From Psychroserpens luteolus (lineage in GTDB: Bacteria; Bacteroidota; Bacteroidia; Flavobacteriales; Flavobacteriaceae), in assembly GCF_021032705.1 (NCBI RefSeq), contig NZ_JAHVXI010000001.1, positions 868,001 to 932,000 on the forward strand: a stretch of 64,000 nt of DNA, given 5' to 3'. The notes under the pieces were generated by a model, which was not told the DNA's origin, made no database searches, and saw nothing but the letters and a program-made list of their open reading frames with translations. The translations under genes and the position numbers were made by a program. Numbering within the stretch: the stretch's first letter is position 1; each line of letters starts with the position of its first letter. Positions 1 through 64,000 of the stretch are shown here, in pieces.

Positions 1-126
1 ATGATGGCTAATTTGTTTGATCGACCAAAATTGTCAGAAATTTTGATGAAAGGATTGCAATGGTTTCCAGGTGTTTTGCCATATATCATTAAACGAACGC
101 ATGGTAAATTAATGCAGATTGAATGA
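1..126 (+). CDS. C-terminal fragment of upstream operon gene (possibly FAD-dependent oxidoreductase)
   Basis: An open frame enters from the left edge and stops with TGA at 124-126, giving about 41 residues that end in ...RTHGKLMQIE. The two ATGs at positions 1 and 4 cannot be distinguished from internal methionines. The stop overlaps the ATG of the methyltransferase (ATGA), so this is the first visible gene of the polyketide operon. Similar operons often carry an FAD/NAD(P)-dependent oxidoreductase here, but the fragment has no diagnostic motif and that name rests on context only. Confidence 0.45.
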   Translation: MMANLFDRPKLSEILMKGLQWFPGVLPYIIKRTHGKLMQIE

Positions 127-836
127 GCTTACTCGTCAATACAAAATATAGAAGTGATGCAGAAGAAATCATGGATGATTTGGACTATAATGGTCCAATA
201 CTTCATGATGCGCTCGATAAATTAGCAAAGATCAACCAATGGTTAGGAGGAAATAAAGTGACGCTTAGCGGACTTAAAAAAGTACTAAAGAATCAACCAA
301 AAGGGAAACCTATTACCATTATTGATCTTGGATGCGGAAGTGGAGATATGTTGAGAACCGTTTCACAATTTGGAAAACGTAATGGCTATAATTTTCAATT
401 GCTAGGCATTGATGCTAATCACCATACAATCGATTATGCTAAGGCATCATCAAAAGCGTATAAAAACATTGAGTTTAAAGCCATAGATATTTTCTCGGAA
501 GATTTTAAACAACTCAACTATGACTTGGTATTGACGACATTATTTTTACACCATTTTAAGGAAGACGAATTAGTGTCGTTTTTAAAACCTGTTTTAGTAA
601 AAGCGAAGTTAGGCATTGTAGTTAACGATTTACACAGGCATAAACTAGCCTATTATCTTTTTAAACTATTGTGTTTAACGATAAAGAACAAAACAATAAT
701 TGAAGATGGGTTAACGTCTGTACTAAGAGGGTTTAAACGACAAGAATTAATACATATATCACAACAATTGCATGCCAATTATCAAATAGAATGGAAATGG
801 GCATTTCGTTTCCAGTGGCTATTGAAGCAAAAATAA
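123..836 (+). CDS. class I SAM-dependent methyltransferase of the polyketide operon
   Basis: 237 residues. A Rossmann-type SAM motif, IDLGCGSGD, lies at about residues 67-75, followed by an acidic strand end (LGIDAN) and a post-I region around VLTTLFLHHF. This is typical of small-molecule or quinone-type methyltransferases. ATG overlaps the stop of the preceding gene and the next gene begins one base after its stop, so it is translationally linked to the type III PKS. It probably methylates the polyketide or aryl intermediate. The substrate cannot be read from the sequence. Confidence 0.8.
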   Translation: MSLLVNTKYRSDAEEIMDDLDYNGPILHDALDKLAKINQWLGGNKVTLSGLKKVLKNQPKGKPITIIDLGCGSGDMLRTVSQFGKRNGYNFQLLGIDANHHTIDYAKASSKAYKNIEFKAIDIFSEDFKQLNYDLVLTTLFLHHFKEDELVSFLKPVLVKAKLGIVVNDLHRHKLAYYLFKLLCLTIKNKTIIEDGLTSVLRGFKRQELIHISQQLHANYQIEWKWAFRFQWLLKQK

Positions 837-837
837 T

Positions 838-1890
838 ATGAGTGTAAAAATAACAGCTGTAGCTAAACAATTGCCTAAATATACTAGAGAGACTAAAGAT
901 ATTATTCCGTATTTAAACCTTTGGCTAACTGGTCAGGAAGAGCGCTTTCAACGTAAAGTAGTTAAGCTTTTTGAAAATGCTGGAGTCGATAGGCGTTACT
1001 CTATTATGGATGCTGAAGATGTCTTTATGAAAACCTCTTTCGAAGAAAAAAATGACATTTATTCAAAAGAAGTCGTGAAGCTAGCCGAACAATCTTTGAG
1101 TAAAGCCCTTGAAAAAGTCAGCCTAAAACCTACAGATATTGATTATATCATAACGGTAAGTTGTACAGGAATCATGATTCCATCTATGGATGCTTATCTA
1201 ATAAATAATCTTAAGATGAAACAAGACATTGTAAGGCTTCCTGTAACCGAAATGGGCTGTGCTGCTGGTGTTTCAGGGATTATCTATGCAAAGAATTTTT
1301 TAAAAGCTAATCCTAATAAACGCGCTGCCGTCATTGCTGTAGAATCACCAACGGCAACCTTTCAGTTAGATGATTTTTCGATGGTAAATATTGTAAGTGC
1401 TGCTATTTTTGGAGATGGAGCTTCAAGCGTGATCTTATCATCTTATGAAAACGAAGAAGGGCCTAAGATTATTGATGAAGCCATGTACCACTTTTATGAT
1501 GCTGAAACTATGATGGGTTTTAAATTGGTAAATACGGGGTTACAAATGATTTTAGATAAAGCAGTTCCTGAAACGATTGCTACTCATTTTCCTAAAATTG
1601 TACATCCTTTTTTAAAGCAGAATGGTATAACCATTGAAGATGTTGACCATCTTATTTTTCATCCAGGAGGAAAGAAAATCGTGCAAACAGTTGAAGATTT
1701 ATTTGGCTCATTAGGAAAAAACATAGAAGACACCAAAGAGGTATTGAAACGTTATGGAAATATGAGTAGCGCAACAGTATTATATGTACTAGAGCGGTTT
1801 ATGGATAAGCAATTACCAAAAGGTGATAAAGGTTTAATGTTAAGCTTTGGGCCAGGGTTTTCAGCACAACGAATTTTATTAGAATGGTAA
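838..1890 (+). CDS. type III polyketide synthase (chalcone/stilbene synthase-like)
   Basis: 350 residues, the usual size of a single-domain type III PKS. The thiolase-fold triad is visible: Cys141 in TEMGCAAG, His275 in LIFHPGGKK and Asn308 in YGNMSSAT. Such enzymes extend an acyl starter with malonyl units and cyclise it to pyrones, resorcinols or phloroglucinols. Here it is embedded with ACP-dependent FAS-type genes, suggesting that a locally made acyl chain is the starter. Its 3' end overlaps the next gene by 7 nt. Family assignment is secure; the product is unknown. Confidence 0.92.
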   Translation: MSVKITAVAKQLPKYTRETKDIIPYLNLWLTGQEERFQRKVVKLFENAGVDRRYSIMDAEDVFMKTSFEEKNDIYSKEVVKLAEQSLSKALEKVSLKPTDIDYIITVSCTGIMIPSMDAYLINNLKMKQDIVRLPVTEMGCAAGVSGIIYAKNFLKANPNKRAAVIAVESPTATFQLDDFSMVNIVSAAIFGDGASSVILSSYENEEGPKIIDEAMYHFYDAETMMGFKLVNTGLQMILDKAVPETIATHFPKIVHPFLKQNGITIEDVDHLIFHPGGKKIVQTVEDLFGSLGKNIEDTKEVLKRYGNMSSATVLYVLERFMDKQLPKGDKGLMLSFGPGFSAQRILLEW

Positions 1891-2678
1891 AAGAATTTGA
1901 ACACAAAAACTATTGGGCACTCATTTTGGGAGGTTCTAGCGGATTAGGTTTAGCTACAGCAAAAAAACTCGCTAAACACGGGATGAATATATGTGTTATT
2001 CATCGAAATTCCAGATCTCAAGAGACGGAAATTAATGCTGAGTTTGATAAAATCAAAGCCGAAGGAGTAACGTTTAAATCGTATAATGTAGATGCATTTA
2101 AGCCAGAAAAACGCGAACAAATTATTAGCGAATTAGATGCAATATTAGAAGGAGGAAAAATAAGAAGTTTAGTGCATAGTGTTGCCAAAGGAAATTTAAA
2201 ACCTATGTTAGATGATGAAAAACCAACACTTCAAAATGATGATTTCAATTTAACTATCAATGCAATGGCAATTAGCTTATACGATTGGACCAAGTCTCTT
2301 TTTGAGGCAAAATTATTTTCAGAAGACGCACGAATCATAAGCTTCACTAGCGAAGGTAATACGAAAGCATGGAAGAATTATGCAGCAGTTTCAGCCGCAA
2401 AGGTGACGCTAGAAGCCATTACAAGAAATATTGCTTTAGAATTTGCACCATATGGTATTAGGGCCAATTGTATTCAAGCAGGTGTTACAGATACAGCTTC
2501 ATTGCGAATGATTCCTGGTAGTGATCAAATAAAAGTACACAGTTTAAAACGCAACCCATTTAAACGGCTAACCCAACCTGAAGACGTCGCCAATGCCGTC
2601 TATCTATTAAGTAAAGATGAAGCGCGTTGGATAAATGGTTGTGTAATTCCTGTCGATGGAGGTGAGCATATAAGTTAA
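1884..2678 (+). CDS. SDR-family reductase, FabL/FabI-like active-site spacing
   Basis: 264 residues with a Rossmann glycine motif (GGSSGLGLA, about 16-24). The catalytic pair is Tyr166-x6-Lys173 (NYAAVSAAK). Ordinary ketoreductases have Y-x3-K, while the x6 spacing and the LVHSVAKG segment are features of enoyl-ACP reductases of the FabL/FabI type. I therefore favour enoyl reduction of an ACP-bound chain over ketoreduction. It overlaps the PKS gene and is followed one base after its stop by the dehydratase. If this is the enoyl reductase, the beta-keto reduction step must be supplied by the housekeeping FabG. Confidence 0.8.
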   Translation: MVKEFEHKNYWALILGGSSGLGLATAKKLAKHGMNICVIHRNSRSQETEINAEFDKIKAEGVTFKSYNVDAFKPEKREQIISELDAILEGGKIRSLVHSVAKGNLKPMLDDEKPTLQNDDFNLTINAMAISLYDWTKSLFEAKLFSEDARIISFTSEGNTKAWKNYAAVSAAKVTLEAITRNIALEFAPYGIRANCIQAGVTDTASLRMIPGSDQIKVHSLKRNPFKRLTQPEDVANAVYLLSKDEARWINGCVIPVDGGEHIS

Positions 2679-2679
2679 A

Positions 2680-3117
2680 ATGACAGAACAACAGATTATA
2701 GCATTATTACCTTATCAAGAACCTTTTTTGTTTGTTGATGGGCTTAGTGCGTTTTCTGCTGAAGGGATTACAGGGCACTATACTTTTCAAAAAAATGCTT
2801 ATTTCTATAAAGGACATTTTAAAAACAACCCAATTACACCAGGTGTTATTCTAACAGAGTGTATGGCGCAAATCGGACTGGTATGCTTAGGCATTTATAT
2901 GTTGAAAGACGAGCTTTCAGATCATACGAATCCTCAAATTGCATTGACTTCAAGTCAGGTAGATTTCTTTTTACCAGTATATCCAGGCGAGAAAGTGACA
3001 GTAGTTTCAGAAAAGGAGCTGTTTCGATTTAATAAACTAAAATGCAAGGTTAAATTATTTAATGAGAACGGTGATTTGGTATGTCGCGGAAGAATTTCAG
3101 GAATGATCAAAGCATGA
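2680..3117 (+). CDS. FabZ-like hotdog 3-hydroxyacyl-ACP dehydratase
   Basis: 145 residues with a single hotdog domain. His46 in YKGHF and Glu60 in PGVILTECMAQ match the FabZ catalytic His and Glu, and the central-helix sequence is FabZ-like. It would dehydrate 3-hydroxyacyl-ACP in the chain-building part of the pathway. It starts one base after the reductase stop, and its TGA overlaps the ATG of the ketosynthase (ATGA at 3114-3117). Confidence 0.85.
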   Translation: MTEQQIIALLPYQEPFLFVDGLSAFSAEGITGHYTFQKNAYFYKGHFKNNPITPGVILTECMAQIGLVCLGIYMLKDELSDHTNPQIALTSSQVDFFLPVYPGEKVTVVSEKELFRFNKLKCKVKLFNENGDLVCRGRISGMIKA

Positions 3118-4385
3118 AAAACAGAGTCGTCATAACGGGTTTAGGAGTTGTATCACCAAATGGTGTTGGCCTTGATGCATTTACTACAGCTATCAAAAAA
3201 GGACAGCCAGGAATTACCTTCCACCAGCAATTAGCCGACTTACAATTTTCTTGCTGTATAGGAGGAGTGCCTCTAATTTCCGAAGAAAAAAAACTCGAAT
3301 ACCTCACGCCTTTACAACTAAGAGGTTTTAATAGTTCTGGGATTTTATATGGATGTATCGCGGGAATGGATGCATGGAGAGATGCAGGACTATCAATTGA
3401 TCCTAAAAGTAAATTGGACTTCGATAGTGGAACTGTTTTCGGTACAGGAACATCTGGTGTTGAGAAGTTCAGAGAAGCGATCTATAAACTCGATGACAAA
3501 CAAGTCAAACGCTTAGGGAGTACCGTTGTAGTACAAACTATGGCTAGTGGTATTAGTGCATTTTTGGGAGGTATCTTAGGTTTAGGAAATCAAGTAACAA
3601 CAAATTCTTCGGCATGTACCACAGGAACCGAAGCCATTTTAATGGGTTATGAGCGTATTAAAAATGGTCAAGCCAAATGTATGCTGGTTGGGAGTTGTAG
3701 TGATGATGGCCCATACATTTGGGGTGGATTTGATGCCATGCGAGTAATGACCTATAAGCACAACGATACACCTGAGCAAGGCTCACGTCCTATGAGTGCT
3801 AGTGCTTCTGGATTTGTGCCAGGATCTGGTGCAGGAGCTTTGGTATTGGAGTCTTTGGAGAGTGCTTTGGAGCGAAACGCAAAGATCTATGCTGAGGTTT
3901 TAGGCGGACATATAAATTCTGGAGGTCAACGGCAAGGTGGTACTATGACTGCGCCAAATCCCGAAGCTGTTCAGCACTGTATCAAAGAGGCTGTTGTCAA
4001 TGCCAATATTTCAGCTATAGACATTGATACGATTAATGGGCATTTAACAGCAACGTCAAAAGACGCTTTAGAGGTTGAGAACTGGACCAAGGCTCTAGAT
4101 AGACAGGGTAATGATTTTCCATATATCAATTCTTTAAAATCTATGGTGGGTCATTGTTTGGCTGCAGCAGGAAGTATCGAATCTGTAGCAACAGTATTGC
4201 AGTTAAAAGAACAATTTGTGTTTCCAAATATTAATTGTGATGATGTTCATCCAGAAATTTCCAATTTAATTTCCGAAGAAAAGATTGTAAAACGTGCACT
4301 AAAAACTGAATTAAATATTGCAGCAAAAGCCAGTTTTGGTTTTGGTGATGTGAATGCTTGTATTATCTTTAAGAGATATAATTAA
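3114..4385 (+). CDS. beta-ketoacyl-ACP synthase, FabF-like
   Basis: 423 residues when started at ATG 3114, which overlaps the preceding stop and begins MKNRVVITGLG as in FabF proteins. An in-frame ATG at 3081 would add 11 residues and is rejected. The condensing-enzyme triad is complete: Cys168 in NSSACTTG, a first His in NGHLTATSKD and a second His in KSMVGHCLAAAG. It would elongate an acyl chain on the ACP encoded four bases downstream. The His motif reads GHLTA rather than the common HGTGT, so it belongs to a specialised subfamily and not the housekeeping FabF. Confidence 0.88.
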   Translation: MKNRVVITGLGVVSPNGVGLDAFTTAIKKGQPGITFHQQLADLQFSCCIGGVPLISEEKKLEYLTPLQLRGFNSSGILYGCIAGMDAWRDAGLSIDPKSKLDFDSGTVFGTGTSGVEKFREAIYKLDDKQVKRLGSTVVVQTMASGISAFLGGILGLGNQVTTNSSACTTGTEAILMGYERIKNGQAKCMLVGSCSDDGPYIWGGFDAMRVMTYKHNDTPEQGSRPMSASASGFVPGSGAGALVLESLESALERNAKIYAEVLGGHINSGGQRQGGTMTAPNPEAVQHCIKEAVVNANISAIDIDTINGHLTATSKDALEVENWTKALDRQGNDFPYINSLKSMVGHCLAAAGSIESVATVLQLKEQFVFPNINCDDVHPEISNLISEEKIVKRALKTELNIAAKASFGFGDVNACIIFKRYN

Positions 4386-4388
4386 GCT

Positions 4389-4643
4389 ATGACCAAAGAC
4401 GAATTAATTGCCAAATTAAAAACTATTGTTCAACCCTATATTCAAGACGAAGCAGCCTTTGACAACCTGTCTGAAGACACAGATTTTATCAATGATCTCA
4501 AGATTAACTCTGCGAATCTTGTTGATGTTATTCTAGATGTGGAAGATGAGTTTGATATTAGAATCGAAAACGACGATATGGAAAAAATGATTTCGGTTAA
4601 AGCAGCTATGGGCATCGTCAATGAAAAATTAGCCGAAAAATGA
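4389..4643 (+). CDS. acyl carrier protein with atypical NSA attachment motif
   Basis: 84 residues, acidic, with a four-helix ACP pattern. The phosphopantetheine serine is probably Ser41 in LKINSANLVD. The usual DSL motif is replaced by NSA, which marks it as a dedicated ACP and not the fatty-acid synthesis AcpP. It starts three bases after the ketosynthase stop and overlaps the phosphopantetheinyl transferase start (ATGA). The adjacent transferase is the likely activating enzyme. Confidence 0.85.
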   Translation: MTKDELIAKLKTIVQPYIQDEAAFDNLSEDTDFINDLKINSANLVDVILDVEDEFDIRIENDDMEKMISVKAAMGIVNEKLAEK

Positions 4644-5212
4644 TAGGCAACGACATTGTCGATTTAAAGTATATTAAAGAGACCTCTAATTGGAAACGTC
4701 CTCGTTTTTTAGATAAGGTGTTTACGACAAAAGAGCAGCATCTTATTTTGTCTTCGGAAAACCAACATCAAATGGTTTGGTTACTATGGAGCATGAAAGA
4801 AGCGGCTTATAAATGTCATGTTCAGCAATATGGAAGGCGTTTTTTTAATCCGAAACGATTAGTGTGTGAGCTCATTTCCGAAGATAAAGGACAAGTCAAT
4901 ATTGACGCTATCCAATATTATACAGCAACAATAGTAACTAAAGATTATGTTTATACCATTGCTAAGCAAACCGATGACCAACCTGTTGAGACTTCTATTA
5001 TTGAAACTAAAGCTCCTAAACTGGCAACACAAAGTGTCCTATTAAAACGATACGCTCTAGAATCTATTGCTGAAGTTAAACACTTAGATCTTGATATGTT
5101 AGAAATTAGAAAAACCAAAATTGGAGCCCCTGAAGTTTACTATGCTTCTCAAAAAACGCCTATTGATTTGACTTTAACTCATTGTGGGCGCTTTTCAAGC
5201 TTTGCGTTTTAA
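4640..5212 (+). CDS. 4'-phosphopantetheinyl transferase (Sfp/AcpS superfamily)
   Basis: 190 residues. The N-terminal GNDIVDL motif and the downstream WSMKEAAYK motif supply the magnesium- and CoA-binding residues of the superfamily. It would convert the neighbouring apo-ACP to holo form. ATGA overlap with the ACP and the same orientation place it last in the operon. The next gene begins about 70 bp downstream and is functionally unrelated. Confidence 0.88.
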   Translation: MIGNDIVDLKYIKETSNWKRPRFLDKVFTTKEQHLILSSENQHQMVWLLWSMKEAAYKCHVQQYGRRFFNPKRLVCELISEDKGQVNIDAIQYYTATIVTKDYVYTIAKQTDDQPVETSIIETKAPKLATQSVLLKRYALESIAEVKHLDLDMLEIRKTKIGAPEVYYASQKTPIDLTLTHCGRFSSFAF

Positions 5213-5282
5213 AGATTAAAAATTGAGTGTGTTATGTTTGATTTGTAGTATCTTTATTACAATTAAAACCATCAATCATATT

Positions 5283-6734
5283 ATGAAATATCTTTATATT
5301 GCTTTAGCAATAGCTCTCACTCTTTTTAGTTGCCAAGACACAAAAACGATCAAACCTACAACACTAACCATCAAGACCAATGTAGACACGGTTAGTGTTG
5401 CAAAAGTATTTAGACCTGTTAATGGTACTATATTATGGGATAATATCTTGGACGAATTCATCAAAAATGAAGGCGATTCACTTTCGGGAGATTTAAATAT
5501 AGAGGGCTCTGAAATAGTAAGGGTATTAGTTGGCGGAAAACGATTCAGAATGATTTTATTTCCTAACCAAAATTACGGAGTTGGGTTTCAAGATGACTCG
5601 AGAGTTTTTACTGGAGATAATGCCAAAGGACAAGAGGCTTTGAATGCATTTGATAGAACATATGCATCGAGTTTTACATTTTTAAATATCTTCACGCAAG
5701 ATACCACAGCTACTTTATTATCCAATCATATTTCAGACCTCAAAACTAAAGACATCTCAATTATAGATGACCTATTGAAAACAGAAGCTATAGATGCCGA
5801 TTTCTATGAGGTTTTAAAAACAGAGATTGATTATTATTATGCTGATGGTTTAGTTAACATTGCCAATTATAAGAGTGAGCGAGCAGAAGGTAAGACACTT
5901 AGAGATCTTAAAGATTTAATAGAAGCAACAAAGGTTGCTTTTCCTTTTACAGCTGAACAAAAACCAATAAACTGGGTAGACTATGTCATGGAAGCAGAAA
6001 TTCGACCAGCCATTGTAGAACGTTATAATAAAGAGGATCGAATACAATTTTTCAAATTGGATACGATTCATCATATATATAAAAGCATTATCAAACAGCA
6101 ACTAGAAGAACCATTTAGAGAACAGTTACTTGCTAATTATATACTGAATGCTTCTAGGCAAAACCAATATGAAAAGAGCTTAATCCAAATTTTTGATGAG
6201 TTCAATATGAATTATCCTGAGAGTGTTTACAGTTCATATCTTGAAAAAGATATTTCAAAAATTAGAACATACTATCAGAAAATTCAGGGAGAGTTACCAA
6301 AATCGGTGACGTTTGTAGAGGGCGAACAAATCAATACATTACAGGAGCTTCTTAAAGAGTTTGAAGGAGAGAAGCTTTATATTGACGTTTGGGCAACATG
6401 GTGTGGTCCTTGTAAACGTGAATTCGCCAATAACCATATGATAGTAGATATTCTTGAAGACAATGGTTATAAAAAATTATTTATTTCACTTGATCAACCA
6501 GAAGCAAAGGATAAGTGGATAGAGTTAATAAAATATTATGACTTATCGGGCTATCATCATTTGGCAAATCGAGAATTTTTTATTGATTTTGAAAAGAATC
6601 ATTCAGCGGTGAAAAATGGTATTGCCATTCCGCAATACCTATTAATTGACAGCAATGGGAAAATAATTACAAATACTGCCCCTCGGCCAGGAGATCCAGA
6701 TGCTATACTGAAATTAATTCAGGATCAATCTTAA
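5283..6734 (+). CDS. thioredoxin-fold lipoprotein (TlpA/ResA-like C-terminal domain)
   Basis: 483 residues from ATG 5283. That start gives a clean lipoprotein signal with LFSC and Cys17 as the lipidated residue, while an upstream in-frame ATG at 5223 would precede the signal and is rejected. The first 340 residues form an unassigned region typical of Bacteroidota TlpA-like proteins. The C-terminal third is a thioredoxin domain with WATWCGPCK, Cys374 and Cys377. It is probably an envelope thiol-disulfide oxidoreductase. It follows the polyketide operon but has its own leader, and I see no functional link. Confidence 0.82.
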   Translation: MKYLYIALAIALTLFSCQDTKTIKPTTLTIKTNVDTVSVAKVFRPVNGTILWDNILDEFIKNEGDSLSGDLNIEGSEIVRVLVGGKRFRMILFPNQNYGVGFQDDSRVFTGDNAKGQEALNAFDRTYASSFTFLNIFTQDTTATLLSNHISDLKTKDISIIDDLLKTEAIDADFYEVLKTEIDYYYADGLVNIANYKSERAEGKTLRDLKDLIEATKVAFPFTAEQKPINWVDYVMEAEIRPAIVERYNKEDRIQFFKLDTIHHIYKSIIKQQLEEPFREQLLANYILNASRQNQYEKSLIQIFDEFNMNYPESVYSSYLEKDISKIRTYYQKIQGELPKSVTFVEGEQINTLQELLKEFEGEKLYIDVWATWCGPCKREFANNHMIVDILEDNGYKKLFISLDQPEAKDKWIELIKYYDLSGYHHLANREFFIDFEKNHSAVKNGIAIPQYLLIDSNGKIITNTAPRPGDPDAILKLIQDQS

Positions 6735-6890
6735 AGATAATCAACTAGAAATAGTGTTGTATTCAAAGTTATAGTGTTCGATAATATATGCAGCGAGGTT
6801 TAACTATCGCTCTGCACGATCTAAGACCTAGGCATCAAAGTACAATATTAAAAACAACAGGATTTAAGATCTATTTCTAAAACCTATACT

Positions 6891-9254
6891 TTAAAAATTT
6901 ACTCTAAATACAATATTTGGCGTAATACCAAGTCCAATGGTGGTTTGTTCTACTAACCTTGGGTCGTCATCTTGATTATGCTCTATTTCAAATGTTTTAT
7001 CTATTTGGTTTTTCTGGTTATAGATATTTAATACCGAGGCACCCAGACGAGCTTTGACAGATTTTTTCTCACCGATAAAAAAATCATAAGTGATGCTTGC
7101 ATCTAGTTTGTGATACGTATTAAGACGTTTATTATTTTGATCTGAAAAAGTTACTCTGTATTCTGTTTCACCTATATCATTTGTAAAAGTCTCTATTCCA
7201 GATGGATTTGAATACGGTTTTCCCGAGGCCAAAGACCAGCCTAAGGATAGTTGAAATTGTTTATACTTATAAGTGTTGGACCAAGAAATTATATGACGTT
7301 GGTCAAAATTACCAGGAAAGGAACCGTCTTGGATGCCTTTAAATTTAAAATCGGTTTTGCTTAATGAATAAGCTACCCATGTTCGAAAATGTTTAATTCG
7401 TTTTTTTAATAATACATCTAATCCATAGATTTTACTGCTACCAAAAACATAGCGTTCTTCATCAACACTCACCTCGTTAAATCCTTTAGTTAAAGAGGTT
7501 AATCCTTTAATTTCTTTAAAATAACCTTCAATATCTGCGGTCCATCCATTTTTAGAGAACAATACACCAGCCGCTATTTGCTTGTTGTTTAATACAGGAG
7601 TTTCATCTTCATCTGACAATACCCATAAGACATTGTCCAAACCAAGTTCATTAAATTCAAAAGACACTAGTTTGCTTATTGCTTGATTTTTTATTTCTGC
7701 AGAGGCCTTTACCTTCCATACATTATTAAAAGCATAATCTGTATATAGCCTAGGTTCTATATACCATTTTTGATTATCGGTAAACAAACTATTTCTAAGC
7801 CCCATTCTTACATACCAACCTTTTGACTGAAAATTGTATTCTCCAAATATGCTATGAAAACTCTGATTATTACTTTCATTAAAACTTTCATCATCTTCAT
7901 TTAAGAAACGCAGATTATAACTTACATCTGCTGTGGTTACATCATAACCCAAAGAGATGTTTTGTTGTTCATTAATTTTATATCTTAATTGCAATAAAGC
8001 ACCTCTGTCTTTAATATTGTTTTCTTTGGAAAAGTTCTCCTCCAATACATTGTTTGTCGATTGTATAAAATCATATTTAGAAGTATAATCAGATAACCGT
8101 AGTTCAGCATCGATTTTCCAATCTGATGTTAATAGGCCATTCCAATGAAAACTGAGACCATTATTATTAAGTTCTAACATATCAGATGATACTTCATTAT
8201 CAATGTCTTCGTTTTTATAATCAAGTCTGTTACTTATTTTTAAGGCACTAACACTGAAAGTGTGATTTGTATTAGGTTGAAAAATTACTTTTGTACTAAG
8301 ATCTGTGAAATAAAAATCATTTTCTAAAATAGTTAATTCTTCTTCTTCAACAATATCATTGATTTCTTCCACTCTTGTGTTTTGATAAACTTTATTACTT
8401 AATGCTGTAAATGGAGGGGAATCAAAAAGGTCTGTAGTAGCTCTTCTTGCAGAGACTATAATGCCTATTTTTTCATCGAGTAATGATGTTTTAACTAATG
8501 CATCTGCTTGCAATAAATTACTACCCAATCCAATAGTTGTTTTTTCTGGAACAGTTTCAGTCATATGCATATCTATAACTCCAGCAATACGTTCGCCATA
8601 TTTAACGCTTGCACCACTACGATATACATCAACTTGCTCTATAATGTATGGGTTTAATGGAGAGATCATGCCAAATAGATGTCCTTCATGATACATTTTA
8701 ATGCCATCTAATAAAATAAGATTTTGATCTGGTGTTCCGCCTCTGATATGTAAATTGGATGCCGATTCTGTAGGACTTGAAATACCTGGTAATAACTGAA
8801 GGCTTTGTAGTACATCTGGTTCGGTTAAACCAGGCAGAATACCTAATTTATCGGGTCGCATAGTAACTGAACCATCTTTCTTTTTTTGATAAAAACCTGA
8901 GGTTAAATACTCGGCAACCAAAAGAACTTCATCCAAGGTGTTAATATATATTAGTTCTTCTGGTTCTTTATAAAGAGGTTTGACGATAATATTAGTTGTA
9001 TTTATATACTGAAATTCCAACGCACTTTGTTGAGAGATCATTGCTATTATTGTTTTTAAATCTGCATTGCCAGAAAAAGAAAAACGTTTGCCGTCAAACA
9101 AACTACTATTAAATGAAAAGCGAATATTGTAACGTGTTTCAATATCCTTTACTACTTGTATAAGAGGGGTATTGTTATAGTTAAATGTATGCTCTTGAGC
9201 GTATAGTTTAGTTGAGAGTACAAGAAAAAACAGAAATAATATGTAACGCCTCAT
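6891..9254 (-). CDS. TonB-dependent receptor with N-terminal STN signalling domain
   Basis: 787 residues. Signal peptide ends near LYAQ; an STN (secretin/TonB N-terminal) domain covers about residues 20-95; then a TonB plug with LHIRGGTPDQN and LLDGIKMYHEGHLFG; then a beta-barrel ending in the aromatic-terminal VFRVNF. STN-bearing receptors pass occupancy signals to FecR-type anti-sigma factors. It directly follows fecR with the stop and start sharing one base, and the ECF sigma gene lies upstream of both. The ligand is unknown. Confidence 0.88.
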   Translation of the reverse strand: MRRYILFLFFLVLSTKLYAQEHTFNYNNTPLIQVVKDIETRYNIRFSFNSSLFDGKRFSFSGNADLKTIIAMISQQSALEFQYINTTNIIVKPLYKEPEELIYINTLDEVLLVAEYLTSGFYQKKKDGSVTMRPDKLGILPGLTEPDVLQSLQLLPGISSPTESASNLHIRGGTPDQNLILLDGIKMYHEGHLFGMISPLNPYIIEQVDVYRSGASVKYGERIAGVIDMHMTETVPEKTTIGLGSNLLQADALVKTSLLDEKIGIIVSARRATTDLFDSPPFTALSNKVYQNTRVEEINDIVEEEELTILENDFYFTDLSTKVIFQPNTNHTFSVSALKISNRLDYKNEDIDNEVSSDMLELNNNGLSFHWNGLLTSDWKIDAELRLSDYTSKYDFIQSTNNVLEENFSKENNIKDRGALLQLRYKINEQQNISLGYDVTTADVSYNLRFLNEDDESFNESNNQSFHSIFGEYNFQSKGWYVRMGLRNSLFTDNQKWYIEPRLYTDYAFNNVWKVKASAEIKNQAISKLVSFEFNELGLDNVLWVLSDEDETPVLNNKQIAAGVLFSKNGWTADIEGYFKEIKGLTSLTKGFNEVSVDEERYVFGSSKIYGLDVLLKKRIKHFRTWVAYSLSKTDFKFKGIQDGSFPGNFDQRHIISWSNTYKYKQFQLSLGWSLASGKPYSNPSGIETFTNDIGETEYRVTFSDQNNKRLNTYHKLDASITYDFFIGEKKSVKARLGASVLNIYNQKNQIDKTFEIEHNQDDDPRLVEQTTIGLGITPNIVFRVNF

Positions 9255-10177
9255 TAATATTTTTTAATTATAACGTTGCCATCTATCTTTAATATATATG
9301 GAATATCTAAAGTTTCAAAAATGGTTCTTAATGCTACATTAAGATCACCATGTGCAAATCGACCAGTGAAATTAATAGGTTTTAAATGCTCTTTACCTTC
9401 AACTTCTATAGAATATTGTCGTTCTAATTCTTCTATGACTTCGAGAATATTAACAGTGTTAAAGCTACTTTCGTGTTGTAGCCACCTAGGAGAATTATCG
9501 TTATTTATATAATTGTTTTGTTCAATACTGTTTTGTATCGAAAAGCCTTGTCCTTTTGTTAATACAATTGATTCATATCCTTCAACCATAACCTTTACTT
9601 TTCCTTCATAACACACCACGTTGTAAAAATTATCTCTGGAGTTTACAGTAAATCGTGTTCCTAATACTCTAACATCACCATTAACTGTATTTACAGTAAA
9701 AGTTGATCCTTTTTCTACCTCGAAATAAGCTTCTCCTTCTAGAGTTAATCCTCGCTTTTTATTCCAATTGTAGGGTTTATATTTGATATTAGAGTCGGCA
9801 TTTAAATACACTTTAGAATTGTCTGGTAAAGAGAACTCTATTTGCTGAGCTAGTTGGCTTCTATAGGTAGTTGTTTTAAAAAATAAAGAGTAACCTAAAA
9901 ACAAAAATAAGGATGCTGCAATAGCATAGATCCAGTTTGAGATTTTAAATTTTGGCTTTGATACTAGGTTTTTAGTGTTTTCTAACTCAATCTTCTCCCA
10001 AGTTGCCTTAAAATTAGCATCAATATCAAACTCAGGGAACTCAGCCAAGTTAGTGGTTTCAACTATATCCAAATATTTTTTGTAGTCTGGATCAGCTTCG
10101 AACTTGCGCAACTCTTCTTTTGATAGAGTTCCATCAAGCCACTTTGCTAAAAAAGTGTCATCGTAAAGCTGTTCCAT
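9254..10177 (-). CDS. FecR-family anti-sigma / signal-transducing protein
   Basis: 307 residues. A cytoplasmic N-terminal part with a WLDGTLS segment, one membrane helix at about residues 83-104 (ISNWIYAIAASLFLF), a periplasmic FecR domain with the characteristic EGEAYFEV and VLGTRFTVN strands, and a C-terminal STN-like (DUF4974-type) domain. It is expected to link the STN receptor in the outer membrane to the ECF sigma. A CTAGGGT-N13-GCTGTT promoter-like motif lies about 31 nt before its start, overlapping the end of the sigma gene. Confidence 0.88.
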   Translation of the reverse strand: MEQLYDDTFLAKWLDGTLSKEELRKFEADPDYKKYLDIVETTNLAEFPEFDIDANFKATWEKIELENTKNLVSKPKFKISNWIYAIAASLFLFLGYSLFFKTTTYRSQLAQQIEFSLPDNSKVYLNADSNIKYKPYNWNKKRGLTLEGEAYFEVEKGSTFTVNTVNGDVRVLGTRFTVNSRDNFYNVVCYEGKVKVMVEGYESIVLTKGQGFSIQNSIEQNNYINNDNSPRWLQHESSFNTVNILEVIEELERQYSIEVEGKEHLKPINFTGRFAHGDLNVALRTIFETLDIPYILKIDGNVIIKKY

Positions 10178-10207
10178 ATGTTTAATTTTTGGGTAGTATA
10201 ACTTGTA

Positions 10208-10235
10208 AACAGCTAAGCTTAAAAAAACCCTAGTT
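10208..10235 (-). promoter_or_regulatory. putative ECF-sigma promoter of fecR-receptor unit
   Basis: Read on the - strand: AACTAGGGT (10235-10227), 13 nt, GCTGTT (10213-10208), then about 30 nt to the fecR ATG. The same two boxes with the same 13-nt spacing and the same distance to ATG occur at 10796-10825 and 13319-13348. Confidence 0.65.
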
Positions 10236-10755
10236 AAAGCTTATAGTTTTTTATGCTTTTCTTTAAGTTAAGTAATGCAGAGTGCATTCGTTGCTCTACT
10301 GCTTTTACCGAAATATCCAACATTTCTGCTATTTCCCTATATTTCTTTTTTTCAATGCGATTTAATAAAAACACCTCTCGCTGTTTGGGAGACAAATTAT
10401 TTATTGCTGCTGTTAATTCTTTTCGAAATTCTTTTTCTCTTAAAACGAATTCAGGATCTTCATGGTTAACTCTTGAATCGGATTTTGTTTTTTGATACTT
10501 TAAAACCACTTTTTGGTGATCTAATTCGTTGAAAAAGGCATTTTTAACAAGAGTAAGCAAATAAGACTTTGCTTTTTCTATTGGAACTTTCGCACAATTA
10601 TTCCAAAGTTTTATAAAGGCGTCTTGAGTTAAGTCTTCAGCTTGTTTTCTATTGCCACATTTCGAGTAGATAAAGTTATTTACCATTTTTGAATAGTTTC
10701 TATAAACTTTTTCAAAAATATATTTTTCACAAATTGAGGCTAAGCTTTGACTCAT
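10234..10755 (-). CDS. RNA polymerase ECF-type sigma factor (FecI-like)
   Basis: 173 residues. Region 2 (QAEDLTQDAFIKLW) and region 4 (NLSPKQREVFLLNRIEKKKYREIAEMLDISVKAVEQRM) are clear, with the Bacteroidota-type C-terminus. It should direct transcription in response to the FecR/STN-receptor pair just downstream. Its own promoter appears housekeeping: TAAATTTG, a perfect Bacteroidota -7 element, lies at 10775-10782 on the - strand. It is divergent from the transglutaminase operon, whose promoter motif is predicted to be a target. Confidence 0.9.
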   Translation of the reverse strand: MSQSLASICEKYIFEKVYRNYSKMVNNFIYSKCGNRKQAEDLTQDAFIKLWNNCAKVPIEKAKSYLLTLVKNAFFNELDHQKVVLKYQKTKSDSRVNHEDPEFVLREKEFRKELTAAINNLSPKQREVFLLNRIEKKKYREIAEMLDISVKAVEQRMHSALLNLKKSIKNYKL

Positions 10756-10795
10756 TTATCACTTTTATTAAAGTCAAATTTAGTTATTTTTTTAT

Positions 10796-10825
10796 CAACC
10801 TAGGGTAAATTTTTTTGAGCCTGTT
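10796..10825 (+). promoter_or_regulatory. putative ECF-sigma promoter of transglutaminase/amidoligase operon
   Basis: CAACCTAGGGT (10796-10806), 13-nt spacer, CCTGTT (10820-10825), then 29 nt to the ATG at 10855. It is identical in both boxes and spacing to 13319-13348. Confidence 0.7.
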
Positions 10826-10854
10826 CTAGTAAAAACACCTCAAATGAAAAACCT

Positions 10855-12426
10855 ATGCGTAGAAACAAAAGCCTCACAGTAACTTTACTAATTATTGCTT
10901 TAATAGCTTTTATTTCATTGGGCTTTAAGGTTAAGCCTATGATTAATGCCTATGAAGATTTTCTTCCCAAAGTCGTTTACGATGTAAGTTATAATTTTTA
11001 TACAAAAGGTATTGACCGCAAAGTCTTTGTTAAGACATTTCTTCCTGAAAGTAATAATCGGCAAAAAATATCAAATGTCAAGCAAAAGGCGAATGACATG
11101 AAGTTTAGAACCGAAGAACAAAATGAAAACCTGAGAGCTATTTGGAGAGCTCAAAGTAAAGATAAGTTTTATACCATAAACTATGCTTTCACTTATAAAG
11201 GAAAAGCTGTAAAGTATTTGATCGATGATAATCTCTCTCTCCGAAAACAGAGCGACACTATATTATACCGTTATCTTAAACCAGAAACTTATATTGAAGT
11301 AAATCATAATAAAATAGATGTATTAGCATCTGATTTAGCTAAAAACAAGAGTGATTTAAAATCACTAATTAAGAGTATCTATGATTATGTTCACAACATA
11401 CCTTCTGCTCCTATTCGAGACCTTACAAGTGCTTTAAAGGCTTACGAACAAAATCAAGCGTCATGTAATGGGAAAGCCCGTTTGTTTGTTGCGCTTTGTA
11501 GAAACCGTGGCATTCCTGCCAGATTAAAAGGCGGATTGATACTAGAGGACACAAAAAAGAGAACGTCTCACCTATGGGCAGAAGTTTACATTACAGACCA
11601 TTGGGTGCCTTTTGATGTTCTTAATGGGCATTTTGCTTATTTGCCAGCCCATTATTTAGAATTATATACTGGCGATCATTTTTTAATAACACATACGCCA
11701 AATATTCTATTCGATTATAATTATACCATGGAGGAAAATCAACACATTCCATTTATGAATGTTACTACAGATGATGCCTTAATGGACCATCCTATATCTT
11801 TATTAAAGCTATCTAGAAGCGGTATTGTTCCAAAACACACACTTCACTTTTTATTGCTATTACCTCTTGGTGGGCTCATTATAGCATTATTGAAAAATGT
11901 ACTAGGGTTAAAAACCTATGGAGTGTTCTTACCTATACTTATCGCTTATACTTTTACATCTACAGGATACATTACTGGCATGTTCTTGTTTTTGATAATA
12001 ACGGGCTTAGTGGCACTTATATCTGTTCCCTTAAATAATTGGGGATTACTATATACACCTAAGATTGTTATCATCTTAACCTTTACGGTCATTATGATTT
12101 TTATATTCCTTAATGTAGGTCTATCCTATAAACTAGATTGGTTAACGGCAATTTCATTTTTCCCTATTATCATATTATCAATAATGGCAGAACGTTTTGC
12201 ACGAGCTATAGAAGAAGATGGTACGAAAAAGGCCTTAAACAATATTTTGCAAACACTGGTTGCAACATCGGTTTGTTATTTGGTATTTGCTTCAACAACC
12301 ATAAAAATGGCGTTATTGATATTTCCAGAGATTATATTACTTCTAGTGATAGTCACTTTACTATTAGGTAAATGGATAGGGTTGCGAGTTTCAGAATATA
12401 GACGTTTCAGTTTTATTATTAGATAA
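10855..12426 (+). CDS. transglutaminase-domain / seven-TM membrane protein
   Basis: 523 residues. One N-terminal membrane helix (about 8-23), then an extracytoplasmic transglutaminase-like core with Cys204 (QASCNGKAR), His239 (SHLWAEVY) and Asp254 (VPFDVLN). From about residue 332 to the end there are about seven hydrophobic segments. This matches the transglutaminase-7TM proteins that occur next to alpha-L-glutamate-ligase-like ATP-grasp enzymes. Many relatives are described as inactive, but all three catalytic positions are present here. It probably processes or transfers peptide-like conjugates made by the next gene. Confidence 0.82.
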   Translation: MRRNKSLTVTLLIIALIAFISLGFKVKPMINAYEDFLPKVVYDVSYNFYTKGIDRKVFVKTFLPESNNRQKISNVKQKANDMKFRTEEQNENLRAIWRAQSKDKFYTINYAFTYKGKAVKYLIDDNLSLRKQSDTILYRYLKPETYIEVNHNKIDVLASDLAKNKSDLKSLIKSIYDYVHNIPSAPIRDLTSALKAYEQNQASCNGKARLFVALCRNRGIPARLKGGLILEDTKKRTSHLWAEVYITDHWVPFDVLNGHFAYLPAHYLELYTGDHFLITHTPNILFDYNYTMEENQHIPFMNVTTDDALMDHPISLLKLSRSGIVPKHTLHFLLLLPLGGLIIALLKNVLGLKTYGVFLPILIAYTFTSTGYITGMFLFLIITGLVALISVPLNNWGLLYTPKIVIILTFTVIMIFIFLNVGLSYKLDWLTAISFFPIIILSIMAERFARAIEEDGTKKALNNILQTLVATSVCYLVFASTTIKMALLIFPEIILLLVIVTLLLGKWIGLRVSEYRRFSFIIR

Positions 12427-12447
12427 ATATTAAAAACATAAATAACT

Positions 12448-13326
12448 ATGAAAATCTTAAATATTCTAAAAAAAAGCTTACAAAACGATTTTGATGTCTT
12501 AGGAATAAACGAGAGAAATGCATCTCTAATTTATCCGAATAATAAACGCAAAGATTATAAGTTAGCAGATGATAAAGTATTAACTAAAAATATTTTAGAA
12601 GCATACCATATTCCTTGTTCAAAAACCTATACTGTTATAGAGAATATTGGTAGCATTCAAGAAAAATGGAACGATGTACAGCGCCAAACCAAAATAGCGA
12701 TTAAACCAGCTAATGGTAGTGGAGGTGGCGGTATTAAAATTATAAAAAAAGATAAAGAAGGACATTGGACCTCGGGAGGACATAGGATTTTAAAAGAAGA
12801 GATTTTTCTTCATTTATCTAATATCATAATGGGACGCTACTCTTTTGGGTCTACCGATCGAGTACTTATTGAAGAATGTATAGAGCCGCACTCATTCTTC
12901 AGTGAAATTTATCCTCAAGGTGTTCCAGATTTTAGAATAATATTGCTCAAAAAAAAACCACTGATGGCTATGCTAAGGGTGCCTACAGATAAATCTGATG
13001 GCAAAGCAAATTTACATCAAGGCGGATTAGGTATTGGGATAGACATGAAAAAAGGAATACTGACACAGGCTTATGATGGTGTATCTTATTTTGATACGCA
13101 TCCAGATAATGGAAATCAAATAGTTGGCAAGCGCATACCATATTGGGAGTCTATTGTACAGATATCTATACAAACAGCAAAGCATTTTCCTCTTAACTAC
13201 TTAGGGGTAGATATTGTTATAGATAAGATTCACGGACCATTGATAATGGAAGTCAATGTGAGACCAGGTCTAGGAATTCAACTAGCTAATAAAACTGGCT
13301 TGAAATTTTTTTTAAAGACAACCTAG
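12448..13326 (+). CDS. alpha-L-glutamate ligase-like ATP-grasp protein (RimK-related)
   Basis: 292 residues. ATP-grasp features are visible: the nucleotide-binding AIKPANGSGGGGI segment (about residues 90-102), an acidic hinge (VLIEECIEPH), and the metal/ATP-binding terminal motif MEVNVRPGLGIQLAN. This family is predicted to form peptide-like amide bonds (amidoligase). It begins 21 bp after the transglutaminase-7TM gene, a pairing known from proteobacteria. The retropepsin-like zinc protease that often accompanies the pair is absent here. The substrate is unknown. Confidence 0.85.
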   Translation: MKILNILKKSLQNDFDVLGINERNASLIYPNNKRKDYKLADDKVLTKNILEAYHIPCSKTYTVIENIGSIQEKWNDVQRQTKIAIKPANGSGGGGIKIIKKDKEGHWTSGGHRILKEEIFLHLSNIIMGRYSFGSTDRVLIEECIEPHSFFSEIYPQGVPDFRIILLKKKPLMAMLRVPTDKSDGKANLHQGGLGIGIDMKKGILTQAYDGVSYFDTHPDNGNQIVGKRIPYWESIVQISIQTAKHFPLNYLGVDIVIDKIHGPLIMEVNVRPGLGIQLANKTGLKFFLKTT

Positions 13327-13348
13327 GGTTTTTTAAAAACTCCCTGTT
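13319..13348 (+). promoter_or_regulatory. putative second ECF-sigma promoter within the amidoligase locus
   Basis: CAACCTAGGGT (13319-13329) overlaps the stop codon of the ATP-grasp gene; CCTGTT follows after 13 nt (13343-13348), and the ATG of the 71-residue gene comes 29 nt later. The boxes, spacing and start distance match the promoter at 10796. Confidence 0.7.
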
Positions 13349-13377
13349 TTCCTTTTAAACACCCAAAACTTTAAATT

Positions 13378-13593
13378 ATGGAATTTAAAAAATCCCCATT
13401 CCCATACATTTTACTTTTATCCTCTATTTTAAGTATCGCATTTTATGCCAATAGAACTTGGGATAAAAAAATGAATGAACCACTTACATATTCATTGCAC
13501 AAAATTGAAAACTCATCAAAAAGCGAGTTAACAAATCTAGCACCACCTTCGTTGATTTCTATTTCTGCTGCCGTAACTAAAGACACTAAATAG
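13378..13593 (+). CDS. small membrane-anchored protein of the amidoligase locus
   Basis: 71 residues that I do not recognise. A hydrophobic segment near residues 8-23 (FPYILLLSSILSIAFYA) could be a signal anchor, followed by a short polar, Ser/Lys-rich tail. It has its own copy of the locus promoter motif and is followed 58 bp later by the outer-membrane barrel gene. It is therefore probably expressed with the sigma-controlled envelope system. Confidence 0.6.
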   Translation: MEFKKSPFPYILLLSSILSIAFYANRTWDKKMNEPLTYSLHKIENSSKSELTNLAPPSLISISAAVTKDTK

Positions 13594-13651
13594 GCTGTAA
13601 TTCAATCTTACTTTCAACAATCTCTAATCTTTTATAATTAAAAAATATATT

Positions 13652-14770
13652 ATGAAGCACTCTTTTTTTTTCCTATTCCTTTTTGCTATTGGGTTGTCTA
13701 GCGCTCAAGTTGATCTAAGTGTAAACACACTTTCAGGCTATGAGTATAATATCAATAGATCTCCAGAAACGCTTTTTGAAGACTCAGAACTTGTTGATAA
13801 AGAAGATTTAATATTTAGTGGTTTTTATCAAGAAATAGGTGTTAGATTAAGATATAGTAAAGAGCTAAAATCGGGTGTTTTTAAAGCCTATTTAACACCT
13901 AAGAGACGATTTTTTATTGCAGAGCCAGAACTTAACCTATTACTGCTAAGGTCTGGGTTAAAATACACCCATACCTTTAAGAAGAAATTAAAATGGGAAA
14001 GCGGTATTAATTATACCATTAAAGATCGCGAAGGTTTAGATTTAGATGAAAATGAATTAAGTGTTCCCTTAGGCTATAATTTACTTAATGTGAAATCTGG
14101 ATTGCATTTAAGACTATATAAAAATAACAGGACACAGTTCCATTTGCACTATGGAAAGAAGAACTTTAATGCATCTGAAAACAGAACAACCTCCTATAAC
14201 AAATATGGTGTAAGTGTAGATTTTAAAACCATTTATTGGAAAAACCATTTATTATACTCATATGGCATTGCTGCCAAGTTCTTTCATAGGGATTATGTGA
14301 CATTGAATGAGGAGGAAGCTTCCGAAATTTCTAGAACTTGGCAGTATATCAACTTTGAATTATATTATACTATATCTTTAAATAAGAAATGGACCATTAA
14401 ACCGTCTATTGACTATCAAAAGCGAATAGATGCTACAAATGATCGATTTGGGTATAATCAAATTCGTGCAGGTTTAAATCTTAATTTTAAATCTGAAAAA
14501 TTTAAAAACAGTATTAATTTCTCCTATAACAATAGGCGTTTTGATATGCTTCAAGCTGAAAATAATTCGGGAGCATCGATAGACAATTTGAAGTATGATT
14601 ATTTAAGGGTAAGATATAATGCAGACTATAAATTAAATGATAAGCTATCTCTTATCTCAGAAGCATATTTAGTAAATAGAGCATCAAACAACGACAATCA
14701 AAACACAACGACTTTTCGTTCTTATCAAAACTTTTATGTTGGAATAGGACTTCGTTGGCAGCTATTTTAG
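13652..14770 (+). CDS. outer-membrane beta-barrel protein, unknown function
   Basis: 372 residues. Signal peptide ends near LSSAQ. The rest is a run of alternating amphipathic strands rich in Tyr, Asn and Lys, ending in GLRWQLF, a terminal aromatic as in outer-membrane barrels. No named family is recognised. It is the last + gene of the locus and may be the outer-membrane component of the amidoligase/transglutaminase system. A bidirectional terminator follows. Confidence 0.65.
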   Translation: MKHSFFFLFLFAIGLSSAQVDLSVNTLSGYEYNINRSPETLFEDSELVDKEDLIFSGFYQEIGVRLRYSKELKSGVFKAYLTPKRRFFIAEPELNLLLLRSGLKYTHTFKKKLKWESGINYTIKDREGLDLDENELSVPLGYNLLNVKSGLHLRLYKNNRTQFHLHYGKKNFNASENRTTSYNKYGVSVDFKTIYWKNHLLYSYGIAAKFFHRDYVTLNEEEASEISRTWQYINFELYYTISLNKKWTIKPSIDYQKRIDATNDRFGYNQIRAGLNLNFKSEKFKNSINFSYNNRRFDMLQAENNSGASIDNLKYDYLRVRYNADYKLNDKLSLISEAYLVNRASNNDNQNTTTFRSYQNFYVGIGLRWQLF

Positions 14771-14799
14771 TGCTTTCTGTATGAATTTAAAGAGATTTT

Positions 14800-14832
14800 A
14801 AAAAGCAGACCAACCAAAGTTAGTCTGCTTTT
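14800..14832. terminator. bidirectional terminator between barrel gene and rtcB
   Basis: AAAAGCAGAC... pairs with ...GTCTGCTTTT around a CAAA loop with one mismatch. There is an A-run on the left and a T-run on the right, so it can serve both converging genes. Confidence 0.75.
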
Positions 14833-14836
14833 CCTT

Positions 14837-16333
<1,497 letters not shown>

Positions 16334-16369
16334 CAAATATTTAACCCTATTGCGCAATCTTTTTGCGTA
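16334..16369 (-). promoter_or_regulatory. rtcB promoter with TACGCAA/TTGCGCA site at -33
   Basis: On the - strand: TACGCAAAAA (16369-16360), then the palindrome ATTGCGCAAT (16358-16349), then AATATTTG (16341-16334), a near-consensus -7 element. No TTG is present where -33 should be; TACGCAAAAA sits there instead, 18 nt before -7. The 21-bp block 16361-16381 recurs at 20283-20303. Confidence 0.6.
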
Positions 16370-16375
16370 GTATAA

Positions 16376-16889
16376 TTATTTTAATTTTCTAAATGTTAAA
16401 CTCATTCTTTCATTGTCTGTATTTGATCTAATTATGGCATGCTGCCATACATTTTTGAAACTCATTATTCATGTAAATTAATGAACCAGAAATAAGATTA
16501 AAGTCAACAATTGTCTCTCGATTTTCAATATTTCTAAAACGAAGTGTCCTTGTTTCACCAACAGAGACAATTACCACTCCTGTGTTTTCTATCAGTATGT
16601 CTGTTCGGTCAGAATGGAATCCCATTCTTGAATTTCCATTTTCATAATAATTGATCAAACAGTTGTTTGGTCTGAAGCATAGAAATTTTTCAATAGAAGC
16701 TATGATTTCTTTCATTTCTTGTGTGAACTGCTGAAAAGGATATTCCATCTGAGAGTAATTATAAGGTCTTCCAAAACTTGCAGTTTTTCTATTTACCATG
16801 CTCTCGTCCCAAATCGTATTACGCCTTAAATTTTCAAATAACAATCTGTGATTATTTAAAAAGCTTTCTCTGTAAGTTATTCCTTCCAT
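16376..16889 (-). pseudogene. AlkB-family 2-oxoglutarate dioxygenase, frameshifted near the 3' end
   Basis: The frame from 16889 gives 153 residues ending ...EFQKCMAACHN at 16428. The AlkB HxD motif is clear (His92, Asp94 in RMGFHSDR). The expected C-terminal His and Arg are missing in this frame. One base off, starting at the A5 run (16452-16456), the sequence reads FQNVWQHAIIRS...ERMSLTFRKLK to a TAA at 16376, supplying the distal His and the RxSLTFR motif. A single extra A therefore truncates the enzyme, unless it is a sequencing error or the site slips. Relatives demethylate alkylated nucleic acid, possibly tRNA here. Confidence 0.8.
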
Positions 16890-17002
16890 AATTTCATTAA
16901 ATTTTAATCACTTCGTTTAAAAATTCCGCCAGATTTTAGACTTATAAAAACCCAGCAGAATTTAATAATTAAGAATAGGAGCCTATTCCTCAGTGAAGTA
17001 AT

Positions 17003-17488
17003 TTATACAACCTTATCTGCACATGATGAACTCGCAAAAGCATAAGGCTTGGCCTTAAAAACAAACCCCATTCCAAGAATGTAGCCCATTGCATCTTTTA
17101 GAGCTACATTAGATTTAAATTTAGGATCTGTATTAATATCGGCATGAACCTCAAGTTCTACATTGTACGTATCTAAAATGTCACAAATCGAATATGCGAC
17201 CTCTACAGACATCGTTACTTCCTTAAGCATACGTTCTTTAATGCCAATATATTTTGTCCCTTTGTAATTTCTCATAAACATAAAACCACCTTTTCCTTCA
17301 CGCAGTATCACAATAACTGTTGCATATTCAACATGAGATTTATAGGCTTGAGAGTCTGAACCAACACAAATCTTTAAACGATGTCCGTTTTTTTGTTCTT
17401 TTACAATAGCATTTTCAATTACTTCGGTGATGGGTTGGTCAAAAACCTTCCCACTAAAGTTTCTCCATTTTTGTTGTACAATTTTCAT
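17003..17488 (-). CDS. YkuK-family RNase H-like protein
   Basis: 161 residues matching the YkuK (DUF458) ribonuclease H-like family. Acidic residues sit at expected active-site positions in VGSDSQ, in the helix KEVTMSVEVAY and in EVHADIN. A nuclease role on RNA or an RNA-DNA hybrid is predicted but not proven for the family. It starts 33 bp after the last tRNA of the array and on the same strand, so it is probably co-transcribed with the tRNAs. AlkB and RtcB follow. Confidence 0.8.
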   Translation of the reverse strand: MKIVQQKWRNFSGKVFDQPITEVIENAIVKEQKNGHRLKICVGSDSQAYKSHVEYATVIVILREGKGGFMFMRNYKGTKYIGIKERMLKEVTMSVEVAYSICDILDTYNVELEVHADINTDPKFKSNVALKDAMGYILGMGFVFKAKPYAFASSSCADKVV

Positions 17489-17520
17489 CTCTATTTAGTT
17501 TCTATTTAATAATTATGTTG

Positions 17521-17593
17521 TGGAACAAACTGGGATCGAACCAGTATTTTCGGAGCTTCAATCCGACGCATAGACCAACTTTGCTATTGTTCC
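17521..17593 (-). tRNA. tRNA-Phe(GAA)
   Basis: 73 nt. Acceptor GGAACAA/TTGTTCC, anticodon arm TCGGA-TTGAAGC-TCCGA, T-loop TTCGATC, discriminator A. Position 37 is G, unusual for tRNA-Phe. Confidence 0.9.
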
Positions 17594-17597
17594 TATT

Positions 17598-17670
17598 GGG
17601 TGATTCCGAGATTCGAACTCTGTTCTCCTCATTCACAGTGAGGTACTTTACCATATAAGCTAAAACCACC
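17598..17670 (-). tRNA. tRNA-His(GTG)
   Basis: 73 nt. Acceptor GGTGGTT/AATCACC followed by C, anticodon arm CCTCA-CTGTGAA-TGAGG, T-loop TTCGAAT. GG at the 5' end and CC at the 3' end suit histidine identity. The D-arm linker is one base long and the T stem has one mismatch. Confidence 0.85.
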
Positions 17671-17679
17671 ATATTTTAG

Positions 17680-17752
17680 TTCTGACAAAAGGAATCGAAC
17701 CTTTATCCACAAACGTATCAGGTTTGCACTTTACCAGTTAAGCTATGTCAGA
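17680..17752 (-). tRNA. tRNA-Ile(GAT)
   Basis: 73 nt. Acceptor TCTGACA/TGTCAGA is perfect, anticodon arm CAAAC-CTGATAC-GTTTG, T arm AAAGG-TTCGATT-CCTTT, discriminator A. Confidence 0.9.
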
Positions 17753-17758
17753 ATATTG

Positions 17759-17829
17759 TTAACCTGACAGGATTCGAACCTGTACCGAAAGATTCAAAGT
17801 CTTCCATGCTGCCGTTACACCACAAGTTA
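17759..17829 (-). tRNA. tRNA-Gln(TTG)
   Basis: 71 nt. Acceptor TAACTTG/CAGGTTA, D region TGGTGTAACGGCAGCA typical of Gln, anticodon loop CTTTGAA, T arm ACAGG-TTCGAAT-CCTGT, discriminator A. Confidence 0.88.
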
Positions 17830-17834
17830 TTTTG

Positions 17835-17907
17835 TAAGCTTAATAGGACTTGAACCCATATCACTAGATTCGTATTCTAGCATGTTATCCAATTACACCA
17901 TAAGCTT
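17835..17907 (-). tRNA. tRNA-Arg(ACG)
   Basis: 73 nt. Acceptor AAGCTTA/TAAGCTT, anticodon arm CTAGA-ATACGAA-TCTAG, T-loop TTCAAGT, discriminator A. A34 would need deamination to inosine to read all CGN codons. Confidence 0.88.
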
Positions 17908-17913
17908 ATATTG

Positions 17914-17987
17914 TACTCCACCCAAGATTCGAATTTGGACTTAAAGGCGCTTAAAACCTTTGCCTCTTCCAGTTGGGCTAGTGGAGC
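17914..17987 (-). tRNA. tRNA with TAA anticodon (Leu), class I shape
   Basis: 74 nt. Acceptor GCTCCAC/GTGGAGT (one G.U), anticodon loop TTTAAGC, T-loop TTCGAAT, discriminator A. The variable region is only about five bases, whereas bacterial tRNA-Leu is class II with a long variable arm. The D arm is also not Leu-like, so amino-acid identity is uncertain. Confidence 0.75.
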
Positions 17988-18060
17988 ATATGTTGCCTAC
18001 GCGCCACCTGGCACGTTTGCTTAAAATGTCTACTAGACATTTTTTTCACGCAACGCCCTG
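17988..18060. repeat. structured spacer 1 inside the tRNA array
   Basis: It holds a 9-bp palindrome AAATGTCTA-C-TAGACATTT (about 18025-18045) and a GC-rich hairpin CGCGCC-ACCT-GGCACG (about 18000-18015), flanked by GTTGC and GCAAC. No T-arm or canonical acceptor could be built. It resembles dispersed palindromic repeats of flavobacterial genomes. Confidence 0.5.
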
Positions 18061-18134
18061 TACAGGAAGAGAGATTCGAACTCTCAAAATCTTGTTTCTA
18101 AGACAAGAGCGTATGCCAATTCCGCCATTCCTGC
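18061..18134 (-). tRNA. tRNA-Leu(TAG) lacking the long variable arm
   Basis: 74 nt. Acceptor GCAGGAA/TTCCTGT, D region TGGCGGAATTGGCATACGC (clearly Leu type), anticodon arm CTTGT-CTTAGAA-ACAAG, variable loop only ATTTT, T arm GAGAG-TTCGAAT-CTCTC, discriminator A. The class II variable arm has been lost. Confidence 0.88.
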
Positions 18135-18139
18135 ATTAG

Positions 18140-18213
18140 TTGAGATGCCAGGAGTCGAACCTGAATCCTTCGCCTTATGAGAGCGATGCTCTACCAGATT
18201 AAGCTACATCTCA
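18140..18213 (-). tRNA. tRNA-Met(CAT), elongator-type
   Basis: 74 nt. Acceptor TGAGATG/CATCTCA with a 1-72 pair, which excludes an initiator; anticodon loop CTCATAA, T-loop TTCGACT, discriminator A. An Ile(CAT) tRNA with lysidine modification is possible. Confidence 0.85.
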
Positions 18214-18218
18214 ATATG

Positions 18219-18343
18219 TTGAGGTAATAGGATTAGATCACATGACCCTATTTCTTTTTGTTTGAGTTCGTGAATGCGTTGCATTTCGAACCTATGACTC
18301 TCACGATGTAAGCGTGACGCTCTTACCACTGAGCTATACCTCA
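18219..18343 (-). tRNA. tRNA-Val(TAC) interrupted in the T-loop by a 52-nt insertion
   Basis: 125 nt. Acceptor TGAGGTA/TACCTCA, D arm GCTCAGTGGTAAGAGC, anticodon arm TCACG-CTTACAT-CGTGA. The T arm is ATAGG-TTCG|insertion|AAT-CCTAT. Removing 18235-18286 leaves exactly 73 nt with a perfect T arm. Discriminator A. Confidence 0.85.
18235..18286 (-). repeat. insertion element A in T-loop of tRNA-Val
   Basis: 52 nt inserted between TTCG and AAT. It begins AAATG, has a hairpin AATGC-AAC-GCATT, contains ATTCACGAA and ends GATCT. Exon GTTCG can pair with intron CGAAC just beyond the hairpin. Flanking AA is present on both sides. Confidence 0.75.
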
Positions 18344-18348
18344 ATTTG

Positions 18349-18474
18349 TACTCTATAAGGGAGTCGAACCCTTGTCTTCCGATAGAAATGAGTTTACGAA
18401 TTCAACGAAACCTATTTCTTTAATTTGCATGAGTGAGTTAAAGTCGGATGCACTAACCACTATGCTAATAGAGT
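18349..18474 (-). tRNA. tRNA-Glu(TTC), probable, interrupted in the anticodon loop by a 54-nt insertion
   Basis: 126 nt. Acceptor ACTCTAT/ATAGAGT perfect, D region TAGCATAGTGGTTAGTGC, T arm AAGGG-TTCGACT-CCCTT, anticodon stem TCCGA/TCGGA. Using the insertion boundaries shared by the other copies, the loop is CTTTCTA (anticodon TTC, Glu) and the product is 72 nt. A 38/39 boundary would give TTA instead. Confidence 0.7.
18386..18439 (+). repeat. insertion element C in anticodon loop of tRNA-Glu (opposite orientation)
   Basis: 54 nt. Read on the + strand it begins AAATGAG, contains ATTCAACGAA and CCTATTT, and ends GAGTT, flanked by AAA on both sides. It is closely related to copy D but lies antisense to its host tRNA. 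Confidence 0.75.
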
Positions 18475-18479
18475 CTATT

Positions 18480-18566
18480 TTTATGGCGTTACCCTATTGG
18501 GTCAGGCTTTCGGTAGTCGCTCTCTGCGAGGAGCTTCAACAGTACCTCAATCCTTAACGCAAATTG
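18480..18566 (+). repeat. structured spacer 2 (GGCGTTACCC ... TTAACGC palindromic repeat)
   Basis: It starts GGCGTTACCCTATTGGGT and ends CCTTAACGC, with an internal GTCGCTCTCTGCGAGGAGC stem. The terminal inverted GCGTTA/TAACGC and CCC...GGG hairpin match the style of dispersed intergenic repeats I associate with flavobacterial genomes. CGCAA-A-TTGCG at 18558-18568 abuts the next tRNA. Confidence 0.55.
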
Positions 18567-18638
18567 CGGTTCATACGAGATTCGAACTCGTATCTCCCAA
18601 GAGACAGTCGGGAAGGATAGCCATTACCCCAATGAACC
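18567..18638 (-). tRNA. tRNA-Asp(GTC)
   Basis: 72 nt. Acceptor GGTTCAT/ATGAACC, D region TGGGGTAATGGCTATCC, anticodon loop CTGTCTC, T arm ACGAG-TTCGAAT-CTCGT, discriminator G as expected for Asp. Position 37 is T, unusual. Confidence 0.88.
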
Positions 18639-18645
18639 AGTTTTG

Positions 18646-18717
18646 TACATCTACTAAGAATCGAACTTAGACATGGAGATTAGAAATCTCCTGTGCTATC
18701 CATTACACCATAGATGC
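18646..18717 (-). tRNA. tRNA-Arg(TCT)
   Basis: 72 nt. Acceptor GCATCTA/TAGATGT (one G.U), anticodon arm GGAGA-TTTCTAA-TCTCC, T arm CTAAG-TTCGATT-CTTAG, discriminator A. Confidence 0.9.
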
Positions 18718-18723
18718 CTGATG

Positions 18724-18805
18724 TGGGAATTATAGGATTCGAACCTATTTAGCAATCGCACCAGTTTTACAGACTGGCTCAACTCTCCAACGTTGACGTA
18801 TTCCC
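18724..18805 (-). tRNA. tRNA-Tyr(GTA)
   Basis: 82 nt, class II with a short variable arm (TGCGATTGC). Acceptor GGGAATA/AATTCCC with one A.A mismatch, anticodon arm CCAGT-CTGTAAA-ACTGG, T arm ATAGG-TTCGAAT-CCTAT, discriminator A. Confidence 0.88.
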
Positions 18806-18813
18806 TTATGTTG

Positions 18814-18887
18814 AGACAAGGATGAGATTTGAACTCATAAAAACCAGTTTTGCAGACTGACGCCTTAACCAATTCGGCCACCTTGTC
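18814..18887 (-). tRNA. tRNA-Cys(GCA)
   Basis: 74 nt. Acceptor GACAAGG/CCTTGTC, anticodon loop CTGCAAA, T arm ATGAG-TTCAAAT-CTCAT, discriminator T, which fits Cys identity. Confidence 0.9.
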
Positions 18888-18892
18888 TTTAG

Positions 18893-18964
18893 CGATACCG
18901 ATAGGATTCGAACCTATAGCCTGTCGGTTAACAACCGACTGCTCTACCATTGAGCTACGATATC
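18893..18964 (-). tRNA. tRNA-Asn(GTT)
   Basis: 72 nt. Acceptor GATATCG/CGGTATC (one G.U), anticodon arm GTCGG-TTGTTAA-CCGAC, T arm ATAGG-TTCGAAT-CCTAT, discriminator G as expected for Asn. Confidence 0.9.
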
Positions 18965-18970
18965 ATATTG

Positions 18971-19043
18971 TGGAGCTACGGAGACTTGCACTCCATTCTG
19001 CGAGTTGCAAACCCACTGTTTTGGCTTGTTAAACTATAACCCC
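18971..19043 (-). tRNA. tRNA-Ala(TGC) with altered T-loop
   Basis: 73 nt. Acceptor GGGGTTA/TAGCTCC contains the G3.T70 alanine identity pair. Anticodon loop TTTGCAA, discriminator A. The T-loop reads TGCAAGT, so position 55 is G in place of the near-universal T. Confidence 0.82.
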
Positions 19044-19050
19044 ATTTTTG

Positions 19051-19137
19051 CGGAGAGTAAGAGAATCGAACTCTTACTGCATTTAAGCAGACTTGCTTAG
19101 CAGGCAAGCACAACAAACCATTATTTGTCTACTCTCC
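19051..19137 (-). tRNA. tRNA-Ser(GCT)
   Basis: 87 nt, class II with variable arm CTGC-TTAAAT-GCAG. Acceptor GGAGAGT/ACTCTCC, anticodon arm CTTGC-CTGCTAA-GCAAG, T arm AAGAG-TTCGATT-CTCTT, discriminator G as in Ser. Confidence 0.9.
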
Positions 19138-19233
19138 AATAATTATTCTATTCTGAGAGGCAGGATTGACGTCGTCTCTCCTGTTGTATCTCCTTGCTAA
19201 TCAAATTCAAGCAAGCTTGATTTGATTGTTTCG
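19138..19233. repeat. structured spacer 3 with tRNA-Pro 3' end duplication
   Basis: 19152-19167 repeats the 3' end of tRNA-Pro (19234-19249) with 15 of 16 bases identical. Between the copies are the palindromic CAGGATTGACGTCGTC block and a long hairpin, TCAAGC-AA-GCTTGA extended by AATCAAA/TTTGATT (about 19199-19228). Confidence 0.65.
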
Positions 19234-19306
19234 TCTGAGAGACAGGATTCGAACCTGCAACCTCTCGCTTCCAAAGCGAGTAAACTAGCCATCGTTCTCC
19301 TCTCAG
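19234..19306 (-). tRNA. tRNA-Pro(TGG)
   Basis: 73 nt. Acceptor CTGAGAG/CTCTCAG, anticodon arm CTCGC-TTTGGAA-GCGAG, T-loop TTCGAAT, discriminator A. Confidence 0.9.
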
Positions 19307-19327
19307 TTTTGCGGAAGGAGTGGGGTT

Positions 19328-19380
19328 AGCTCATGTGATTTTTATTTTATTAAATAGGAATTCGTGAATGCTTTGCATTT
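19328..19380 (-). repeat. insertion element B in T-loop of tRNA-Ser(TGA)
   Basis: 53 nt at the same T-loop position as copy A (TTCG|AAC). It begins AAATGC, has the hairpin AATGC-AAA-GCATT, contains ATTCACGAA and CCTATTT, and ends GAGCT. The first 25 nt are nearly identical to copy A; the 3' half differs. Confidence 0.75.
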
Positions 19381-19415
19381 CGAACCCACACGAGTCATAA
19401 TCTCCGAACACTTTT

Positions 19416-19470
19416 AACTCAAAGAATACTATTTCTATAAATAGGATTCGTTGAATTCGAACCCTCATTT
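19416..19470 (-). repeat. insertion element D in anticodon loop of tRNA-Ser(TGA)
   Basis: 55 nt between TTTG and AAA. It begins AAATGAG, contains ATTCAACGAA and CCTATTT, and ends GAGTT. It aligns over most of its length with copy C, which lies in the opposite orientation. Confidence 0.75.
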
Positions 19471-19513
19471 CAAAACTGTGGCCACCGCCAATTGGCTTGT
19501 CCTTCCTATGTTG

Positions 19514-19587
19514 TTGACGCAGTGAGAGTCGAACTCACATCACCTCGATTAAAAGTCGAGTGCTCTAGCCAGTTAAGCTACACGTCA
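19514..19587 (-). tRNA. tRNA-Lys(TTT), first gene of the array
   Basis: 74 nt. Acceptor TGACGTG/CACGTCA-type pairing with two G.U, anticodon arm CTCGA-CTTTTAA-TCGAG, T arm GTGAG-TTCGACT-CTCAC, discriminator A. Confidence 0.9.
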
Positions 19588-19611
19588 TCTTATTGTTTTA
19601 ATACACACCAT

Positions 19612-19645
19612 AAAAAAAGCACCTCGTTTTACGGAAGGTGCTTTT
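19612..19645 (-). terminator. rho-independent terminator between array promoter and tRNA-Lys
   Basis: On the - strand AAAAGCACCT pairs with AGGTGCTTTT and continues into a run of seven Ts. It lies 24 bp upstream of tRNA-Lys and just downstream of a 41-codon ORF. No other promoter is visible before the array, so it may act as an attenuator. Confidence 0.75.
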
Positions 19646-19668
19646 CTTAATTTTATAAATACATCAAC

Positions 19669-19794
19669 TCATGTATCTATAACCTTCCTATAGTATATGT
19701 TTAATCCGGCATCACAACTAAATATGACTTCAATTCGCTTCGGTTCGAGCGACCAGATCATGTATTGAATTATATGTTGTAAATAATTTTGCAT
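19669..19794 (-). CDS. 41-residue leader ORF upstream of the tRNA array
   Basis: ATG at 19794, 26 nt after a CATATTTG -7-like element, then 41 codons beginning MQNYLQHIIQ and a TGA at 19669, 24 nt before the terminator. No family is recognised. Position, size and the terminator fit a leader peptide of a transcription attenuator, or a small mRNA in its own right. Translation is unproven. Confidence 0.4.
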   Translation of the reverse strand: MQNYLQHIIQYMIWSLEPKRIEVIFSCDAGLNIYYRKVIDT

Positions 19795-19819
19795 TATTAT
19801 GTTGTTTGTTTTGATGGTG

Positions 19820-19855
19820 CAAATATGAAGCCAATTTTTTAATTACGCAAGAAAA
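19820..19855 (-). promoter_or_regulatory. putative promoter of leader ORF and tRNA array
   Basis: On the - strand: CTTGCGTAATTA (19851-19840), a spacer, and CATATTTG (19827-19820). TTGCGTA is the half-site of the palindrome upstream of the CAP-WYL operon. Confidence 0.5.
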
Positions 19856-20033
19856 TTTTAATTTAATTTATTGATAATCAAACAGTTAGACTAAATATAA
19901 ACAATAGAATTCCTGTCCGTTTTTTAACGGATAATGTACATGTTATACAATAGTCTGTCTCCCAATTGTTTCACTGTTTATTAGATCTCTATTTTACGTT
20001 TTATTGCTTCAGAATCATTTTTTAAAAAAAATT

Positions 20034-20064
20034 AAAAAAAAACGTCCAACTTTTAGGTTGGACG
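20034..20064 (-). terminator. terminator after the 39-residue smORF
   Basis: CGTCCAAC / GTTGGACG, 8-bp stem, 6-nt loop, followed on the - strand by a long T-run. Confidence 0.85.
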
Positions 20065-20100
20065 CTTCATATTATGGTTTTAATAGTATTTAAATTATAT

Positions 20101-20220
20101 TCAACTCTTAAAAATAGATACAAAACGTCCTTGTAGGGAATTCAGTAAAATGACTGCCCATTTATAATCGCATTCACTAAAGCGCGACATCGGTTGTTTA
20201 TGTATCTGTTGTTTTACCAT
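20101..20220 (-). CDS. 39-residue small ORF in its own transcription unit
   Basis: ATG 20220 to TGA 20101, beginning MVKQQIHKQP and containing CDYKWAVILL. A TATATTTG -7 element lies 35 nt upstream and a strong terminator 36 nt downstream, so this is a compact unit of about 200 nt. It is basic overall with no known family. It could be a small protein or simply sit within a regulatory RNA. Confidence 0.45.
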   Translation of the reverse strand: MVKQQIHKQPMSRFSECDYKWAVILLNSLQGRFVSIFKS

Positions 20221-20254
20221 TTTATATTGTAAATATACTTTTTTATTTATACTG

Positions 20255-20291
20255 CAAATATAATTCCATTAATATGCACTGTTTTTGCGTA
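20255..20291 (-). promoter_or_regulatory. smORF promoter with TACGCAAAAA at -33
   Basis: TACGCAAAAA (20291-20282), 19 nt, TATATTTG (20262-20255), a perfect -7 element. The arrangement matches the rtcB promoter (18-nt spacer), and the flanking 21-bp block 20283-20303 is identical to 16361-16381. Confidence 0.6.
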
Positions 20292-20323
20292 GTATAATTA
20301 TTTTTCTTCTTTTTTATTCATTT

Positions 20324-20881
20324 TTAAAATGGAGGTTCCCATATTTTTTTACTCATAATGGCTTTGACTTCTTCGTAGGTTATCGGATAGAAATCGTGAC
20401 AATCTACACCAACATCAAAACTGTTCATTGTTGGGTCGTCTGTTAAACTTCCATGTGAATGGCCGTAAAGGTGCCATGTTCCTCTAAAGCTTGATCGCCA
20501 TACACGCATTGCATAATGTAAGAGTATGATTTTCTGCTTACCATTTGGCGCCTCTTCATCATTAACATTGAGTTCGAAATAATCTTTTATCCATTCAAAT
20601 CGGTTTGGGTTTGCCAAGGCAGCACCTTCGTGATTGCCTCGAATTAAAAAGATATGTCCGTTTAATTGCTCAAGTATGTCTCGCATTCGCTCGGCTTTAC
20701 AGAGTCCGAAATCACCTAAGTGATAGACCTTATCATGTTTATTGACTCGACTATTCCAGCGTTTTATGAGTTCTTGGTCCATGTCTTCTACACTACCAAA
20801 TGGACGATTGGTGAATTTTATAATATTCTCATGACCAAAATGATGGTCTGAAGTGAAATATATATTTCTAGTTTTATTCAT
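20324..20881 (-). CDS. calcineurin-like metallophosphoesterase
   Basis: 185 residues. The complete metal-binding set is visible: SDHHFGH, HLGDFG, RGNHE, an LHYA histidine and GHSHG. Small stand-alone members act on phosphodiesters and are frequent in phages and RNA-repair contexts. It lies upstream of the tRNA array on the same strand and 32 bp after the TPR gene. A role in processing RNA 2',3'-cyclic ends is conceivable but is inference from context only. Confidence 0.82.
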   Translation of the reverse strand: MNKTRNIYFTSDHHFGHENIIKFTNRPFGSVEDMDQELIKRWNSRVNKHDKVYHLGDFGLCKAERMRDILEQLNGHIFLIRGNHEGAALANPNRFEWIKDYFELNVNDEEAPNGKQKIILLHYAMRVWRSSFRGTWHLYGHSHGSLTDDPTMNSFDVGVDCHDFYPITYEEVKAIMSKKIWEPPF

Positions 20882-20913
20882 GTTTTCTAATATGTTTTTA
20901 TGAAAAGGATTGC

Positions 20914-21462
20914 TTAATCCTTCTTCTTTTTTTGCTTCCCTTTTTTTGTTTTTTTCTTTTTGGAAGCTTTCTTTTTCTTTGGTTTTATCTTGTTTTTAAC
21001 TCTTGTTATTTCAGAATCGATAAACGCCATAAAACTGTTGTTGTATACGTACAACTTTGCTTTTTTAAAAGTTTTCAATGCTTTTTTATACGCGTCTTGA
21101 CATTCTAAAAGCTGTGCCTGTAATACCATAAGCTCGCCTTTTTGAATTGACTTTACTGTAAGTGCAAAATCGATTAATTTTTGCGCTTCATCATAATCAT
21201 GATTCCAAATCAAAACCAAGATGTACTTTGGATAAACTTTTACAAAATCCATCTTACTAGCTAAGGCTTCAGCAAAATAATATTTGGCTTTTTCGTAATC
21301 GCCAAGCTGTTCCGATTGTAATCGTCCCATGAGATATAATGCATATGCATTAGTGTTCTCGTAAGACAACGCATAATTTAGATTTTCTACAGTTTCTTCT
21401 AAATCGTATGGATAAGCATCTATGGCTTTAAGCACGTAATTATTTAACAAATTCGTGTCCAT
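20914..21462 (-). CDS. TPR-repeat protein with poly-lysine tail
   Basis: 182 residues. Helical repeats with TPR character (ALYLMGRLQSEQLGDYEKAKYYFAEAL, about residues 37-64, and a second around 105-135) are followed by a C-terminal tail made almost entirely of lysine (about residues 157-182). The tail suggests nucleic-acid or acidic-surface binding. It is followed by the phosphoesterase in the same direction, probably as an operon. No specific function is known. Confidence 0.65.
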   Translation of the reverse strand: MDTNLLNNYVLKAIDAYPYDLEETVENLNYALSYENTNAYALYLMGRLQSEQLGDYEKAKYYFAEALASKMDFVKVYPKYILVLIWNHDYDEAQKLIDFALTVKSIQKGELMVLQAQLLECQDAYKKALKTFKKAKLYVYNNSFMAFIDSEITRVKNKIKPKKKKASKKKKTKKGKQKKKKD

Positions 21463-21582
21463 TGTTTTTTACTATTTTTATAATTCATTTTTTGCGACAC
21501 ATAAGTTCGCTAAAGCCATTTAATGGCTTGATATTTTAACTGTTTTGGAGGAGGTTTAGCAGACTTGCTAATGACTGAAAAC

Positions 21583-21621
21583 AAAAAATCCGAAACAGTT
21601 AAACAAATGCTTCGGATTTTT
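21583..21621 (-). terminator. terminator after the 24-residue smORF
   Basis: AAAATCCGAA / TTCGGATTTT, 10-bp stem, with T-run on the - strand and As on the other side (bidirectional). It lies upstream of the TPR gene. Confidence 0.8.
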
Positions 21622-21642
21622 CATTGTGTTTTGAAAAGTATA

Positions 21643-21717
21643 TTAGCTATACGCTCGAAGCATCACAGAATGGGCTTTTCCCACTGGATTTCCTGAAATA
21701 GGTATGAATAAATACAT
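21643..21717 (-). CDS. 24-residue small ORF
   Basis: ATG 21717 to TAA 21643, beginning MYLFIPISGNPVGK. A housekeeping-type promoter lies upstream (TTTG at 21806-21803, 20 nt, AATATTTG at 21782-21775) and a terminator follows 22 nt after the stop. This is the third promoter-smORF-terminator module in the region. Coding status is uncertain. Confidence 0.35.
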   Translation of the reverse strand: MYLFIPISGNPVGKAHSVMLRAYS

Positions 21718-21917
21718 AGCTTCGTGTTTTTGTTAATACTAATTTTTTTACCTGAATTGTTTAATTCTTCGCTACAAATATTTGGATTTATTTTTCAATT
21801 ATCAAAATTTATTTTTTCATTTTCAGAAAATTATATGCCTTAATACGTAGTATTAACTTTTTTTGAAAAATCAAAGATTTAATGCGGATTTTTCATTTTT
21901 TGATCTAATTTCCTTTC

Positions 21918-21936
21918 TACGCAATTAAATTGCGTA
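21918..21936. promoter_or_regulatory. perfect 9-1-9 palindrome, candidate operator of CAP-WYL operon
   Basis: TACGCAATTAAATTGCGTA, centred about 46 bp before the CAP-protein ATG at 21973. Half-sites TACGCAA/TTGCGTA occur at the rtcB, smORF and array promoters. It is a plausible binding site for the WYL regulator encoded in the same operon. Confidence 0.65.
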
Positions 21937-21972
21937 TATTTAATTTTAGTATAAAAAGCCCTCTATATTTAT

Positions 21973-24276
21973 ATGAAATTGAAGTGTTTTATTTTCTGTT
22001 TTTTTGTTATTAGTTTTCAGAGTTTGTATGCACAACTTAGCATTGCAGATGAAGAGAAATTAGCGGTTCTATTGACCGAAAAAATCAATAACCTTAGAGT
22101 TGAAAAAGGGAAACAACCTCTTAAAAGACATGAAGATTTAGCGAAGGCAGCAAAGTTACATTCAGGTTATATATCAAAGCGAAATAAGCTCACGCACATT
22201 CAAATTAAAACGGCACTACCACAACCAAGGGATAGAGTTGAAAAATTTAATGTATCATTTACAAATATTGGAGAGAATATTCTGTATTCAAAAATTATAA
22301 GAACGCCTTTATCTATGGGCAATTTAAAAAAGTTGGCAATTGATATGTACCGTTCTTGGAAAAACTCTCCTGGTCATTATGCTAATATGATTTCTGATAG
22401 TTTTAGCTATGGCGATTTTGGATTTACCTATAATTCAAAATCGAAGCGTGTGTTTGCTGTTCAAGTTTTTGGTAAAAAAGGACATATTGTTGGTGGTCAA
22501 TTGTCTAAAAATGCATTTGGGATTCTAGCAAGTGATTTATCATGTCATGATTTAATAGGTAATAAAGGAAATATTATTGTTAATATGGGCAATGCCTTAT
22601 CAATTGTTAATGATGAAGTTGTCTTTTCATATCATAATCTTGAGAGTATACAAGAGATCTTTGAAAGCGCAAAAGATGGCTTGGCAATTGATTTGGTAAC
22701 TAGAGATCAACTGGTTTGTGGCCAAGAGAATAAGTTGGATGCATCTAGCATTTATGAAGGTGTTTTGCTTAAACCTAAATACCGAGATGAAATTTTTGCA
22801 GGTAATACTGCTCAAAACCCCAAACGGCTTGTGGTAGTTTTAGGGAAAGTACCAGAGCATCTTAAAAATGAGACGTTAAGCCCCAATTTGATTTTAATTA
22901 AAGACGGAAAAAAGTGTAGCTATGCTGTCCCTTCAAATATTCCGAGCAGAAGATATAACCTTAGACCTATTGACCCAGAAGTTTTTATACCAGGAGTAGC
23001 ATTAAAAACAGAAGGAGTTCATGGGATTTATGAGGTTCGTTTTGATTTTGAAAGTGGTAAAACAAAACCTTTATCCAATCCTAAGATTGATATTGATAGG
23101 AGTAGTATTCATTCTATTGATATCAAAAGTTTCACTTCAGTTGATGGAAATTCAAAAGCGAATCACCTATTACACACTAAACGCGCGAACTACATTCATG
23201 ATTTCTTAAATAAGAATTTAGATTTGAGTAAGGTTCCTATAGATATTAATGCTAAAGAAAATTGGGAACTGTGTTTTTATCATCTAGAGCTTTTAGGATT
23301 AGAACATACGTTAGGGCAAAATAAGGAAGCGATTAAAACCTATATTCAGAATAATTTGGATGATAAATGGGAAGAGTCTCTTAGTTTACAACGGCAATCG
23401 AAAGCGATAATTTATACAAAGGGGACCTGGAATAAGCATGATGATCTTCATTTAAACAATAATTTGATTGACGCCCTTTTAAATCAAAACTATGATTTGG
23501 CAAATCAGGTGTTAGCAGATATGTATTTTGAAGTTAATAGTGATCTTTTTTTAAACGAAGAGTTTATTCATGATAAGCTGTTTAATAAGCAGGAATTGGT
23601 TCAAAATGTATCGGCTTTACTGTTAAAAAACATCAATTTCTATGCTACTGATAATGTCGTGTTTTTTGTTAGAAACTGGTTATCGAAGTCTCATTTACTC
23701 TCAGAAGAAGCTCAAAAAAATTTACTAAATCTGTATACAATTACGTCGAGAAAACTGCTTAGGAACTGGGATAGTAGTATAGAAGACTTCTCTAAAGTCA
23801 TGCATCCGGAAAAGGTGGAGCCTCTTTTTGAAAATTATAAAAATCAAAATAAGGTCAACCCTTTGTTTCTCAATTTTCATATGTCGAGTATTGAATATTT
23901 CGGACAAATAAATTACAGTCCTAAAATTGGTGAATCGTTTGATTTTATAACAAATTACTTTAAAAGTGTTTCAAAAAACATAAAAGATGATACCGATTTA
24001 AGTTTGTTTTTTAATAGTTGGAGTATGTACACTATGACTGTAGAAAGATTATTAGAACGGTTTGAAGATGGTAAATTAGATGAAGAATCCTCTTTTGTTT
24101 TAATAAAAACTTTTGTTGCAAATAATAAGGATTATGATGCTGAAGTGCTGTTAGATATTCATAAGAAAGCCATCTCATTTAACAAGGACAGATGGTGTAG
24201 ATGGATTGATAGAGACTTTCAAAATTTAAGAGATGATGGTGTTAAAAATTTGTTTTGTAAAACGTGTAATGACTAA
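21973..24276 (+). CDS. CAP (SCP/PR-1) domain secreted protein
   Basis: 767 residues. Signal peptide ends near LYAQ. A CAP domain covers about residues 25-170, with AKLHSGYIS, FTNIGENI and SWKNSPGHYANMISD plus the following FGFTY strand. The remaining 600 residues are unassigned, with an OmpA-like stretch around 355-420 (VRFDFESGKT, KANHLLHTKRANYIHDFL). It is exported, with unknown ligand or substrate. It starts just after two inverted repeats and ends three bases before the WYL-regulator gene, so the two form an operon. Confidence 0.75.
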   Translation: MKLKCFIFCFFVISFQSLYAQLSIADEEKLAVLLTEKINNLRVEKGKQPLKRHEDLAKAAKLHSGYISKRNKLTHIQIKTALPQPRDRVEKFNVSFTNIGENILYSKIIRTPLSMGNLKKLAIDMYRSWKNSPGHYANMISDSFSYGDFGFTYNSKSKRVFAVQVFGKKGHIVGGQLSKNAFGILASDLSCHDLIGNKGNIIVNMGNALSIVNDEVVFSYHNLESIQEIFESAKDGLAIDLVTRDQLVCGQENKLDASSIYEGVLLKPKYRDEIFAGNTAQNPKRLVVVLGKVPEHLKNETLSPNLILIKDGKKCSYAVPSNIPSRRYNLRPIDPEVFIPGVALKTEGVHGIYEVRFDFESGKTKPLSNPKIDIDRSSIHSIDIKSFTSVDGNSKANHLLHTKRANYIHDFLNKNLDLSKVPIDINAKENWELCFYHLELLGLEHTLGQNKEAIKTYIQNNLDDKWEESLSLQRQSKAIIYTKGTWNKHDDLHLNNNLIDALLNQNYDLANQVLADMYFEVNSDLFLNEEFIHDKLFNKQELVQNVSALLLKNINFYATDNVVFFVRNWLSKSHLLSEEAQKNLLNLYTITSRKLLRNWDSSIEDFSKVMHPEKVEPLFENYKNQNKVNPLFLNFHMSSIEYFGQINYSPKIGESFDFITNYFKSVSKNIKDDTDLSLFFNSWSMYTMTVERLLERFEDGKLDEESSFVLIKTFVANNKDYDAEVLLDIHKKAISFNKDRWCRWIDRDFQNLRDDGVKNLFCKTCND

Positions 24277-24279
24277 GAT

Positions 24280-26001
24280 ATGGCAGTTAACAAAAACGCA
24301 TTAATTAGATATAAAACCATTGATAAATGTCTTCAAAATAACTTTAGGCAATGGACGCTTAACGACTTAATTGAAGCTTGTTCTGATGCGTTGTATGAAT
24401 ATGAAGGAAAAGGTGTTGATGTAAGTAAGCGAACGGTTCAATTAGATATTCAAATGATGCGAAGCGATAAGTTAGGTTACAATGCACCAATTGTGGTTTA
24501 TGATCGAAAATTTTATAAATATGAAGATGCGAATTACAGCATTACCAATAGTCCCATTTCAAATCAAGATTTAAGTAAATTATCTGAAGCGGTTTCGTTT
24601 TTAAAACAATTTCAAGGGTTCTCGCATTTTGCTGAATTGGGTAGTATGGTTCAAAAACTTGAAGATCATGTTTACACGCAACAAACACATGAAAAATCAC
24701 TCATAGATTTTGAAAAAAACGATAACTTAAAGGGTCTGGAATTTCTGGATGAACTCTATCAGTTTATTTTGAAAAGACAAGCTATTGAGATGACGTATAA
24801 ATCATTTAAAGCTAGACAAGAAAGTACTTTTAGTTTTCATCCCTATCTGTTAAAAGAATTTAGGAATAGGTGGTTCGTTATAGGCAAACGAAAATCTTCA
24901 GAAGGGATTATGAATCTGGCTCTAGATCGCATTATTTCAGTAGAAAAAAGTAATAAAACATTTGTTGCAGATAAAAGCTTTAATTCGGAAACATATTATA
25001 AACAGGCGATTGGTGTTTCTGTGAGTCCAAACATGAAACCAGAGAACGTATTGCTTTATGTTAACCATAAGCAAGCCCCTTATGTACTTACAAAACCATT
25101 TCATTATTCTCAAAAAGAAGTAGCGCGAGATAATTATGGTGTGACCATTTCATTGGATGTGCAATTGAATTTTGAGTTGGAAAAAGAAATTCTAGGTTTA
25201 GGAGAAGGTATAAAAGTAATAGCACCAGAGCGTTTAAAACGAAATATTAAAGAACGTTTATATGATGCTGTAGATGCTTATGAAACTGAAATTAACGACA
25301 AAAATCTGAGAACTATTTCGAAACGATTGGAATATAAAGGTTTTGGGATTTTGAATCATGTATATTCTAAGCGTGATATTAGAAAGTTAAAGACAAAACT
25401 TGATGCCTATATTAAGCTTAACAACGAACAGGTTTTTGGGATGCGAGAAGTTCTTTTAAAACTACCTGAACTTAAACCTATTATATTCAATAAAAATTTT
25501 AAAAAACTCATAAAGTCTATTGATAAAGATGTTTTCTTAACAAAAGCTATTTATTTTGATAAGTCCCCTAAAGATAATTGGTATGTGACTTGGCATCAAG
25601 ATATACCTATTAACGTTTTAAAAAAGGTGGAAACCGAAGGGTTTAGTGCATGGACCAATAAAAAAGGGGTTATTAGTGTCATTCCGCCGGAAGAGATTTC
25701 TAAAAACACATTTTCTATGCGCATTCATTTAGACGATACCACCATCAAAAATGGAGCGCTCAAAGTTATTCCTGGATCGCATCAAAAACGATTAAACACC
25801 GAAGAAATTAAGTTAATAACTATGAATTCTATTCCGTTTGTAAGTGAAGTTGGTTCTGGAGGCGTACAATTGTTAAAACCCTTATTACTTCATGCGTCTT
25901 CTGAATCTAAAATTCAGCGTAGACGGCGTGTATTACATTTGGAGTTTACGTCTATAGAATTACCAAATGGATTAGAATATGCTGAAAAAGAATTGTTGTA
26001 A
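24280..26001 (+). CDS. WYL-domain transcription regulator fused to PhyH-type dioxygenase
   Basis: 573 residues in one uninterrupted frame. Residues 1-65 form a winged-helix DNA-binding region (WTLNDLIEACSDAL, SKRTVQLDIQMMRSD). About 165-335 is a WYL domain (FSFHPYLLKEFRNRWFVIG, LALDRI) with its C-terminal extension. Residues 350-573 resemble phytanoyl-CoA dioxygenase: His439-x-Asp441 (WHQDIP), GALKVIPGSHQKR, distal His538 and a following Arg cluster. WYL regulators sense nucleic acids or nucleotides and often control RNA-repair and defence genes. Fusion to an Fe/2OG enzyme is unusual. It is probably the regulator of this island. Confidence 0.8.
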   Translation: MAVNKNALIRYKTIDKCLQNNFRQWTLNDLIEACSDALYEYEGKGVDVSKRTVQLDIQMMRSDKLGYNAPIVVYDRKFYKYEDANYSITNSPISNQDLSKLSEAVSFLKQFQGFSHFAELGSMVQKLEDHVYTQQTHEKSLIDFEKNDNLKGLEFLDELYQFILKRQAIEMTYKSFKARQESTFSFHPYLLKEFRNRWFVIGKRKSSEGIMNLALDRIISVEKSNKTFVADKSFNSETYYKQAIGVSVSPNMKPENVLLYVNHKQAPYVLTKPFHYSQKEVARDNYGVTISLDVQLNFELEKEILGLGEGIKVIAPERLKRNIKERLYDAVDAYETEINDKNLRTISKRLEYKGFGILNHVYSKRDIRKLKTKLDAYIKLNNEQVFGMREVLLKLPELKPIIFNKNFKKLIKSIDKDVFLTKAIYFDKSPKDNWYVTWHQDIPINVLKKVETEGFSAWTNKKGVISVIPPEEISKNTFSMRIHLDDTTIKNGALKVIPGSHQKRLNTEEIKLITMNSIPFVSEVGSGGVQLLKPLLLHASSESKIQRRRRVLHLEFTSIELPNGLEYAEKELL

Positions 26002-26021
26002 ATATTTTAAATAGGTAATGT

Positions 26022-26318
26022 CTATGACATTGGTAATATCTCTATTACTTTTCCATAAACATTTTTTGTCCATCCGTTAATTCTACCGTGATTATTACCA
26101 ATTAATAAGCCACGTCGGTTGTTTTTGCCCTTTACAAGGTGCGTAAAACAATTTCCTCTAACTTTACAATACACAATATCTCCAGTTTCACAGTGTTCCC
26201 AATTAATAGGAGCAAGTTTAACAGGTTGTTTAGATTTTAATAGAGGTAACATTGAATTACCGGGTTCTTTTGAAATGATGGTTTGACCATTTTGAAGTTT
26301 TTGAATTTTCCAATTCAT
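26022..26318 (-). CDS. S24/S26-type peptidase-like small protein
   Basis: 98 residues. The GNSMLPLL segment (Ser near residue 22) followed by GDIVYCKVRGNCFTHLVK and GLLIGNNHGRINGWT matches the compact fold of LexA/signal-peptidase proteins, with Ser and a downstream His/Lys as possible catalytic residues. No DNA-binding or membrane segment is present. It converges on the WYL gene. Role unknown; phage-repressor-derived and peptidase-like readings are both possible. Confidence 0.6.
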   Translation of the reverse strand: MNWKIQKLQNGQTIISKEPGNSMLPLLKSKQPVKLAPINWEHCETGDIVYCKVRGNCFTHLVKGKNNRRGLLIGNNHGRINGWTKNVYGKVIEILPMS

Positions 26319-26418
26319 AATTTTAAATTTTAAAAGTTATATAAGTCATTATTGACTTACATATCCTTCAAGATTTTACAAAAGAACTTTCAATGAACTT
26401 GCACAAATATATAGGAAA

Positions 26419-27330
26419 TTATTTAAGTGATTTTAAAAACACGAGATCTCCAGCTTTGAGTTTAGTGTCGTTTTCGAAAAAAACAGTATCCTCATTTACT
26501 TTTGCTTCGATTAAATAATAATTGCCTTTAAAATAACTATGGACGACAGTAGCCTTTAGTTGAGATGTTTTAGCGGGTTGTAATTGATGTGCATAAACAA
26601 TCTTGTTATTAATGACATTAAATTCGCCAAAAAATGAAGCAATTAATGGTGTTTTTGGGTTTTTAAAAAGGTGTTCAGGTGTATTAATGGTTTCAATTTT
26701 GTTGTTGTGCAAAATGATCATAGTATCTGCAAAACCAAGCACATCGTCTTTGTCGTGCGTCGCGACAACACAGGTAATATTTTTTTCTTTCAGGTATCTA
26801 AAAACACGTCTTCTTAGAGATTGTTTTTTAAAATTATCAATATGACTAAAAGGCTCATCTAGGAGAATAATTTCGGGTTGTTTAGCTAAGGCTCTAGCGA
26901 GAGCAACCCGTTGTTTTTGTCCACCAGAAAGCGTTTTGACTTTGGTTTTAGCAAAAGCTGAAAGCTCTACGACATCAAGTAATTCGGCAGTACGCTCTTT
27001 TTTTTCCTCTGGAAAGAAATTGGAAAGAAACTTCCCTATATTTTCTTCTACTGAAATAAAAGGCATTAGATCAAATTCTTGAGCAACATATTTCATAAAA
27101 TCGTAGCCAACAACCAAGTTGTATTTTGGGCCAAGAATCTCATTGTTTTTCCAATGAATACTACCTAGGTCTAAATCATATTCACCATATAATAGTTTCA
27201 AAAGCGTGCTTTTACCCGAGCCACTTTCGCCAATAACAGCAAGATGTTCACCTTGATTGATATTAAAAGACAAGTCTTTTAATACTGGTGTTTTATGATA
27301 AGAAAATGAAAGGTGTTTAACGCTTAACAT
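26419..27330 (-). CDS. ABC transporter ATP-binding protein
   Basis: 303 residues. Walker A GESGSGKST (about 36-44), signature LSGGQKQRVALARAL, Walker B IILLDEPF and the switch His (VATHDKD) are intact. A C-terminal beta-rich extension (about 235-303) resembles the accessory domains of import ATPases. No permease is adjacent, so its partner and substrate are unknown. Confidence 0.85.
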   Translation of the reverse strand: MLSVKHLSFSYHKTPVLKDLSFNINQGEHLAVIGESGSGKSTLLKLLYGEYDLDLGSIHWKNNEILGPKYNLVVGYDFMKYVAQEFDLMPFISVEENIGKFLSNFFPEEKKERTAELLDVVELSAFAKTKVKTLSGGQKQRVALARALAKQPEIILLDEPFSHIDNFKKQSLRRRVFRYLKEKNITCVVATHDKDDVLGFADTMIILHNNKIETINTPEHLFKNPKTPLIASFFGEFNVINNKIVYAHQLQPAKTSQLKATVVHSYFKGNYYLIEAKVNEDTVFFENDTKLKAGDLVFLKSLK

Positions 27331-27351
27331 ACGATTGCAAAAATACTACAA

Positions 27352-27380
27352 AAAAGTCGCTCTAATTTAGAGCGACTTTT
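27352..27380 (-). terminator. terminator of prolyl oligopeptidase gene
   Basis: AAAAGTCGCTCT / AGAGCGACTTTT, 12-bp stem, 5-nt loop, T-run on the - strand; it lies just after the stop of the peptidase gene. Confidence 0.85.
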
Positions 27381-27400
27381 ACATATATTGAGAAAAAGGA

Positions 27401-29569
27401 TTATCCTTTTACTTCTTCTTTTGTTTTGCTAGGCAGGACATCAAAGCCCATATTATATAATGTAAAACCAAAAATATCTGCATATTGTTCAATTGTTTTA
27501 CTAATAGGTGTTCCTGCACCATGACCAGCATCGGTTTCAATACGAATTAATGTAGGGTTATTACCTGTTTGCTTATCTTGAAGTTCTGAGGCAAATTTAA
27601 AGCTATGCGCTGGAACCACACGATCGTCATGGTCTCCTGTGGTGACTAAGGTTGCTGGATATTGAACTCCTTCTTTCACATTGTGAACAGGTGAATAGCC
27701 TTTAAGGTATTCGAACATTTCTTTATTGTCATCTGCAGTACCATAATCGTAAGCCCATCCAGCTCCTGCGGTGAATGTATGATAACGTAGCATATCAAGA
27801 ACACCAACGGCAGGGAGTGCTACTTTCATTAAATCTGGACGTTGGGTCATTGTTGCACCAACTAATAAACCACCATTAGAACCTCCTCTAATTGCAAGAT
27901 AATCACTCGAAGTATATTTATTCGCGATGAGGTATTCTCCAGCAGCAATAAAGTCATCAAACACGTTTTGTTTTTGCATTTTGGTTCCTGCTTTATGCCA
28001 TTCTTTTCCATATTCTCCACCACCACGTAAATTTGCTACAGCATAGATGCCGCCTTGCTCCATCCAAACAGCATTGGTGACACTAAAACCAGGGTTTAGG
28101 CTAATATTGAATCCTCCATAACCATAAAGAATTGTTGGATTTTTGCCATTGAGTTCGATACCTTTTTTGTGTGTAATAATCATGGGTACTTTTGTACCGT
28201 CTTTTGAGGTGTAAAATACTTGTTTACTCTCGTAATCGTCACTATTGAATTCGATAGACGGTTTCCAATACAATTCAGATTCTCCAGTGTCTACATTATA
28301 GGTATAAATACTGCTTGGTGTATTATAATTTGTGAATGAGAAGTAATCTGTTTTTTCTTCTTTTTTGCCACCAAAGCCACCAGCATTACCAACTCCTGGA
28401 AGTTCTATGTCTCTAATGAATTTTCCATTGTAATCATACTGCTTCACTTTTGATACGGCATCAACCATGTACTCGGCAAAGAAATAACCACCACCAGTTG
28501 AAGGGCTTAATACATATTCAGTTTCAGGAATAAAATCCACCCAATTCTCAGGAGTTGGATTAGAGACATCTGCAGTCACAATTTTTTGATTGGGAGCGTT
28601 GAGGTTTGTTACTAAATATAACTTGCTTCCTTCATTTTCTATAATATAAGTATCACTATCGGTATTATCTAAAATAGTTACTAATGGACTATTAGGCTTA
28701 GTCAAATCTTTAATAAATAATTTATTTCCAGAAGTTGAAACACTTGCAGAAATAACTAAATAGTCGTCATTTTCGGTAACGTTTCCACCAATGTATCTAT
28801 GTTTTTCAGCAGGAGTACCTCCAAAAATTAATTCGTCATCTTTTTGCGACGTTCCTAATTTATGATAGTACACTTTATGTTGATCGGTTTTTGCAGATAA
28901 TTCACTTCCTTTTGGCTTGTCATAACTTGAGTAGTAAAAACCTTCGTTTTTATACCATGACATACCACTAAATTTAATATCGACTAAAGTATCTTCTATA
29001 ATTTCTTTAGTTTCAACATTCATTATTAGAATTTTTCTCCAGTCACTTCCGCCTTCGGAAATAGAGTAAGCTAAAGTTTTACCATCTTTAGAAAAGCTTA
29101 GTCCTCCTAGCGAAATGGTTCCGTCTTCTTTAAATGTATTTGGGTCTAAAAACACACTTGCAGTGCTTGGGTCTGCTCCAGTTTTATGTCTGTAAATTAC
29201 ATATTGATTCTGCAGCCCATCATTTTTGTAGAAATACGTATAGTCACCTTCTTTGAAGGGAGCACCTACTTTTTCGTAATTCCAAAGTTTAGTTAAACGA
29301 TCTTTTAATTCTTCGCGATATGGTATATTGTCTAAGTACCCAAATGTTGCTTCATTTTGTGATTTTACCCAAGATTCTGTTTCTTCACTTCTATCATCTT
29401 CCAACCAACGGTAAGGGTCTTTTACATTTGTACCGAAATAATTGGTTACTGTATCTACTTTTTTGGTTTCAGGATAGTTTACCACAATATCTCTTTTTTT
29501 TGATTCGGCTTCTTCTTTACAGGAGCTAAATGCAATTATAGCAATTAATAATATTGAAATTTTTTTCAT
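27401..29569 (-). CDS. prolyl oligopeptidase (S9A) lipoprotein
   Basis: 722 residues. A lipoprotein signal with FSSC (Cys17) precedes an N-terminal seven-bladed propeller and a C-terminal alpha/beta hydrolase. Catalytic residues are visible as Ser in [11 protein letters not shown], Asp in GDHDDRVVP and His in DAGHGAGTP. It cleaves short proline-containing peptides, here anchored in the envelope. Single gene with its own terminator. Confidence 0.92.
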
Positions 29570-29606
29570 GATGTATCATGTCTTGATTAGTATCTCAAAA
29601 ATAAAC

Positions 29607-29642
29607 AAAAAAGCCTCTACAACTTAATGTAAAGGCTTTTTT
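29607..29642 (-). terminator. terminator of first FG-GAP gene
   Basis: AAAAAAGCCT...TACA pairs with TGTA...AGGCTTTTTT with one mismatch; it lies directly after the stop at 29663. Confidence 0.75.
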
Positions 29643-29662
29643 AAGATATCATTAAGAGTTAT

Positions 29663-32077
29663 CTATTGTTTGATAAACTTTTGACTTTTAATAGTGTTTC
29701 CAGACACAATTCTTAAGATGTAGTTCCCAGTATTTAGGGCAGAAACATCAATTTTGTTTTGGTCTAGCTTTGCATTCATAACACGTTTGCTAGTAATATC
29801 AAAAATGGTATAAATGGCATTTTGTAAGTTATCACTAGTTGAAATGTTTAATACATCATTTGTAGGGTTTGGATAGATAACTAAATCGTTTACAAAAGAA
29901 TCTTCAATGGTAAGTGTAGCTCCTTCTACAACTTCTAAAGGTGTATTTATTGCAGGGTTAGTAACTGTATCAATAATACCAGAAGGCCAATAGATCACAA
30001 CGCTATCTATAGTTGTTTGAGATCCAATTCCAAAGTGCGTGTTAATCGTACTCATGTATTCAAAGCCTTCACCACTTCTTACATCTCTAATTTGAACTCC
30101 AGCGCTTGTGTATAACTCTACTCTCGCTCCAATTCCATCAATATTACTAACTGTTCCTATGGTGTTAATTTTAATCCAATTATTAGATGTAGTACCATTC
30201 CAATAGATCACATCATTATAATAAGTATCTATAAATCCATCGTTATTTAAATCACCAAAAGATCCATTTTTATAGTTGATTTGGTTAGAGTCTAAATCTT
30301 CAAAGGTCATATCACCTTTACCGTACATGATTGTACCATTACAAGCAATGTCTAAAAATCCATCATTATCGAAGTCATGGCTAACATTTTCATGACCAGT
30401 AGGCGCAGAACTCACATTGGCAGCAGTCGTAACATCTACGAATACACCGTTACCATCATTTCTCATTAATTTATGATTACCAGAACTTGCACCAACAAAA
30501 AGATCCATATCTCCATCGTTATCATAATCACCCCAAGACGAAGACCATGTTTGCATTGGATCATCTAAACCAAGTGAGGCAGCATTTTCTGTATAAGTGC
30601 CATCACCATTGTTGGTTAGCATATTATTTCTTCTTCTATCTGTTTCTCCTCCACATTTAGCGATAAACATGTCTAAATCTCTATCGTTATCATAATCTAT
30701 CCAAATAGATCCATAATTACCTCCTGAAGAATAATCTCCTAAGTTAACTGGAGCGTTTGGAGTGACATTTGACTGATAGAATGTTAAATTACCATTACCA
30801 TCATTGATATAATATACATTGGGAGCAACATCATGACAAACAAAAGCATCTAAATGACCATCATTGTTGATGTCGGCAAAATTTGATCGTTGAGAGAATA
30901 CATATTCTGAGCCTGAAATTTCAGAGAAGGCTGTTCCATCGTTATTGGCTTTCATGAATGTTACACCAGATCCATTACCGTAAAGTAAGTCTGTGTGTCC
31001 GTTTCCATCAAAATCAGCTGCTGCCATACTCCACGTAGGAAGAAAATTAGCGTTAGGCGTTGGAATGTCAACCTCATTAAAGCCACCAGTGCTTAATTGG
31101 TAGAAAATATTTACATTAGTGCTTGATGCCGATACGATATCATCTAAGTGATCGCCATTCATATCTACAACAGTTAAATCATAGCCTCCAATTGGAAATG
31201 ATTCGGTTATGAAGTTAACTCTTGCAGGTGTTAATGTATTAAAAACAACTGGTCCAACCCAATTGCTATAATCTGAACCACCACAATACCCTCTTACATA
31301 TATTTCGTAACTAGTTCCAGAATTTAAACTGGTTAAAGGATACGGGTTATTTGATGATGTTGCGGTTCCAGATCCAGTAGGAATACCAGAGCCTGGTGTT
31401 TGTACTACTATTTCCCAGCTTGACTCAGTACTTCCAGCTTGCCAAGTTATATCGGCAGAATCTGTGGTGATATTTGTAGATGTAAGACCCGTAATATTTG
31501 GACAAGTAGGAGGTGTTTGAGAGCTTATCGTAGGTGATTGAAAACAAAACCCCCATCCCCATACGCCATTATCATCATATGAAACTCTATATCTAAAATT
31601 GCTTAACTGGTTTGCACTAAAGCCTGATATATTTAGTGGAGCAGAAGTAAAGCTTTGATAAGATCCAGAGCAAAAGTTATTGTTAGGAGGGTTAGAAGTC
31701 CCTGTAAGAGGGTCACCCCAAACAACCCAAACGCCTGCATCTGCATCCCAGTATTGTATAGTTAGTAATTCTCCAATGTTATTAAACACATAGCTTGATC
31801 CAACTGAAATCCAATTTTCTCCTGCAGCATTAGCTGCAGTTAAATTTATAACTGGTGATTCAGCTGCGATGTCATCATCATGACCATTTTGTGCATCGTC
31901 ATCATCATATGCAAACGTATTAACTTGTGTAGGATTTGCTTCAAAAACCTCAGAATCAAATAAGTAGTTGCCAGTAATAGACCAATTAGGGTTAGGCCAG
32001 TTAGCTGGTTGATTCAAGGTTTGGGAAAAACTAAAAAAGGCACTTAATACAAAAAGTGTTAGGGTAATTTTTCTCAT
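29663..32077 (-). CDS. secreted FN3 / FG-GAP (VCBS) / ASPIC-UnbV protein with T9SS tail
   Basis: 804 residues. Signal peptide; an N-terminal region with CUB-like character; one fibronectin III domain (about 190-280); repeated FG-GAP/VCBS blades with DxNxDGxxD calcium-loop motifs (ADFDGNGHTD, DYDNDRDLD, DYDNDGDMD); an ASPIC/UnbV-type domain near IDGIGARVEL; and a Por secretion tail (DLVIYPNPTNDVLNIS...GNYILRI). It is a paralogue of the next gene upstream, with near-identical blade sequence. A cell-surface or secreted protein. Confidence 0.85.
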   Translation of the reverse strand: MRKITLTLFVLSAFFSFSQTLNQPANWPNPNWSITGNYLFDSEVFEANPTQVNTFAYDDDDAQNGHDDDIAAESPVINLTAANAAGENWISVGSSYVFNNIGELLTIQYWDADAGVWVVWGDPLTGTSNPPNNNFCSGSYQSFTSAPLNISGFSANQLSNFRYRVSYDDNGVWGWGFCFQSPTISSQTPPTCPNITGLTSTNITTDSADITWQAGSTESSWEIVVQTPGSGIPTGSGTATSSNNPYPLTSLNSGTSYEIYVRGYCGGSDYSNWVGPVVFNTLTPARVNFITESFPIGGYDLTVVDMNGDHLDDIVSASSTNVNIFYQLSTGGFNEVDIPTPNANFLPTWSMAAADFDGNGHTDLLYGNGSGVTFMKANNDGTAFSEISGSEYVFSQRSNFADINNDGHLDAFVCHDVAPNVYYINDGNGNLTFYQSNVTPNAPVNLGDYSSGGNYGSIWIDYDNDRDLDMFIAKCGGETDRRRNNMLTNNGDGTYTENAASLGLDDPMQTWSSSWGDYDNDGDMDLFVGASSGNHKLMRNDGNGVFVDVTTAANVSSAPTGHENVSHDFDNDGFLDIACNGTIMYGKGDMTFEDLDSNQINYKNGSFGDLNNDGFIDTYYNDVIYWNGTTSNNWIKINTIGTVSNIDGIGARVELYTSAGVQIRDVRSGEGFEYMSTINTHFGIGSQTTIDSVVIYWPSGIIDTVTNPAINTPLEVVEGATLTIEDSFVNDLVIYPNPTNDVLNISTSDNLQNAIYTIFDITSKRVMNAKLDQNKIDVSALNTGNYILRIVSGNTIKSQKFIKQ

Positions 32078-32120
32078 AGATTTTCAAGATTAATTAATAA
32101 AAAGGATTATAAAAGTAAGA

Positions 32121-32155
32121 AAAAAGCCCCTAAACTGTTAGTTTAGAGGCTTTTT
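32121..32155 (-). terminator. terminator between the two FG-GAP paralogues
   Basis: AAAAAGCCCCTAAAC / GTTTAGAGGCTTTTT with one mismatch, TGTTA loop, T-run on the - strand. Confidence 0.8.
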
Positions 32156-32157
32156 GT

Positions 32158-34158
32158 TTAGCTTTTGATGAATTTTTGACTCTTTATTGAAGTGCCTGAT
32201 ACAATTCTTAGAATATAATTTCCTGGACTTAATTTGGAAACATCTATTATAGGAGACTCTAATTTAGAATTCATAATTCTTTTACCAGTAATATCAAAAA
32301 TTGAGTAAATCGTAGAGTCATTTAGCTCTAGGGATTCAATATTTATAACATCTTTAGCTGGGCTAGGATAGATTATTAGCTCATCAGTAAGTGAGTTTTC
32401 TAAGCCTAATGTCGCTCCTTCTTCAACTTCTAAAGGTGTGTTTATTGATGGGTTGGTAACCGTATCGATAATTCCAGATGGCCAGTAAATAACAACACTG
32501 TTAATGGTTGTATCAGAACCAATACCAATATGAGTATTTAAAGAATTCATATATCTAAAACCATCACCACTTTTCACATCTCTTATTCTTATCCCTGATG
32601 CTGTGTGAACTTCTACACGAGCTCCAATACCATCTACATTACTTACCGTTCCTACAGTATGAATTTTAATCCAGTTGTTATTGCTTTCAGCATTATTGAT
32701 GTATAAGTTTCCTGAATTGAAAGCATCTATATAACCATCATCATTTAAATCACCATACGCACCCGAACCAGGGAAAACAGTTGTATAAACATCGAAGGTC
32801 ATATTACCATTTCCAAATAAAATATTACCACCAGAAACTAGATCTAAGTTACCATCATTATCGAAGTCAAAAGTAACAGTCTCTGTAGAGTTGCTTGTAA
32901 GTACAGTTACACCTGAACCAGCAGTGATATCGGTAAACATACCATTATCATTTCTCATAAGCTTATGCGCTCCAGAGCTGGCTCCAACAAATACATCCAT
33001 GTCACCATCACTATCAAAATCTCCCCAAGCGGCAGACCATGTTTGCATTGGATCTGCTAAACCAATCGCTGCGGCATTTTCTGTGTAGTTTTCATTTCCA
33101 TCATTGGTATGCATTTGATTTGTTCTACGTGCAGTTTCGCCACCACACTTAGCAATAAACATATCTAAATCTCTATCATTATCATAATCAATCCAAATAG
33201 ATCCATAATTTCCACCAGAGGCATAATCTCCTAATCCACCTTGGTTAAATGTTAAGTTTCCACTACCATCATTCATATAATACACATTAGGAGCAACATC
33301 ATGACAAACAAAAGCATCTAAATTTCCATCATTGTTTATATCAACAAAATTAGAACGCTGAGAGAAGACATCTTCCGGACCAGAAATTTCAGTAAAACCT
33401 GTTCCTGTAGAATTTGCTCTCATAAATGTAACACCACTACCAGCACCATATAATAAATCGGTATAACCATTTTCGTCATAATCTGCTGCTGCTAAACTCC
33501 AAGTAGGAAGGAAATCAGCACTTGGTGTTGTTATATTTTTTGTGGTAAAACTACCATCAGAATTTTGTTCTCTAATATTGACATTAGTTTGTGAAATAGA
33601 AACCATATCGTCTAAAAAGTCACCATTCATATCAACAACAGCGATTCTATAAGTTCCAGAAGATCCAGAAGCTTGAGACGTAAATGTTACTGGCATTGGT
33701 GGAGGAGGGACGTAATTGATAGCTTCTAGACAGAAAGCTACATCAGAAAGTCCTGTTCCTTGGAAATCATAGATTTGAATTACTAGATCGTCTCCAATAG
33801 TCCAACCATTAATACTTTCTACAGCAAATGTATCTGTACATGCAATTTCGGTCAATCCATCAGAACTCCATACTACGATCCCAGGGTTTCCTGGGTTCTC
33901 AGAAGAAAAAAACAGCCCATTAGTTGTTGCTGTCCATGTAAAAAATTGATCTCTACCAGAGGTTCTGCAAGATCCTTGAACACCACTATCTGTGGTGCCA
34001 TCTGTAGAAAAAGGCAGGTTAAAAGTAGGAGAGCCACATCCTGTGCCTTCAGCCGAAGGAGTGATTGGAATTGCTCCAGCGAAATTATCATTTGCAGGCT
34101 GACCAAAAGATAGGCTGCAACATGCAAAAATTGTTAATACTAGTAATTTTGATTTCAT
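32158..34158 (-). CDS. secreted FG-GAP (VCBS) / ASPIC-UnbV protein with T9SS tail
   Basis: 666 residues. Signal peptide, a short N-terminal domain, FG-GAP/VCBS blades (DYDENGYTD, DYDNDRDLD, DFDSDGDMD, DFDNDGNLD), ASPIC/UnbV domain (IDAFN..., GIGARVEV) and a type IX secretion C-terminal domain (IIYPSPAKDVINI...). From the propeller onward it aligns strongly with the 804-residue gene downstream, indicating tandem duplication with different N-termini. It starts 15 bp after the cytochrome gene, so the two are probably co-transcribed. Confidence 0.85.
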   Translation of the reverse strand: MKSKLLVLTIFACCSLSFGQPANDNFAGAIPITPSAEGTGCGSPTFNLPFSTDGTTDSGVQGSCRTSGRDQFFTWTATTNGLFFSSENPGNPGIVVWSSDGLTEIACTDTFAVESINGWTIGDDLVIQIYDFQGTGLSDVAFCLEAINYVPPPPMPVTFTSQASGSSGTYRIAVVDMNGDFLDDMVSISQTNVNIREQNSDGSFTTKNITTPSADFLPTWSLAAADYDENGYTDLLYGAGSGVTFMRANSTGTGFTEISGPEDVFSQRSNFVDINNDGNLDAFVCHDVAPNVYYMNDGSGNLTFNQGGLGDYASGGNYGSIWIDYDNDRDLDMFIAKCGGETARRTNQMHTNDGNENYTENAAAIGLADPMQTWSAAWGDFDSDGDMDVFVGASSGAHKLMRNDNGMFTDITAGSGVTVLTSNSTETVTFDFDNDGNLDLVSGGNILFGNGNMTFDVYTTVFPGSGAYGDLNDDGYIDAFNSGNLYINNAESNNNWIKIHTVGTVSNVDGIGARVEVHTASGIRIRDVKSGDGFRYMNSLNTHIGIGSDTTINSVVIYWPSGIIDTVTNPSINTPLEVEEGATLGLENSLTDELIIYPSPAKDVINIESLELNDSTIYSIFDITGKRIMNSKLESPIIDVSKLSPGNYILRIVSGTSIKSQKFIKS

Positions 34159-34173
34159 AACTCTTTATTTAAT

Positions 34174-35541
34174 TTATTCACATTCTCCGTTAAGAGAATT
34201 AATCCATTCTTCGATTAGTCTAACACCTTCATCGTGTTTTAATGTTCTTCCTAAAAGTGGCATTCTGTTTTGTTCTTCGGTAGAGTTGATTCTAAATCGA
34301 AGCACAGAAGCGTTTATGTCTCCAGGAACTACTATATGTGTTGTTCCAGTAATTTGAGTATCTGGGGTAACACATAATCCTTTATTTATATCATCATCAT
34401 TTTCATTAAAAGCAAAACGCATAGGTCTATATTCGCAATAGCTTTCTTCAGAGTGACAATGTGCACAATTAATATCTAAGTAAGAGCGTACTCTTAATTC
34501 TAGGTCTAAAGATTCGTCATCCCATTTTACTGTAGAGACGATAGATGTTGGAAGGTTATCTTCTAGATATCCAACATTAATCCATTTTTGTAATTGATTA
34601 GAAACACCATCAGTATAGGTTAGGTCTCTATTTAGGTTTTGTGGTTTTGGTCCAATAGGTAATGGTGTTCCAAATTTGTTATGACATGTAAAACATTCAT
34701 TTCTTGATGGAATTCGGTATGTTGTATTATAAGGCACTCCATTTTCTATCCATTCAACATCTGTAAAACTTCCAGCGTTGGTAAATGTTGCTTCAGTTTG
34801 ATCATCATTCCAAACATACTTTGCAAAATCCCACCCTTCTTCAGTCATATACATCAATCGTGTTTCAATGATTCTTGTAGTATTGCTTGGTTGTACATTA
34901 TCATAATAGAAGTTCTTTATAAGCACAGCGCCCAGAGGAAAATCTAAAGGTGTAAAATCACTATTATAATTTGCTTTTGTTCCGTCAGGCATCCACACAA
35001 AACGTTTTTTGTGAGCGTAATCTGTAAATAATGTAGAATTTAAATTATAAGGTAAAACACCATATACTGGGTCTAAATCTTTCATTTCACCGTCAAAGAA
35101 ATTGTATTCTGAAAGGGTCGCATAAGGAATCTCTCCTAAATCGAAATTAACTGGAGAAGTAGGTGTTACAGTAACTGTAACTGTTCCTGTTGCACAATTG
35201 TTATTGTCATTACAAATGGTGTATTGAAACGTATCATTTCCTACAAAGTCTGCAGTTGGAGTGTACATAACAACATCATCAGACGGGTTGTTGGGCGTTG
35301 CATTGGGATCTAGAATTTGAGTTGTCCCATTTTGAGAATTCTGAGCAGAAAGTGTTCCAAGTTCTGGAACATTAGTGTCGTTTAATAATACGTCAATTAT
35401 GATTGAATTATTTTGAGATACCTCTGCAGAATCTGTATTGGTTTCAATAACTATAGGCACATAATTATCATCCTCACTACAAGAGTAGGTTATTGTAATA
35501 AGTATACATATGTTAAGTAATTTCAGGTAATTTTTTAACAT
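34174..35541 (-). CDS. diheme c-type cytochrome lipoprotein (SO2930-like) with Ig-like domain
   Basis: 455 residues. Lipoprotein signal with ITYSC; a cadherin/Ig-like repeat around residues 30-130; then a region with two CxxCH haem-c motifs, CFTCH and CAHCH, and conserved flanks typical of SO2930-type diheme cytochromes. It probably transfers electrons at the cell surface. It precedes the two FG-GAP/ASPIC secreted proteins, a combination that suggests a surface redox or scavenging unit. Confidence 0.85.
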   Translation of the reverse strand: MLKNYLKLLNICILITITYSCSEDDNYVPIVIETNTDSAEVSQNNSIIIDVLLNDTNVPELGTLSAQNSQNGTTQILDPNATPNNPSDDVVMYTPTADFVGNDTFQYTICNDNNNCATGTVTVTVTPTSPVNFDLGEIPYATLSEYNFFDGEMKDLDPVYGVLPYNLNSTLFTDYAHKKRFVWMPDGTKANYNSDFTPLDFPLGAVLIKNFYYDNVQPSNTTRIIETRLMYMTEEGWDFAKYVWNDDQTEATFTNAGSFTDVEWIENGVPYNTTYRIPSRNECFTCHNKFGTPLPIGPKPQNLNRDLTYTDGVSNQLQKWINVGYLEDNLPTSIVSTVKWDDESLDLELRVRSYLDINCAHCHSEESYCEYRPMRFAFNENDDDINKGLCVTPDTQITGTTHIVVPGDINASVLRFRINSTEEQNRMPLLGRTLKHDEGVRLIEEWINSLNGECE

Positions 35542-35767
35542 TTATAGTAAAATTTGGATAGTAAATATAGTTACAAAGCCATCAATCCTTACAATTAATT
35601 AGTTGTAATACACTTTTTATCAGACAACAAGAGTCCAAATGCTAAAAAAATCTGCAAATATTATTAGCTAGTTAGGAACTTTGCAAAGTTTATACTAATT
35701 AAACAACTTAAATGCAAAAAACCCTACTTTAATTTTAGAATTACACATAATAATTTAACTGCTCAAG
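35542..35767. promoter_or_regulatory. intergenic region with AACTTTGCAAAGTT palindrome
   Basis: 226 bp upstream of the cytochrome operon. It contains a perfect 14-bp palindrome, AACTTTGCAAAGTT, at 35677-35690. No ORF or RNA is recognised. Confidence 0.4.
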
Positions 35768-36538
35768 CTACTTACTTTTTTTGAGCATTGAACGCAGTTT
35801 TCTTAAATTGAAAAAACCAATGATTTTTTCGGTAGTGTTGAGTCCAATAAGCTTTATAATTTCTAACCGAAGAACATTAGTGAGTGAGAACCATGAATGG
35901 TTGTAATAATGAATAGTATAGGTCTTTTTTGATTTTGAAATTTTACGCGTTTGATGGTTTTTAGGACTGAAGTATTCGTAAGGGAATAAGAATAAGGAGT
36001 CTTCATTTTTAATCAGGTTACGAATGTTACCTACTTCATCAGATTTAAGATGTATAATTTTTCTCTTTTTCTCAATTTGAGTTTGCATGATAATCGGCAA
36101 AGTCTCTTGGTCAAAACTACCATCTTCTTTTATAAAAGATCTACCATCATAATAATTCAAACAGGTTTGAAGCCAATCGGCTCCTTTTTCAGCACCAAAA
36201 ATAGCGGCTTCAACATCATTGTCAAACTGAACACCAATGAAGTATGGTAGATCAAGAAGATCGTCAAACTTTTTTAAAACTTCAACATCCATATCTAAAT
36301 AGATACCACCATGCGTATAAACAGCATGTAGCCTAATATAGTCTGCGGCAAAAGCATATTGTTTAGCCTCAAAAGCTTGTTGGGTCCATGTTGTTGAATT
36401 AACATCAAAACGTTCGGTATTCCATAATCTCAATTCGTAATCTGGAAGTTTCTTTTTCCAAGAATCAATATATTTTTTAATTGACTTTGGATACTCGTCA
36501 TTACTTAACCAGCAAAAGTGAATAATTTTAGGAATCAT
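35768..36538 (-). CDS. GT32-type glycosyltransferase (capsular/surface polysaccharide)
   Basis: 256 residues. The N-terminal IPKIIHFCWL motif and the DxD region (AADYIRLHAVYTHGGIYLDMDVEV) are characteristic of the DXD sugar-binding GT32 family. It would transfer a sugar from a nucleotide-sugar donor in surface glycan or glycolipid synthesis. It is an isolated gene with no other polysaccharide genes nearby. Confidence 0.85.
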   Translation of the reverse strand: MIPKIIHFCWLSNDEYPKSIKKYIDSWKKKLPDYELRLWNTERFDVNSTTWTQQAFEAKQYAFAADYIRLHAVYTHGGIYLDMDVEVLKKFDDLLDLPYFIGVQFDNDVEAAIFGAEKGADWLQTCLNYYDGRSFIKEDGSFDQETLPIIMQTQIEKKRKIIHLKSDEVGNIRNLIKNEDSLFLFPYEYFSPKNHQTRKISKSKKTYTIHYYNHSWFSLTNVLRLEIIKLIGLNTTEKIIGFFNLRKLRSMLKKSK

Positions 36539-36587
36539 AATTGTCTCTTTAGCAGTATTTTACTTACTAAAGTTACAACATAATTAC

Positions 36588-37577
36588 TTAAACCAAGTTG
36601 TTTTCAACTAAATGTTCGGCAATTTGGATGGTGTTGGTTGCGGCTCCTTTTCTAAGGTTGTCACTTACTATCCATAGGTTTAAAGAATTAGGTTGTGAAG
36701 AGTCACGACGAATTCTTCCAACAAATACATCGTCTTTTCCATTGGCATAAATAGGCATTGGATATGTATTAACATCTACATTATCTTGAACAATAACACC
36801 TGGTGTTTCATTAAGTAGTTGTCTTATTTCTTGAACATTAAAGTCGTTTTCAAACTCAACATTTACAGCCTCACTATGACCACCAGCAGTTGGAATTCTT
36901 ACAGCTGTAGCAGTTACAGCGATGGTGCGATCGTCTAATATTTTTTGAGTTTCACGAACCAATTTCATTTCTTCTTTAGTATACCCATTTTCTTCAAATA
37001 CATCACAATGCGGAATTGCATTCTGGTGAATAGGATATGGATAAGCCATCTCGCCCTTAACTCCTGCAAGTTCGTTTTCTAATTGTCTCACTGCTTTTAC
37101 ACCTGTACCAGTTATGGATTGATATGTAGACACCACTATGCGTTTGATCTTATATTTTTTGTGAAGCGGTGCTAAAGCCACAACCATTTGTATTGTAGAG
37201 CAATTAGGGTTGGCAATAATCTTATCTGTTGTTGTTAATTTGTGAGCATTAATTTCTGGTACGACTAATCGTTTGGAATGGTCCATTCGCCATGCCGAAG
37301 AATTATCAATTACAGTAATACCTGCTTCTGCAAACTTTGGAGCCCATTCTAAAGAGGTGCTTCCGCCAGCCGAAAATAAAGCCAGATTAGGTTTCATATT
37401 AATAGCATCTTGCATCCCAACCACTTTATAGTCGTTCCCTTTATATGAAATTAATTTACCAATTGATCGCTCTGAAGCAACAGGAATTAATTCTGAAACA
37501 GGAAAATTGCGTTCTTCTAGAACTTTGAGCATGACTTCGCCAACAAGACCTGTGGCACCAACAACAGCTACTTTCAT
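36588..37577 (-). CDS. asd: aspartate-semialdehyde dehydrogenase
   Basis: 329 residues. N-terminal NADP-binding GATGLVGEVML, catalytic Cys126 in NPNCSTIQM, and active-site His in TAGGHSEAV. It reduces aspartyl phosphate to aspartate semialdehyde in lysine, threonine, methionine and diaminopimelate synthesis. A single gene in the same direction as mscL. Confidence 0.95.
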   Translation of the reverse strand: MKVAVVGATGLVGEVMLKVLEERNFPVSELIPVASERSIGKLISYKGNDYKVVGMQDAINMKPNLALFSAGGSTSLEWAPKFAEAGITVIDNSSAWRMDHSKRLVVPEINAHKLTTTDKIIANPNCSTIQMVVALAPLHKKYKIKRIVVSTYQSITGTGVKAVRQLENELAGVKGEMAYPYPIHQNAIPHCDVFEENGYTKEEMKLVRETQKILDDRTIAVTATAVRIPTAGGHSEAVNVEFENDFNVQEIRQLLNETPGVIVQDNVDVNTYPMPIYANGKDDVFVGRIRRDSSQPNSLNLWIVSDNLRKGAATNTIQIAEHLVENNLV

Positions 37578-37649
37578 AAGAAAAAAATTACATGTTTTAT
37601 AGAGGCAAATGTAGTTATTAAATCAATTTGAGTTCTAAAAAAAAGCATA

Positions 37650-37677
37650 AAAAAACCGCTTCAATTTTGAAGCGGTT
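37650..37677 (-). terminator. terminator of mscL
   Basis: AACCGCTTCAA / TTGAAGCGGTT, 11-bp stem, TT loop, T-run on the - strand. Confidence 0.85.
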
Positions 37678-37713
37678 AAAGTTAAAATATATAGTGTAGC
37701 GATTAGTTACATA

Positions 37714-38115
37714 TTATTTTTTCAATGAATCTCTGATTTCAGTTAATAAATCAATTTCAGATGGTCCTGCTGGAGCTTCTGGTTCAGCTGGTTTTTTAGT
37801 CTTATTATAAGCCTTAACAATCATAAACATTACAAGTCCAACAATTAATAAGTTGATGATTGTGTTAATCCATGCACCATAGCGTATAGCGTTCTCAGGT
37901 GTAGTTACATTTCCATCGGCATCCATTACAGCTGGTGAAAGTACATGTTTCATACTTGCAAAGTCCATTCCTCCAGCAAAATTACCAACAATTGGCATTA
38001 CAATGTCATTTACAAAGCCGTTAACAACAAGCCCTACTGCGCCAGCCATAATTACAGCAACTGCAAAATCGATGACATTTCCTGTCATGATAAAATTCTT
38101 AAATTCTTTCAACAT
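37714..38115 (-). CDS. mscL: large-conductance mechanosensitive channel
   Basis: 133 residues. MscL layout: N-terminal MLKEFKNFIMTGNVIDFAVAV, first membrane helix with the AVIMAGAVGLVVNGFVND pore segment, periplasmic loop, second helix (INLLIVGLVMFMIVKAYN) and a charged C-terminal helix bundle (EIDLLTEIRDSL). It releases solutes upon osmotic downshock. Confidence 0.95.
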   Translation of the reverse strand: MLKEFKNFIMTGNVIDFAVAVIMAGAVGLVVNGFVNDIVMPIVGNFAGGMDFASMKHVLSPAVMDADGNVTTPENAIRYGAWINTIINLLIVGLVMFMIVKAYNKTKKPAEPEAPAGPSEIDLLTEIRDSLKK

Positions 38116-38189
38116 AATTTCTATATTAAGTTAGTTATTAGAACCCTAAAATAACTAAAAAAACAATATGTTAAAAAAAACCTAATGTT

Positions 38190-39296
38190 TTATTTTAAGA
38201 TAATACGCTTAACACGTTGAGAAATGGCTGTAATTATTTCGTATGAAATGGTATTCGCTGTTTGTGCAAATTTTGAGGCGTCAGATTGTTTTCCGAAGAT
38301 AATTACTTCATCACCTTCTTGGCATTCTATATGGCTAATATTAACCATAATCATATCCATACAAACATTACCTATTATTGGTGCTTTTTTGCCATTAATA
38401 ATTACAAATCCTTTTTCATGTCCGTAGTGTCTCCCAATACCATCTGCATGACCAATAGGTATTGTGGCTGTTTTTTCAAAACCACTACTAATATAAGATC
38501 TATTATAGCCTACACTTTCTCCTTTTTCAATCTTATGAATTTGAGAAATAATAGATTTTAAAGTTGCAACGGGTTTAAGATGTTTATTCTCTTTTTCAGA
38601 ATTCCCAAAACCATATAGACCAATTCCAGTTCTCACCATATCGAGATGTGCTTCGGGATAATTAATAATTCCAGAGGTATTTGTTAAATGGAGCATAGGT
38701 TGATATCCTATAGTTTTTGAAAAATCCTTCGCTATACTTTTAAAGCTTTTAATCTGCGTTTCTGTGAATTCTTTTTCGTTTAAATCCTCACTGGCAGCCA
38801 AATGAGAAAATAACGATTTTACTTTTATTGATGAGGTGTTTTCAAGTTTTGAAACGATATAATCGACATCATTTTCCCAAAATCCAAGCCGATTCAAACC
38901 TGTATTGAATTTAATGTGTACAGGGTAATTGGTTTGGTGTTCTTCTGAAGCAATTGCAATAAACTCATTTAAAACCTTTGCATTGTAGAGACTTGGTTCT
39001 AAACAGCGCGCAATTAAGGTTTTAAAATTTACTGCTTGAGGGTGTAGTACTAAAATAGGTGTTGTAATTCCAGCATCACGCAATGCAACGCCTTCATTAA
39101 CATAGGCAACAGCAAAATAATCGACTTCTAAATCCTGAAGATACTTTGCAATAACATTGGCATCACTACCATAAGCAAAGGCTTTAACAACAGCTAAAAT
39201 TTTGGTGTTACTTTTAAGTTTAGACTTGAGGTACTCGAAGTTATGTTTGAGTGCTTTTAGGTCTATTTCTAAAACAGTTTCTTTAGCTTTGGGCAT
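38190..39296 (-). CDS. alr: alanine racemase
   Basis: About 368 residues from ATG 39296 ([19 protein letters not shown]), preferred over an in-frame ATG at 39332 that adds 12 residues and overlaps tdk more. PLP lysine lies in AVVKAFAYG, and the second catalytic Tyr region in [10 protein letters not shown]. It makes D-alanine for peptidoglycan. The start overlaps the end of tdk by 14 bp, so the two are co-transcribed. Confidence 0.92.
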
Positions 39297-39936
39297 TGGT
39301 TTTACTGTCTTTATTAGAAACTTCTTCAGCATCGTTAACCTTCATATGTCGAATTTTATCGCGTAACATAGCTTTGTAAAAAGCAGCACGACTTAAAGGC
39401 TCATATTCATCAACTTCTCCTAGTAAGACGAGAGCATCACTAGTGGCTTTACGATAACTATATTGCGCTAAGTTTCCTGTTCTAGTACAAATAGCATGTA
39501 CTTTAGTAACGTATTCTGCAGTAGCCATTAAATTAGGCATAGGACCAAATGGGTTGCCTTTAAAATCCATATCTAAACCAGCTACAATTACACGTATCCC
39601 TTTGTTGGCAAGGTCATTACAAACTCTTACAATTTCATCATCAAAAAATTGAGCTTCATCAATTCCAACGACATCACAACCATCTGCTAAAATGGGAATA
39701 TTTGCAGCTGCAGGAACAGGTGTGGATCTAATTTCGTTAGAATCATGAGAGACCACCATATCTTCATCGTAACGAACATCAACAGCAGGTTTAAAGATTT
39801 CAACCTTTTGTCTTGCAAATTGCGCACGTTTGAGTCTGCGAATCAATTCTTCGGTTTTACCAGAGAACATTGAACCGCAAATGACTTCAATCCATCCAAA
39901 TTGTTCTTTATGATTTACTGTATTTTCGAGAAACAT
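39283..39936 (-). CDS. tdk: thymidine kinase
   Basis: 217 residues, type II thymidine kinase. P-loop [15 protein letters not shown] near the N-terminus, catalytic Glu in IDEAQFF, and a zinc/lasso region ([15 protein letters not shown]) in which some canonical Cys ligands are replaced. It phosphorylates thymidine for salvage. It overlaps alr downstream. Confidence 0.94.
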
Positions 39937-40039
39937 TTTGTAATTTTAACACTAAAACTCACCTAAAGTTCGTTTTGTATAAAGGTGGCGTAAATTTATT
40001 AAAAAACAAAAACCTATTTGGGAATAAAAAATAAAAGTT

Positions 40040-40774
40040 ATGAAGAAGAAGCTGGAAGCAGATTTAATTAGTATTGCACATAGAATTTTAAAGCTTAAAG
40101 GAAAGGAAGATGTTGTGAAATTGCATGCTGAGGTTACTGCGTTGTATGAAAAATTAAGTGTTCTCAAGTTTGCAAATGAGAATTTTGAAGGGGACTTACC
40201 AACAATAGGAAGCAACTCTTCATTCTTCGGAATGTTAGATACAGCTTTCAATAATAAGGTGAGTGACAATATAGAAATTGAGGATAAGATTTATGTTAAT
40301 CTAGATGAAAAGGAAGACGACCATATCTATGAACCAGTCATGGAAAAAATTAAAGATATGGTGGCCCAAATGCCTCAAGAATCACAACAAGTTGATGAAA
40401 TGGTTGAAACGGCAGTTGCAGAGCAACCTAAACATGAAACACATCTGGAAGATATTACAGCAGGTTTTGAAGACATTCCTGTTTTTGAGCCTGTATCGGA
40501 GTCTAACGAAAATCTAAGAAAGTCATTAAATGATAAACTTAAAAATGGTGGACTAAATATTGGTCTTAATGACAAGTTAGCGTTTATAAAACACCTTTTC
40601 AACGACCAAGTCGAAGATTATGAGCGTGTATTATCTCAATTGAAAACAACAAACTCCTTTAAAGAAGCGTCTCACCTTATAAAGAACATCGTTAAACCCG
40701 ATTATAATAATTGGGAAGGTAAAGAAGAGTTTGAAGAACGCTTTTTATCGATTGTAGAGCGTAAGTTCGATTAA
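40040..40774 (+). CDS. conserved hypothetical cytoplasmic protein
   Basis: 244 residues that I cannot assign to a named family. No signal peptide or membrane helix. The N-terminus is helical (LISIAHRILKLKGKEDVVKLHAEVTALYEKLSVLKF), the middle is acidic and low in complexity (about 85-160), and the C-terminus is helical (LAFIKHLFNDQVEDYERVLSQL). Proteins with this layout are common single-copy genes in Bacteroidota. Divergent from tdk and followed 20 bp later by the DoxX gene. Confidence 0.7.
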   Translation: MKKKLEADLISIAHRILKLKGKEDVVKLHAEVTALYEKLSVLKFANENFEGDLPTIGSNSSFFGMLDTAFNNKVSDNIEIEDKIYVNLDEKEDDHIYEPVMEKIKDMVAQMPQESQQVDEMVETAVAEQPKHETHLEDITAGFEDIPVFEPVSESNENLRKSLNDKLKNGGLNIGLNDKLAFIKHLFNDQVEDYERVLSQLKTTNSFKEASHLIKNIVKPDYNNWEGKEEFEERFLSIVERKFD

Positions 40775-40794
40775 GGCTTTTCGACTATCACCAA

Positions 40795-41175
40795 ATGAGA
40801 ACAACCAAAATTGTATATTGGATTTCTACAATCCTCTTATCGCTTATATTTTTATATTCTGCACAGATGTATTTTTTCAATACTGAAATGGTAAAAGGGT
40901 ATTTTGAAGCACTTAGTTACCCCTCTTATATTGTGATTCCGTTAGCGATCATTAAAGTCTTAGGTGTTATTATGATATTATGGAGAAAAAGCAATTGGCT
41001 TACAGAATGGGCTTATGCAGGTTTTTTCTTTGATTTGATTTTAGCAACTGCAGCGCATCAAAATGCAGGACATGCAATAGGACTTTCGGTAGCAGGAATC
41101 CCTATGTTATTAGTGTCGTATTTTCTCGGAAAACGTGTACGCTCTAATAATTTAAATACACCCAGCCTAGGATAG
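40795..41175 (+). CDS. DoxX-family membrane protein
   Basis: 126 residues with four hydrophobic helices (about 8-24, 46-62, 70-87, 96-112), matching the small DoxX/DoxX-like family. The precise function of this subgroup is unknown. Its last 32 bp overlap the 3' end of the convergent large adhesin gene. Confidence 0.8.
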   Translation: MRTTKIVYWISTILLSLIFLYSAQMYFFNTEMVKGYFEALSYPSYIVIPLAIIKVLGVIMILWRKSNWLTEWAYAGFFFDLILATAAHQNAGHAIGLSVAGIPMLLVSYFLGKRVRSNNLNTPSLG

Positions 41176-44100
41176 GTTTTTCTCCGTTATTTAGGTCTAA
41201 AATATAAAAATAAGTACCAACAGGAAGTAATCCTGAAGTTGTTGGTATACCCATATTTGGTGTTCCATTCCAATTATTTTCGTAATTCTTGCTTTCATAA
41301 ACTTGTACACCCAATCTATTGTAGATCTTAATAAGGTTATTAGGATATTCTTCGATACATTCTATAGAAAACACATCATTTAAGCCATCATCATTTGGCG
41401 ACAACCCTTCAGGGATATATAGGCAAAAGCCAACAGTAACTTCAGCATCGTCCATGTTGTTGGTCTCATCTCGATCAGGTTGTTCTAAACTATTGAGTAA
41501 GGCCACGTTTAGTAAATCAGAACTTGAAGTAACTTGAGCAACAATAGTTAATATTTCAGATTGATTACTATCTAATGCACTAATAGACCAAATAAATGTT
41601 GAGCTATCAAATGTTCCTGCTGAAGTGGATGTCGATATGAAACTCATTCCATTTGGAAATACATCGAGTATTTCTATTGTAGTACCTTGAGACGTTCCCA
41701 AGTTAGTAGCAGTAATTTGAAAAGTGACTTGATCTCCAATTGAAGCTTCTTGCGGAGAAACAGTTTTCAAAACTTGAATATCTACATCAGAATTATCATC
41801 TAACACCGTTAATGTTGCATTCGTTTGAGACGTATCTATATTGTTTTGAGATTCAAAATTATTAGTGTCATTAAGATAGACTCCAGGCGTATTGGAAGTG
41901 ACCACAACATCAAAAGTACAAGAGGCTACGCCTTCAGGAAAAACCAAATTAGTAACACCTGCAAAATTATCTCCAGTATTCCCAACAAATGTTGCTGTAC
42001 AACCATTACTCATCACCCAATCTGGTGCCGAAACTAAAGTAATCTCTTGAGGAAACACATCAGTAAATGAAATGTCACTCTGAGATGGGTTTGACGGTAA
42101 ATTAGTAATGGTAAATGTTAGAGTGCTTTGTTCTCCAATGATTATAGTATCCGGATTGTAGTTTTTGTCAAGAACTGGAGCCACAATTTGAACATTACTA
42201 ATAGAAGTATTGGTTTCTGGTGAAATTTCAGAATTATCATTTTCATTTGGTGTAGCTACGGCAATATTATTATAAGCACCTCCAAAACTAGGAGCTGTAA
42301 CCGGTATTGTAATTCTTATCGTAGAACCTGCATCCATATTAGCAATAGTTCCTGTGACACTATTATTAGTTATAGTAAGGTCTGTACTGCATGTTGCATT
42401 TCCGTTAGTAACGACACAAGTAGGCGTGCCGTTGGTTATAAATACGTCATTAATAGTATCTTCAAAGTCGATATTAATAGCATTTGAGCTGTTTTCACTA
42501 TTTGTGATATCGATAATCCAGTTAAAATTTTGATTGATATTTACTTGAGTAAATTCTGGAAATGTTTGAACCACTAAATCAACACAAGGCGCAATAAATG
42601 TTGTGACAGTGTCTTCATTATTTGCTGGATTATTATCAAAAGAACTATTGGCATGATTGATTTCTACAGAATTAAAAACAGGTATAGCATTGACATCACA
42701 ATCGGTTTCCCAGGCAACTGTAACATGAAACGTCACCGAGCTATTGGCTGGTAAAGTCCAATTATCGGCTTCGGTAATTTCCCAAAAGATATCAGGTTCA
42801 CCATTAAGAGAGATACCATCTAAAGGCACACCAATATTGGCGGTATTTATAGTAAAACATTGTGCGTTACCTGTTGTTGAAATACAGTCTACCGAGACCA
42901 GTTCACCAGTGTAACCTATATTTCCTAAATTTTCGGTAAAGTCTATCAATTCAATTTCTGTATCTAAATCACTGAGGTTTGAAGCTGTAATTTCATAGGT
43001 CACATTTCCGGCTTGTATGGTATTATCAGGTGACTCACCAATAGGTAATACAGGATCGATTTGCGTTTTTGTGACTTCTAAATTTATTGTAGGGCAAGCC
43101 TCTGTTGCAGGCAACATAACAAAATCGGTTTGCGAACTATTTTGAACGTTAGAATCTAATATATCGGCTTCAAGCACATTTGTCCCACTTCTAATATTGG
43201 CCATACTTATATCGGTACTGAAAGAACATTCGGGCTCTAAAAATATAACGACTGTCGTAATCGTGATTGTAGCACCAACAGGCATTAGAAAGGGGTCACT
43301 AACCCAAAATAGATCGTCGACATTTATATTGATATCATCACAACTTATATTTCCTGTGGTTTGTGTACAGTTTACTGAAATGATCTGCCATTCAATTGCT
43401 GGTGATAAATTTTGAAGAAAGAATGCAGCATTAGCATCCAATGGACCATTGTTGCAAATGGTAGTTTCAAAAGTCACTTCCTCATTCCAATCGGCTACAG
43501 TTGCAGGATCTGGATCGATTTGGATAGTGTCAATACAAAGATCTGTTAACTGACATAGTTCAGCTTCTAGTAATGGTGTAATGACCGGATCTGATTCGCT
43601 TGGTGACACATTAGCGTGATCTAATTCTATCCGTATAATACTCGACACCGAAATAGGCATTTGCTCTACAGCACAAGACGGATCAAGATATTCATATACT
43701 ATTTCAAAAGTAGCCGAACCTCCTGCGGTAAATATAAGCGGAGCTCCAATAGAAAACATATCTGTAGTGGCACTAATCAAATTAGGCGCTCCAGGAGCAA
43801 GTCCTGAAACATCTGGACATTCTGTTCCATTAGTGGTGCCAATACATTCAATAGATTCTAATTTTACATTTGGTCGACCATAGTCTAGATCTGAAAGTAA
43901 ATTAAGCTCACCTATGATCTCAGTTAAAGGGAAGTCAATATCACTATTATTGGTAATGGTAAATTGATAGGTCACAAAAGTATTCCATGAAGGAATAGGT
44001 GTGCCTTGAGTAGGAGAAATTTGAGAATGTTCTACAGTAAAATCTATAAGCACATCAATCACATCAATAGAGATTAGCGACTGGTTATTAGAGTTGTTTG

Positions 44101-44539
44101 TATCTGTTGTTCCATTAGGCGGCGTGATTATCGCATTAATAGCAATACCTCCAACTTGAGGAGGAGCTGTGACTTCAATTTTTAATTCCACACTAGAGTC
44201 ACTCGGTAAATTAGCAACGGTTCCAGTAAGAATACTTCCGTTTAGATTAAGGTTTGATGCATCAGAGGCACCTCCAGAATTATTTTGAGAACTAATGGCA
44301 TCAATATCTAAATTTGCCAAATCATTGTCCATTGTAATTTCAAATGTCGCATCGTTTACAGTATTACCAGAGTTGATTATGGTTATGATGTATTGAAAAT
44401 CTTGAAAAATTTCTACTTGCGATACGGCACTACCACTTGTATTTTGAGCTTGAGCAACAATAGACAAATCTGTAGTTTGCCCATAAATTTGACTGTAAGC
44501 ACATAGAAAGAAAATTAAGCGGAAAAATTTTCCAATCAT
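41144..44539 (-). CDS. large DUF11-repeat surface protein with type B T9SS (gliding-motility-type) tail
   Basis: 1131 residues. Signal peptide (YSQIYGQ), then repeated DUF11/CARDB-like beta-sandwich domains with the recurring pattern of NNGNAxCS loops and paired cysteines, and a C-terminal gliding-motility-associated domain (YIPEGLSPNDDGLNDVF...YNRLGVQVYES...WVYLNY). It is expected to be exported by the type IX system and attached to the surface. It is probably an adhesin; ligand unknown. Confidence 0.85.
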   Translation of the reverse strand: MIGKFFRLIFFLCAYSQIYGQTTDLSIVAQAQNTSGSAVSQVEIFQDFQYIITIINSGNTVNDATFEITMDNDLANLDIDAISSQNNSGGASDASNLNLNGSILTGTVANLPSDSSVELKIEVTAPPQVGGIAINAIITPPNGTTDTNNSNNQSLISIDVIDVLIDFTVEHSQISPTQGTPIPSWNTFVTYQFTITNNSDIDFPLTEIIGELNLLSDLDYGRPNVKLESIECIGTTNGTECPDVSGLAPGAPNLISATTDMFSIGAPLIFTAGGSATFEIVYEYLDPSCAVEQMPISVSSIIRIELDHANVSPSESDPVITPLLEAELCQLTDLCIDTIQIDPDPATVADWNEEVTFETTICNNGPLDANAAFFLQNLSPAIEWQIISVNCTQTTGNISCDDININVDDLFWVSDPFLMPVGATITITTVVIFLEPECSFSTDISMANIRSGTNVLEADILDSNVQNSSQTDFVMLPATEACPTINLEVTKTQIDPVLPIGESPDNTIQAGNVTYEITASNLSDLDTEIELIDFTENLGNIGYTGELVSVDCISTTGNAQCFTINTANIGVPLDGISLNGEPDIFWEITEADNWTLPANSSVTFHVTVAWETDCDVNAIPVFNSVEINHANSSFDNNPANNEDTVTTFIAPCVDLVVQTFPEFTQVNINQNFNWIIDITNSENSSNAINIDFEDTINDVFITNGTPTCVVTNGNATCSTDLTITNNSVTGTIANMDAGSTIRITIPVTAPSFGGAYNNIAVATPNENDNSEISPETNTSISNVQIVAPVLDKNYNPDTIIIGEQSTLTFTITNLPSNPSQSDISFTDVFPQEITLVSAPDWVMSNGCTATFVGNTGDNFAGVTNLVFPEGVASCTFDVVVTSNTPGVYLNDTNNFESQNNIDTSQTNATLTVLDDNSDVDIQVLKTVSPQEASIGDQVTFQITATNLGTSQGTTIEILDVFPNGMSFISTSTSAGTFDSSTFIWSISALDSNQSEILTIVAQVTSSSDLLNVALLNSLEQPDRDETNNMDDAEVTVGFCLYIPEGLSPNDDGLNDVFSIECIEEYPNNLIKIYNRLGVQVYESKNYENNWNGTPNMGIPTTSGLLPVGTYFYILDLNNGEKPILGWVYLNY

Positions 44540-44605
44540 AAAGGATGGTTTAATACAAGACGCTAATTATTGCGAAAGGTTGCGTTAATATAGTCTAAAA
44601 CATTG

Positions 44606-44613
44606 TAAATTTG
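44606..44613 (+). promoter_or_regulatory. rsmI -7 promoter element
   Basis: TAAATTTG, a perfect Bacteroidota -7 box, ends 18 bp before ATG 44632. It overlaps the alternative upstream ATG at 44611 and therefore supports 44632 as the start. Confidence 0.5.
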
Positions 44614-44631
44614 AAAAGAAATCTCTTACAA

Positions 44632-45303
44632 ATGAGCAAACTCTATATTGTACCAACACCTATCGGAAATTTAAAAGACATGACATTTAGAGCTATTGAA
44701 GTTCTAAATGATGTTGATTTGATTTTAGCTGAAGATACACGTACATCTGGAAAGCTTTTGAAACATTTTGAGATTGGAACACCAATGCAAAGTCATCATA
44801 TGCATAATGAGCATAAAATGGTGGATCAACTCGTACAAAAATTAAAAAGCGGAATGTCTATCGCACTCATTAGTGATGCTGGAACTCCAGCAATTTCAGA
44901 CCCTGGGTTTTTATTAACTAGAGCTTGTATTGAAAACAACATTGAAGTCGATTGTTTACCAGGCGCAACGGCTTTTGTTCCTGCATTGGTCAACTCAGGA
45001 TTACCAAACGACAAATTTGTATTTGAAGGCTTTCTTCCGGTAAAAAAAGGAAGACAAACACGGTTAAAATTATTGGCTGAAGAAACCCGAACTATGGTGT
45101 TTTATGAGAGTCCGCACAAACTGATAAAAACGCTCACTAATTTTTGTGAATATTTTGGAGACGATCGATTGGTTTCGGTATCAAGAGAATTAACCAAGCT
45201 TTATGAAGAAACCATAAGAGGTAGTGCAAAAGAGGTTTTGGAGCATTATACCAATAAGCCGCCAAAAGGCGAAATAGTGATTATAGTAGGCGGGAAAAAA
45301 TAA
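44632..45303 (+). CDS. rsmI: 16S rRNA (cytidine1402-2'-O)-methyltransferase
   Basis: 223 residues from ATG 44632 (MSKLYIVPTPIGNLKD), as in RsmI proteins; the in-frame ATG at 44611 adds seven residues and sits on the promoter. Typical motifs: PTPIGNLKDMT, AEDTRTSGKLL, LISDAGTPAISDPGF, VNCLPGAT-type DCLPGATA. It methylates C1402 of 16S rRNA. The stop overlaps the next start (TAATG). Confidence 0.94.
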   Translation: MSKLYIVPTPIGNLKDMTFRAIEVLNDVDLILAEDTRTSGKLLKHFEIGTPMQSHHMHNEHKMVDQLVQKLKSGMSIALISDAGTPAISDPGFLLTRACIENNIEVDCLPGATAFVPALVNSGLPNDKFVFEGFLPVKKGRQTRLKLLAEETRTMVFYESPHKLIKTLTNFCEYFGDDRLVSVSRELTKLYEETIRGSAKEVLEHYTNKPPKGEIVIIVGGKK

Positions 45304-45872
45304 TGGAAGTTTTACTTAACAATATTAGACAATGTAGCATCTGCGAAAAGCATTTACCGCTTGGTCCGCGTCCAATTGCGAGTGGACATCCAGATTCTAA
45401 AATCGTTATTATAGGTCAGGCACCAGGAACAAAAGTACATGCCTCAGGAATCCCATGGGATGATGCTAGCGGAAAGCAATTACGTAAATGGCTTGGTGTT
45501 TCTGATGACGACTTTTACGATGAACGTAAATTTGCCATAATACCTATGGGGTTTTGTTATCCTGGAAAAGGAAAAAGTGGAGATTTGCCGCCAAGAACTG
45601 AATGTGCACCACAATGGCACCAACCCTTATTTGATCATATGAAACATGTGGAGTTGGTGATTTTAATTGGCATGTATGCGCAAAAATATTATTTGAAAGA
45701 TCAGGCTAAGCGCACTTTAACCGAAACCGTTGCTAATTATAAAGACTACTTGCCTCAATATTTCACCTTGCCACATCCTAGCCCCAGAAATCGCTTTTGG
45801 CTAGCTAAAAACCCTTGGTTTGAAACCGAAGTGTTGCCAGAGTTGAAGAAACGTATTGAACCTCTATTATGA
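45303..45872 (+). CDS. uracil-DNA glycosylase family protein
   Basis: 189 residues. N-terminal Cys pair (CSICEKH), IIGQAPGTKVH active-site loop, PMGFCYPGKG, and LPHPSPRN near the C-terminus, as in the compact UDG-superfamily proteins of Bacteroidota. Base-excision activity is expected but substrate range is unclear. Overlaps rsmI by one base and the next gene by four. Confidence 0.85.
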   Translation: MEVLLNNIRQCSICEKHLPLGPRPIASGHPDSKIVIIGQAPGTKVHASGIPWDDASGKQLRKWLGVSDDDFYDERKFAIIPMGFCYPGKGKSGDLPPRTECAPQWHQPLFDHMKHVELVILIGMYAQKYYLKDQAKRTLTETVANYKDYLPQYFTLPHPSPRNRFWLAKNPWFETEVLPELKKRIEPLL

Positions 45873-46540
45873 GAAGAAAAGTTCTTTTATTATTAGTTAT
45901 AGTTATTTGCAATATGAGTTATTCTCAAGAGAGAGATGAATGCGACTTGTTGTCAACAACTAGTGTTGCTACTTCAGCGCTTAAGTTTAATTTAAGAGAA
46001 ATAACTGCTAAAAACTATAATTCTAACAAAATATCAATTGCTGAAAAGTTTAGCTTAATTTCTAATAGTGATTCAATAGAAAATGTACTAAAGAGTAAAT
46101 ACCCTAAGCTTTTTAAAAAGAAAAACAACAAATTTGTTTTTGAGACTTTTGATGGGAAAAATATTACGGTTCATAATAATTTAGTTCAAGATAAAACATA
46201 CATGACATACACATTTAAAGCTCTGTATAAAAACTATGTTATTATTTTTCAAAACTATTATGAAGGTTCAAGTTCTATATTAATCGACACCAAAACCAAT
46301 GCGGTTTATTTGCTTCCAGATAAACCCTATTTTATTACAGATACATTAGTATATAGCTATGGGCATTATAATGGAGGGACTGATTTAACGATACTAGATA
46401 TAGGAAAAAATAAAGCTTTATATTTTACATTTGACAATATTTGGTTTGAAAGTACTTATTATCTATCGACAGACTTAAAGTTTAAAGTTAAGTGTATGGC
46501 ATCTGAAGAAACAAAATACTTGGAGGTGTTTAAATATTAA
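45869..46540 (+). CDS. secreted hypothetical protein
   Basis: 223 residues with a signal peptide (LLLLVIVICNMSYSQ). The rest is beta-rich (NAVYLLPDKPYFITDT, YLSTDLKFKVKC) with no recognised domain. ATGA overlap with the UDG-family gene suggests co-transcription, without indicating a shared function. Confidence 0.65.
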   Translation: MRRKVLLLLVIVICNMSYSQERDECDLLSTTSVATSALKFNLREITAKNYNSNKISIAEKFSLISNSDSIENVLKSKYPKLFKKKNNKFVFETFDGKNITVHNNLVQDKTYMTYTFKALYKNYVIIFQNYYEGSSSILIDTKTNAVYLLPDKPYFITDTLVYSYGHYNGGTDLTILDIGKNKALYFTFDNIWFESTYYLSTDLKFKVKCMASEETKYLEVFKY

Positions 46541-46566
46541 AAGCCTCTCCATTTCTGAAGAGGCCT
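46541..46566 (-). terminator. terminator of A2M-plug gene
   Basis: AGAGGC / GCCTCT stem with a short T-run (TTTT) on the - strand, between converging genes. Confidence 0.55.
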
Positions 46567-46593
46567 CATTCAACAACTAAAATATGACAACCA

Positions 46594-49500
46594 TCAATTC
46601 AAAATCTTAATTGTATTTCCTTCAATCCAAGTTTTGAATTCATCACCATAATATAAGTAGGCAGTACTGGCAGGTGCTTGATAGTCACCTGCAATATCGG
46701 CTTTGAGGTCAAGCCTGATGGTTTTTGTTTCAGAAGGTTTGAGCGACCTCCAGTAAAACACCAGATAGTTATCAAACACTTCATAATAGGCTACTTTTTC
46801 TTCTTCTAATAGTTCTTTCAATTGCCAAGGTTGTGCTGTAGTTCCAGATGGAATACCAATAATAGATGTCACCATTCCTAAAGGTTCTGCTTTAGCATTA
46901 GATACGTGTATAGTCATACTCACATTGTCACCAACTTTATACTTACTTTCAAGAAGTTTAGTGTCTAATTTTAGCGGATTTTCAGAAGAGGAATCTGGAA
47001 CATAACTATCCCAGTTTATAGTTAAACAATATGGAAAAGTGACGTCATCATTAGCAAATTGCACTTGAATCTTTTGTTGCCCTTTTTTGAAATAAGTTTC
47101 TAAACTATCAATGACGATCTTTCCTTGAGAGTTAATATTCAATCGTCTTTTTAGAGACTGACCATTAATTGTTAATTCTACGGTATCATTAGCTTTGATA
47201 ATATGCTGTTTTTGCATTTTAGTATAATTGATCAATGCTTTTAATGCCATAGCTGTAGATTGCGTAGAACCAAATCTATCGTACTTTCTTAGACCTACTA
47301 AGTACTCAACACCTTTAGCAATCAAAACTTTATCTGCCTGAACTTCTCTCATTAAAGCTAATAAGGTAAAAGCGGTAGTTTCTATATGTTTTGCATTTCC
47401 GTAGGACCTTGTAATGGTGTTTTTCACAGGTAAACCTTTAAAATCACCCTTAAAGATTTGATCTTTAAGTTTACCAATAAGTATACTTGCATTTTCTGGC
47501 TTATTAAGATTATAGCTCGCTAAGGCCATCATTGCCATTTTATAAGCATCTTTACTTTTTAGAGCATCTTTAAATGCTGCTTCGTACTCTAAGCTGAGGT
47601 CTACATCAATTCCTGCTTCGCTAATCGCATAGACGATATAAGCATTGGCAACATCGGCTGGAGAGCTCGCAAAACTATCATAACCTTTAGTACTTTTTTT
47701 AAAGCCACCTTTCCCGTCTTTTCTGCTCATGAGCCATTGTACAGTTCTATCGATCATGGCTTGATCTACATTATCATAGACCTGTTTCATCTCAGTAAAC
47801 TCTAAAATACCGTAAGCCGTTAAGGTTTCATGAGGAGGTGTTTTTCCAAACCACTCAAAACCACCTTTTCTGGTTTCAAACCCAATGAGACGCTTATAAC
47901 CTTTATCAATAAAATCTAAAGCTTTGGCTTCTATTTCAGGATTGCTTTTACCAGATTCTTTAAGATACTGAAGCACCATAATGTTTGGATATGTTGATGA
48001 TGAGGTCTGTTCAAAACAACCGTAAGGAGCTCTTATTAAAGATTCTATTCCGTTCATTACGTCACCAATAACATCTGTGTAAATATTGAATTCGGCGCTT
48101 AGACTTCCGTCAACAACACTATTAATATCAAATTGGTAGACTCCAGATTTAGAACCAGAAATCGAGGTTTCTGTTGGGAAGTACGGACTTAAAATCGTCA
48201 CCTTCTTTTTAACCACGTCACTTAGAGTTTCAGAGTTTATATGAACTTCAATCGTTGCTTTTTCCACTTTTTCAATAGGAACTACACGAACGTTTCTCAA
48301 CACCGAGCTGTTGGCATTAACAGTGACTTGACCGTCATAACTTTCGATAAACTTTAACTGTTTAGGTAGTATAATTTCGATATCAGCAGTAATGTCTTTA
48401 TCGGTCTCGTTTGTTATGGTCAATGGTAAAATCACGACATCTTTAAGCGCCATATAGTTAGGTGACTTAAAATCGACATTCAATAATTTTTTTGTGGCAT
48501 AGGTTTCTTCTTGTCTTCCAATCATACCATTAAAGCCAACCCCTTCAGTAGTAATTTTAAAAGAGGTGATGGCATCATTATTGTAAAACTCAACTTCTGC
48601 TTGTCCATTAGCATCTGTTTGAACCACTGGATTCCAATAAATAGTTTGTCTAAAATCGGTTCTTTCGCTTGTAGCATTTCCACCTACATAAACAGGAACG
48701 TAAAATTCTTTTGAGCGAGAGAGTCGCGCTGGTTTCGAGTTTTGAAAATAGGCGATACCATAGTTATTGAACTTGGCATTATTTAATTTTTTCTTTGAAC
48801 TATTATTAATATAACCACCACTATTGGTTTGAATAACAATAACACCATTAGCACCTCTACAACCATAAATTGCTGTAGCTCCAGCATCTTTTATCACGCC
48901 AACACTGTAGAGGTCTGAAGGATTAAGGTTTCTAAAAACACTTTCGTCTACAGGGACGCCGTCGACTATAAACAAAGGTTCGGTATTTCCAGAGATACTT
49001 CCAACACCTCTCAATTGGACAGTTGAGTTTGCACCAGGCGCACCATTGGCTGTTGTGATATGAAGTCCTGCCACTTGCCCTTGTAATAATTGTGCTACCG
49101 AAGATGTGTTTGAGAGGGTTTCTTCTGAGACTATTACTACAGAAGTGGTTGATGCGCTCTTACTTGTTGTTCGATATCCTACAACAACTACTTCATCAAG
49201 TTGGCTAGAATCTTCGGTAAGCGCAATTTTTGTTGCTTCTGCTTTTTTTAGAATCTTCTTTTTTAAAGGCTTTTCTTCTTTATCAAAAGCTTTGATGTCT
49301 TCGGTATTTTCTTTATAAGGAGCGTCTTTATGATATTGATAGCGACCATTAATAAAGTTCGTTTTTTTAATAAATACAGATTTTCTATCATCTCTGTAAG
49401 CCAATAGAACCAGATGCTGACTATCTGTGAATTTAAATGTAAATGTCCCATCGTCTTCGGTATCAAATACAAGTATTTTATGACCAGATCTATCCATAAG

Positions 49501-51168
49501 GAGTAAATGTGCTGTAATTGGCTTTCCGTTTTTATCAACGACGGTTCCGGTCTGTATAGCATGTTGTTCTGGTAAAAACTCAGCATTTTCTAATGTTACT
49601 TTTGGATCCACAATATAGTTCCTCCACCCATGCGTAAGCATTAAATAGTCTAAAGCTTCGGCAGATTTTTCTTCTTTAGGATTGAGGTAAAAACTTGGTT
49701 TATGAATTTTTCCTTTTAATTCTGAAGACACTAATAAGTACGACAGGATATGATCTTGCTTGTCATCTGCAAACGATAACAACTTGTTGTCTGCAACAGC
49801 AATAGATACGTTGGAAGGCAAAGGCTGACCTTTGGCATCTGTAGTATTGATCTTTAATTTTACTTTTTCACGAGTTTCGTAAACGGTTTTTTCTAAGTCT
49901 ATAGCAATATTTAACTGTTTATGTGCATTGACAAACACCAAACGTTCAGCCACAATTTGATTTCCCTTATTTTTTATACTGAATTTGGTAATTCCCATTG
50001 GAAAGTCTTCAGTATTTATACTAATAAAATTCTCGTTGTTAGATATTTTTTTCTCAAGTAATACTTTGGAAGCACTTGAAACCTCTAAGCGTAATGACTT
50101 TTTTTCAGTAGAAAACAGTATGATTTTAGCTCTAGATTCTTCCGTTTCTACTGAAAACCGAGTTCCTTCGTTTTGAACTTTTGGAAGCACAATTTCGCGT
50201 TCAGAAGCAAAAGGCGATTTTAATTTTGCTACATAGGTTTCACCTTGTTCTGCGGAAATCGCAACACGTCCCATACCGTCATGAAAACTTGAAAATGTGG
50301 CTACAGTGTTACCTTTGCTGTCAATAATATCACCGCTTACATCAACGGGTTTTGCAAATTCATTAAGGGCCTTGAATGCAATAGTATTTGTAGTTCCTGC
50401 TATGATTTGTCCACTTTCAGGAAAAAACTGAAGATCAAGATTGTCTAAGACCACAGGAACACTTCGAGAAATAGATTCTGTTGATCCTTTGTATGGAATA
50501 AGAATATTGAGAACCACATCTGTAGAGCTCAACTCTTTAGGAAGCGTAAATGATGGATTTGTTTTTCCTTTGATGTCTGTCACTGCTTTTTGAGTGATTA
50601 TTTTTTGTCCTTTTACTGAGACTTCATATGTGATTTCTGTACTAGCAAGCGGTTTGTTCTTTAAGTCTTTAACTTCAAAATTGGCAATGACTTCGCTGTT
50701 TTTTCCGTAGCCTTCTTTTTGAAAGTCCAATGTTAAAAGCAAGTTAGGTTTTACCACTTTTTGAACTGTTATTTGTTTTGTAAAAAAGGCGTGTTCACCA
50801 AAATTACGCATCCAATTCGTATAGATTTTTAATGTGTAAATACCGCCTACCCAATTAGCGTTAATATCAAAATCGCCATAGGCATAACCATCTTTGATAG
50901 ATAACTTTAGAGATTTAACTATAGCGCCTTTAGGTGAAATAAGTTCTGCATGTGCGACATCACTAAGGTTGGAAACCGTATTATTTTCGGTAACGATATA
51001 AGATTTAAACCACAGTGTCTCACCAGGGAAGTAAAATGGTCTATCAGTTTGTGTATATATTTTTTCTACTGGAGCTATTGTATTTTGATATGCTTTAAAA
51101 GCCGTCAATGATGTCATGACAATAAAAGCTAAAAGACAATAAACACCTGTGTTTTTTATAGTTTTCAT
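46594..51168 (-). CDS. alpha-2-macroglobulin family protein containing a TonB plug domain
   Basis: 1524 residues. N-terminal signal/anchor, MG2-type beta-sandwich domains (TDRPFYFPGETLWFKSY), a carboxypeptidase-regulatory-like insert, then a TonB-receptor plug at about residues 655-780 (LDEVVVVGY, VAGLHITTANG, VQLRGVGSI, LFIVDGVPVDE, IKDAGATAIYGCRGANGVI). After this come A2M domains with a thioester motif Cys1051-Phe-Glu-Gln1054 and an alpha-toroid region. It starts 5 bp after a SusC-like gene that lacks its own plug, and they are certainly co-transcribed. Probably envelope defence or protein capture coupled to TonB. Confidence 0.88.
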   Translation of the reverse strand: MKTIKNTGVYCLLAFIVMTSLTAFKAYQNTIAPVEKIYTQTDRPFYFPGETLWFKSYIVTENNTVSNLSDVAHAELISPKGAIVKSLKLSIKDGYAYGDFDINANWVGGIYTLKIYTNWMRNFGEHAFFTKQITVQKVVKPNLLLTLDFQKEGYGKNSEVIANFEVKDLKNKPLASTEITYEVSVKGQKIITQKAVTDIKGKTNPSFTLPKELSSTDVVLNILIPYKGSTESISRSVPVVLDNLDLQFFPESGQIIAGTTNTIAFKALNEFAKPVDVSGDIIDSKGNTVATFSSFHDGMGRVAISAEQGETYVAKLKSPFASEREIVLPKVQNEGTRFSVETEESRAKIILFSTEKKSLRLEVSSASKVLLEKKISNNENFISINTEDFPMGITKFSIKNKGNQIVAERLVFVNAHKQLNIAIDLEKTVYETREKVKLKINTTDAKGQPLPSNVSIAVADNKLLSFADDKQDHILSYLLVSSELKGKIHKPSFYLNPKEEKSAEALDYLMLTHGWRNYIVDPKVTLENAEFLPEQHAIQTGTVVDKNGKPITAHLLLMDRSGHKILVFDTEDDGTFTFKFTDSQHLVLLAYRDDRKSVFIKKTNFINGRYQYHKDAPYKENTEDIKAFDKEEKPLKKKILKKAEATKIALTEDSSQLDEVVVVGYRTTSKSASTTSVVIVSEETLSNTSSVAQLLQGQVAGLHITTANGAPGANSTVQLRGVGSISGNTEPLFIVDGVPVDESVFRNLNPSDLYSVGVIKDAGATAIYGCRGANGVIVIQTNSGGYINNSSKKKLNNAKFNNYGIAYFQNSKPARLSRSKEFYVPVYVGGNATSERTDFRQTIYWNPVVQTDANGQAEVEFYNNDAITSFKITTEGVGFNGMIGRQEETYATKKLLNVDFKSPNYMALKDVVILPLTITNETDKDITADIEIILPKQLKFIESYDGQVTVNANSSVLRNVRVVPIEKVEKATIEVHINSETLSDVVKKKVTILSPYFPTETSISGSKSGVYQFDINSVVDGSLSAEFNIYTDVIGDVMNGIESLIRAPYGCFEQTSSSTYPNIMVLQYLKESGKSNPEIEAKALDFIDKGYKRLIGFETRKGGFEWFGKTPPHETLTAYGILEFTEMKQVYDNVDQAMIDRTVQWLMSRKDGKGGFKKSTKGYDSFASSPADVANAYIVYAISEAGIDVDLSLEYEAAFKDALKSKDAYKMAMMALASYNLNKPENASILIGKLKDQIFKGDFKGLPVKNTITRSYGNAKHIETTAFTLLALMREVQADKVLIAKGVEYLVGLRKYDRFGSTQSTAMALKALINYTKMQKQHIIKANDTVELTINGQSLKRRLNINSQGKIVIDSLETYFKKGQQKIQVQFANDDVTFPYCLTINWDSYVPDSSSENPLKLDTKLLESKYKVGDNVSMTIHVSNAKAEPLGMVTSIIGIPSGTTAQPWQLKELLEEEKVAYYEVFDNYLVFYWRSLKPSETKTIRLDLKADIAGDYQAPASTAYLYYGDEFKTWIEGNTIKILN

Positions 51169-51173
51169 AACGA

Positions 51174-54020
51174 TTATATTTTAATGTTGAGCATAAAACC
51201 AACCTCACTTGTAATTGGCATATTAAAGAAGTTTAATCCAAGACTAGATGATGTGTCGTAGAGGTTACGATAAGGAGAGGCACCATCAAACTTGGTCCAT
51301 GTGATAAGATTATTAGCGTACAAACCAAGAGTTAATTCTCTTATAAAAGTAGAACGGTCGTCGTCAAAATCGAAGTTATAAGAGAGGTCGATTGATTTTA
51401 TATTAACATAACTCGCATCTTGAATAGCTGTTTCATCAACGCCTGAAAACCCATAGCGTACAAATCTGTTTTGTGAAATATCATTTTGCGGATTATAAAA
51501 ATCAACAGGAATTGTATTTTGTTGTCCTTGCTGATTGACGCCTGAGAATATAAAGTTGGTAATTGTTCTTTCATTAGCAGACTGTTGAGATCTCCCTAAA
51601 TAATTGAGTACATTTTGAGTGCCATTCCAAACATCTCCTCCTTTTTGGATATCTAAAACAACTTTTAGTTTTAAATCTTTCCATGCAAATGACTGCTTAA
51701 CTCCAAGATTAAAATCAGGAATTGGGTCACCAATAATTTGCGGTTGACTAGCCACTAAGGGAAATCCTTCGTTATCAATGATAATGTTGTTTTGACTATC
51801 TCTAGCATAAGCAGATCCTACAATGGCTCCGGCAGATTCTCCTACAATAAGATTTTTAGACACCGATGAAAATCCGGCAATTGGAACACGTTCTTCGTCA
51901 CTATTTATGCTAGTGACTTTTGCCCTATTAGTGGAAAAAACAAAAGTAGGACTGTAATAAAAATCTTCTGATATTCTAAGTCTTGAATGGAGACTCATTT
52001 CTAATCCTTTGTTTGTTATATCTGCAATGTTCTTTAGTACGTAATTGCTGTTTTCAAAAACTGGAAACACAGAACCTTTAGTTTGCGTATTGAAATAATC
52101 CAGATCAAAATTGAAATAAGTATTACCGATATAAAATCCAAGATCTACACCAAACGCATAGCTTTGTTTTTCCTCTAGATCTAAAGCATCACTCAAAAAC
52201 AAATCGTTGTTGGCCGTGTAGTTTAAACTTTGTGATGGTAATAAGGTCAGGCTGTTATGACTTTGATTGTTGTAAAACAACGATGGGTTATTAACATCGA
52301 AAGACGTTGAAGCATAAATATTGAAATTGCTAAAATTATAAATGTCGAATATCCTTTCGAGATCCGCATTAAATTGTAAAAATGGAAGCGCCAACTTATT
52401 GTTTTGAACAGATGAGATATACGAATTATTACCTATAGTAAACTCAACATCAGAATAGTTTAAGCCATAAGTGAATTTGTTTAGAATCCGCAATGTATTT
52501 CTGTTCAAGCGATTATTAATGGTATTAATTGTTTGCGGGTTTTCAAAGCTAAATGAATTAAAACCAATACCTTCATTGAGGTTATATATTAAGTTTTCAG
52601 CAGAAAAGTCGAGTTTAGAGATGATTTGAATTTCATTTTTACGATCGTGACTTTCATATTCAAAATCGAGTATGGCATTGAAGACGTTCTTTTCAATAGT
52701 TTTATCACTAGAATACCCATCTTCAAATCCAGCTGAATTATTTACCAGCCCGAAATTTTGAGTGTCCTTATTTCTAGTATAACTTAAACTGTTATGAATA
52801 TTAACGGTTTCAGATAGGTCAATTCCATTTTTAAGATAAGCGACAAAGAATTTGTTTTTTTCGGAGTTACGATTATTGTCTAATAACCAATTAGGGTTAT
52901 TGAAGCTTGTATTAAAACGACGTTGCATGCTATTGGCTAAAATGGAATTTTGAGCATTACTAAAACTAGCTGGAGTTGCCCAAGCATTTAATAAAGTGTT
53001 ATTTAAAAACCCATTTACATTGGGTTGATTGTCTCTGTTTTTTCCAAACTTTAGATAAGATTCCCATGACAATTTTTTAGAGTTGCGGTAGCTTTGATTA
53101 AAAGAGATTTTCATAAAATCGCTAACGCTTTTCTCTCTGTTGAAGACATCTTTAAATTGGGTGTTTGTATAGTTAAGTTCGAGAATACTTCCATCTGTAG
53201 ATGCGCTAAACGAAAGGGTGTTATCTGTTTTGTATGTTGTTTGTAATACGGCATTGTCATATAGGTTAGAAGCTATCCCATTGCCATTACCAAGGGCAAC
53301 TAATTGTCCGTTAACATCATAATCATAGATGCTACCATCAAATTCTAGATTATTTAGTTTTGGGCCATAAGAAAATGGATTACCTGTTTCGGCACCTAAA
53401 AAAGCAAGTTCACCATTAAGAGAGGCACCTTGAGCATAAACAGATTGTAACTTAGGCAAGTTCTCGTCTTTAAAAAATTGAGTTCCGAACTTGCTATTGA
53501 ATTTGATTTCAAAATAGATATCCGAATTAAAGTAAGTCAAATCTACTTTGTTGTCCTTTACTTGAATTTCCTTGATACGATCATATTGGTAATTATTGAC
53601 TTTGTTATAAGTTCTGTTAGAAATGTCTAAACTGGGTACGTTAAATTGAGTAAGGTCTTTAGTTTTTATGGCATTCTTGTATGCATCATTTTCAATAGGT
53701 TTTATAGGAATTTGATCAACAAAAAAATCGTTAGAATCTAATCCTAGCATTTTTGACGTGACCCTTACCTCTTTGGTTGTCATAGCGATATACTTAAACA
53801 CTAAAGTTTCTCCAACTTTGCATTTAATACTATAATTACCATCAAAATCGGTTTGAACGCCTCTAGTTGTGCCTTTCACTATAACGCTAACACCTGGAAG
53901 CGGAAGACCATCTACTTCAGAATTTATGGTGCCACTCACAATGCCTTCTTGAGCAAACAAGTTTGCCGAAACAAACATGACCAACCCCATACATAGTTTT
54001 TTAAGTAATTGATTTTTCAT
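51174..54020 (-). CDS. SusC/RagA-like outer-membrane barrel without a plug domain
   Basis: 948 residues. Signal peptide (ANLFAQ), an N-terminal carboxypeptidase-D-like domain (about 25-95: VSGTINSEVDGLPLPGVSVIVKG), then a linker (about 95-170) and SusC-type barrel strands to the C-terminus (GFMLNIKI). The usual LDEVVVVGYG plug is missing between the two parts, whereas the downstream A2M protein carries one. The barrel would be open or need a plug in trans. Confidence 0.82.
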   Translation of the reverse strand: MKNQLLKKLCMGLVMFVSANLFAQEGIVSGTINSEVDGLPLPGVSVIVKGTTRGVQTDFDGNYSIKCKVGETLVFKYIAMTTKEVRVTSKMLGLDSNDFFVDQIPIKPIENDAYKNAIKTKDLTQFNVPSLDISNRTYNKVNNYQYDRIKEIQVKDNKVDLTYFNSDIYFEIKFNSKFGTQFFKDENLPKLQSVYAQGASLNGELAFLGAETGNPFSYGPKLNNLEFDGSIYDYDVNGQLVALGNGNGIASNLYDNAVLQTTYKTDNTLSFSASTDGSILELNYTNTQFKDVFNREKSVSDFMKISFNQSYRNSKKLSWESYLKFGKNRDNQPNVNGFLNNTLLNAWATPASFSNAQNSILANSMQRRFNTSFNNPNWLLDNNRNSEKNKFFVAYLKNGIDLSETVNIHNSLSYTRNKDTQNFGLVNNSAGFEDGYSSDKTIEKNVFNAILDFEYESHDRKNEIQIISKLDFSAENLIYNLNEGIGFNSFSFENPQTINTINNRLNRNTLRILNKFTYGLNYSDVEFTIGNNSYISSVQNNKLALPFLQFNADLERIFDIYNFSNFNIYASTSFDVNNPSLFYNNQSHNSLTLLPSQSLNYTANNDLFLSDALDLEEKQSYAFGVDLGFYIGNTYFNFDLDYFNTQTKGSVFPVFENSNYVLKNIADITNKGLEMSLHSRLRISEDFYYSPTFVFSTNRAKVTSINSDEERVPIAGFSSVSKNLIVGESAGAIVGSAYARDSQNNIIIDNEGFPLVASQPQIIGDPIPDFNLGVKQSFAWKDLKLKVVLDIQKGGDVWNGTQNVLNYLGRSQQSANERTITNFIFSGVNQQGQQNTIPVDFYNPQNDISQNRFVRYGFSGVDETAIQDASYVNIKSIDLSYNFDFDDDRSTFIRELTLGLYANNLITWTKFDGASPYRNLYDTSSSLGLNFFNMPITSEVGFMLNIKI

Positions 54021-54120
54021 AATACTGACGGTTTAATGGTTCAAATCTATTTCAGTATTAGAGATTTAGAAACCAGAAATGAGTGAAAGCTACGTTTCAA
54101 TGAGTGAAGTACTTCAATAA

Positions 54121-54146
54121 AAAATCCCCTTCAAATAGAAGAGGAT
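54121..54146 (-). terminator. terminator of AhpD-like gene
   Basis: ATCC(C)CTTC / GAAG(A)GGAT with one mismatch, AAATA loop, A-rich on the left giving Ts on the - strand. Confidence 0.6.
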
Positions 54147-54188
54147 GTATTATTTTAAAGTTTTTTGTAGGGATTAGACAGTCATAAT

Positions 54189-54791
54189 CTAATATTGAGA
54201 ACCATCATGTTTACCGCTTTCCCAGCCGTGTTTACCTAGGTATTGATCTCCGCTTTCTACAGCGCCTTCTTCAATAGATGTTCCCATGGAGTCATTCCAT
54301 CGGTTGAGGTAACCAAACAGAGATATCACACCAAGCATTTCAACAATTTCACCTTCATCCCAGTGTTCATACAAGCGTTTTTTGATATCAGCGTTTACAG
54401 CATTAGGCACAAGAGAAGCGGCCAAACTAAAATCTAAGGCAGCGCGCTCGGCATCCGAAAACGCAGGATGGGTTCTGTATTCCCAAATATTATCAAGTTG
54501 TTCTTGTTCGGCGCCATAACGTTCTGCGGCACGAATAGCATGAGCTTGGCAATAGCGACAGCCAGTAGAATTACTACTTACCCAAGCAATCATACGCTTT
54601 AAGGCTGAGGTTACGCGACCTTCATTGGCCATAACTGCTTTATTTAAATTGATAAATGCTTTACTAATAGCAGGACGACGTTGCATAGTTAATACCGAAT
54701 TTGGGCAAAACCCAAGGGTCTCGTTAAAAAATTCAGCAAGTTGTTTTGTTTCTAGATCGTGTTCTGCAGATAAAGGTGTAACTAATGGCAT
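54189..54791 (-). CDS. carboxymuconolactone decarboxylase / AhpD-like peroxidase-related protein
   Basis: 200 residues. All-helical AhpD-like protein with the redox motif CRYCQAHAIRAAE (CxxC plus His, about residues 78-90). It is probably an alkylhydroperoxidase-type thiol protein. Divergent from the OsmC gene 58 bp away, consistent with a shared peroxide-defence role. Confidence 0.85.
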   Translation of the reverse strand: MPLVTPLSAEHDLETKQLAEFFNETLGFCPNSVLTMQRRPAISKAFINLNKAVMANEGRVTSALKRMIAWVSSNSTGCRYCQAHAIRAAERYGAEQEQLDNIWEYRTHPAFSDAERAALDFSLAASLVPNAVNADIKKRLYEHWDEGEIVEMLGVISLFGYLNRWNDSMGTSIEEGAVESGDQYLGKHGWESGKHDGSQY

Positions 54792-54849
54792 ATTTTTGTT
54801 TTTTTTAGTGGTATTTTTGAGATAACAATAAACGAAAAATTCTTCAGAT

Positions 54850-55272
54850 ATGTCTCATAAAGTTATCACACATTGGAAAGGAAATTTACAATTTGAATCT
54901 GATAATCCTAATGGTAAATTAGTGACTATGGATACGACGCCAGAACACGGTGGTCACAATTCTGGATTAGGTCCAAAAGCAATGATGCTGTCGTCATTGG
55001 CAGGCTGCTCTGGATTAGATGTTGTTTCTATTCTTAAGAAAATGAAAGTGCCTTTTTCAGATTTTAGAATCGACACCTATGGTGAGCTTACCGATGAACA
55101 TCCAAAATACTATCATACCGTTTCAGTAGAATACCATATGTATGGTAAAGATCTTGATGAAGAGAAGATTAAAAAAGCGGTAGATCTTTCAATAGATAAG
55201 TATTGTGGTGTTATGGAAATGTTCCGAAAATTTGCAGATGTAAAAACATCTATTCATTATCATAACGTATAG
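54850..55272 (+). CDS. OsmC-family peroxiredoxin-like protein
   Basis: 140 residues. OsmC/Ohr fold with its two reactive cysteines in SSLAGCSGLDVV and KYCGVMEM. Reduces organic hydroperoxides. It starts 22 bp before recJ. Confidence 0.88.
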   Translation: MSHKVITHWKGNLQFESDNPNGKLVTMDTTPEHGGHNSGLGPKAMMLSSLAGCSGLDVVSILKKMKVPFSDFRIDTYGELTDEHPKYYHTVSVEYHMYGKDLDEEKIKKAVDLSIDKYCGVMEMFRKFADVKTSIHYHNV

Positions 55273-55294
55273 CGAAAATTTTCTATATTAGTAT

Positions 55295-56983
55295 ATGCGT
55301 TGGACTTTAAAACCAAAACCTAACCCTCAAACGGTAGATACTTTACAAAAAGCATTACAGGTAGATATGTCTATTGCGTCTTTATTAGCACAAAGAGGTA
55401 TAGAGACCTATGAAGATGCCAAAGCATTTTTTCGCCCAAGTTTTGATGATTTGCATGACCCTTTTCTTATGAAAGATATGGATAAGGCTGTAGCACGTAT
55501 CGAAATAGCGTTAGCAGATAATGAAAATATCTTAGTGTATGGTGATTATGATGTTGATGGCACGACTTCGGTTGCGTTAATGTCGTCGTATTTGAAAACT
55601 AAATCAGATCAAATCGCAACCTACATACCAGATCGATATGATGAAGGCTATGGGATTTCTTACAAAGGAATTGACTTTGCTCATGATAATGGGTTTTCGC
55701 TTATCATTGCTTTGGATTGTGGTGTTAAAGCTATTGACAAGATTGATTATGCTTCGGAAAAAGGCATCGATTTTATTATTTGTGATCACCACAGACCAGG
55801 AGATAAATTGCCAAAAGCTATTGCTGTTTTAGATCCTAAACGAGACAACTGCTCGTACCCTTTTAAAGAATTATGTGGCTGCGGTGTTGGGTTTAAACTT
55901 ATTCAAGCATTAGCTTCAAAAGAGGGAAAAACAACAGAAGATCTTGTTGAATATTTAGACCTCGTTGCAACTGCAATTGGAGCTGATATTGTTCCAATTG
56001 TAGATGAAAATCGAGCTTTGGCCTATTTCGGATTGCAAGTGATTAACACACAACCAAGACCAGGAATAAAAGCCATCATAGAACAAGTAAAAAAAGACCA
56101 ACTCACAATTACGGATGTCGTATTTATTGTGGCTCCTAGAATTAATGCTGCCGGACGTATGAAGCATGGAAATTATGCTGTTAGCTTGTTAACAGAAACA
56201 AATGAAACCCTTGCTCAAGAGTATGCTCAAGAGATCAATACCTTTAATCAAGATCGGAGAGAAGCCGACAAACGTATTACAGAAGAAGCGTTGCTTCAAA
56301 TTAAAGAACATAAAGAAGAGGAACGATTTACAACTGTTGTTTATGACCAAACATGGCATAAAGGTGTTATAGGAATTGTTGCTTCTAGACTCACCGAAAC
56401 CTACTACAGACCAACGCTAGTTTTTACCAAAAGTGGTGATAAGTTAGCGGCTTCGGCGCGATCGGTTTCTGGTTTTGATGTGTATAATGCGTTACAGGCT
56501 TGTAGTGAACATATTGAACAATTTGGTGGACATAAATATGCTGCTGGATTAACGCTGAAAGAAGAAAACTATGAAGCGTTTAAGCAAGCGTTTGAAGATG
56601 AGGTCACCAAAACTATTGATAGAAGTCTACTCACTCCAGAAATTAAAATCGATAGACAAATAGAGTTACGTGAGATTACGCCAAAATTCTATCGAATTAT
56701 TAGTCAGTTTGCACCTTTCGGACCAGGAAATATGACCCCTATTTTCATGACCGAAAATTTAAAAGATACTGGTTATGGTAAATGTGTTGGAGACGATGAC
56801 AAGCATTTACGATTAACAGCGACTCAAGACCATAACAAAGTTGTGGGAATTGGATTTAACTTAGGTGACAAAATCACCTTGATTAAAAATCAAAAACCTT
56901 TTAATGCAGTGTATTCTATCGATGAAAACCATTGGCAAGGTCAAGTGAGTTTACAACTGAAATTACGTGATATTAAATCGTAA
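55295..56983 (+). CDS. recJ: single-stranded-DNA-specific exonuclease RecJ
   Basis: 562 residues. DHH-family motifs: YGDYDVDGTTSVALM, DCGVKAID, CDHHRPGD, and the DHHA1 region with RSVSGFDVYNAL and FGGHKYAAGL, followed by an OB-like C-terminal domain. 5'-3' ssDNA exonuclease in recombination and mismatch repair. Confidence 0.95.
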   Translation: MRWTLKPKPNPQTVDTLQKALQVDMSIASLLAQRGIETYEDAKAFFRPSFDDLHDPFLMKDMDKAVARIEIALADNENILVYGDYDVDGTTSVALMSSYLKTKSDQIATYIPDRYDEGYGISYKGIDFAHDNGFSLIIALDCGVKAIDKIDYASEKGIDFIICDHHRPGDKLPKAIAVLDPKRDNCSYPFKELCGCGVGFKLIQALASKEGKTTEDLVEYLDLVATAIGADIVPIVDENRALAYFGLQVINTQPRPGIKAIIEQVKKDQLTITDVVFIVAPRINAAGRMKHGNYAVSLLTETNETLAQEYAQEINTFNQDRREADKRITEEALLQIKEHKEEERFTTVVYDQTWHKGVIGIVASRLTETYYRPTLVFTKSGDKLAASARSVSGFDVYNALQACSEHIEQFGGHKYAAGLTLKEENYEAFKQAFEDEVTKTIDRSLLTPEIKIDRQIELREITPKFYRIISQFAPFGPGNMTPIFMTENLKDTGYGKCVGDDDKHLRLTATQDHNKVVGIGFNLGDKITLIKNQKPFNAVYSIDENHWQGQVSLQLKLRDIKS

Positions 56984-57012
56984 TATAAAACTTGGTTTTG
57001 CGTTACTCCATT

Positions 57013-58116
57013 ATGAAATTAACCATCATCTTTTCTTTTTTACTATTTCTGAAATTTTCAATGGCTCAAAACCTTGTGTTAAACCCTAGTTTCGAATCTC
57101 AAAAAACAGATAAATGTGTTTTTTATATAGGCGGATTTAATAGTAAGGTTTCTAATTGGTCAACACCAAATATGGCATCGACTGATTTTTTTGACAAATG
57201 TAGTAGCAATGCAGGCCTTAAAAATTATAATGGATATCAAAAACCTAAAACGGGTGACGCCTACGCAGGAATGTATTTTTATACAGATAAAAACTATAGA
57301 GAGTATGTTCAAGGTGAGCTATCTGAGACTTTAAAAAAAGGAGAGAAGTATAAGCTTATGTTTTATTTAAGCCTTGCCGATCAATCATCTTATGCATTAA
57401 AAGATATTCAAATTTTAATGACTGAAGAACAGTTAAAACCGTGCTATCACTCAAACAGTTGTGAGAAAGTGATCAAACCATCAAAAGTCACGAAGAAGAA
57501 ATTTAAATTGTATTCTAATACAGAAGGGATTTATTTTTCTAACAAAGAATCTTGGATGGAATATTCATTTGAGTTTATTGCCGAAGGTTATGAAAACTAC
57601 TTTTCAATTGGTAATTTTTATAGAAACTCTAAAACTCTAAAGCAGGAGGTGTTATCGTCTAGCGAGTTTTACTTTTCTTATTATTATATTGATGAAGTTT
57701 CGATAGAGTCGTTAGAAAAAAAAGCATTAAAAAAAGATATTCAGATCTCGGATGAATCAAGTATAAAAACCAATGAAATTTATATCTTCAAAAACGTATT
57801 GTTTGATTTTGATAAGTCTGAATTATTAGAAGCTTCGATAGAAGAATTAAATCAATTATATAAGCATCTGAGCAAAAACTTAGACTTAAGTATCGAAATT
57901 TATGGACACACTGATAATGTTGGTTTAGATAGTAGAAACAAAGAATTATCAAAACAACGTGCCAAAGCTGTCGCAGATTATTTAATTTCGCAAGGTCTAG
58001 ATGAGTCTAAGATACTATCTTTTGGGTTTGGCAGTTCCAAGCCAATTTTAACAAACGATACAGAAGAAGGGCGACAACAAAATAGACGAGTAGAGTTTAA
58101 AATAATTCAAAACTAA
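57013..58116 (+). CDS. OmpA-family outer-membrane/cell-wall protein
   Basis: 367 residues from ATG 57013, which opens a clean signal peptide (MKLTIIFSFLLFLKFSMAQ); an upstream ATG at 56992 would add seven residues before it. Residues 20-240 are an unassigned beta-rich domain (NLVLNPSFES). The C-terminal OmpA domain has the peptidoglycan-binding motif YGHTDNVGLDSRNKELSKQRA. It tethers outer membrane to peptidoglycan. Confidence 0.85.
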   Translation: MKLTIIFSFLLFLKFSMAQNLVLNPSFESQKTDKCVFYIGGFNSKVSNWSTPNMASTDFFDKCSSNAGLKNYNGYQKPKTGDAYAGMYFYTDKNYREYVQGELSETLKKGEKYKLMFYLSLADQSSYALKDIQILMTEEQLKPCYHSNSCEKVIKPSKVTKKKFKLYSNTEGIYFSNKESWMEYSFEFIAEGYENYFSIGNFYRNSKTLKQEVLSSSEFYFSYYYIDEVSIESLEKKALKKDIQISDESSIKTNEIYIFKNVLFDFDKSELLEASIEELNQLYKHLSKNLDLSIEIYGHTDNVGLDSRNKELSKQRAKAVADYLISQGLDESKILSFGFGSSKPILTNDTEEGRQQNRRVEFKIIQN

Positions 58117-58119
58117 CTT

Positions 58120-59397
58120 TTGCCTAAAAACGATCCATACGCAGCATTACGATATAGAGAATTCAACATTTTTTTAATTCTTCGTTTTGCTTTAGTTTTT
58201 GCATGGTCAATGCAATTTGTAGTTATAGAATGGCAAGTCTATGCTTTAACTGAAGATCCATTATCATTAGCAATTATTGGTCTTTGTGAATTTTTACCAG
58301 CTTTTTTTCTTGCACCTTTTGCAGGACATATTGTTGATAAAAAAGAAAAGCGAAACTTATTTACACTATGCATAGCATTATTTTCTTTAATAAGCTTTGG
58401 GCTGTTTTGGCTAACTTCAGATATGATTGAATCGTCATGGGAAACACATACCATTTTATACGGAATTTATGGATTAGTATTTTTTGGTGGTGTATTGAGA
58501 GCTTTTTTTGGTCCCACGATATTTTCACTTATTGCATTGCTGGTTCCTAAGAAAATATATCCTAATGCAGCGACGTGGAGCAGTAGCACATGGAAAGGCG
58601 CTAATGTTTTTGGAGCTTTATGTGGCGGTTTTTTAATTGCTTGGATAGGAGTAAATCATACATTAGGCATCATATTTTTATTAGTAATGATAGCTTTAGT
58701 ATTGGTATTTCAAATCACTAAAAAGCCAATTTTAAATAAAGGAAATAATGAGTCAATCAAAGAAAGCTTAAAGGCTGGACTTAGTTTTGTGTTTAACGAT
58801 AAAGTTATTTTAGGCGCACTAACTTTAGATATGATTGCTGTTTTATTTGGAGGCGCAGTTGCAATTTTTGCTGTATTTGCAAAGGATATTTTAGATGCAG
58901 GACCAAAAGGATTCGGGATATTAAATGCAGCGCTTTCTTCAGGTAGTATTATCACTATGTTAGCGACAACATATATACCTATTACAAAAAATACAGGAAA
59001 GAAATTGCTCGTTTCAGTTTTTGGGTTTGGGTTTTGCATGATTATTTTTGGTGCTTCAAAACTTCTATGGCTGAGTGTTTTAGCCTTATTTTTTTCAGGA
59101 GTTTTTGATGGAGTTTCAATGGTCGTGCGTCAAACCATACTTCAGCTTAAAACACCAGATCACATGAGAGGTCGTGTAGGCGCAGTAAATTCTATGTTTG
59201 TAGGATCTTCTAACGAACTCGGAGCTGTTGAGAGTGGTATAGCCGCTAGGATTTTTGGAGCACCTTTAGCAGTTATGTTGGGAGGAACCGTAACATTAAT
59301 TATCGTTGCTATAATAGGTGTTAAAAATAAACCACTACGTAATCTCGATTTAACAAAAGATATTGAAGCGCATGAAAAGGAAGAAGAACTTATTTAA
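58120..59397 (+). CDS. MFS transporter (TTG start)
   Basis: 425 residues, twelve membrane helices, with the MFS loop motif GHIVDKKEKR between helices 2 and 3 and a second-half FFSGVFDGVSMVVRQT region. The frame opens with TTG at 58120, three bases after the OmpA stop, and encodes a conserved-looking PKNDPYAALRYREF. The first ATG is about 30 residues later, inside helix 1, so TTG is the likely start. Substrate unknown; related to MDR-type exporters. Confidence 0.85.
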   Translation: MPKNDPYAALRYREFNIFLILRFALVFAWSMQFVVIEWQVYALTEDPLSLAIIGLCEFLPAFFLAPFAGHIVDKKEKRNLFTLCIALFSLISFGLFWLTSDMIESSWETHTILYGIYGLVFFGGVLRAFFGPTIFSLIALLVPKKIYPNAATWSSSTWKGANVFGALCGGFLIAWIGVNHTLGIIFLLVMIALVLVFQITKKPILNKGNNESIKESLKAGLSFVFNDKVILGALTLDMIAVLFGGAVAIFAVFAKDILDAGPKGFGILNAALSSGSIITMLATTYIPITKNTGKKLLVSVFGFGFCMIIFGASKLLWLSVLALFFSGVFDGVSMVVRQTILQLKTPDHMRGRVGAVNSMFVGSSNELGAVESGIAARIFGAPLAVMLGGTVTLIIVAIIGVKNKPLRNLDLTKDIEAHEKEEELI

Positions 59398-60166
59398 AGG
59401 TCTTTAGTTCCATATGTTGACCATCAAAAACACCATAAGTATAATAACTAATCCAATCGCCAAGGTTGATATATTTTGATTTCTCATTGAGTTCAATGTC
59501 AAGAGGTAGATGTCTATGCCCAAACACGAAAAAATCACGATGTTTATTTTCTAATTTTCGCTTACAGTATTGAACCAGCCATTCGTTATCCTCACCTAAG
59601 AACTTAGCATCTTCATCGCCAGAGATCATTTTATTCTTTACAGACATATAATGTCCTATACGCATTCCAAAATCTGGATGCAATAAACGTTTAAATAACC
59701 ATTTACAAATAGGGTTTGTAAATACTTTTTTCATGCGTTTGTAACCCTTATCTCCAGGGCCTAAACCGTCACCATGCCCAATAAAAAAATGTTTGTCGTT
59801 AAATACAAATTCTTTGGGTTTGTGAAAAACAGGAATATTAAGTTCTTCTTCAAAATAACCATTCATCCATAGATCGTGATTACCAACAAAGTAATAAATA
59901 GGAATTCCAGAGTCACTAATTTCAGCAAGTTTTCCTAAGGTTCTTGTAAACCCTTTAGGAACCACACGACGGTATTCCATCCAAAAATCAAATAGATCAC
60001 CTAATAAGAAAATTGCAGCGGCATCTTTTTTAACTTCGTCGAGCCAAGCCACGAATTTTTTTTCACGCGGTAAAGACGCTTTCTTGTTGGGAGCACCCAA
60101 ATGGTTATCTGATGAAAAATAAATTTTCTTGCCTTCAGGAATTTTTATGTGCGTTGACTTAGTCAT
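59390..60166 (-). CDS. lpxH: UDP-2,3-diacylglucosamine diphosphatase-like metallophosphoesterase
   Basis: 258 residues from ATG 60166, which overlaps the queD stop; an ATG at 60178 would add four residues. Metal-binding motifs FSSDNHLG, LLGDLFDFW, GNHDLW, HGDG and GHRHLP follow the LpxH pattern. It hydrolyses UDP-2,3-diacylglucosamine to lipid X in lipid A synthesis. The 3' end overlaps the convergent MFS gene by 8 bp. Confidence 0.85.
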   Translation of the reverse strand: MTKSTHIKIPEGKKIYFSSDNHLGAPNKKASLPREKKFVAWLDEVKKDAAAIFLLGDLFDFWMEYRRVVPKGFTRTLGKLAEISDSGIPIYYFVGNHDLWMNGYFEEELNIPVFHKPKEFVFNDKHFFIGHGDGLGPGDKGYKRMKKVFTNPICKWLFKRLLHPDFGMRIGHYMSVKNKMISGDEDAKFLGEDNEWLVQYCKRKLENKHRDFFVFGHRHLPLDIELNEKSKYINLGDWISYYTYGVFDGQHMELKTFK

Positions 60167-60611
60167 TATCAGTAGCATACCACTCGGCGTAAGAGGTTGC
60201 TGTTTCTTGAAGTTTTAAGGAGTGTAATTTTATAGTACTAGGCAAACGTTGTGTGATCTTTTCAGCAAAATCAATAACCATCATCTCACTGGTAGGCTGG
60301 TAATTTACGAGCAATACGTTATGACCACGATCTTTCAGTTCTTTTGCTAATTCGACATGAGGTGTGTTTTTATTAAACACAGTGGCATGGTCAAAAACAT
60401 CTACAATTTCTTCTTTAACAATCTTTTTTAGGTCACCAAAGTCGATAACCATCCCATATTTTACATTGGTATTATCTGAAATAGGTTGCCCTATAACGGT
60501 TACATCCAAGCGGTAACTGTGACCGTGAACATTTTTACACTTTCCATCATAACCATAAAGGGCATGACCAGTTTCAAAAGAAAATTGCTTTGTGATTCGA
60601 ATGTTACTCAT
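60159..60611 (-). CDS. queD: 6-carboxy-5,6,7,8-tetrahydropterin synthase
   Basis: 150 residues. Zinc-binding histidines in FETGHALYG and NVHGHSYRLDV, a catalytic Cys in DGKCKNVHG, and a C-terminal Glu in KLQETATSYAEW. QueD converts dihydroneopterin triphosphate in queuosine/preQ0 synthesis. ATG overlaps the stop of a 32-codon membrane smORF (TAATG), and its own stop overlaps the lpxH start. Confidence 0.92.
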   Translation of the reverse strand: MSNIRITKQFSFETGHALYGYDGKCKNVHGHSYRLDVTVIGQPISDNTNVKYGMVIDFGDLKKIVKEEIVDVFDHATVFNKNTPHVELAKELKDRGHNVLLVNYQPTSEMMVIDFAEKITQRLPSTIKLHSLKLQETATSYAEWYATDND

Positions 60612-60709
60612 TATCGTCTTTTGTTACGGTTATAGAAATAAACAATAACCAAAACTATCCCTAAAATAAGGAATAAACCGTTTCCGCTTACAAATGACAT
60701 GATATCCAT
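60611..60709 (-). CDS. 32-residue membrane smORF upstream of queD
   Basis: ATG 60709 to TAA 60611. It begins MDIMSFVSGNGLF, then a continuous hydrophobic helix (LILGIVLVIVYFYN) and a basic end (NRNKRR). This is a single-span topology with positive-inside charge. The TAATG overlap with queD indicates translational coupling, which supports it being real. Confidence 0.6.
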   Translation of the reverse strand: MDIMSFVSGNGLFLILGIVLVIVYFYNRNKRR

Positions 60710-60761
60710 AGACTATATTTTGAACTATTAAACTAAGTTTAATATGTATTATGCGCCAAAG

Positions 60762-62114
60762 TTACGTCTTTTGGGAAAGCGATAAAAATAGTTGTCTGAA
60801 TTTTATGATTAGAGGCACACCTCTGGCAATAATCCAAACCGTTAATGCAATAAACACTGCATATAATTTAAGGTCATAACTATCCAATATTAATAGAACA
60901 GGTATGAACACCAAACCAGTAGATAATAGTAATAGATTTCTTAGGAATTTCATTTTCCCCATACCTTTAAACATTCCATCAAAAATAAAGGCTAAAGCAC
61001 ATAAGGGCTGCATGGCTAAAACGATCCAATAGATTTTGTAAAACTCATTAAGAACCTCTAGATCTTTGGTGAAAACAGAGCCAACAAAACTATAACTGGC
61101 TAATCCAATTACGGCTAAAATAAAACCAACGCCTATACCACATTTGATTAAGAACCGACTTAATTCCACCAGTTTTTTGTAGTCTTTTGCACCTAATAGT
61201 TTTCCCGAAAGGATATTTCCAGCGCTTGCATAGCCATCTATGATAAAAGCGCCTAAAAACCACAAGTTAATAGCAATCGTATAGGCGGCAATATATTGCG
61301 TTCCGTATAAAGTAGAATAGCTCGTTGCAAAGTATAGCGTAGCATTTAAAGCTAAAGTTCTCACAAACAAATTGAGAACCATGATGGTGAAGGTCTTAAT
61401 TTGTTTATTAAACGGAAATGTAACTCGTAAAGAAATATCAGTCTTTTTCAGAAGGAAATAAGCAGAACATAATGCCATGATAATTTGAGCGATAACGCTT
61501 GCATAAGCAGCACCTTTGATATGCATTGGACTGATAAACCCATCAATACCATATACAAAAACAACGTCTAAAACGATATTGACTATAGTTCCAACAATAG
61601 CAATGATCATGGGATAGAATGTGTTTTGCAACCCTCTAAACGTGCCAAAAACAGCAATGGTAAAAAGCGTAAACGGAAATCCGAAAACACGAATATTATA
61701 ATACTCAACACTATAATCTAGTATTTGACCAGACGCATTGTAGAAATTAAAAATTTGAGATGAGAACGGTAAGGTTATGGCTATAATTACAATACTGATC
61801 GAGGTGATTAAAAAAATGGCTTGAGCCGGGAGGTTTTTAACCTGATCCAACTGATTTGCACCTAAATGTTGCGATACAATTGATGAAATAGCACTTCTGG
61901 TTTGTCCAAATACCCAAATAAGCATGGAGATAAATGCACCAACAATTCCAACAGCTGCTAAGGCTTCAGCAGCATTATAATCAACATTACCAATAATAGC
62001 GGTGTCTGTAAGTGATAAGATAGGCTCAGCCACTCCAGAGATTAAAGCTGGAATAGCAAGTTTGTTGATGTTTTTTAATGTGATAGCTGTTTTCAAATAA
62101 TACGTTCGTAACAA
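60762..62114 (-). CDS. MATE-family efflux transporter (DinF/NorM-like)
   Basis: 450 residues with twelve membrane helices in two related halves, and the MATE N-terminal pattern IPALISGVAEPILSLTDTAIIGN. Multidrug or toxic-compound efflux, H+ or Na+ driven. Its 5' end overlaps the GNAT gene by 22 bp. Confidence 0.9.
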   Translation of the reverse strand: MLRTYYLKTAITLKNINKLAIPALISGVAEPILSLTDTAIIGNVDYNAAEALAAVGIVGAFISMLIWVFGQTRSAISSIVSQHLGANQLDQVKNLPAQAIFLITSISIVIIAITLPFSSQIFNFYNASGQILDYSVEYYNIRVFGFPFTLFTIAVFGTFRGLQNTFYPMIIAIVGTIVNIVLDVVFVYGIDGFISPMHIKGAAYASVIAQIIMALCSAYFLLKKTDISLRVTFPFNKQIKTFTIMVLNLFVRTLALNATLYFATSYSTLYGTQYIAAYTIAINLWFLGAFIIDGYASAGNILSGKLLGAKDYKKLVELSRFLIKCGIGVGFILAVIGLASYSFVGSVFTKDLEVLNEFYKIYWIVLAMQPLCALAFIFDGMFKGMGKMKFLRNLLLLSTGLVFIPVLLILDSYDLKLYAVFIALTVWIIARGVPLIIKFRQLFLSLSQKT

Positions 62115-62593
62115 TAAAAAGGGAACTCACTTTGCTTCGGAAAATAAATATTTCCCAAGCGTTGATAGCCACGAAGTTCGTAAAATTTTTGGTTTCTTTT
62201 GTTCTGAGAGAAGGTGTCTAATCGAATAGAGGTATAGTTATTTTCTATGGCGTAGTTTTCGGCAAAGTCCATTAATTGTTGTGCATAGCCTTGCCCTTGG
62301 TATTTTGGATCAACCGCTAAGCGATGGATATAAATGTTGTTTTCATTTGGCGTTAACCACTTTATTGGCTCATATTCTTTATCCATTACTGTAGATATGA
62401 CGATACAGCCACTAATACTGTTGTCGATATCTAATACGTAAAGCTCATCACGACGAACGTCATTTTCAAAAGCAGCTCTATTAGGATAATGCTCATTCCA
62501 TTGAAATATGTTTTGATTAATCATATGTATGGCACATGCTTTTGTTATGTCCATGATTGCATCTATATCGGCTCGAGTTGCTTTACGTATCAT
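62093..62593 (-). CDS. GNAT-family N-acetyltransferase
   Basis: 166 residues. Acetyl-CoA motif A with YIHRLAVDPKYQGQGYAQQLM (about 98-118), motif B near SIRLDTFSQNKRNQKFYE. Substrate unknown. Divergent from the USP gene with 54 bp between. Confidence 0.88.
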   Translation of the reverse strand: MIRKATRADIDAIMDITKACAIHMINQNIFQWNEHYPNRAAFENDVRRDELYVLDIDNSISGCIVISTVMDKEYEPIKWLTPNENNIYIHRLAVDPKYQGQGYAQQLMDFAENYAIENNYTSIRLDTFSQNKRNQKFYELRGYQRLGNIYFPKQSEFPFYCYERII

Positions 62594-62647
62594 ATTAATA
62601 GTTACCTTTGCAAAAATTTAAACAAAGTTACTTTTAATTATTTGATT

Positions 62648-63442
62648 ATGAAGTCTATTCTTGTTCCAGTCGGGTCCTCTAAAAATGCAGAAAGTCATTT
62701 ACAGTATGCTGTAGATTTTGCTAGAGCTTTTGGCGCTAAATTGTACGTGGTACAAATTTATAATGTTTATACAAAAGCTGGGACGATGATTAAGGTTGAT
62801 CATATTTTAGAGCGTGAAAGTTTAGAGTTCTTAAAAGGACATGTATCTAAAATAGACACTAAAGGGGTTGATGTAGTGGTGAAGACATTTAAAGGAAAAC
62901 TTGTAGATACTATAGAGTTGGCTTGTGAAGCATTAAACGTTGATCTCATTTTATTAGAGCCGCGAACAAACTCGATTAAAGATGAGGTGTATTTGGGAAA
63001 AACATCTGGAAAAATTGTAAAGCAAACGAATATTCCAGCGCTAATTGTTCCTGAAGGCTATGTTTATAAACCAATTGTAAAGATTTTGCTTGCGGTTAAA
63101 TCTGCTGTAATTAGAAAAGAGGATGCTTTAGATCCGTTAAAAGCTATAAAAAATCAATTTAAAGCAGTGGTTAATTTGCTTTTGGTGAAAACACCATTTT
63201 ACAATGAAGGCGATTTAAATGTTGATGAAGATTTAGCTAGTTTGATTACAAACACAACAACCAGTGAAAACGCTACGACCTATCAAGGTGTTTTAGAGCA
63301 CTATAAAAATAATAATCCAGACTTATTATGTGTTGTGAGACGTAAGCGTGGGTTTTTTGTGAAGAAATGGGAAAAGAGTACCATTTTAAAGAAAGACTTC
63401 AGTAGCGCTTTACCTGTCTTAGTTTTAAGAGGTTTAAAATAA
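62648..63442 (+). CDS. universal stress protein family (tandem-like)
   Basis: 264 residues from ATG 62648 (MKSILVPVGSSKNAESHLQYAVDFA); the open frame extends upstream but overlaps the GNAT gene and is not expected to be translated. The first half is a USP domain without a clear ATP-binding GxxG-9x-G; the second half is a diverged repeat (VKILLAVKSAVI...). Function unknown, stress-linked family. Confidence 0.8.
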   Translation: MKSILVPVGSSKNAESHLQYAVDFARAFGAKLYVVQIYNVYTKAGTMIKVDHILERESLEFLKGHVSKIDTKGVDVVVKTFKGKLVDTIELACEALNVDLILLEPRTNSIKDEVYLGKTSGKIVKQTNIPALIVPEGYVYKPIVKILLAVKSAVIRKEDALDPLKAIKNQFKAVVNLLLVKTPFYNEGDLNVDEDLASLITNTTTSENATTYQGVLEHYKNNNPDLLCVVRRKRGFFVKKWEKSTILKKDFSSALPVLVLRGLK

Positions 63443-63447
63443 TTTTT

Positions 63448-63521
63448 GGGGATGTAGCTCAGTTGGCTAGAGTGCTTGACTGGCAGTCAAGAGGTCACGG
63501 GTTCGAATCCCGTCTTCTCCA
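63448..63521 (+). tRNA. tRNA-Ala(GGC), conventional
   Basis: 74 nt. Acceptor GGGGATG/CTTCTCC includes the G3.T70 alanine identity pair and one mismatch at 6-67, D arm GCTCAGTTGGCTAGAGT, anticodon arm CTTGA-CTGGCAG-TCAAG, T arm ACGGG-TTCGAAT-CCCGT, discriminator A, no CCA. Its canonical form contrasts with the array tRNAs. Confidence 0.93.
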
Positions 63522-63523
63522 CA
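63506..63523 (+). repeat. tRNA-Ala 3'-end direct repeat, copy 1
   Basis: AATCCCGTCTTCTCCACA, starting inside the T-loop and running two bases past the tRNA. Repeated exactly at 63660-63677, as with integration att sites. Confidence 0.8.
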
Positions 63524-63537
63524 TCAAGCGCAGCTTG

Positions 63538-63600
63538 TAATAAATCAAAACTAAAAATCTGACAAGTTTACTTGATCAGATTTTTAGTTTTGATTTATTA
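63538..63600. terminator. 25-bp perfect inverted repeat after tRNA-Ala
   Basis: 63538-63562 is exactly complementary to 63576-63600 with a 13-nt centre that itself pairs CAAGT/ACTTG. It could be a strong bidirectional terminator for the tRNA or the remnant of a mobile element. It lies between the two att-like repeats. Confidence 0.7.
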
Positions 63601-63659
63601 TTTCTTATCGGAAACGACGTTGCATTTGCAGTAGTGGATCATAGAGGAACTGCCGGGCT

Positions 63660-63677
63660 AATCCCGTCTTCTCCACA
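63660..63677 (+). repeat. tRNA-Ala 3'-end direct repeat, copy 2
   Basis: Exact 18-bp copy of 63506-63523, 154 bp downstream, preceded by GCCGGGCT in place of the tRNA body. Confidence 0.8.
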
Positions 63678-63697
63678 ATTAAGCGTAATTTAAAAAC

Positions 63698-63727
63698 AAA
63701 AAGCCCGACTGTAAAATGTAGGGCTTT
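63698..63727. terminator. bidirectional terminator
   Basis: AAAGCCC / GGGCTTT stem with 14-nt loop, A-run left and T-run right; it follows the att-like repeat and also the small - strand ORF. Confidence 0.75.
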
Positions 63728-63791
63728 ATTGCTTAAAACCTTAAACAAGAGGTTCAAGGTTCTAACTAACTACATCGTATAGCATATCTAT

Positions 63792-63890
63792 TTAATTCGA
63801 CATAAATATTCCTATTACTATAAATGTGTAAAATAAAATCAAGAATAGTATTATTTTTCTTTGTTCTGAAACTGTTCTTTTCACCATCAT
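63792..63890 (-). CDS. 32-residue membrane smORF
   Basis: ATG 63890 to TAA 63792. Basic start (MMVKRTVSEQRK) followed by one hydrophobic helix (IILFLILFYTFIVIGIF). Terminators lie on both sides (63698-63727 downstream, 63930-63962 upstream), so it could form its own unit. Unknown function. Confidence 0.45.
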   Translation of the reverse strand: MMVKRTVSEQRKIILFLILFYTFIVIGIFMSN

Positions 63891-63929
63891 AGAAATAAAT
63901 TAATATGTTATTTTAATCTAAGAGAAAAA

Positions 63930-63962
63930 GAACCCATAGTATAGCACTACAACTATGGGCTC
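63930..63962. terminator. hairpin terminator near right edge
   Basis: CCCATAGT / ACTATGGG stem extended by GA/TC past one mismatch. It is A-rich on both sides, so direction is unclear. Confidence 0.55.
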
Positions 63963-64000
63963 TGAAAAACCTCTTGTCTCAAATCAGAGATTATTGTTAT

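What the first reader, a model, noticed from the sequence alone, without database searches (positions are those of the whole stretch)
18235..19470. Four related 52-55 nt insertions interrupt three tRNA genes in T-loops and anticodon loops
Seen: copies A (18235-18286), B (19328-19380), C (18386-18439) and D (19416-19470) all begin AAATG, contain ATTCA(A)CGAA and end GA[T/G][C/T]T. They lie between G and AA in tRNA loops: TTCG|AAT, TTCG|AAC, ATAG|AAAG (on +), TTTG|AAAA. Removal gives tRNAs of 73, 72 and 87 nt with intact arms. They are too short for group I or II introns. Either they are protein-spliced introns, not known in bacterial tRNAs, or a tiny mobile element that targets tRNA loops.
Basis: partly seen in the sequence, partly recalled or inferred. 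Interest (0 to 1): 0.93.

Follow-up and report, generated by a model that had tools for sequence, protein, structure and literature searches.

The report
Tiny mobile hairpins inside tRNA genes
The four inserts are copies of a roughly 50-base mobile DNA element, widespread in Bacteroidota and apparently not yet described, that has landed in the loops of spare tRNA genes near an RNA-repair ligase; whether the cell can still make working tRNAs from those genes is unknown.

Summary
In detail: four related 52-55 nt inserts sit exactly where stated; their shared anatomy occurs 4 times in the window against 0.005 per random window. C is antisense to its tRNA. The host genes are in an array of 19 ARAGORN tRNAs near an RtcB gene in a Flavobacteriaceae chromosome. 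The inserts belong to a larger family: a loose pattern gives 80 matches in 53 of 299 family genomes, against 2 for the reversed pattern. Copies share two hairpins, sit at (G/C)|AA, and occur in tRNA loops (both orientations), group II introns, after start codons (mostly in frame) and between genes. They are best read as non-autonomous mobile elements; no mobilising enzyme was identified. The intron reading is not supported: tRNA-intron endonuclease in 0 of 9 genomes, intact spare Val, Glu and Ser genes, antisense copies. Nor is it excluded: sense-interrupted tRNAs show no excess stem decay (4 of 204 pairs mismatched, against 68 of 2601), T-loop copies are sense in 11 of 11, and RtcB genes lie near several arrays. 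The kind (small palindromic repeats) is known; this family and its liking for tRNA loops look new.

The parts
18235..18286 (-). Insert A (52 nt): two-hairpin element in the T-loop of tRNA-Val(TAC), sense orientation, TTCG|AAT
   Evidence: Sequence; CM R1 48.1 bits (the element was in the training set); empty site in Val of G006, 99% identical
19328..19380 (-). Insert B (53 nt): element in the T-loop of tRNA-Ser(TGA), sense, TTCG|AAC
   Evidence: Sequence; CM R1 66.4 bits (in the training set); absent from Ser of G006
18386..18439 (+). Insert C (54 nt): element in the anticodon loop of tRNA-Glu(TTC), antisense to the tRNA, ATAG|AAAG on the + strand
   Evidence: Sequence; CM R1 36.3 bits (in the training set); Glu of G284 (93% identical) is uninterrupted
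19416..19470 (-). Insert D (55 nt): anticodon-loop subtype (CAACGAA core, TT tail) in tRNA-Ser(TGA), sense, TTTG|AAAA
   Evidence: Sequence; CM R1 40.0 bits (in the training set); also in Ser of G006, L077 and two Bizionia records
18219..18343 (-). tRNA-Val(TAC) gene interrupted by A
   Evidence: ARAGORN after in-silico removal; Rfam RF00005 weak match 29.3 bits, cut off at its 3' end
18349..18474 (-). tRNA-Glu(TTC) gene interrupted by C
   Evidence: Rfam RF00005 59 bits with the insert in place; ARAGORN after removal
19312..19506 (-). tRNA-Ser(TGA) gene interrupted by B and D
   Evidence: ARAGORN after removal; one G-G mismatch in the anticodon stem
17520..19587 (-). Array of tRNA genes (19 recognised by ARAGORN once the inserts are removed, one more at 18971-19043 by Rfam only)
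   Evidence: ARAGORN, Rfam; other tRNA genes of G000
14837..16240 (-). RtcB-family RNA ligase, 467 aa, same strand as the array
   Evidence: Pfam PF01139, 3.3e-38
17003..17488 (-). RNaseH-like protein next to the array; similar ORFs next to arrays in relatives
   Evidence: Pfam PF04308, 1.1e-34; ORFs in L021, L193, L199 (by eye)

Best explanation
A, B, C and D are four members of a family of mostly 43-58 bp, non-coding, non-autonomous mobile DNA elements of Bacteroidota. Each consists of two adjacent hairpins: P1 (AAT...ATT with a variable tip) and P2 (ACGAAY...RTGAG(C)T closing an AT-rich loop). Each is inserted precisely at (G/C)|AA, with no terminal inverted repeats and no target duplication beyond a possible AA. 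Shown: the family, its conserved sequence and pairing, its distribution, precise empty sites and both orientations. Inferred: an enzyme supplied in trans recognises the two hairpins, probably on single-stranded DNA, and pastes the element next to AA; the loops of tRNA hairpins and of some repeat-type hairpins are favourable targets. The tRNA copies are tolerated because the array is a spare set and intact genes for the same tRNAs exist elsewhere; the interrupted genes are probably silent or poorly functional, or recently hit, rather than spliced. The mobilising enzyme is not identified.
For: Dispersal: loose pattern, 80 matches in 53 of 299 family genomes against 2 for the reversed pattern; a 20-base probe from A/B gave 29 loci in GTDB contigs, of which 24 have the full right end, 3 a one-letter variant and 2 are unrelated. 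CM R1: 10 matches in G000 and matches in 19 of 23 genus genomes at E<=0.05. Structure: of 97 distinct elements the Y:R pair is T-A 47, C-G 37, T-G 5, A-T 1, other 7. On 68 aligned elements 92.7% of cells pair (at most 33.6% when slid by 1-3 columns), with 37 double-change cells against 11.2 in shuffles, 0 of 500 as high. Precision: empty sites in G006 and G284; a tandem pair joined GAGCT|AAAT in L141. Target: base before is G 57 or C 31 of 96; base after AA is A 64 or T 26 of 96. Both orientations in tRNAs. Sense copies inside or beside group II introns: L066 within an RF02001 match of 77 bits, L083 two copies either side of a marginal one, 32.3 bits against a cut-off of 32. Copies after ATG have lengths divisible by 3 in 18 of 21, elsewhere 32 of 79. 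Same-site inserts can be more alike than their host tRNAs (gaps ignored: Ser-B G000/L070 94% against 72%; Arg G284/G146 90% against 68%), which points to repeated lateral arrival. Redundant Val, Glu and Ser genes.
Against: No transposase was tied to the element. Y1_Tnp: 9 of 22 element-bearing genomes, none in G000 or G006, and 0 of 19 Y1 loci have the element nearby. IS110-type: 9 of 22, none in G000. Reverse transcriptase: 6 of 22, none in G000. No transposase-like ORF recurs within 1.5 kb of elements, judged by eye on the 25 ORF clusters printed. No longer, gene-bearing version was seen. The two count measures that resist relatedness are not above shuffles (pairs with a change on both sides 3 against 2.4, 247 of 500 as high; further pair types 8 against 6.2, 50 of 500), so covariation rests mainly on the Y:R pair and the P1 tip. 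Preference for hairpin loops outside tRNAs is modest: 12.9% of 62 sites against 4.1% and 2.5% in controls. The AA after the element was required by the search; one copy, in a Leu gene (L198), is followed by AG. Movement was not observed; it is inferred from dispersal and empty sites. Lack of decay in interrupted tRNAs is unexpected if they have long been dead. Of the four inserts folded alone as RNA, only D is more stable than shuffles.
Confidence: 0.72

Rival explanations
1. The inserts are RNA-level introns of bacterial tRNAs: an unknown nuclease cuts at both ends of the two-hairpin element in the precursor and the neighbouring RtcB ligates the exons, giving normal tRNAs.
For: Sense-interrupted tRNAs show no excess stem decay: 4 of 204 pairs mismatched in 12 tRNAs against 68 of 2601 in 153 uninterrupted ones. 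Ser(TGA) genes with insert D differ between lineages by a double change in the anticodon stem (T-A in L077, A-T in Bizionia) and stay paired. T-loop copies are all in sense (11 of 11), although TTCGAA is palindromic and, in the Leu case, only the other strand offers AA. RtcB-family genes lie within about 10 kb of several arrays.
Against: PF01974 tRNA-intron endonuclease in 0 of 9 genomes, with archaeal controls positive. Antisense copies exist (Glu, Gln, Arg) and some of those tRNAs are also intact (Glu in G000, Arg in G284: 17 of 17 pairs). Copies after start codons mostly keep the frame as if translated, though 6 of 21 hold a stop. Intact duplicate tRNA genes. The inserts may be recent at several sites. 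The orientation bias is partly explained by the preference for A or T after AA, and several T-loop copies may be one event. RtcB is not tied to arrays: of 16 loci around RtcB hits, 2 (L021, L031) held an array within the stretch; G435 has an interrupted Phe but no RtcB hit, and the long RtcB has internal stops in G284 and G146.
Confidence: 0.15
2. RAYT-type REP or other IS200/IS605-derived repeats moved by a Y1 HUH transposase acting on single-stranded hairpins.
For: Hairpin ends, no terminal inverted repeats, no clear target duplication, both orientations, some copies in repeat-type hairpins (L148, L149, L151-L153).
Against: No Y1_Tnp in G000 or G006; present in only 9 of 22 element-bearing genomes; 0 of 19 Y1 loci carry the element nearby. 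No GTAG or CGTC end in the consensus.
Confidence: 0.15
3. Random pseudogene damage with chance similarity of the four inserts.
For: One Ser stem mismatch; a decayed interrupted tRNA in a relative (L030).
Against: 0.005 expected copies per window; large dispersed family.
Confidence: 0.01

Closest known systems
Rickettsia palindromic elements (RPE)
   Same: Small palindromic mobile repeats found in frame in protein genes and inside RNA genes; passages of PMC2229807 report RPEs in tmRNA and M1 RNA genes.
   Different: RPEs are 105-146 bp with long stem-loops and terminal inverted repeats, in Rickettsia (same passages); here mostly 43-58 bp, two hairpins, Bacteroidota, with tRNA loops among the hosts.
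REP / CGTC- and GTAG-tagged repeats
   Same: Short hairpin repeats dispersed in bacterial genomes, including Bacteroidetes (passages of PMC3733652).
   Different: No GTAG or CGTC tag; two different hairpins; not linked to Y1 transposase genes here; inserted inside tRNA genes.
MITEs
   Same: Short non-autonomous dispersed DNA.
   Different: No terminal inverted repeats, at most AA duplicated, no parent transposon found.
Archaeal and eukaryal tRNA introns
   Same: Short inserts in anticodon loop or T-loop (positions partly recalled); RtcB ligase encoded nearby.
   Different: No endonuclease gene found, both orientations, most collected copies outside tRNAs, removal from RNA not shown.
rRNA intervening sequences (recalled, not looked up)
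   Same: Short hairpin inserts in loops of structured RNAs.
   Different: Those lie in 23S rRNA; these are in tRNAs, introns, gene starts and spacers.

Membership tests
Protein-spliced tRNA intron (archaeal/eukaryal type) | tRNA-intron endonuclease (PF01974) encoded | tested here: not met
   0 of 9 genomes; the 4 archaea among the 14 control genomes are positive
Protein-spliced tRNA intron (archaeal/eukaryal type) | tRNA ligase available | tested here: met
   RtcB (PF01139) near the array in the window; RtcB hits in 5 of 6 other interrupted-array genomes, not G435
Protein-spliced tRNA intron (archaeal/eukaryal type) | Bulge-helix-bulge at both exon-intron junctions | tested here: inconclusive
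   Single-sequence folds of the Val and Glu precursors give no obvious bulge-helix-bulge by eye; no dedicated search; Ser precursor not folded
Protein-spliced tRNA intron (archaeal/eukaryal type) | Removal and ligation in RNA | not testable with these tools
   No RNA data
Group I or II intron | Catalytic core / Rfam match | tested here: not met
   Only tRNA matches pass the gathering cut-off in the window; at E<=5 in 18200-19500 only tRNA and sub-threshold unrelated families; 52-55 nt
REP/RAYT or IS200/IS605-derived | Associated Y1 transposase | tested here: not met
   9 of 22 element-bearing genomes, none in G000 or G006; 0 of 19 Y1 loci with the element
REP/RAYT or IS200/IS605-derived | GTAG or CGTC terminal tag | tested here: not met
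   Consensus runs AAAT...TGAGTAA
MITE | Terminal inverted repeats | tested here: not met
   Left end AAAT, right end GAG(C)T, not complementary
MITE | Target-site duplication | tested here: inconclusive
   AA on both sides; cannot be told from insertion before AA
Palindromic insertion elements (RPE-like) | Dispersed small palindromes, in frame in ORFs and present in RNA genes | tested here: met
   many of the 21 ATG sites are the same gene family in several species, so events are fewer, and 6 of 21 hold an in-frame stop
Palindromic insertion elements (RPE-like) | About 105-146 bp with long stem-loop and terminal inverted repeats | tested here: not met
   93 of 97 elements are 43-58 bp, four are 65-68 bp; two hairpins

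The most novel reading that the evidence does not exclude
A mobile two-hairpin element that is removed from bacterial precursor tRNAs by an unknown ribonuclease (or by its own folding) and sealed by a nearby RtcB: the first protein-ligated tRNA introns in Bacteria, kept in spare tRNA arrays of an RNA-repair island.
Probability: 0.12. Interest if true: 0.95.

Novelty: new variant of a known kind. Interest (0 to 1): 0.62.

Why it matters
Even as a plain mobile element it is very small, with a sharp two-hairpin structure, a clear target rule and no known enzyme, spread over a phylum; finding the enzyme could reveal a new single-strand or hairpin-based mobility system. Its repeated entry into tRNA loops, in arrays several of which lie near RtcB genes, gives ready natural test cases for whether bacteria can splice tRNAs with proteins. 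It also exposes a flavobacterial RNA-repair neighbourhood: RtcB, and in relatives an RtcB plus release-factor-like pair, a T4 Rnl2-like ligase and a spare tRNA set.

Tried and rejected
Chance similarity: rejected by a Markov control and a reversed-pattern control. Phage origin: in phage records the array DNA matched 612 records, none over 80% of the query, and the 20 listed places each cover 3-4%, about one tRNA; the two exact patterns gave 0 hits in IMG/VR. RAYT/Y1, IS110 and reverse-transcriptase mobilisers: no consistent co-occurrence and none in G000. Recurrent transposase beside elements: none seen by eye among the ORF clusters printed, within 1.5 kb. Universal hairpin-loop targeting: only a modest excess outside tRNAs; an earlier, stricter junction test showed no excess. 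Hammerhead and kink-turn readings of the core were considered by eye (recalled motifs) and dropped; Rfam gave nothing. Descent of shared inserts as proof of splicing: rejected, because same-site inserts can be more alike than their host tRNAs. I first took a 613-aa protein near RtcB in G010 for a TROVE/Ro60 protein; Pfam gave no match, so I do not claim it, and the notebook entries that say so are wrong on this. A C-type pattern with 2 mismatches gave matches in 70 of 397 genomes, nearly all of them 2-mismatch hits; the exact ones are C and D themselves and G435.

Literature: searches returned nothing describing this element in their listings; the motif-letter hits listed (20 of 231) sit in unrelated titles, mostly animal studies, probably primers (listing only). 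The library holds only openly licensed PubMed Central papers. Seen: passages of PMC7886860, PMC3733652 and PMC2229807, outline and abstract of PMC9223846, listings for the rest.
Full report
What is there. The window is a Flavobacteriaceae chromosome (G000:C11; placed by its relatives and by the record names of matching loci). On the minus strand, 17520-19587 holds an array of tRNA genes: 16 recognised by ARAGORN as they stand, 19 once the inserts are taken out in a script, one more by Rfam only. The four inserts are at the stated coordinates with the stated shared letters. A and B split T-loops (Val, Ser), D splits the Ser(TGA) anticodon loop, and C splits the Glu anticodon loop in the opposite orientation. 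The anatomy occurs 4 times in the window and 0.005 times on average in 200 Markov windows. An RtcB-family ligase, a 2OG-Fe(II) oxygenase and an RNaseH-like protein lie next to the array.

Empty sites. The sibling G006 has the same kind of array; its Val (99% identical) lacks A, and its Ser (93%) carries D but not B. Its Glu is a different gene (62%); the Glu of G284 (93%) lacks C. G015, of the same genus, has Ser uninterrupted. Insertion is therefore precise and varies within the genus.

A family. A 20-base probe from A/B gave 29 loci in GTDB contigs. Of these, 24 continue to the full right end, 3 to a one-letter variant, and 2 are unrelated (L078 in a Sphingobacterium, L082 in a Facklamia). 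Of the 27, all but one unclassified MAG (L084) bear names that I know as Bacteroidota. The two exact patterns gave no hits in IMG/VR. A looser pattern gave 80 matches (one nested in another) in 53 of 299 family genomes, against 2 for the reversed pattern. A covariance model trained on 68 elements, the window's four among them, finds those four at 36-66 bits (next best 12.4), 10 matches in G000 and matches in 19 of 23 genus genomes at E<=0.05.

Structure. Of 108 scripted hits, L057 and duplicates were dropped, leaving 100, then 96 distinct sites and 97 distinct elements. Lengths are 43-58 bp in 93 of 97, 65-68 in four. The element is A[AAT..ATT]C[ACGAAY..RTGAG(C)T] followed by AA. The Y:R pair is T-A 47, C-G 37, T-G 5, A-T 1 and other 7 of 97. 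In the pair count, 92.7% of cells pair, at most 33.6% when slid, and 37 cells change on both sides against 11.2 in shuffles, 0 of 500 as high; but the number of pairs with such a change (3 against 2.4) and the further pair types (8 against 6.2) are not clearly above shuffles, and the six D-type rows are out of register there. P2 can be written as A-U, C-G, G-A, A-G, A-U, Y-R with a tandem GA, which is my inference. Other P1 tips, such as AACGC/GCGTT in L251 and AACCGC/GCGGTT in L247 and L249, also keep pairing. When the four inserts were folded alone, only D was more stable than shuffles.

Targets. The base before the element is G in 57 and C in 31 of 96 sites; then AA, then A in 64 and T in 26. 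AA was required by the script; one copy found otherwise is followed by AG (L198). Contexts include tRNA loops, group II introns (L066 inside an RF02001 match of 77 bits; L083 with two copies either side of a marginal match) and positions directly after ATG: 21 sites, 18 with length divisible by 3, 15 without a stop inside the element. Many of these are one gene family in several species. Elsewhere 32 of 79 lengths are divisible by 3. Strong hairpins around non-tRNA, non-ATG sites occur in 12.9% of 62, against 4.1% of 2348 same-locus sites and 2.5% of 2480 shuffles; a stricter junction test showed no excess.

tRNA hosts. In one search, 18 inserts in tRNA genes gave ARAGORN tRNAs on removal. G010 Arg has two more (one T-loop sense, one anticodon-loop antisense), G006 Ser one and a Leu gene in L198 one (T-loop sense; read by eye). 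T-loop copies are sense in 11 of 11, counting the two identical Bizionia records once; anticodon-loop copies are sense in 6 and antisense in 5. These are not all independent events. The D subtype (CAACGAA or CAGCGAA core) is found only in anticodon loops (6 of 6 distinct elements). Stem mismatches: 4 of 204 pairs in 12 sense-interrupted tRNAs, 3 of 68 in 4 antisense, 68 of 2601 in 153 uninterrupted (one of the two Bizionia records, G006 Ser, G010 Arg and the L198 Leu were not in this count; L200 held no tRNA). By eye the G010 Arg T-stem has a mismatch, which counts against intactness. Decay exists elsewhere too (Tyr remnant L030). One interrupted Tyr-like body in G380 would read GAA if joined exactly.

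Are they spliced? For: no excess decay, the T-loop orientation bias, stem double changes in Ser, and RtcB genes near arrays. The long RtcB gives hits in 5 of 6 other interrupted-array genomes, with internal stops in G284 and G146 and none in G435; a second RtcB lies near the array in G284, G406, G146 and G380. In L199 and L193 that second RtcB stands with an RF-1-domain protein (Pfam; the same by eye in L196 and L197), as in the RtcB2-PrfH pair of PMC9223846 (abstract and outline seen). Against: PF01974 endonuclease in 0 of 9 genomes, antisense copies in intact tRNAs, in-frame copies in coding genes, intact Val(TAC), Glu(TTC) and Ser(TGA) genes elsewhere in G000, same-site inserts more alike than their host tRNAs in two comparisons (gaps ignored: 94% against 72%, 90% against 68%), which suggests repeated arrival rather than long coexistence, and RtcB without arrays: of 16 loci around RtcB hits only L021 and L031 held an array in the stretch (the array of G010 lies about 9 kb from its RtcB). 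A section heading of PMC9223846 says that RtcB2-PrfH does not protect from tRNA-targeting toxins (outline), so the role of these RtcB genes stays open.

Mechanism. I commit to DNA-level mobility of a non-autonomous two-hairpin element by an enzyme acting in trans (confidence 0.72 for mobile and generally not spliced; the single-strand step is inference). Y1, IS110-type and reverse-transcriptase candidates do not track the element and are absent from G000. The nearest described kind is the Rickettsia palindromic elements, which also enter RNA genes and stay in frame in proteins (passages of PMC2229807); size, structure, host phylum and tRNA loops differ.

Verdict. I found no description of this element in the openly licensed papers searched.

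Noticed in passing
window 14837-21462; L199 and L193 (relatives): An RNA-repair neighbourhood: RtcB, RNaseH-like, 2OG-Fe(II) oxygenase, TPR and calcineurin-like genes around a spare tRNA array. In relatives an RtcB plus RF-1-domain (PrfH-like) pair is added, and in L199 a T4 Rnl2-like RNA ligase.
   Followed up: partly
window about 18480-18560; L117: A palindromic spacer between tRNA genes reads ...ACCTC|AATCCTTAACGC; in L117 (genome G060) an element sits between ...GCCTC and AATCCTTAACGC, so the window copy looks like an empty target.
   Followed up: no
L022:11294-11406 (-): A tRNA-like RNA with a large anticodon-loop insert (Rfam tRNA 48.7 bits over 113 nt) near an RtcB gene and beside a 613-aa protein without Pfam match in G010; GTTCCTATAA-like motifs recur next to it. 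It may be a Y-RNA-like tRNA mimic (recalled idea).
   Followed up: partly
L099, L103, L106, L107, L142, L145: An element copy inserted after the ATG of a gene downstream of what looks like a conjugation-type ATPase gene (by eye), giving an N-terminal MKS[KQ]IHEY- extension in several species.
   Followed up: partly
L148, L149: Elements inserted at the loop of a hairpin repeat, CTTGATAC|AAAAGAACC or AAAACGAACC, which I recall as common in flavobacteria, i.e. one mobile repeat nested in another.
   Followed up: partly
L197 / L060 (G380): A Tyr-like tRNA body whose exact exon joining would give a GAA anticodon; either the insertion deleted bases or the gene is changed.
   Followed up: no
L198 about 5340-5560 (G406): A tRNA-Leu(TAG)-like gene with a T-loop copy in sense followed by AG rather than AA, in a second Bizionia tRNA locus; my scripts that required AA missed it.
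   Followed up: partly
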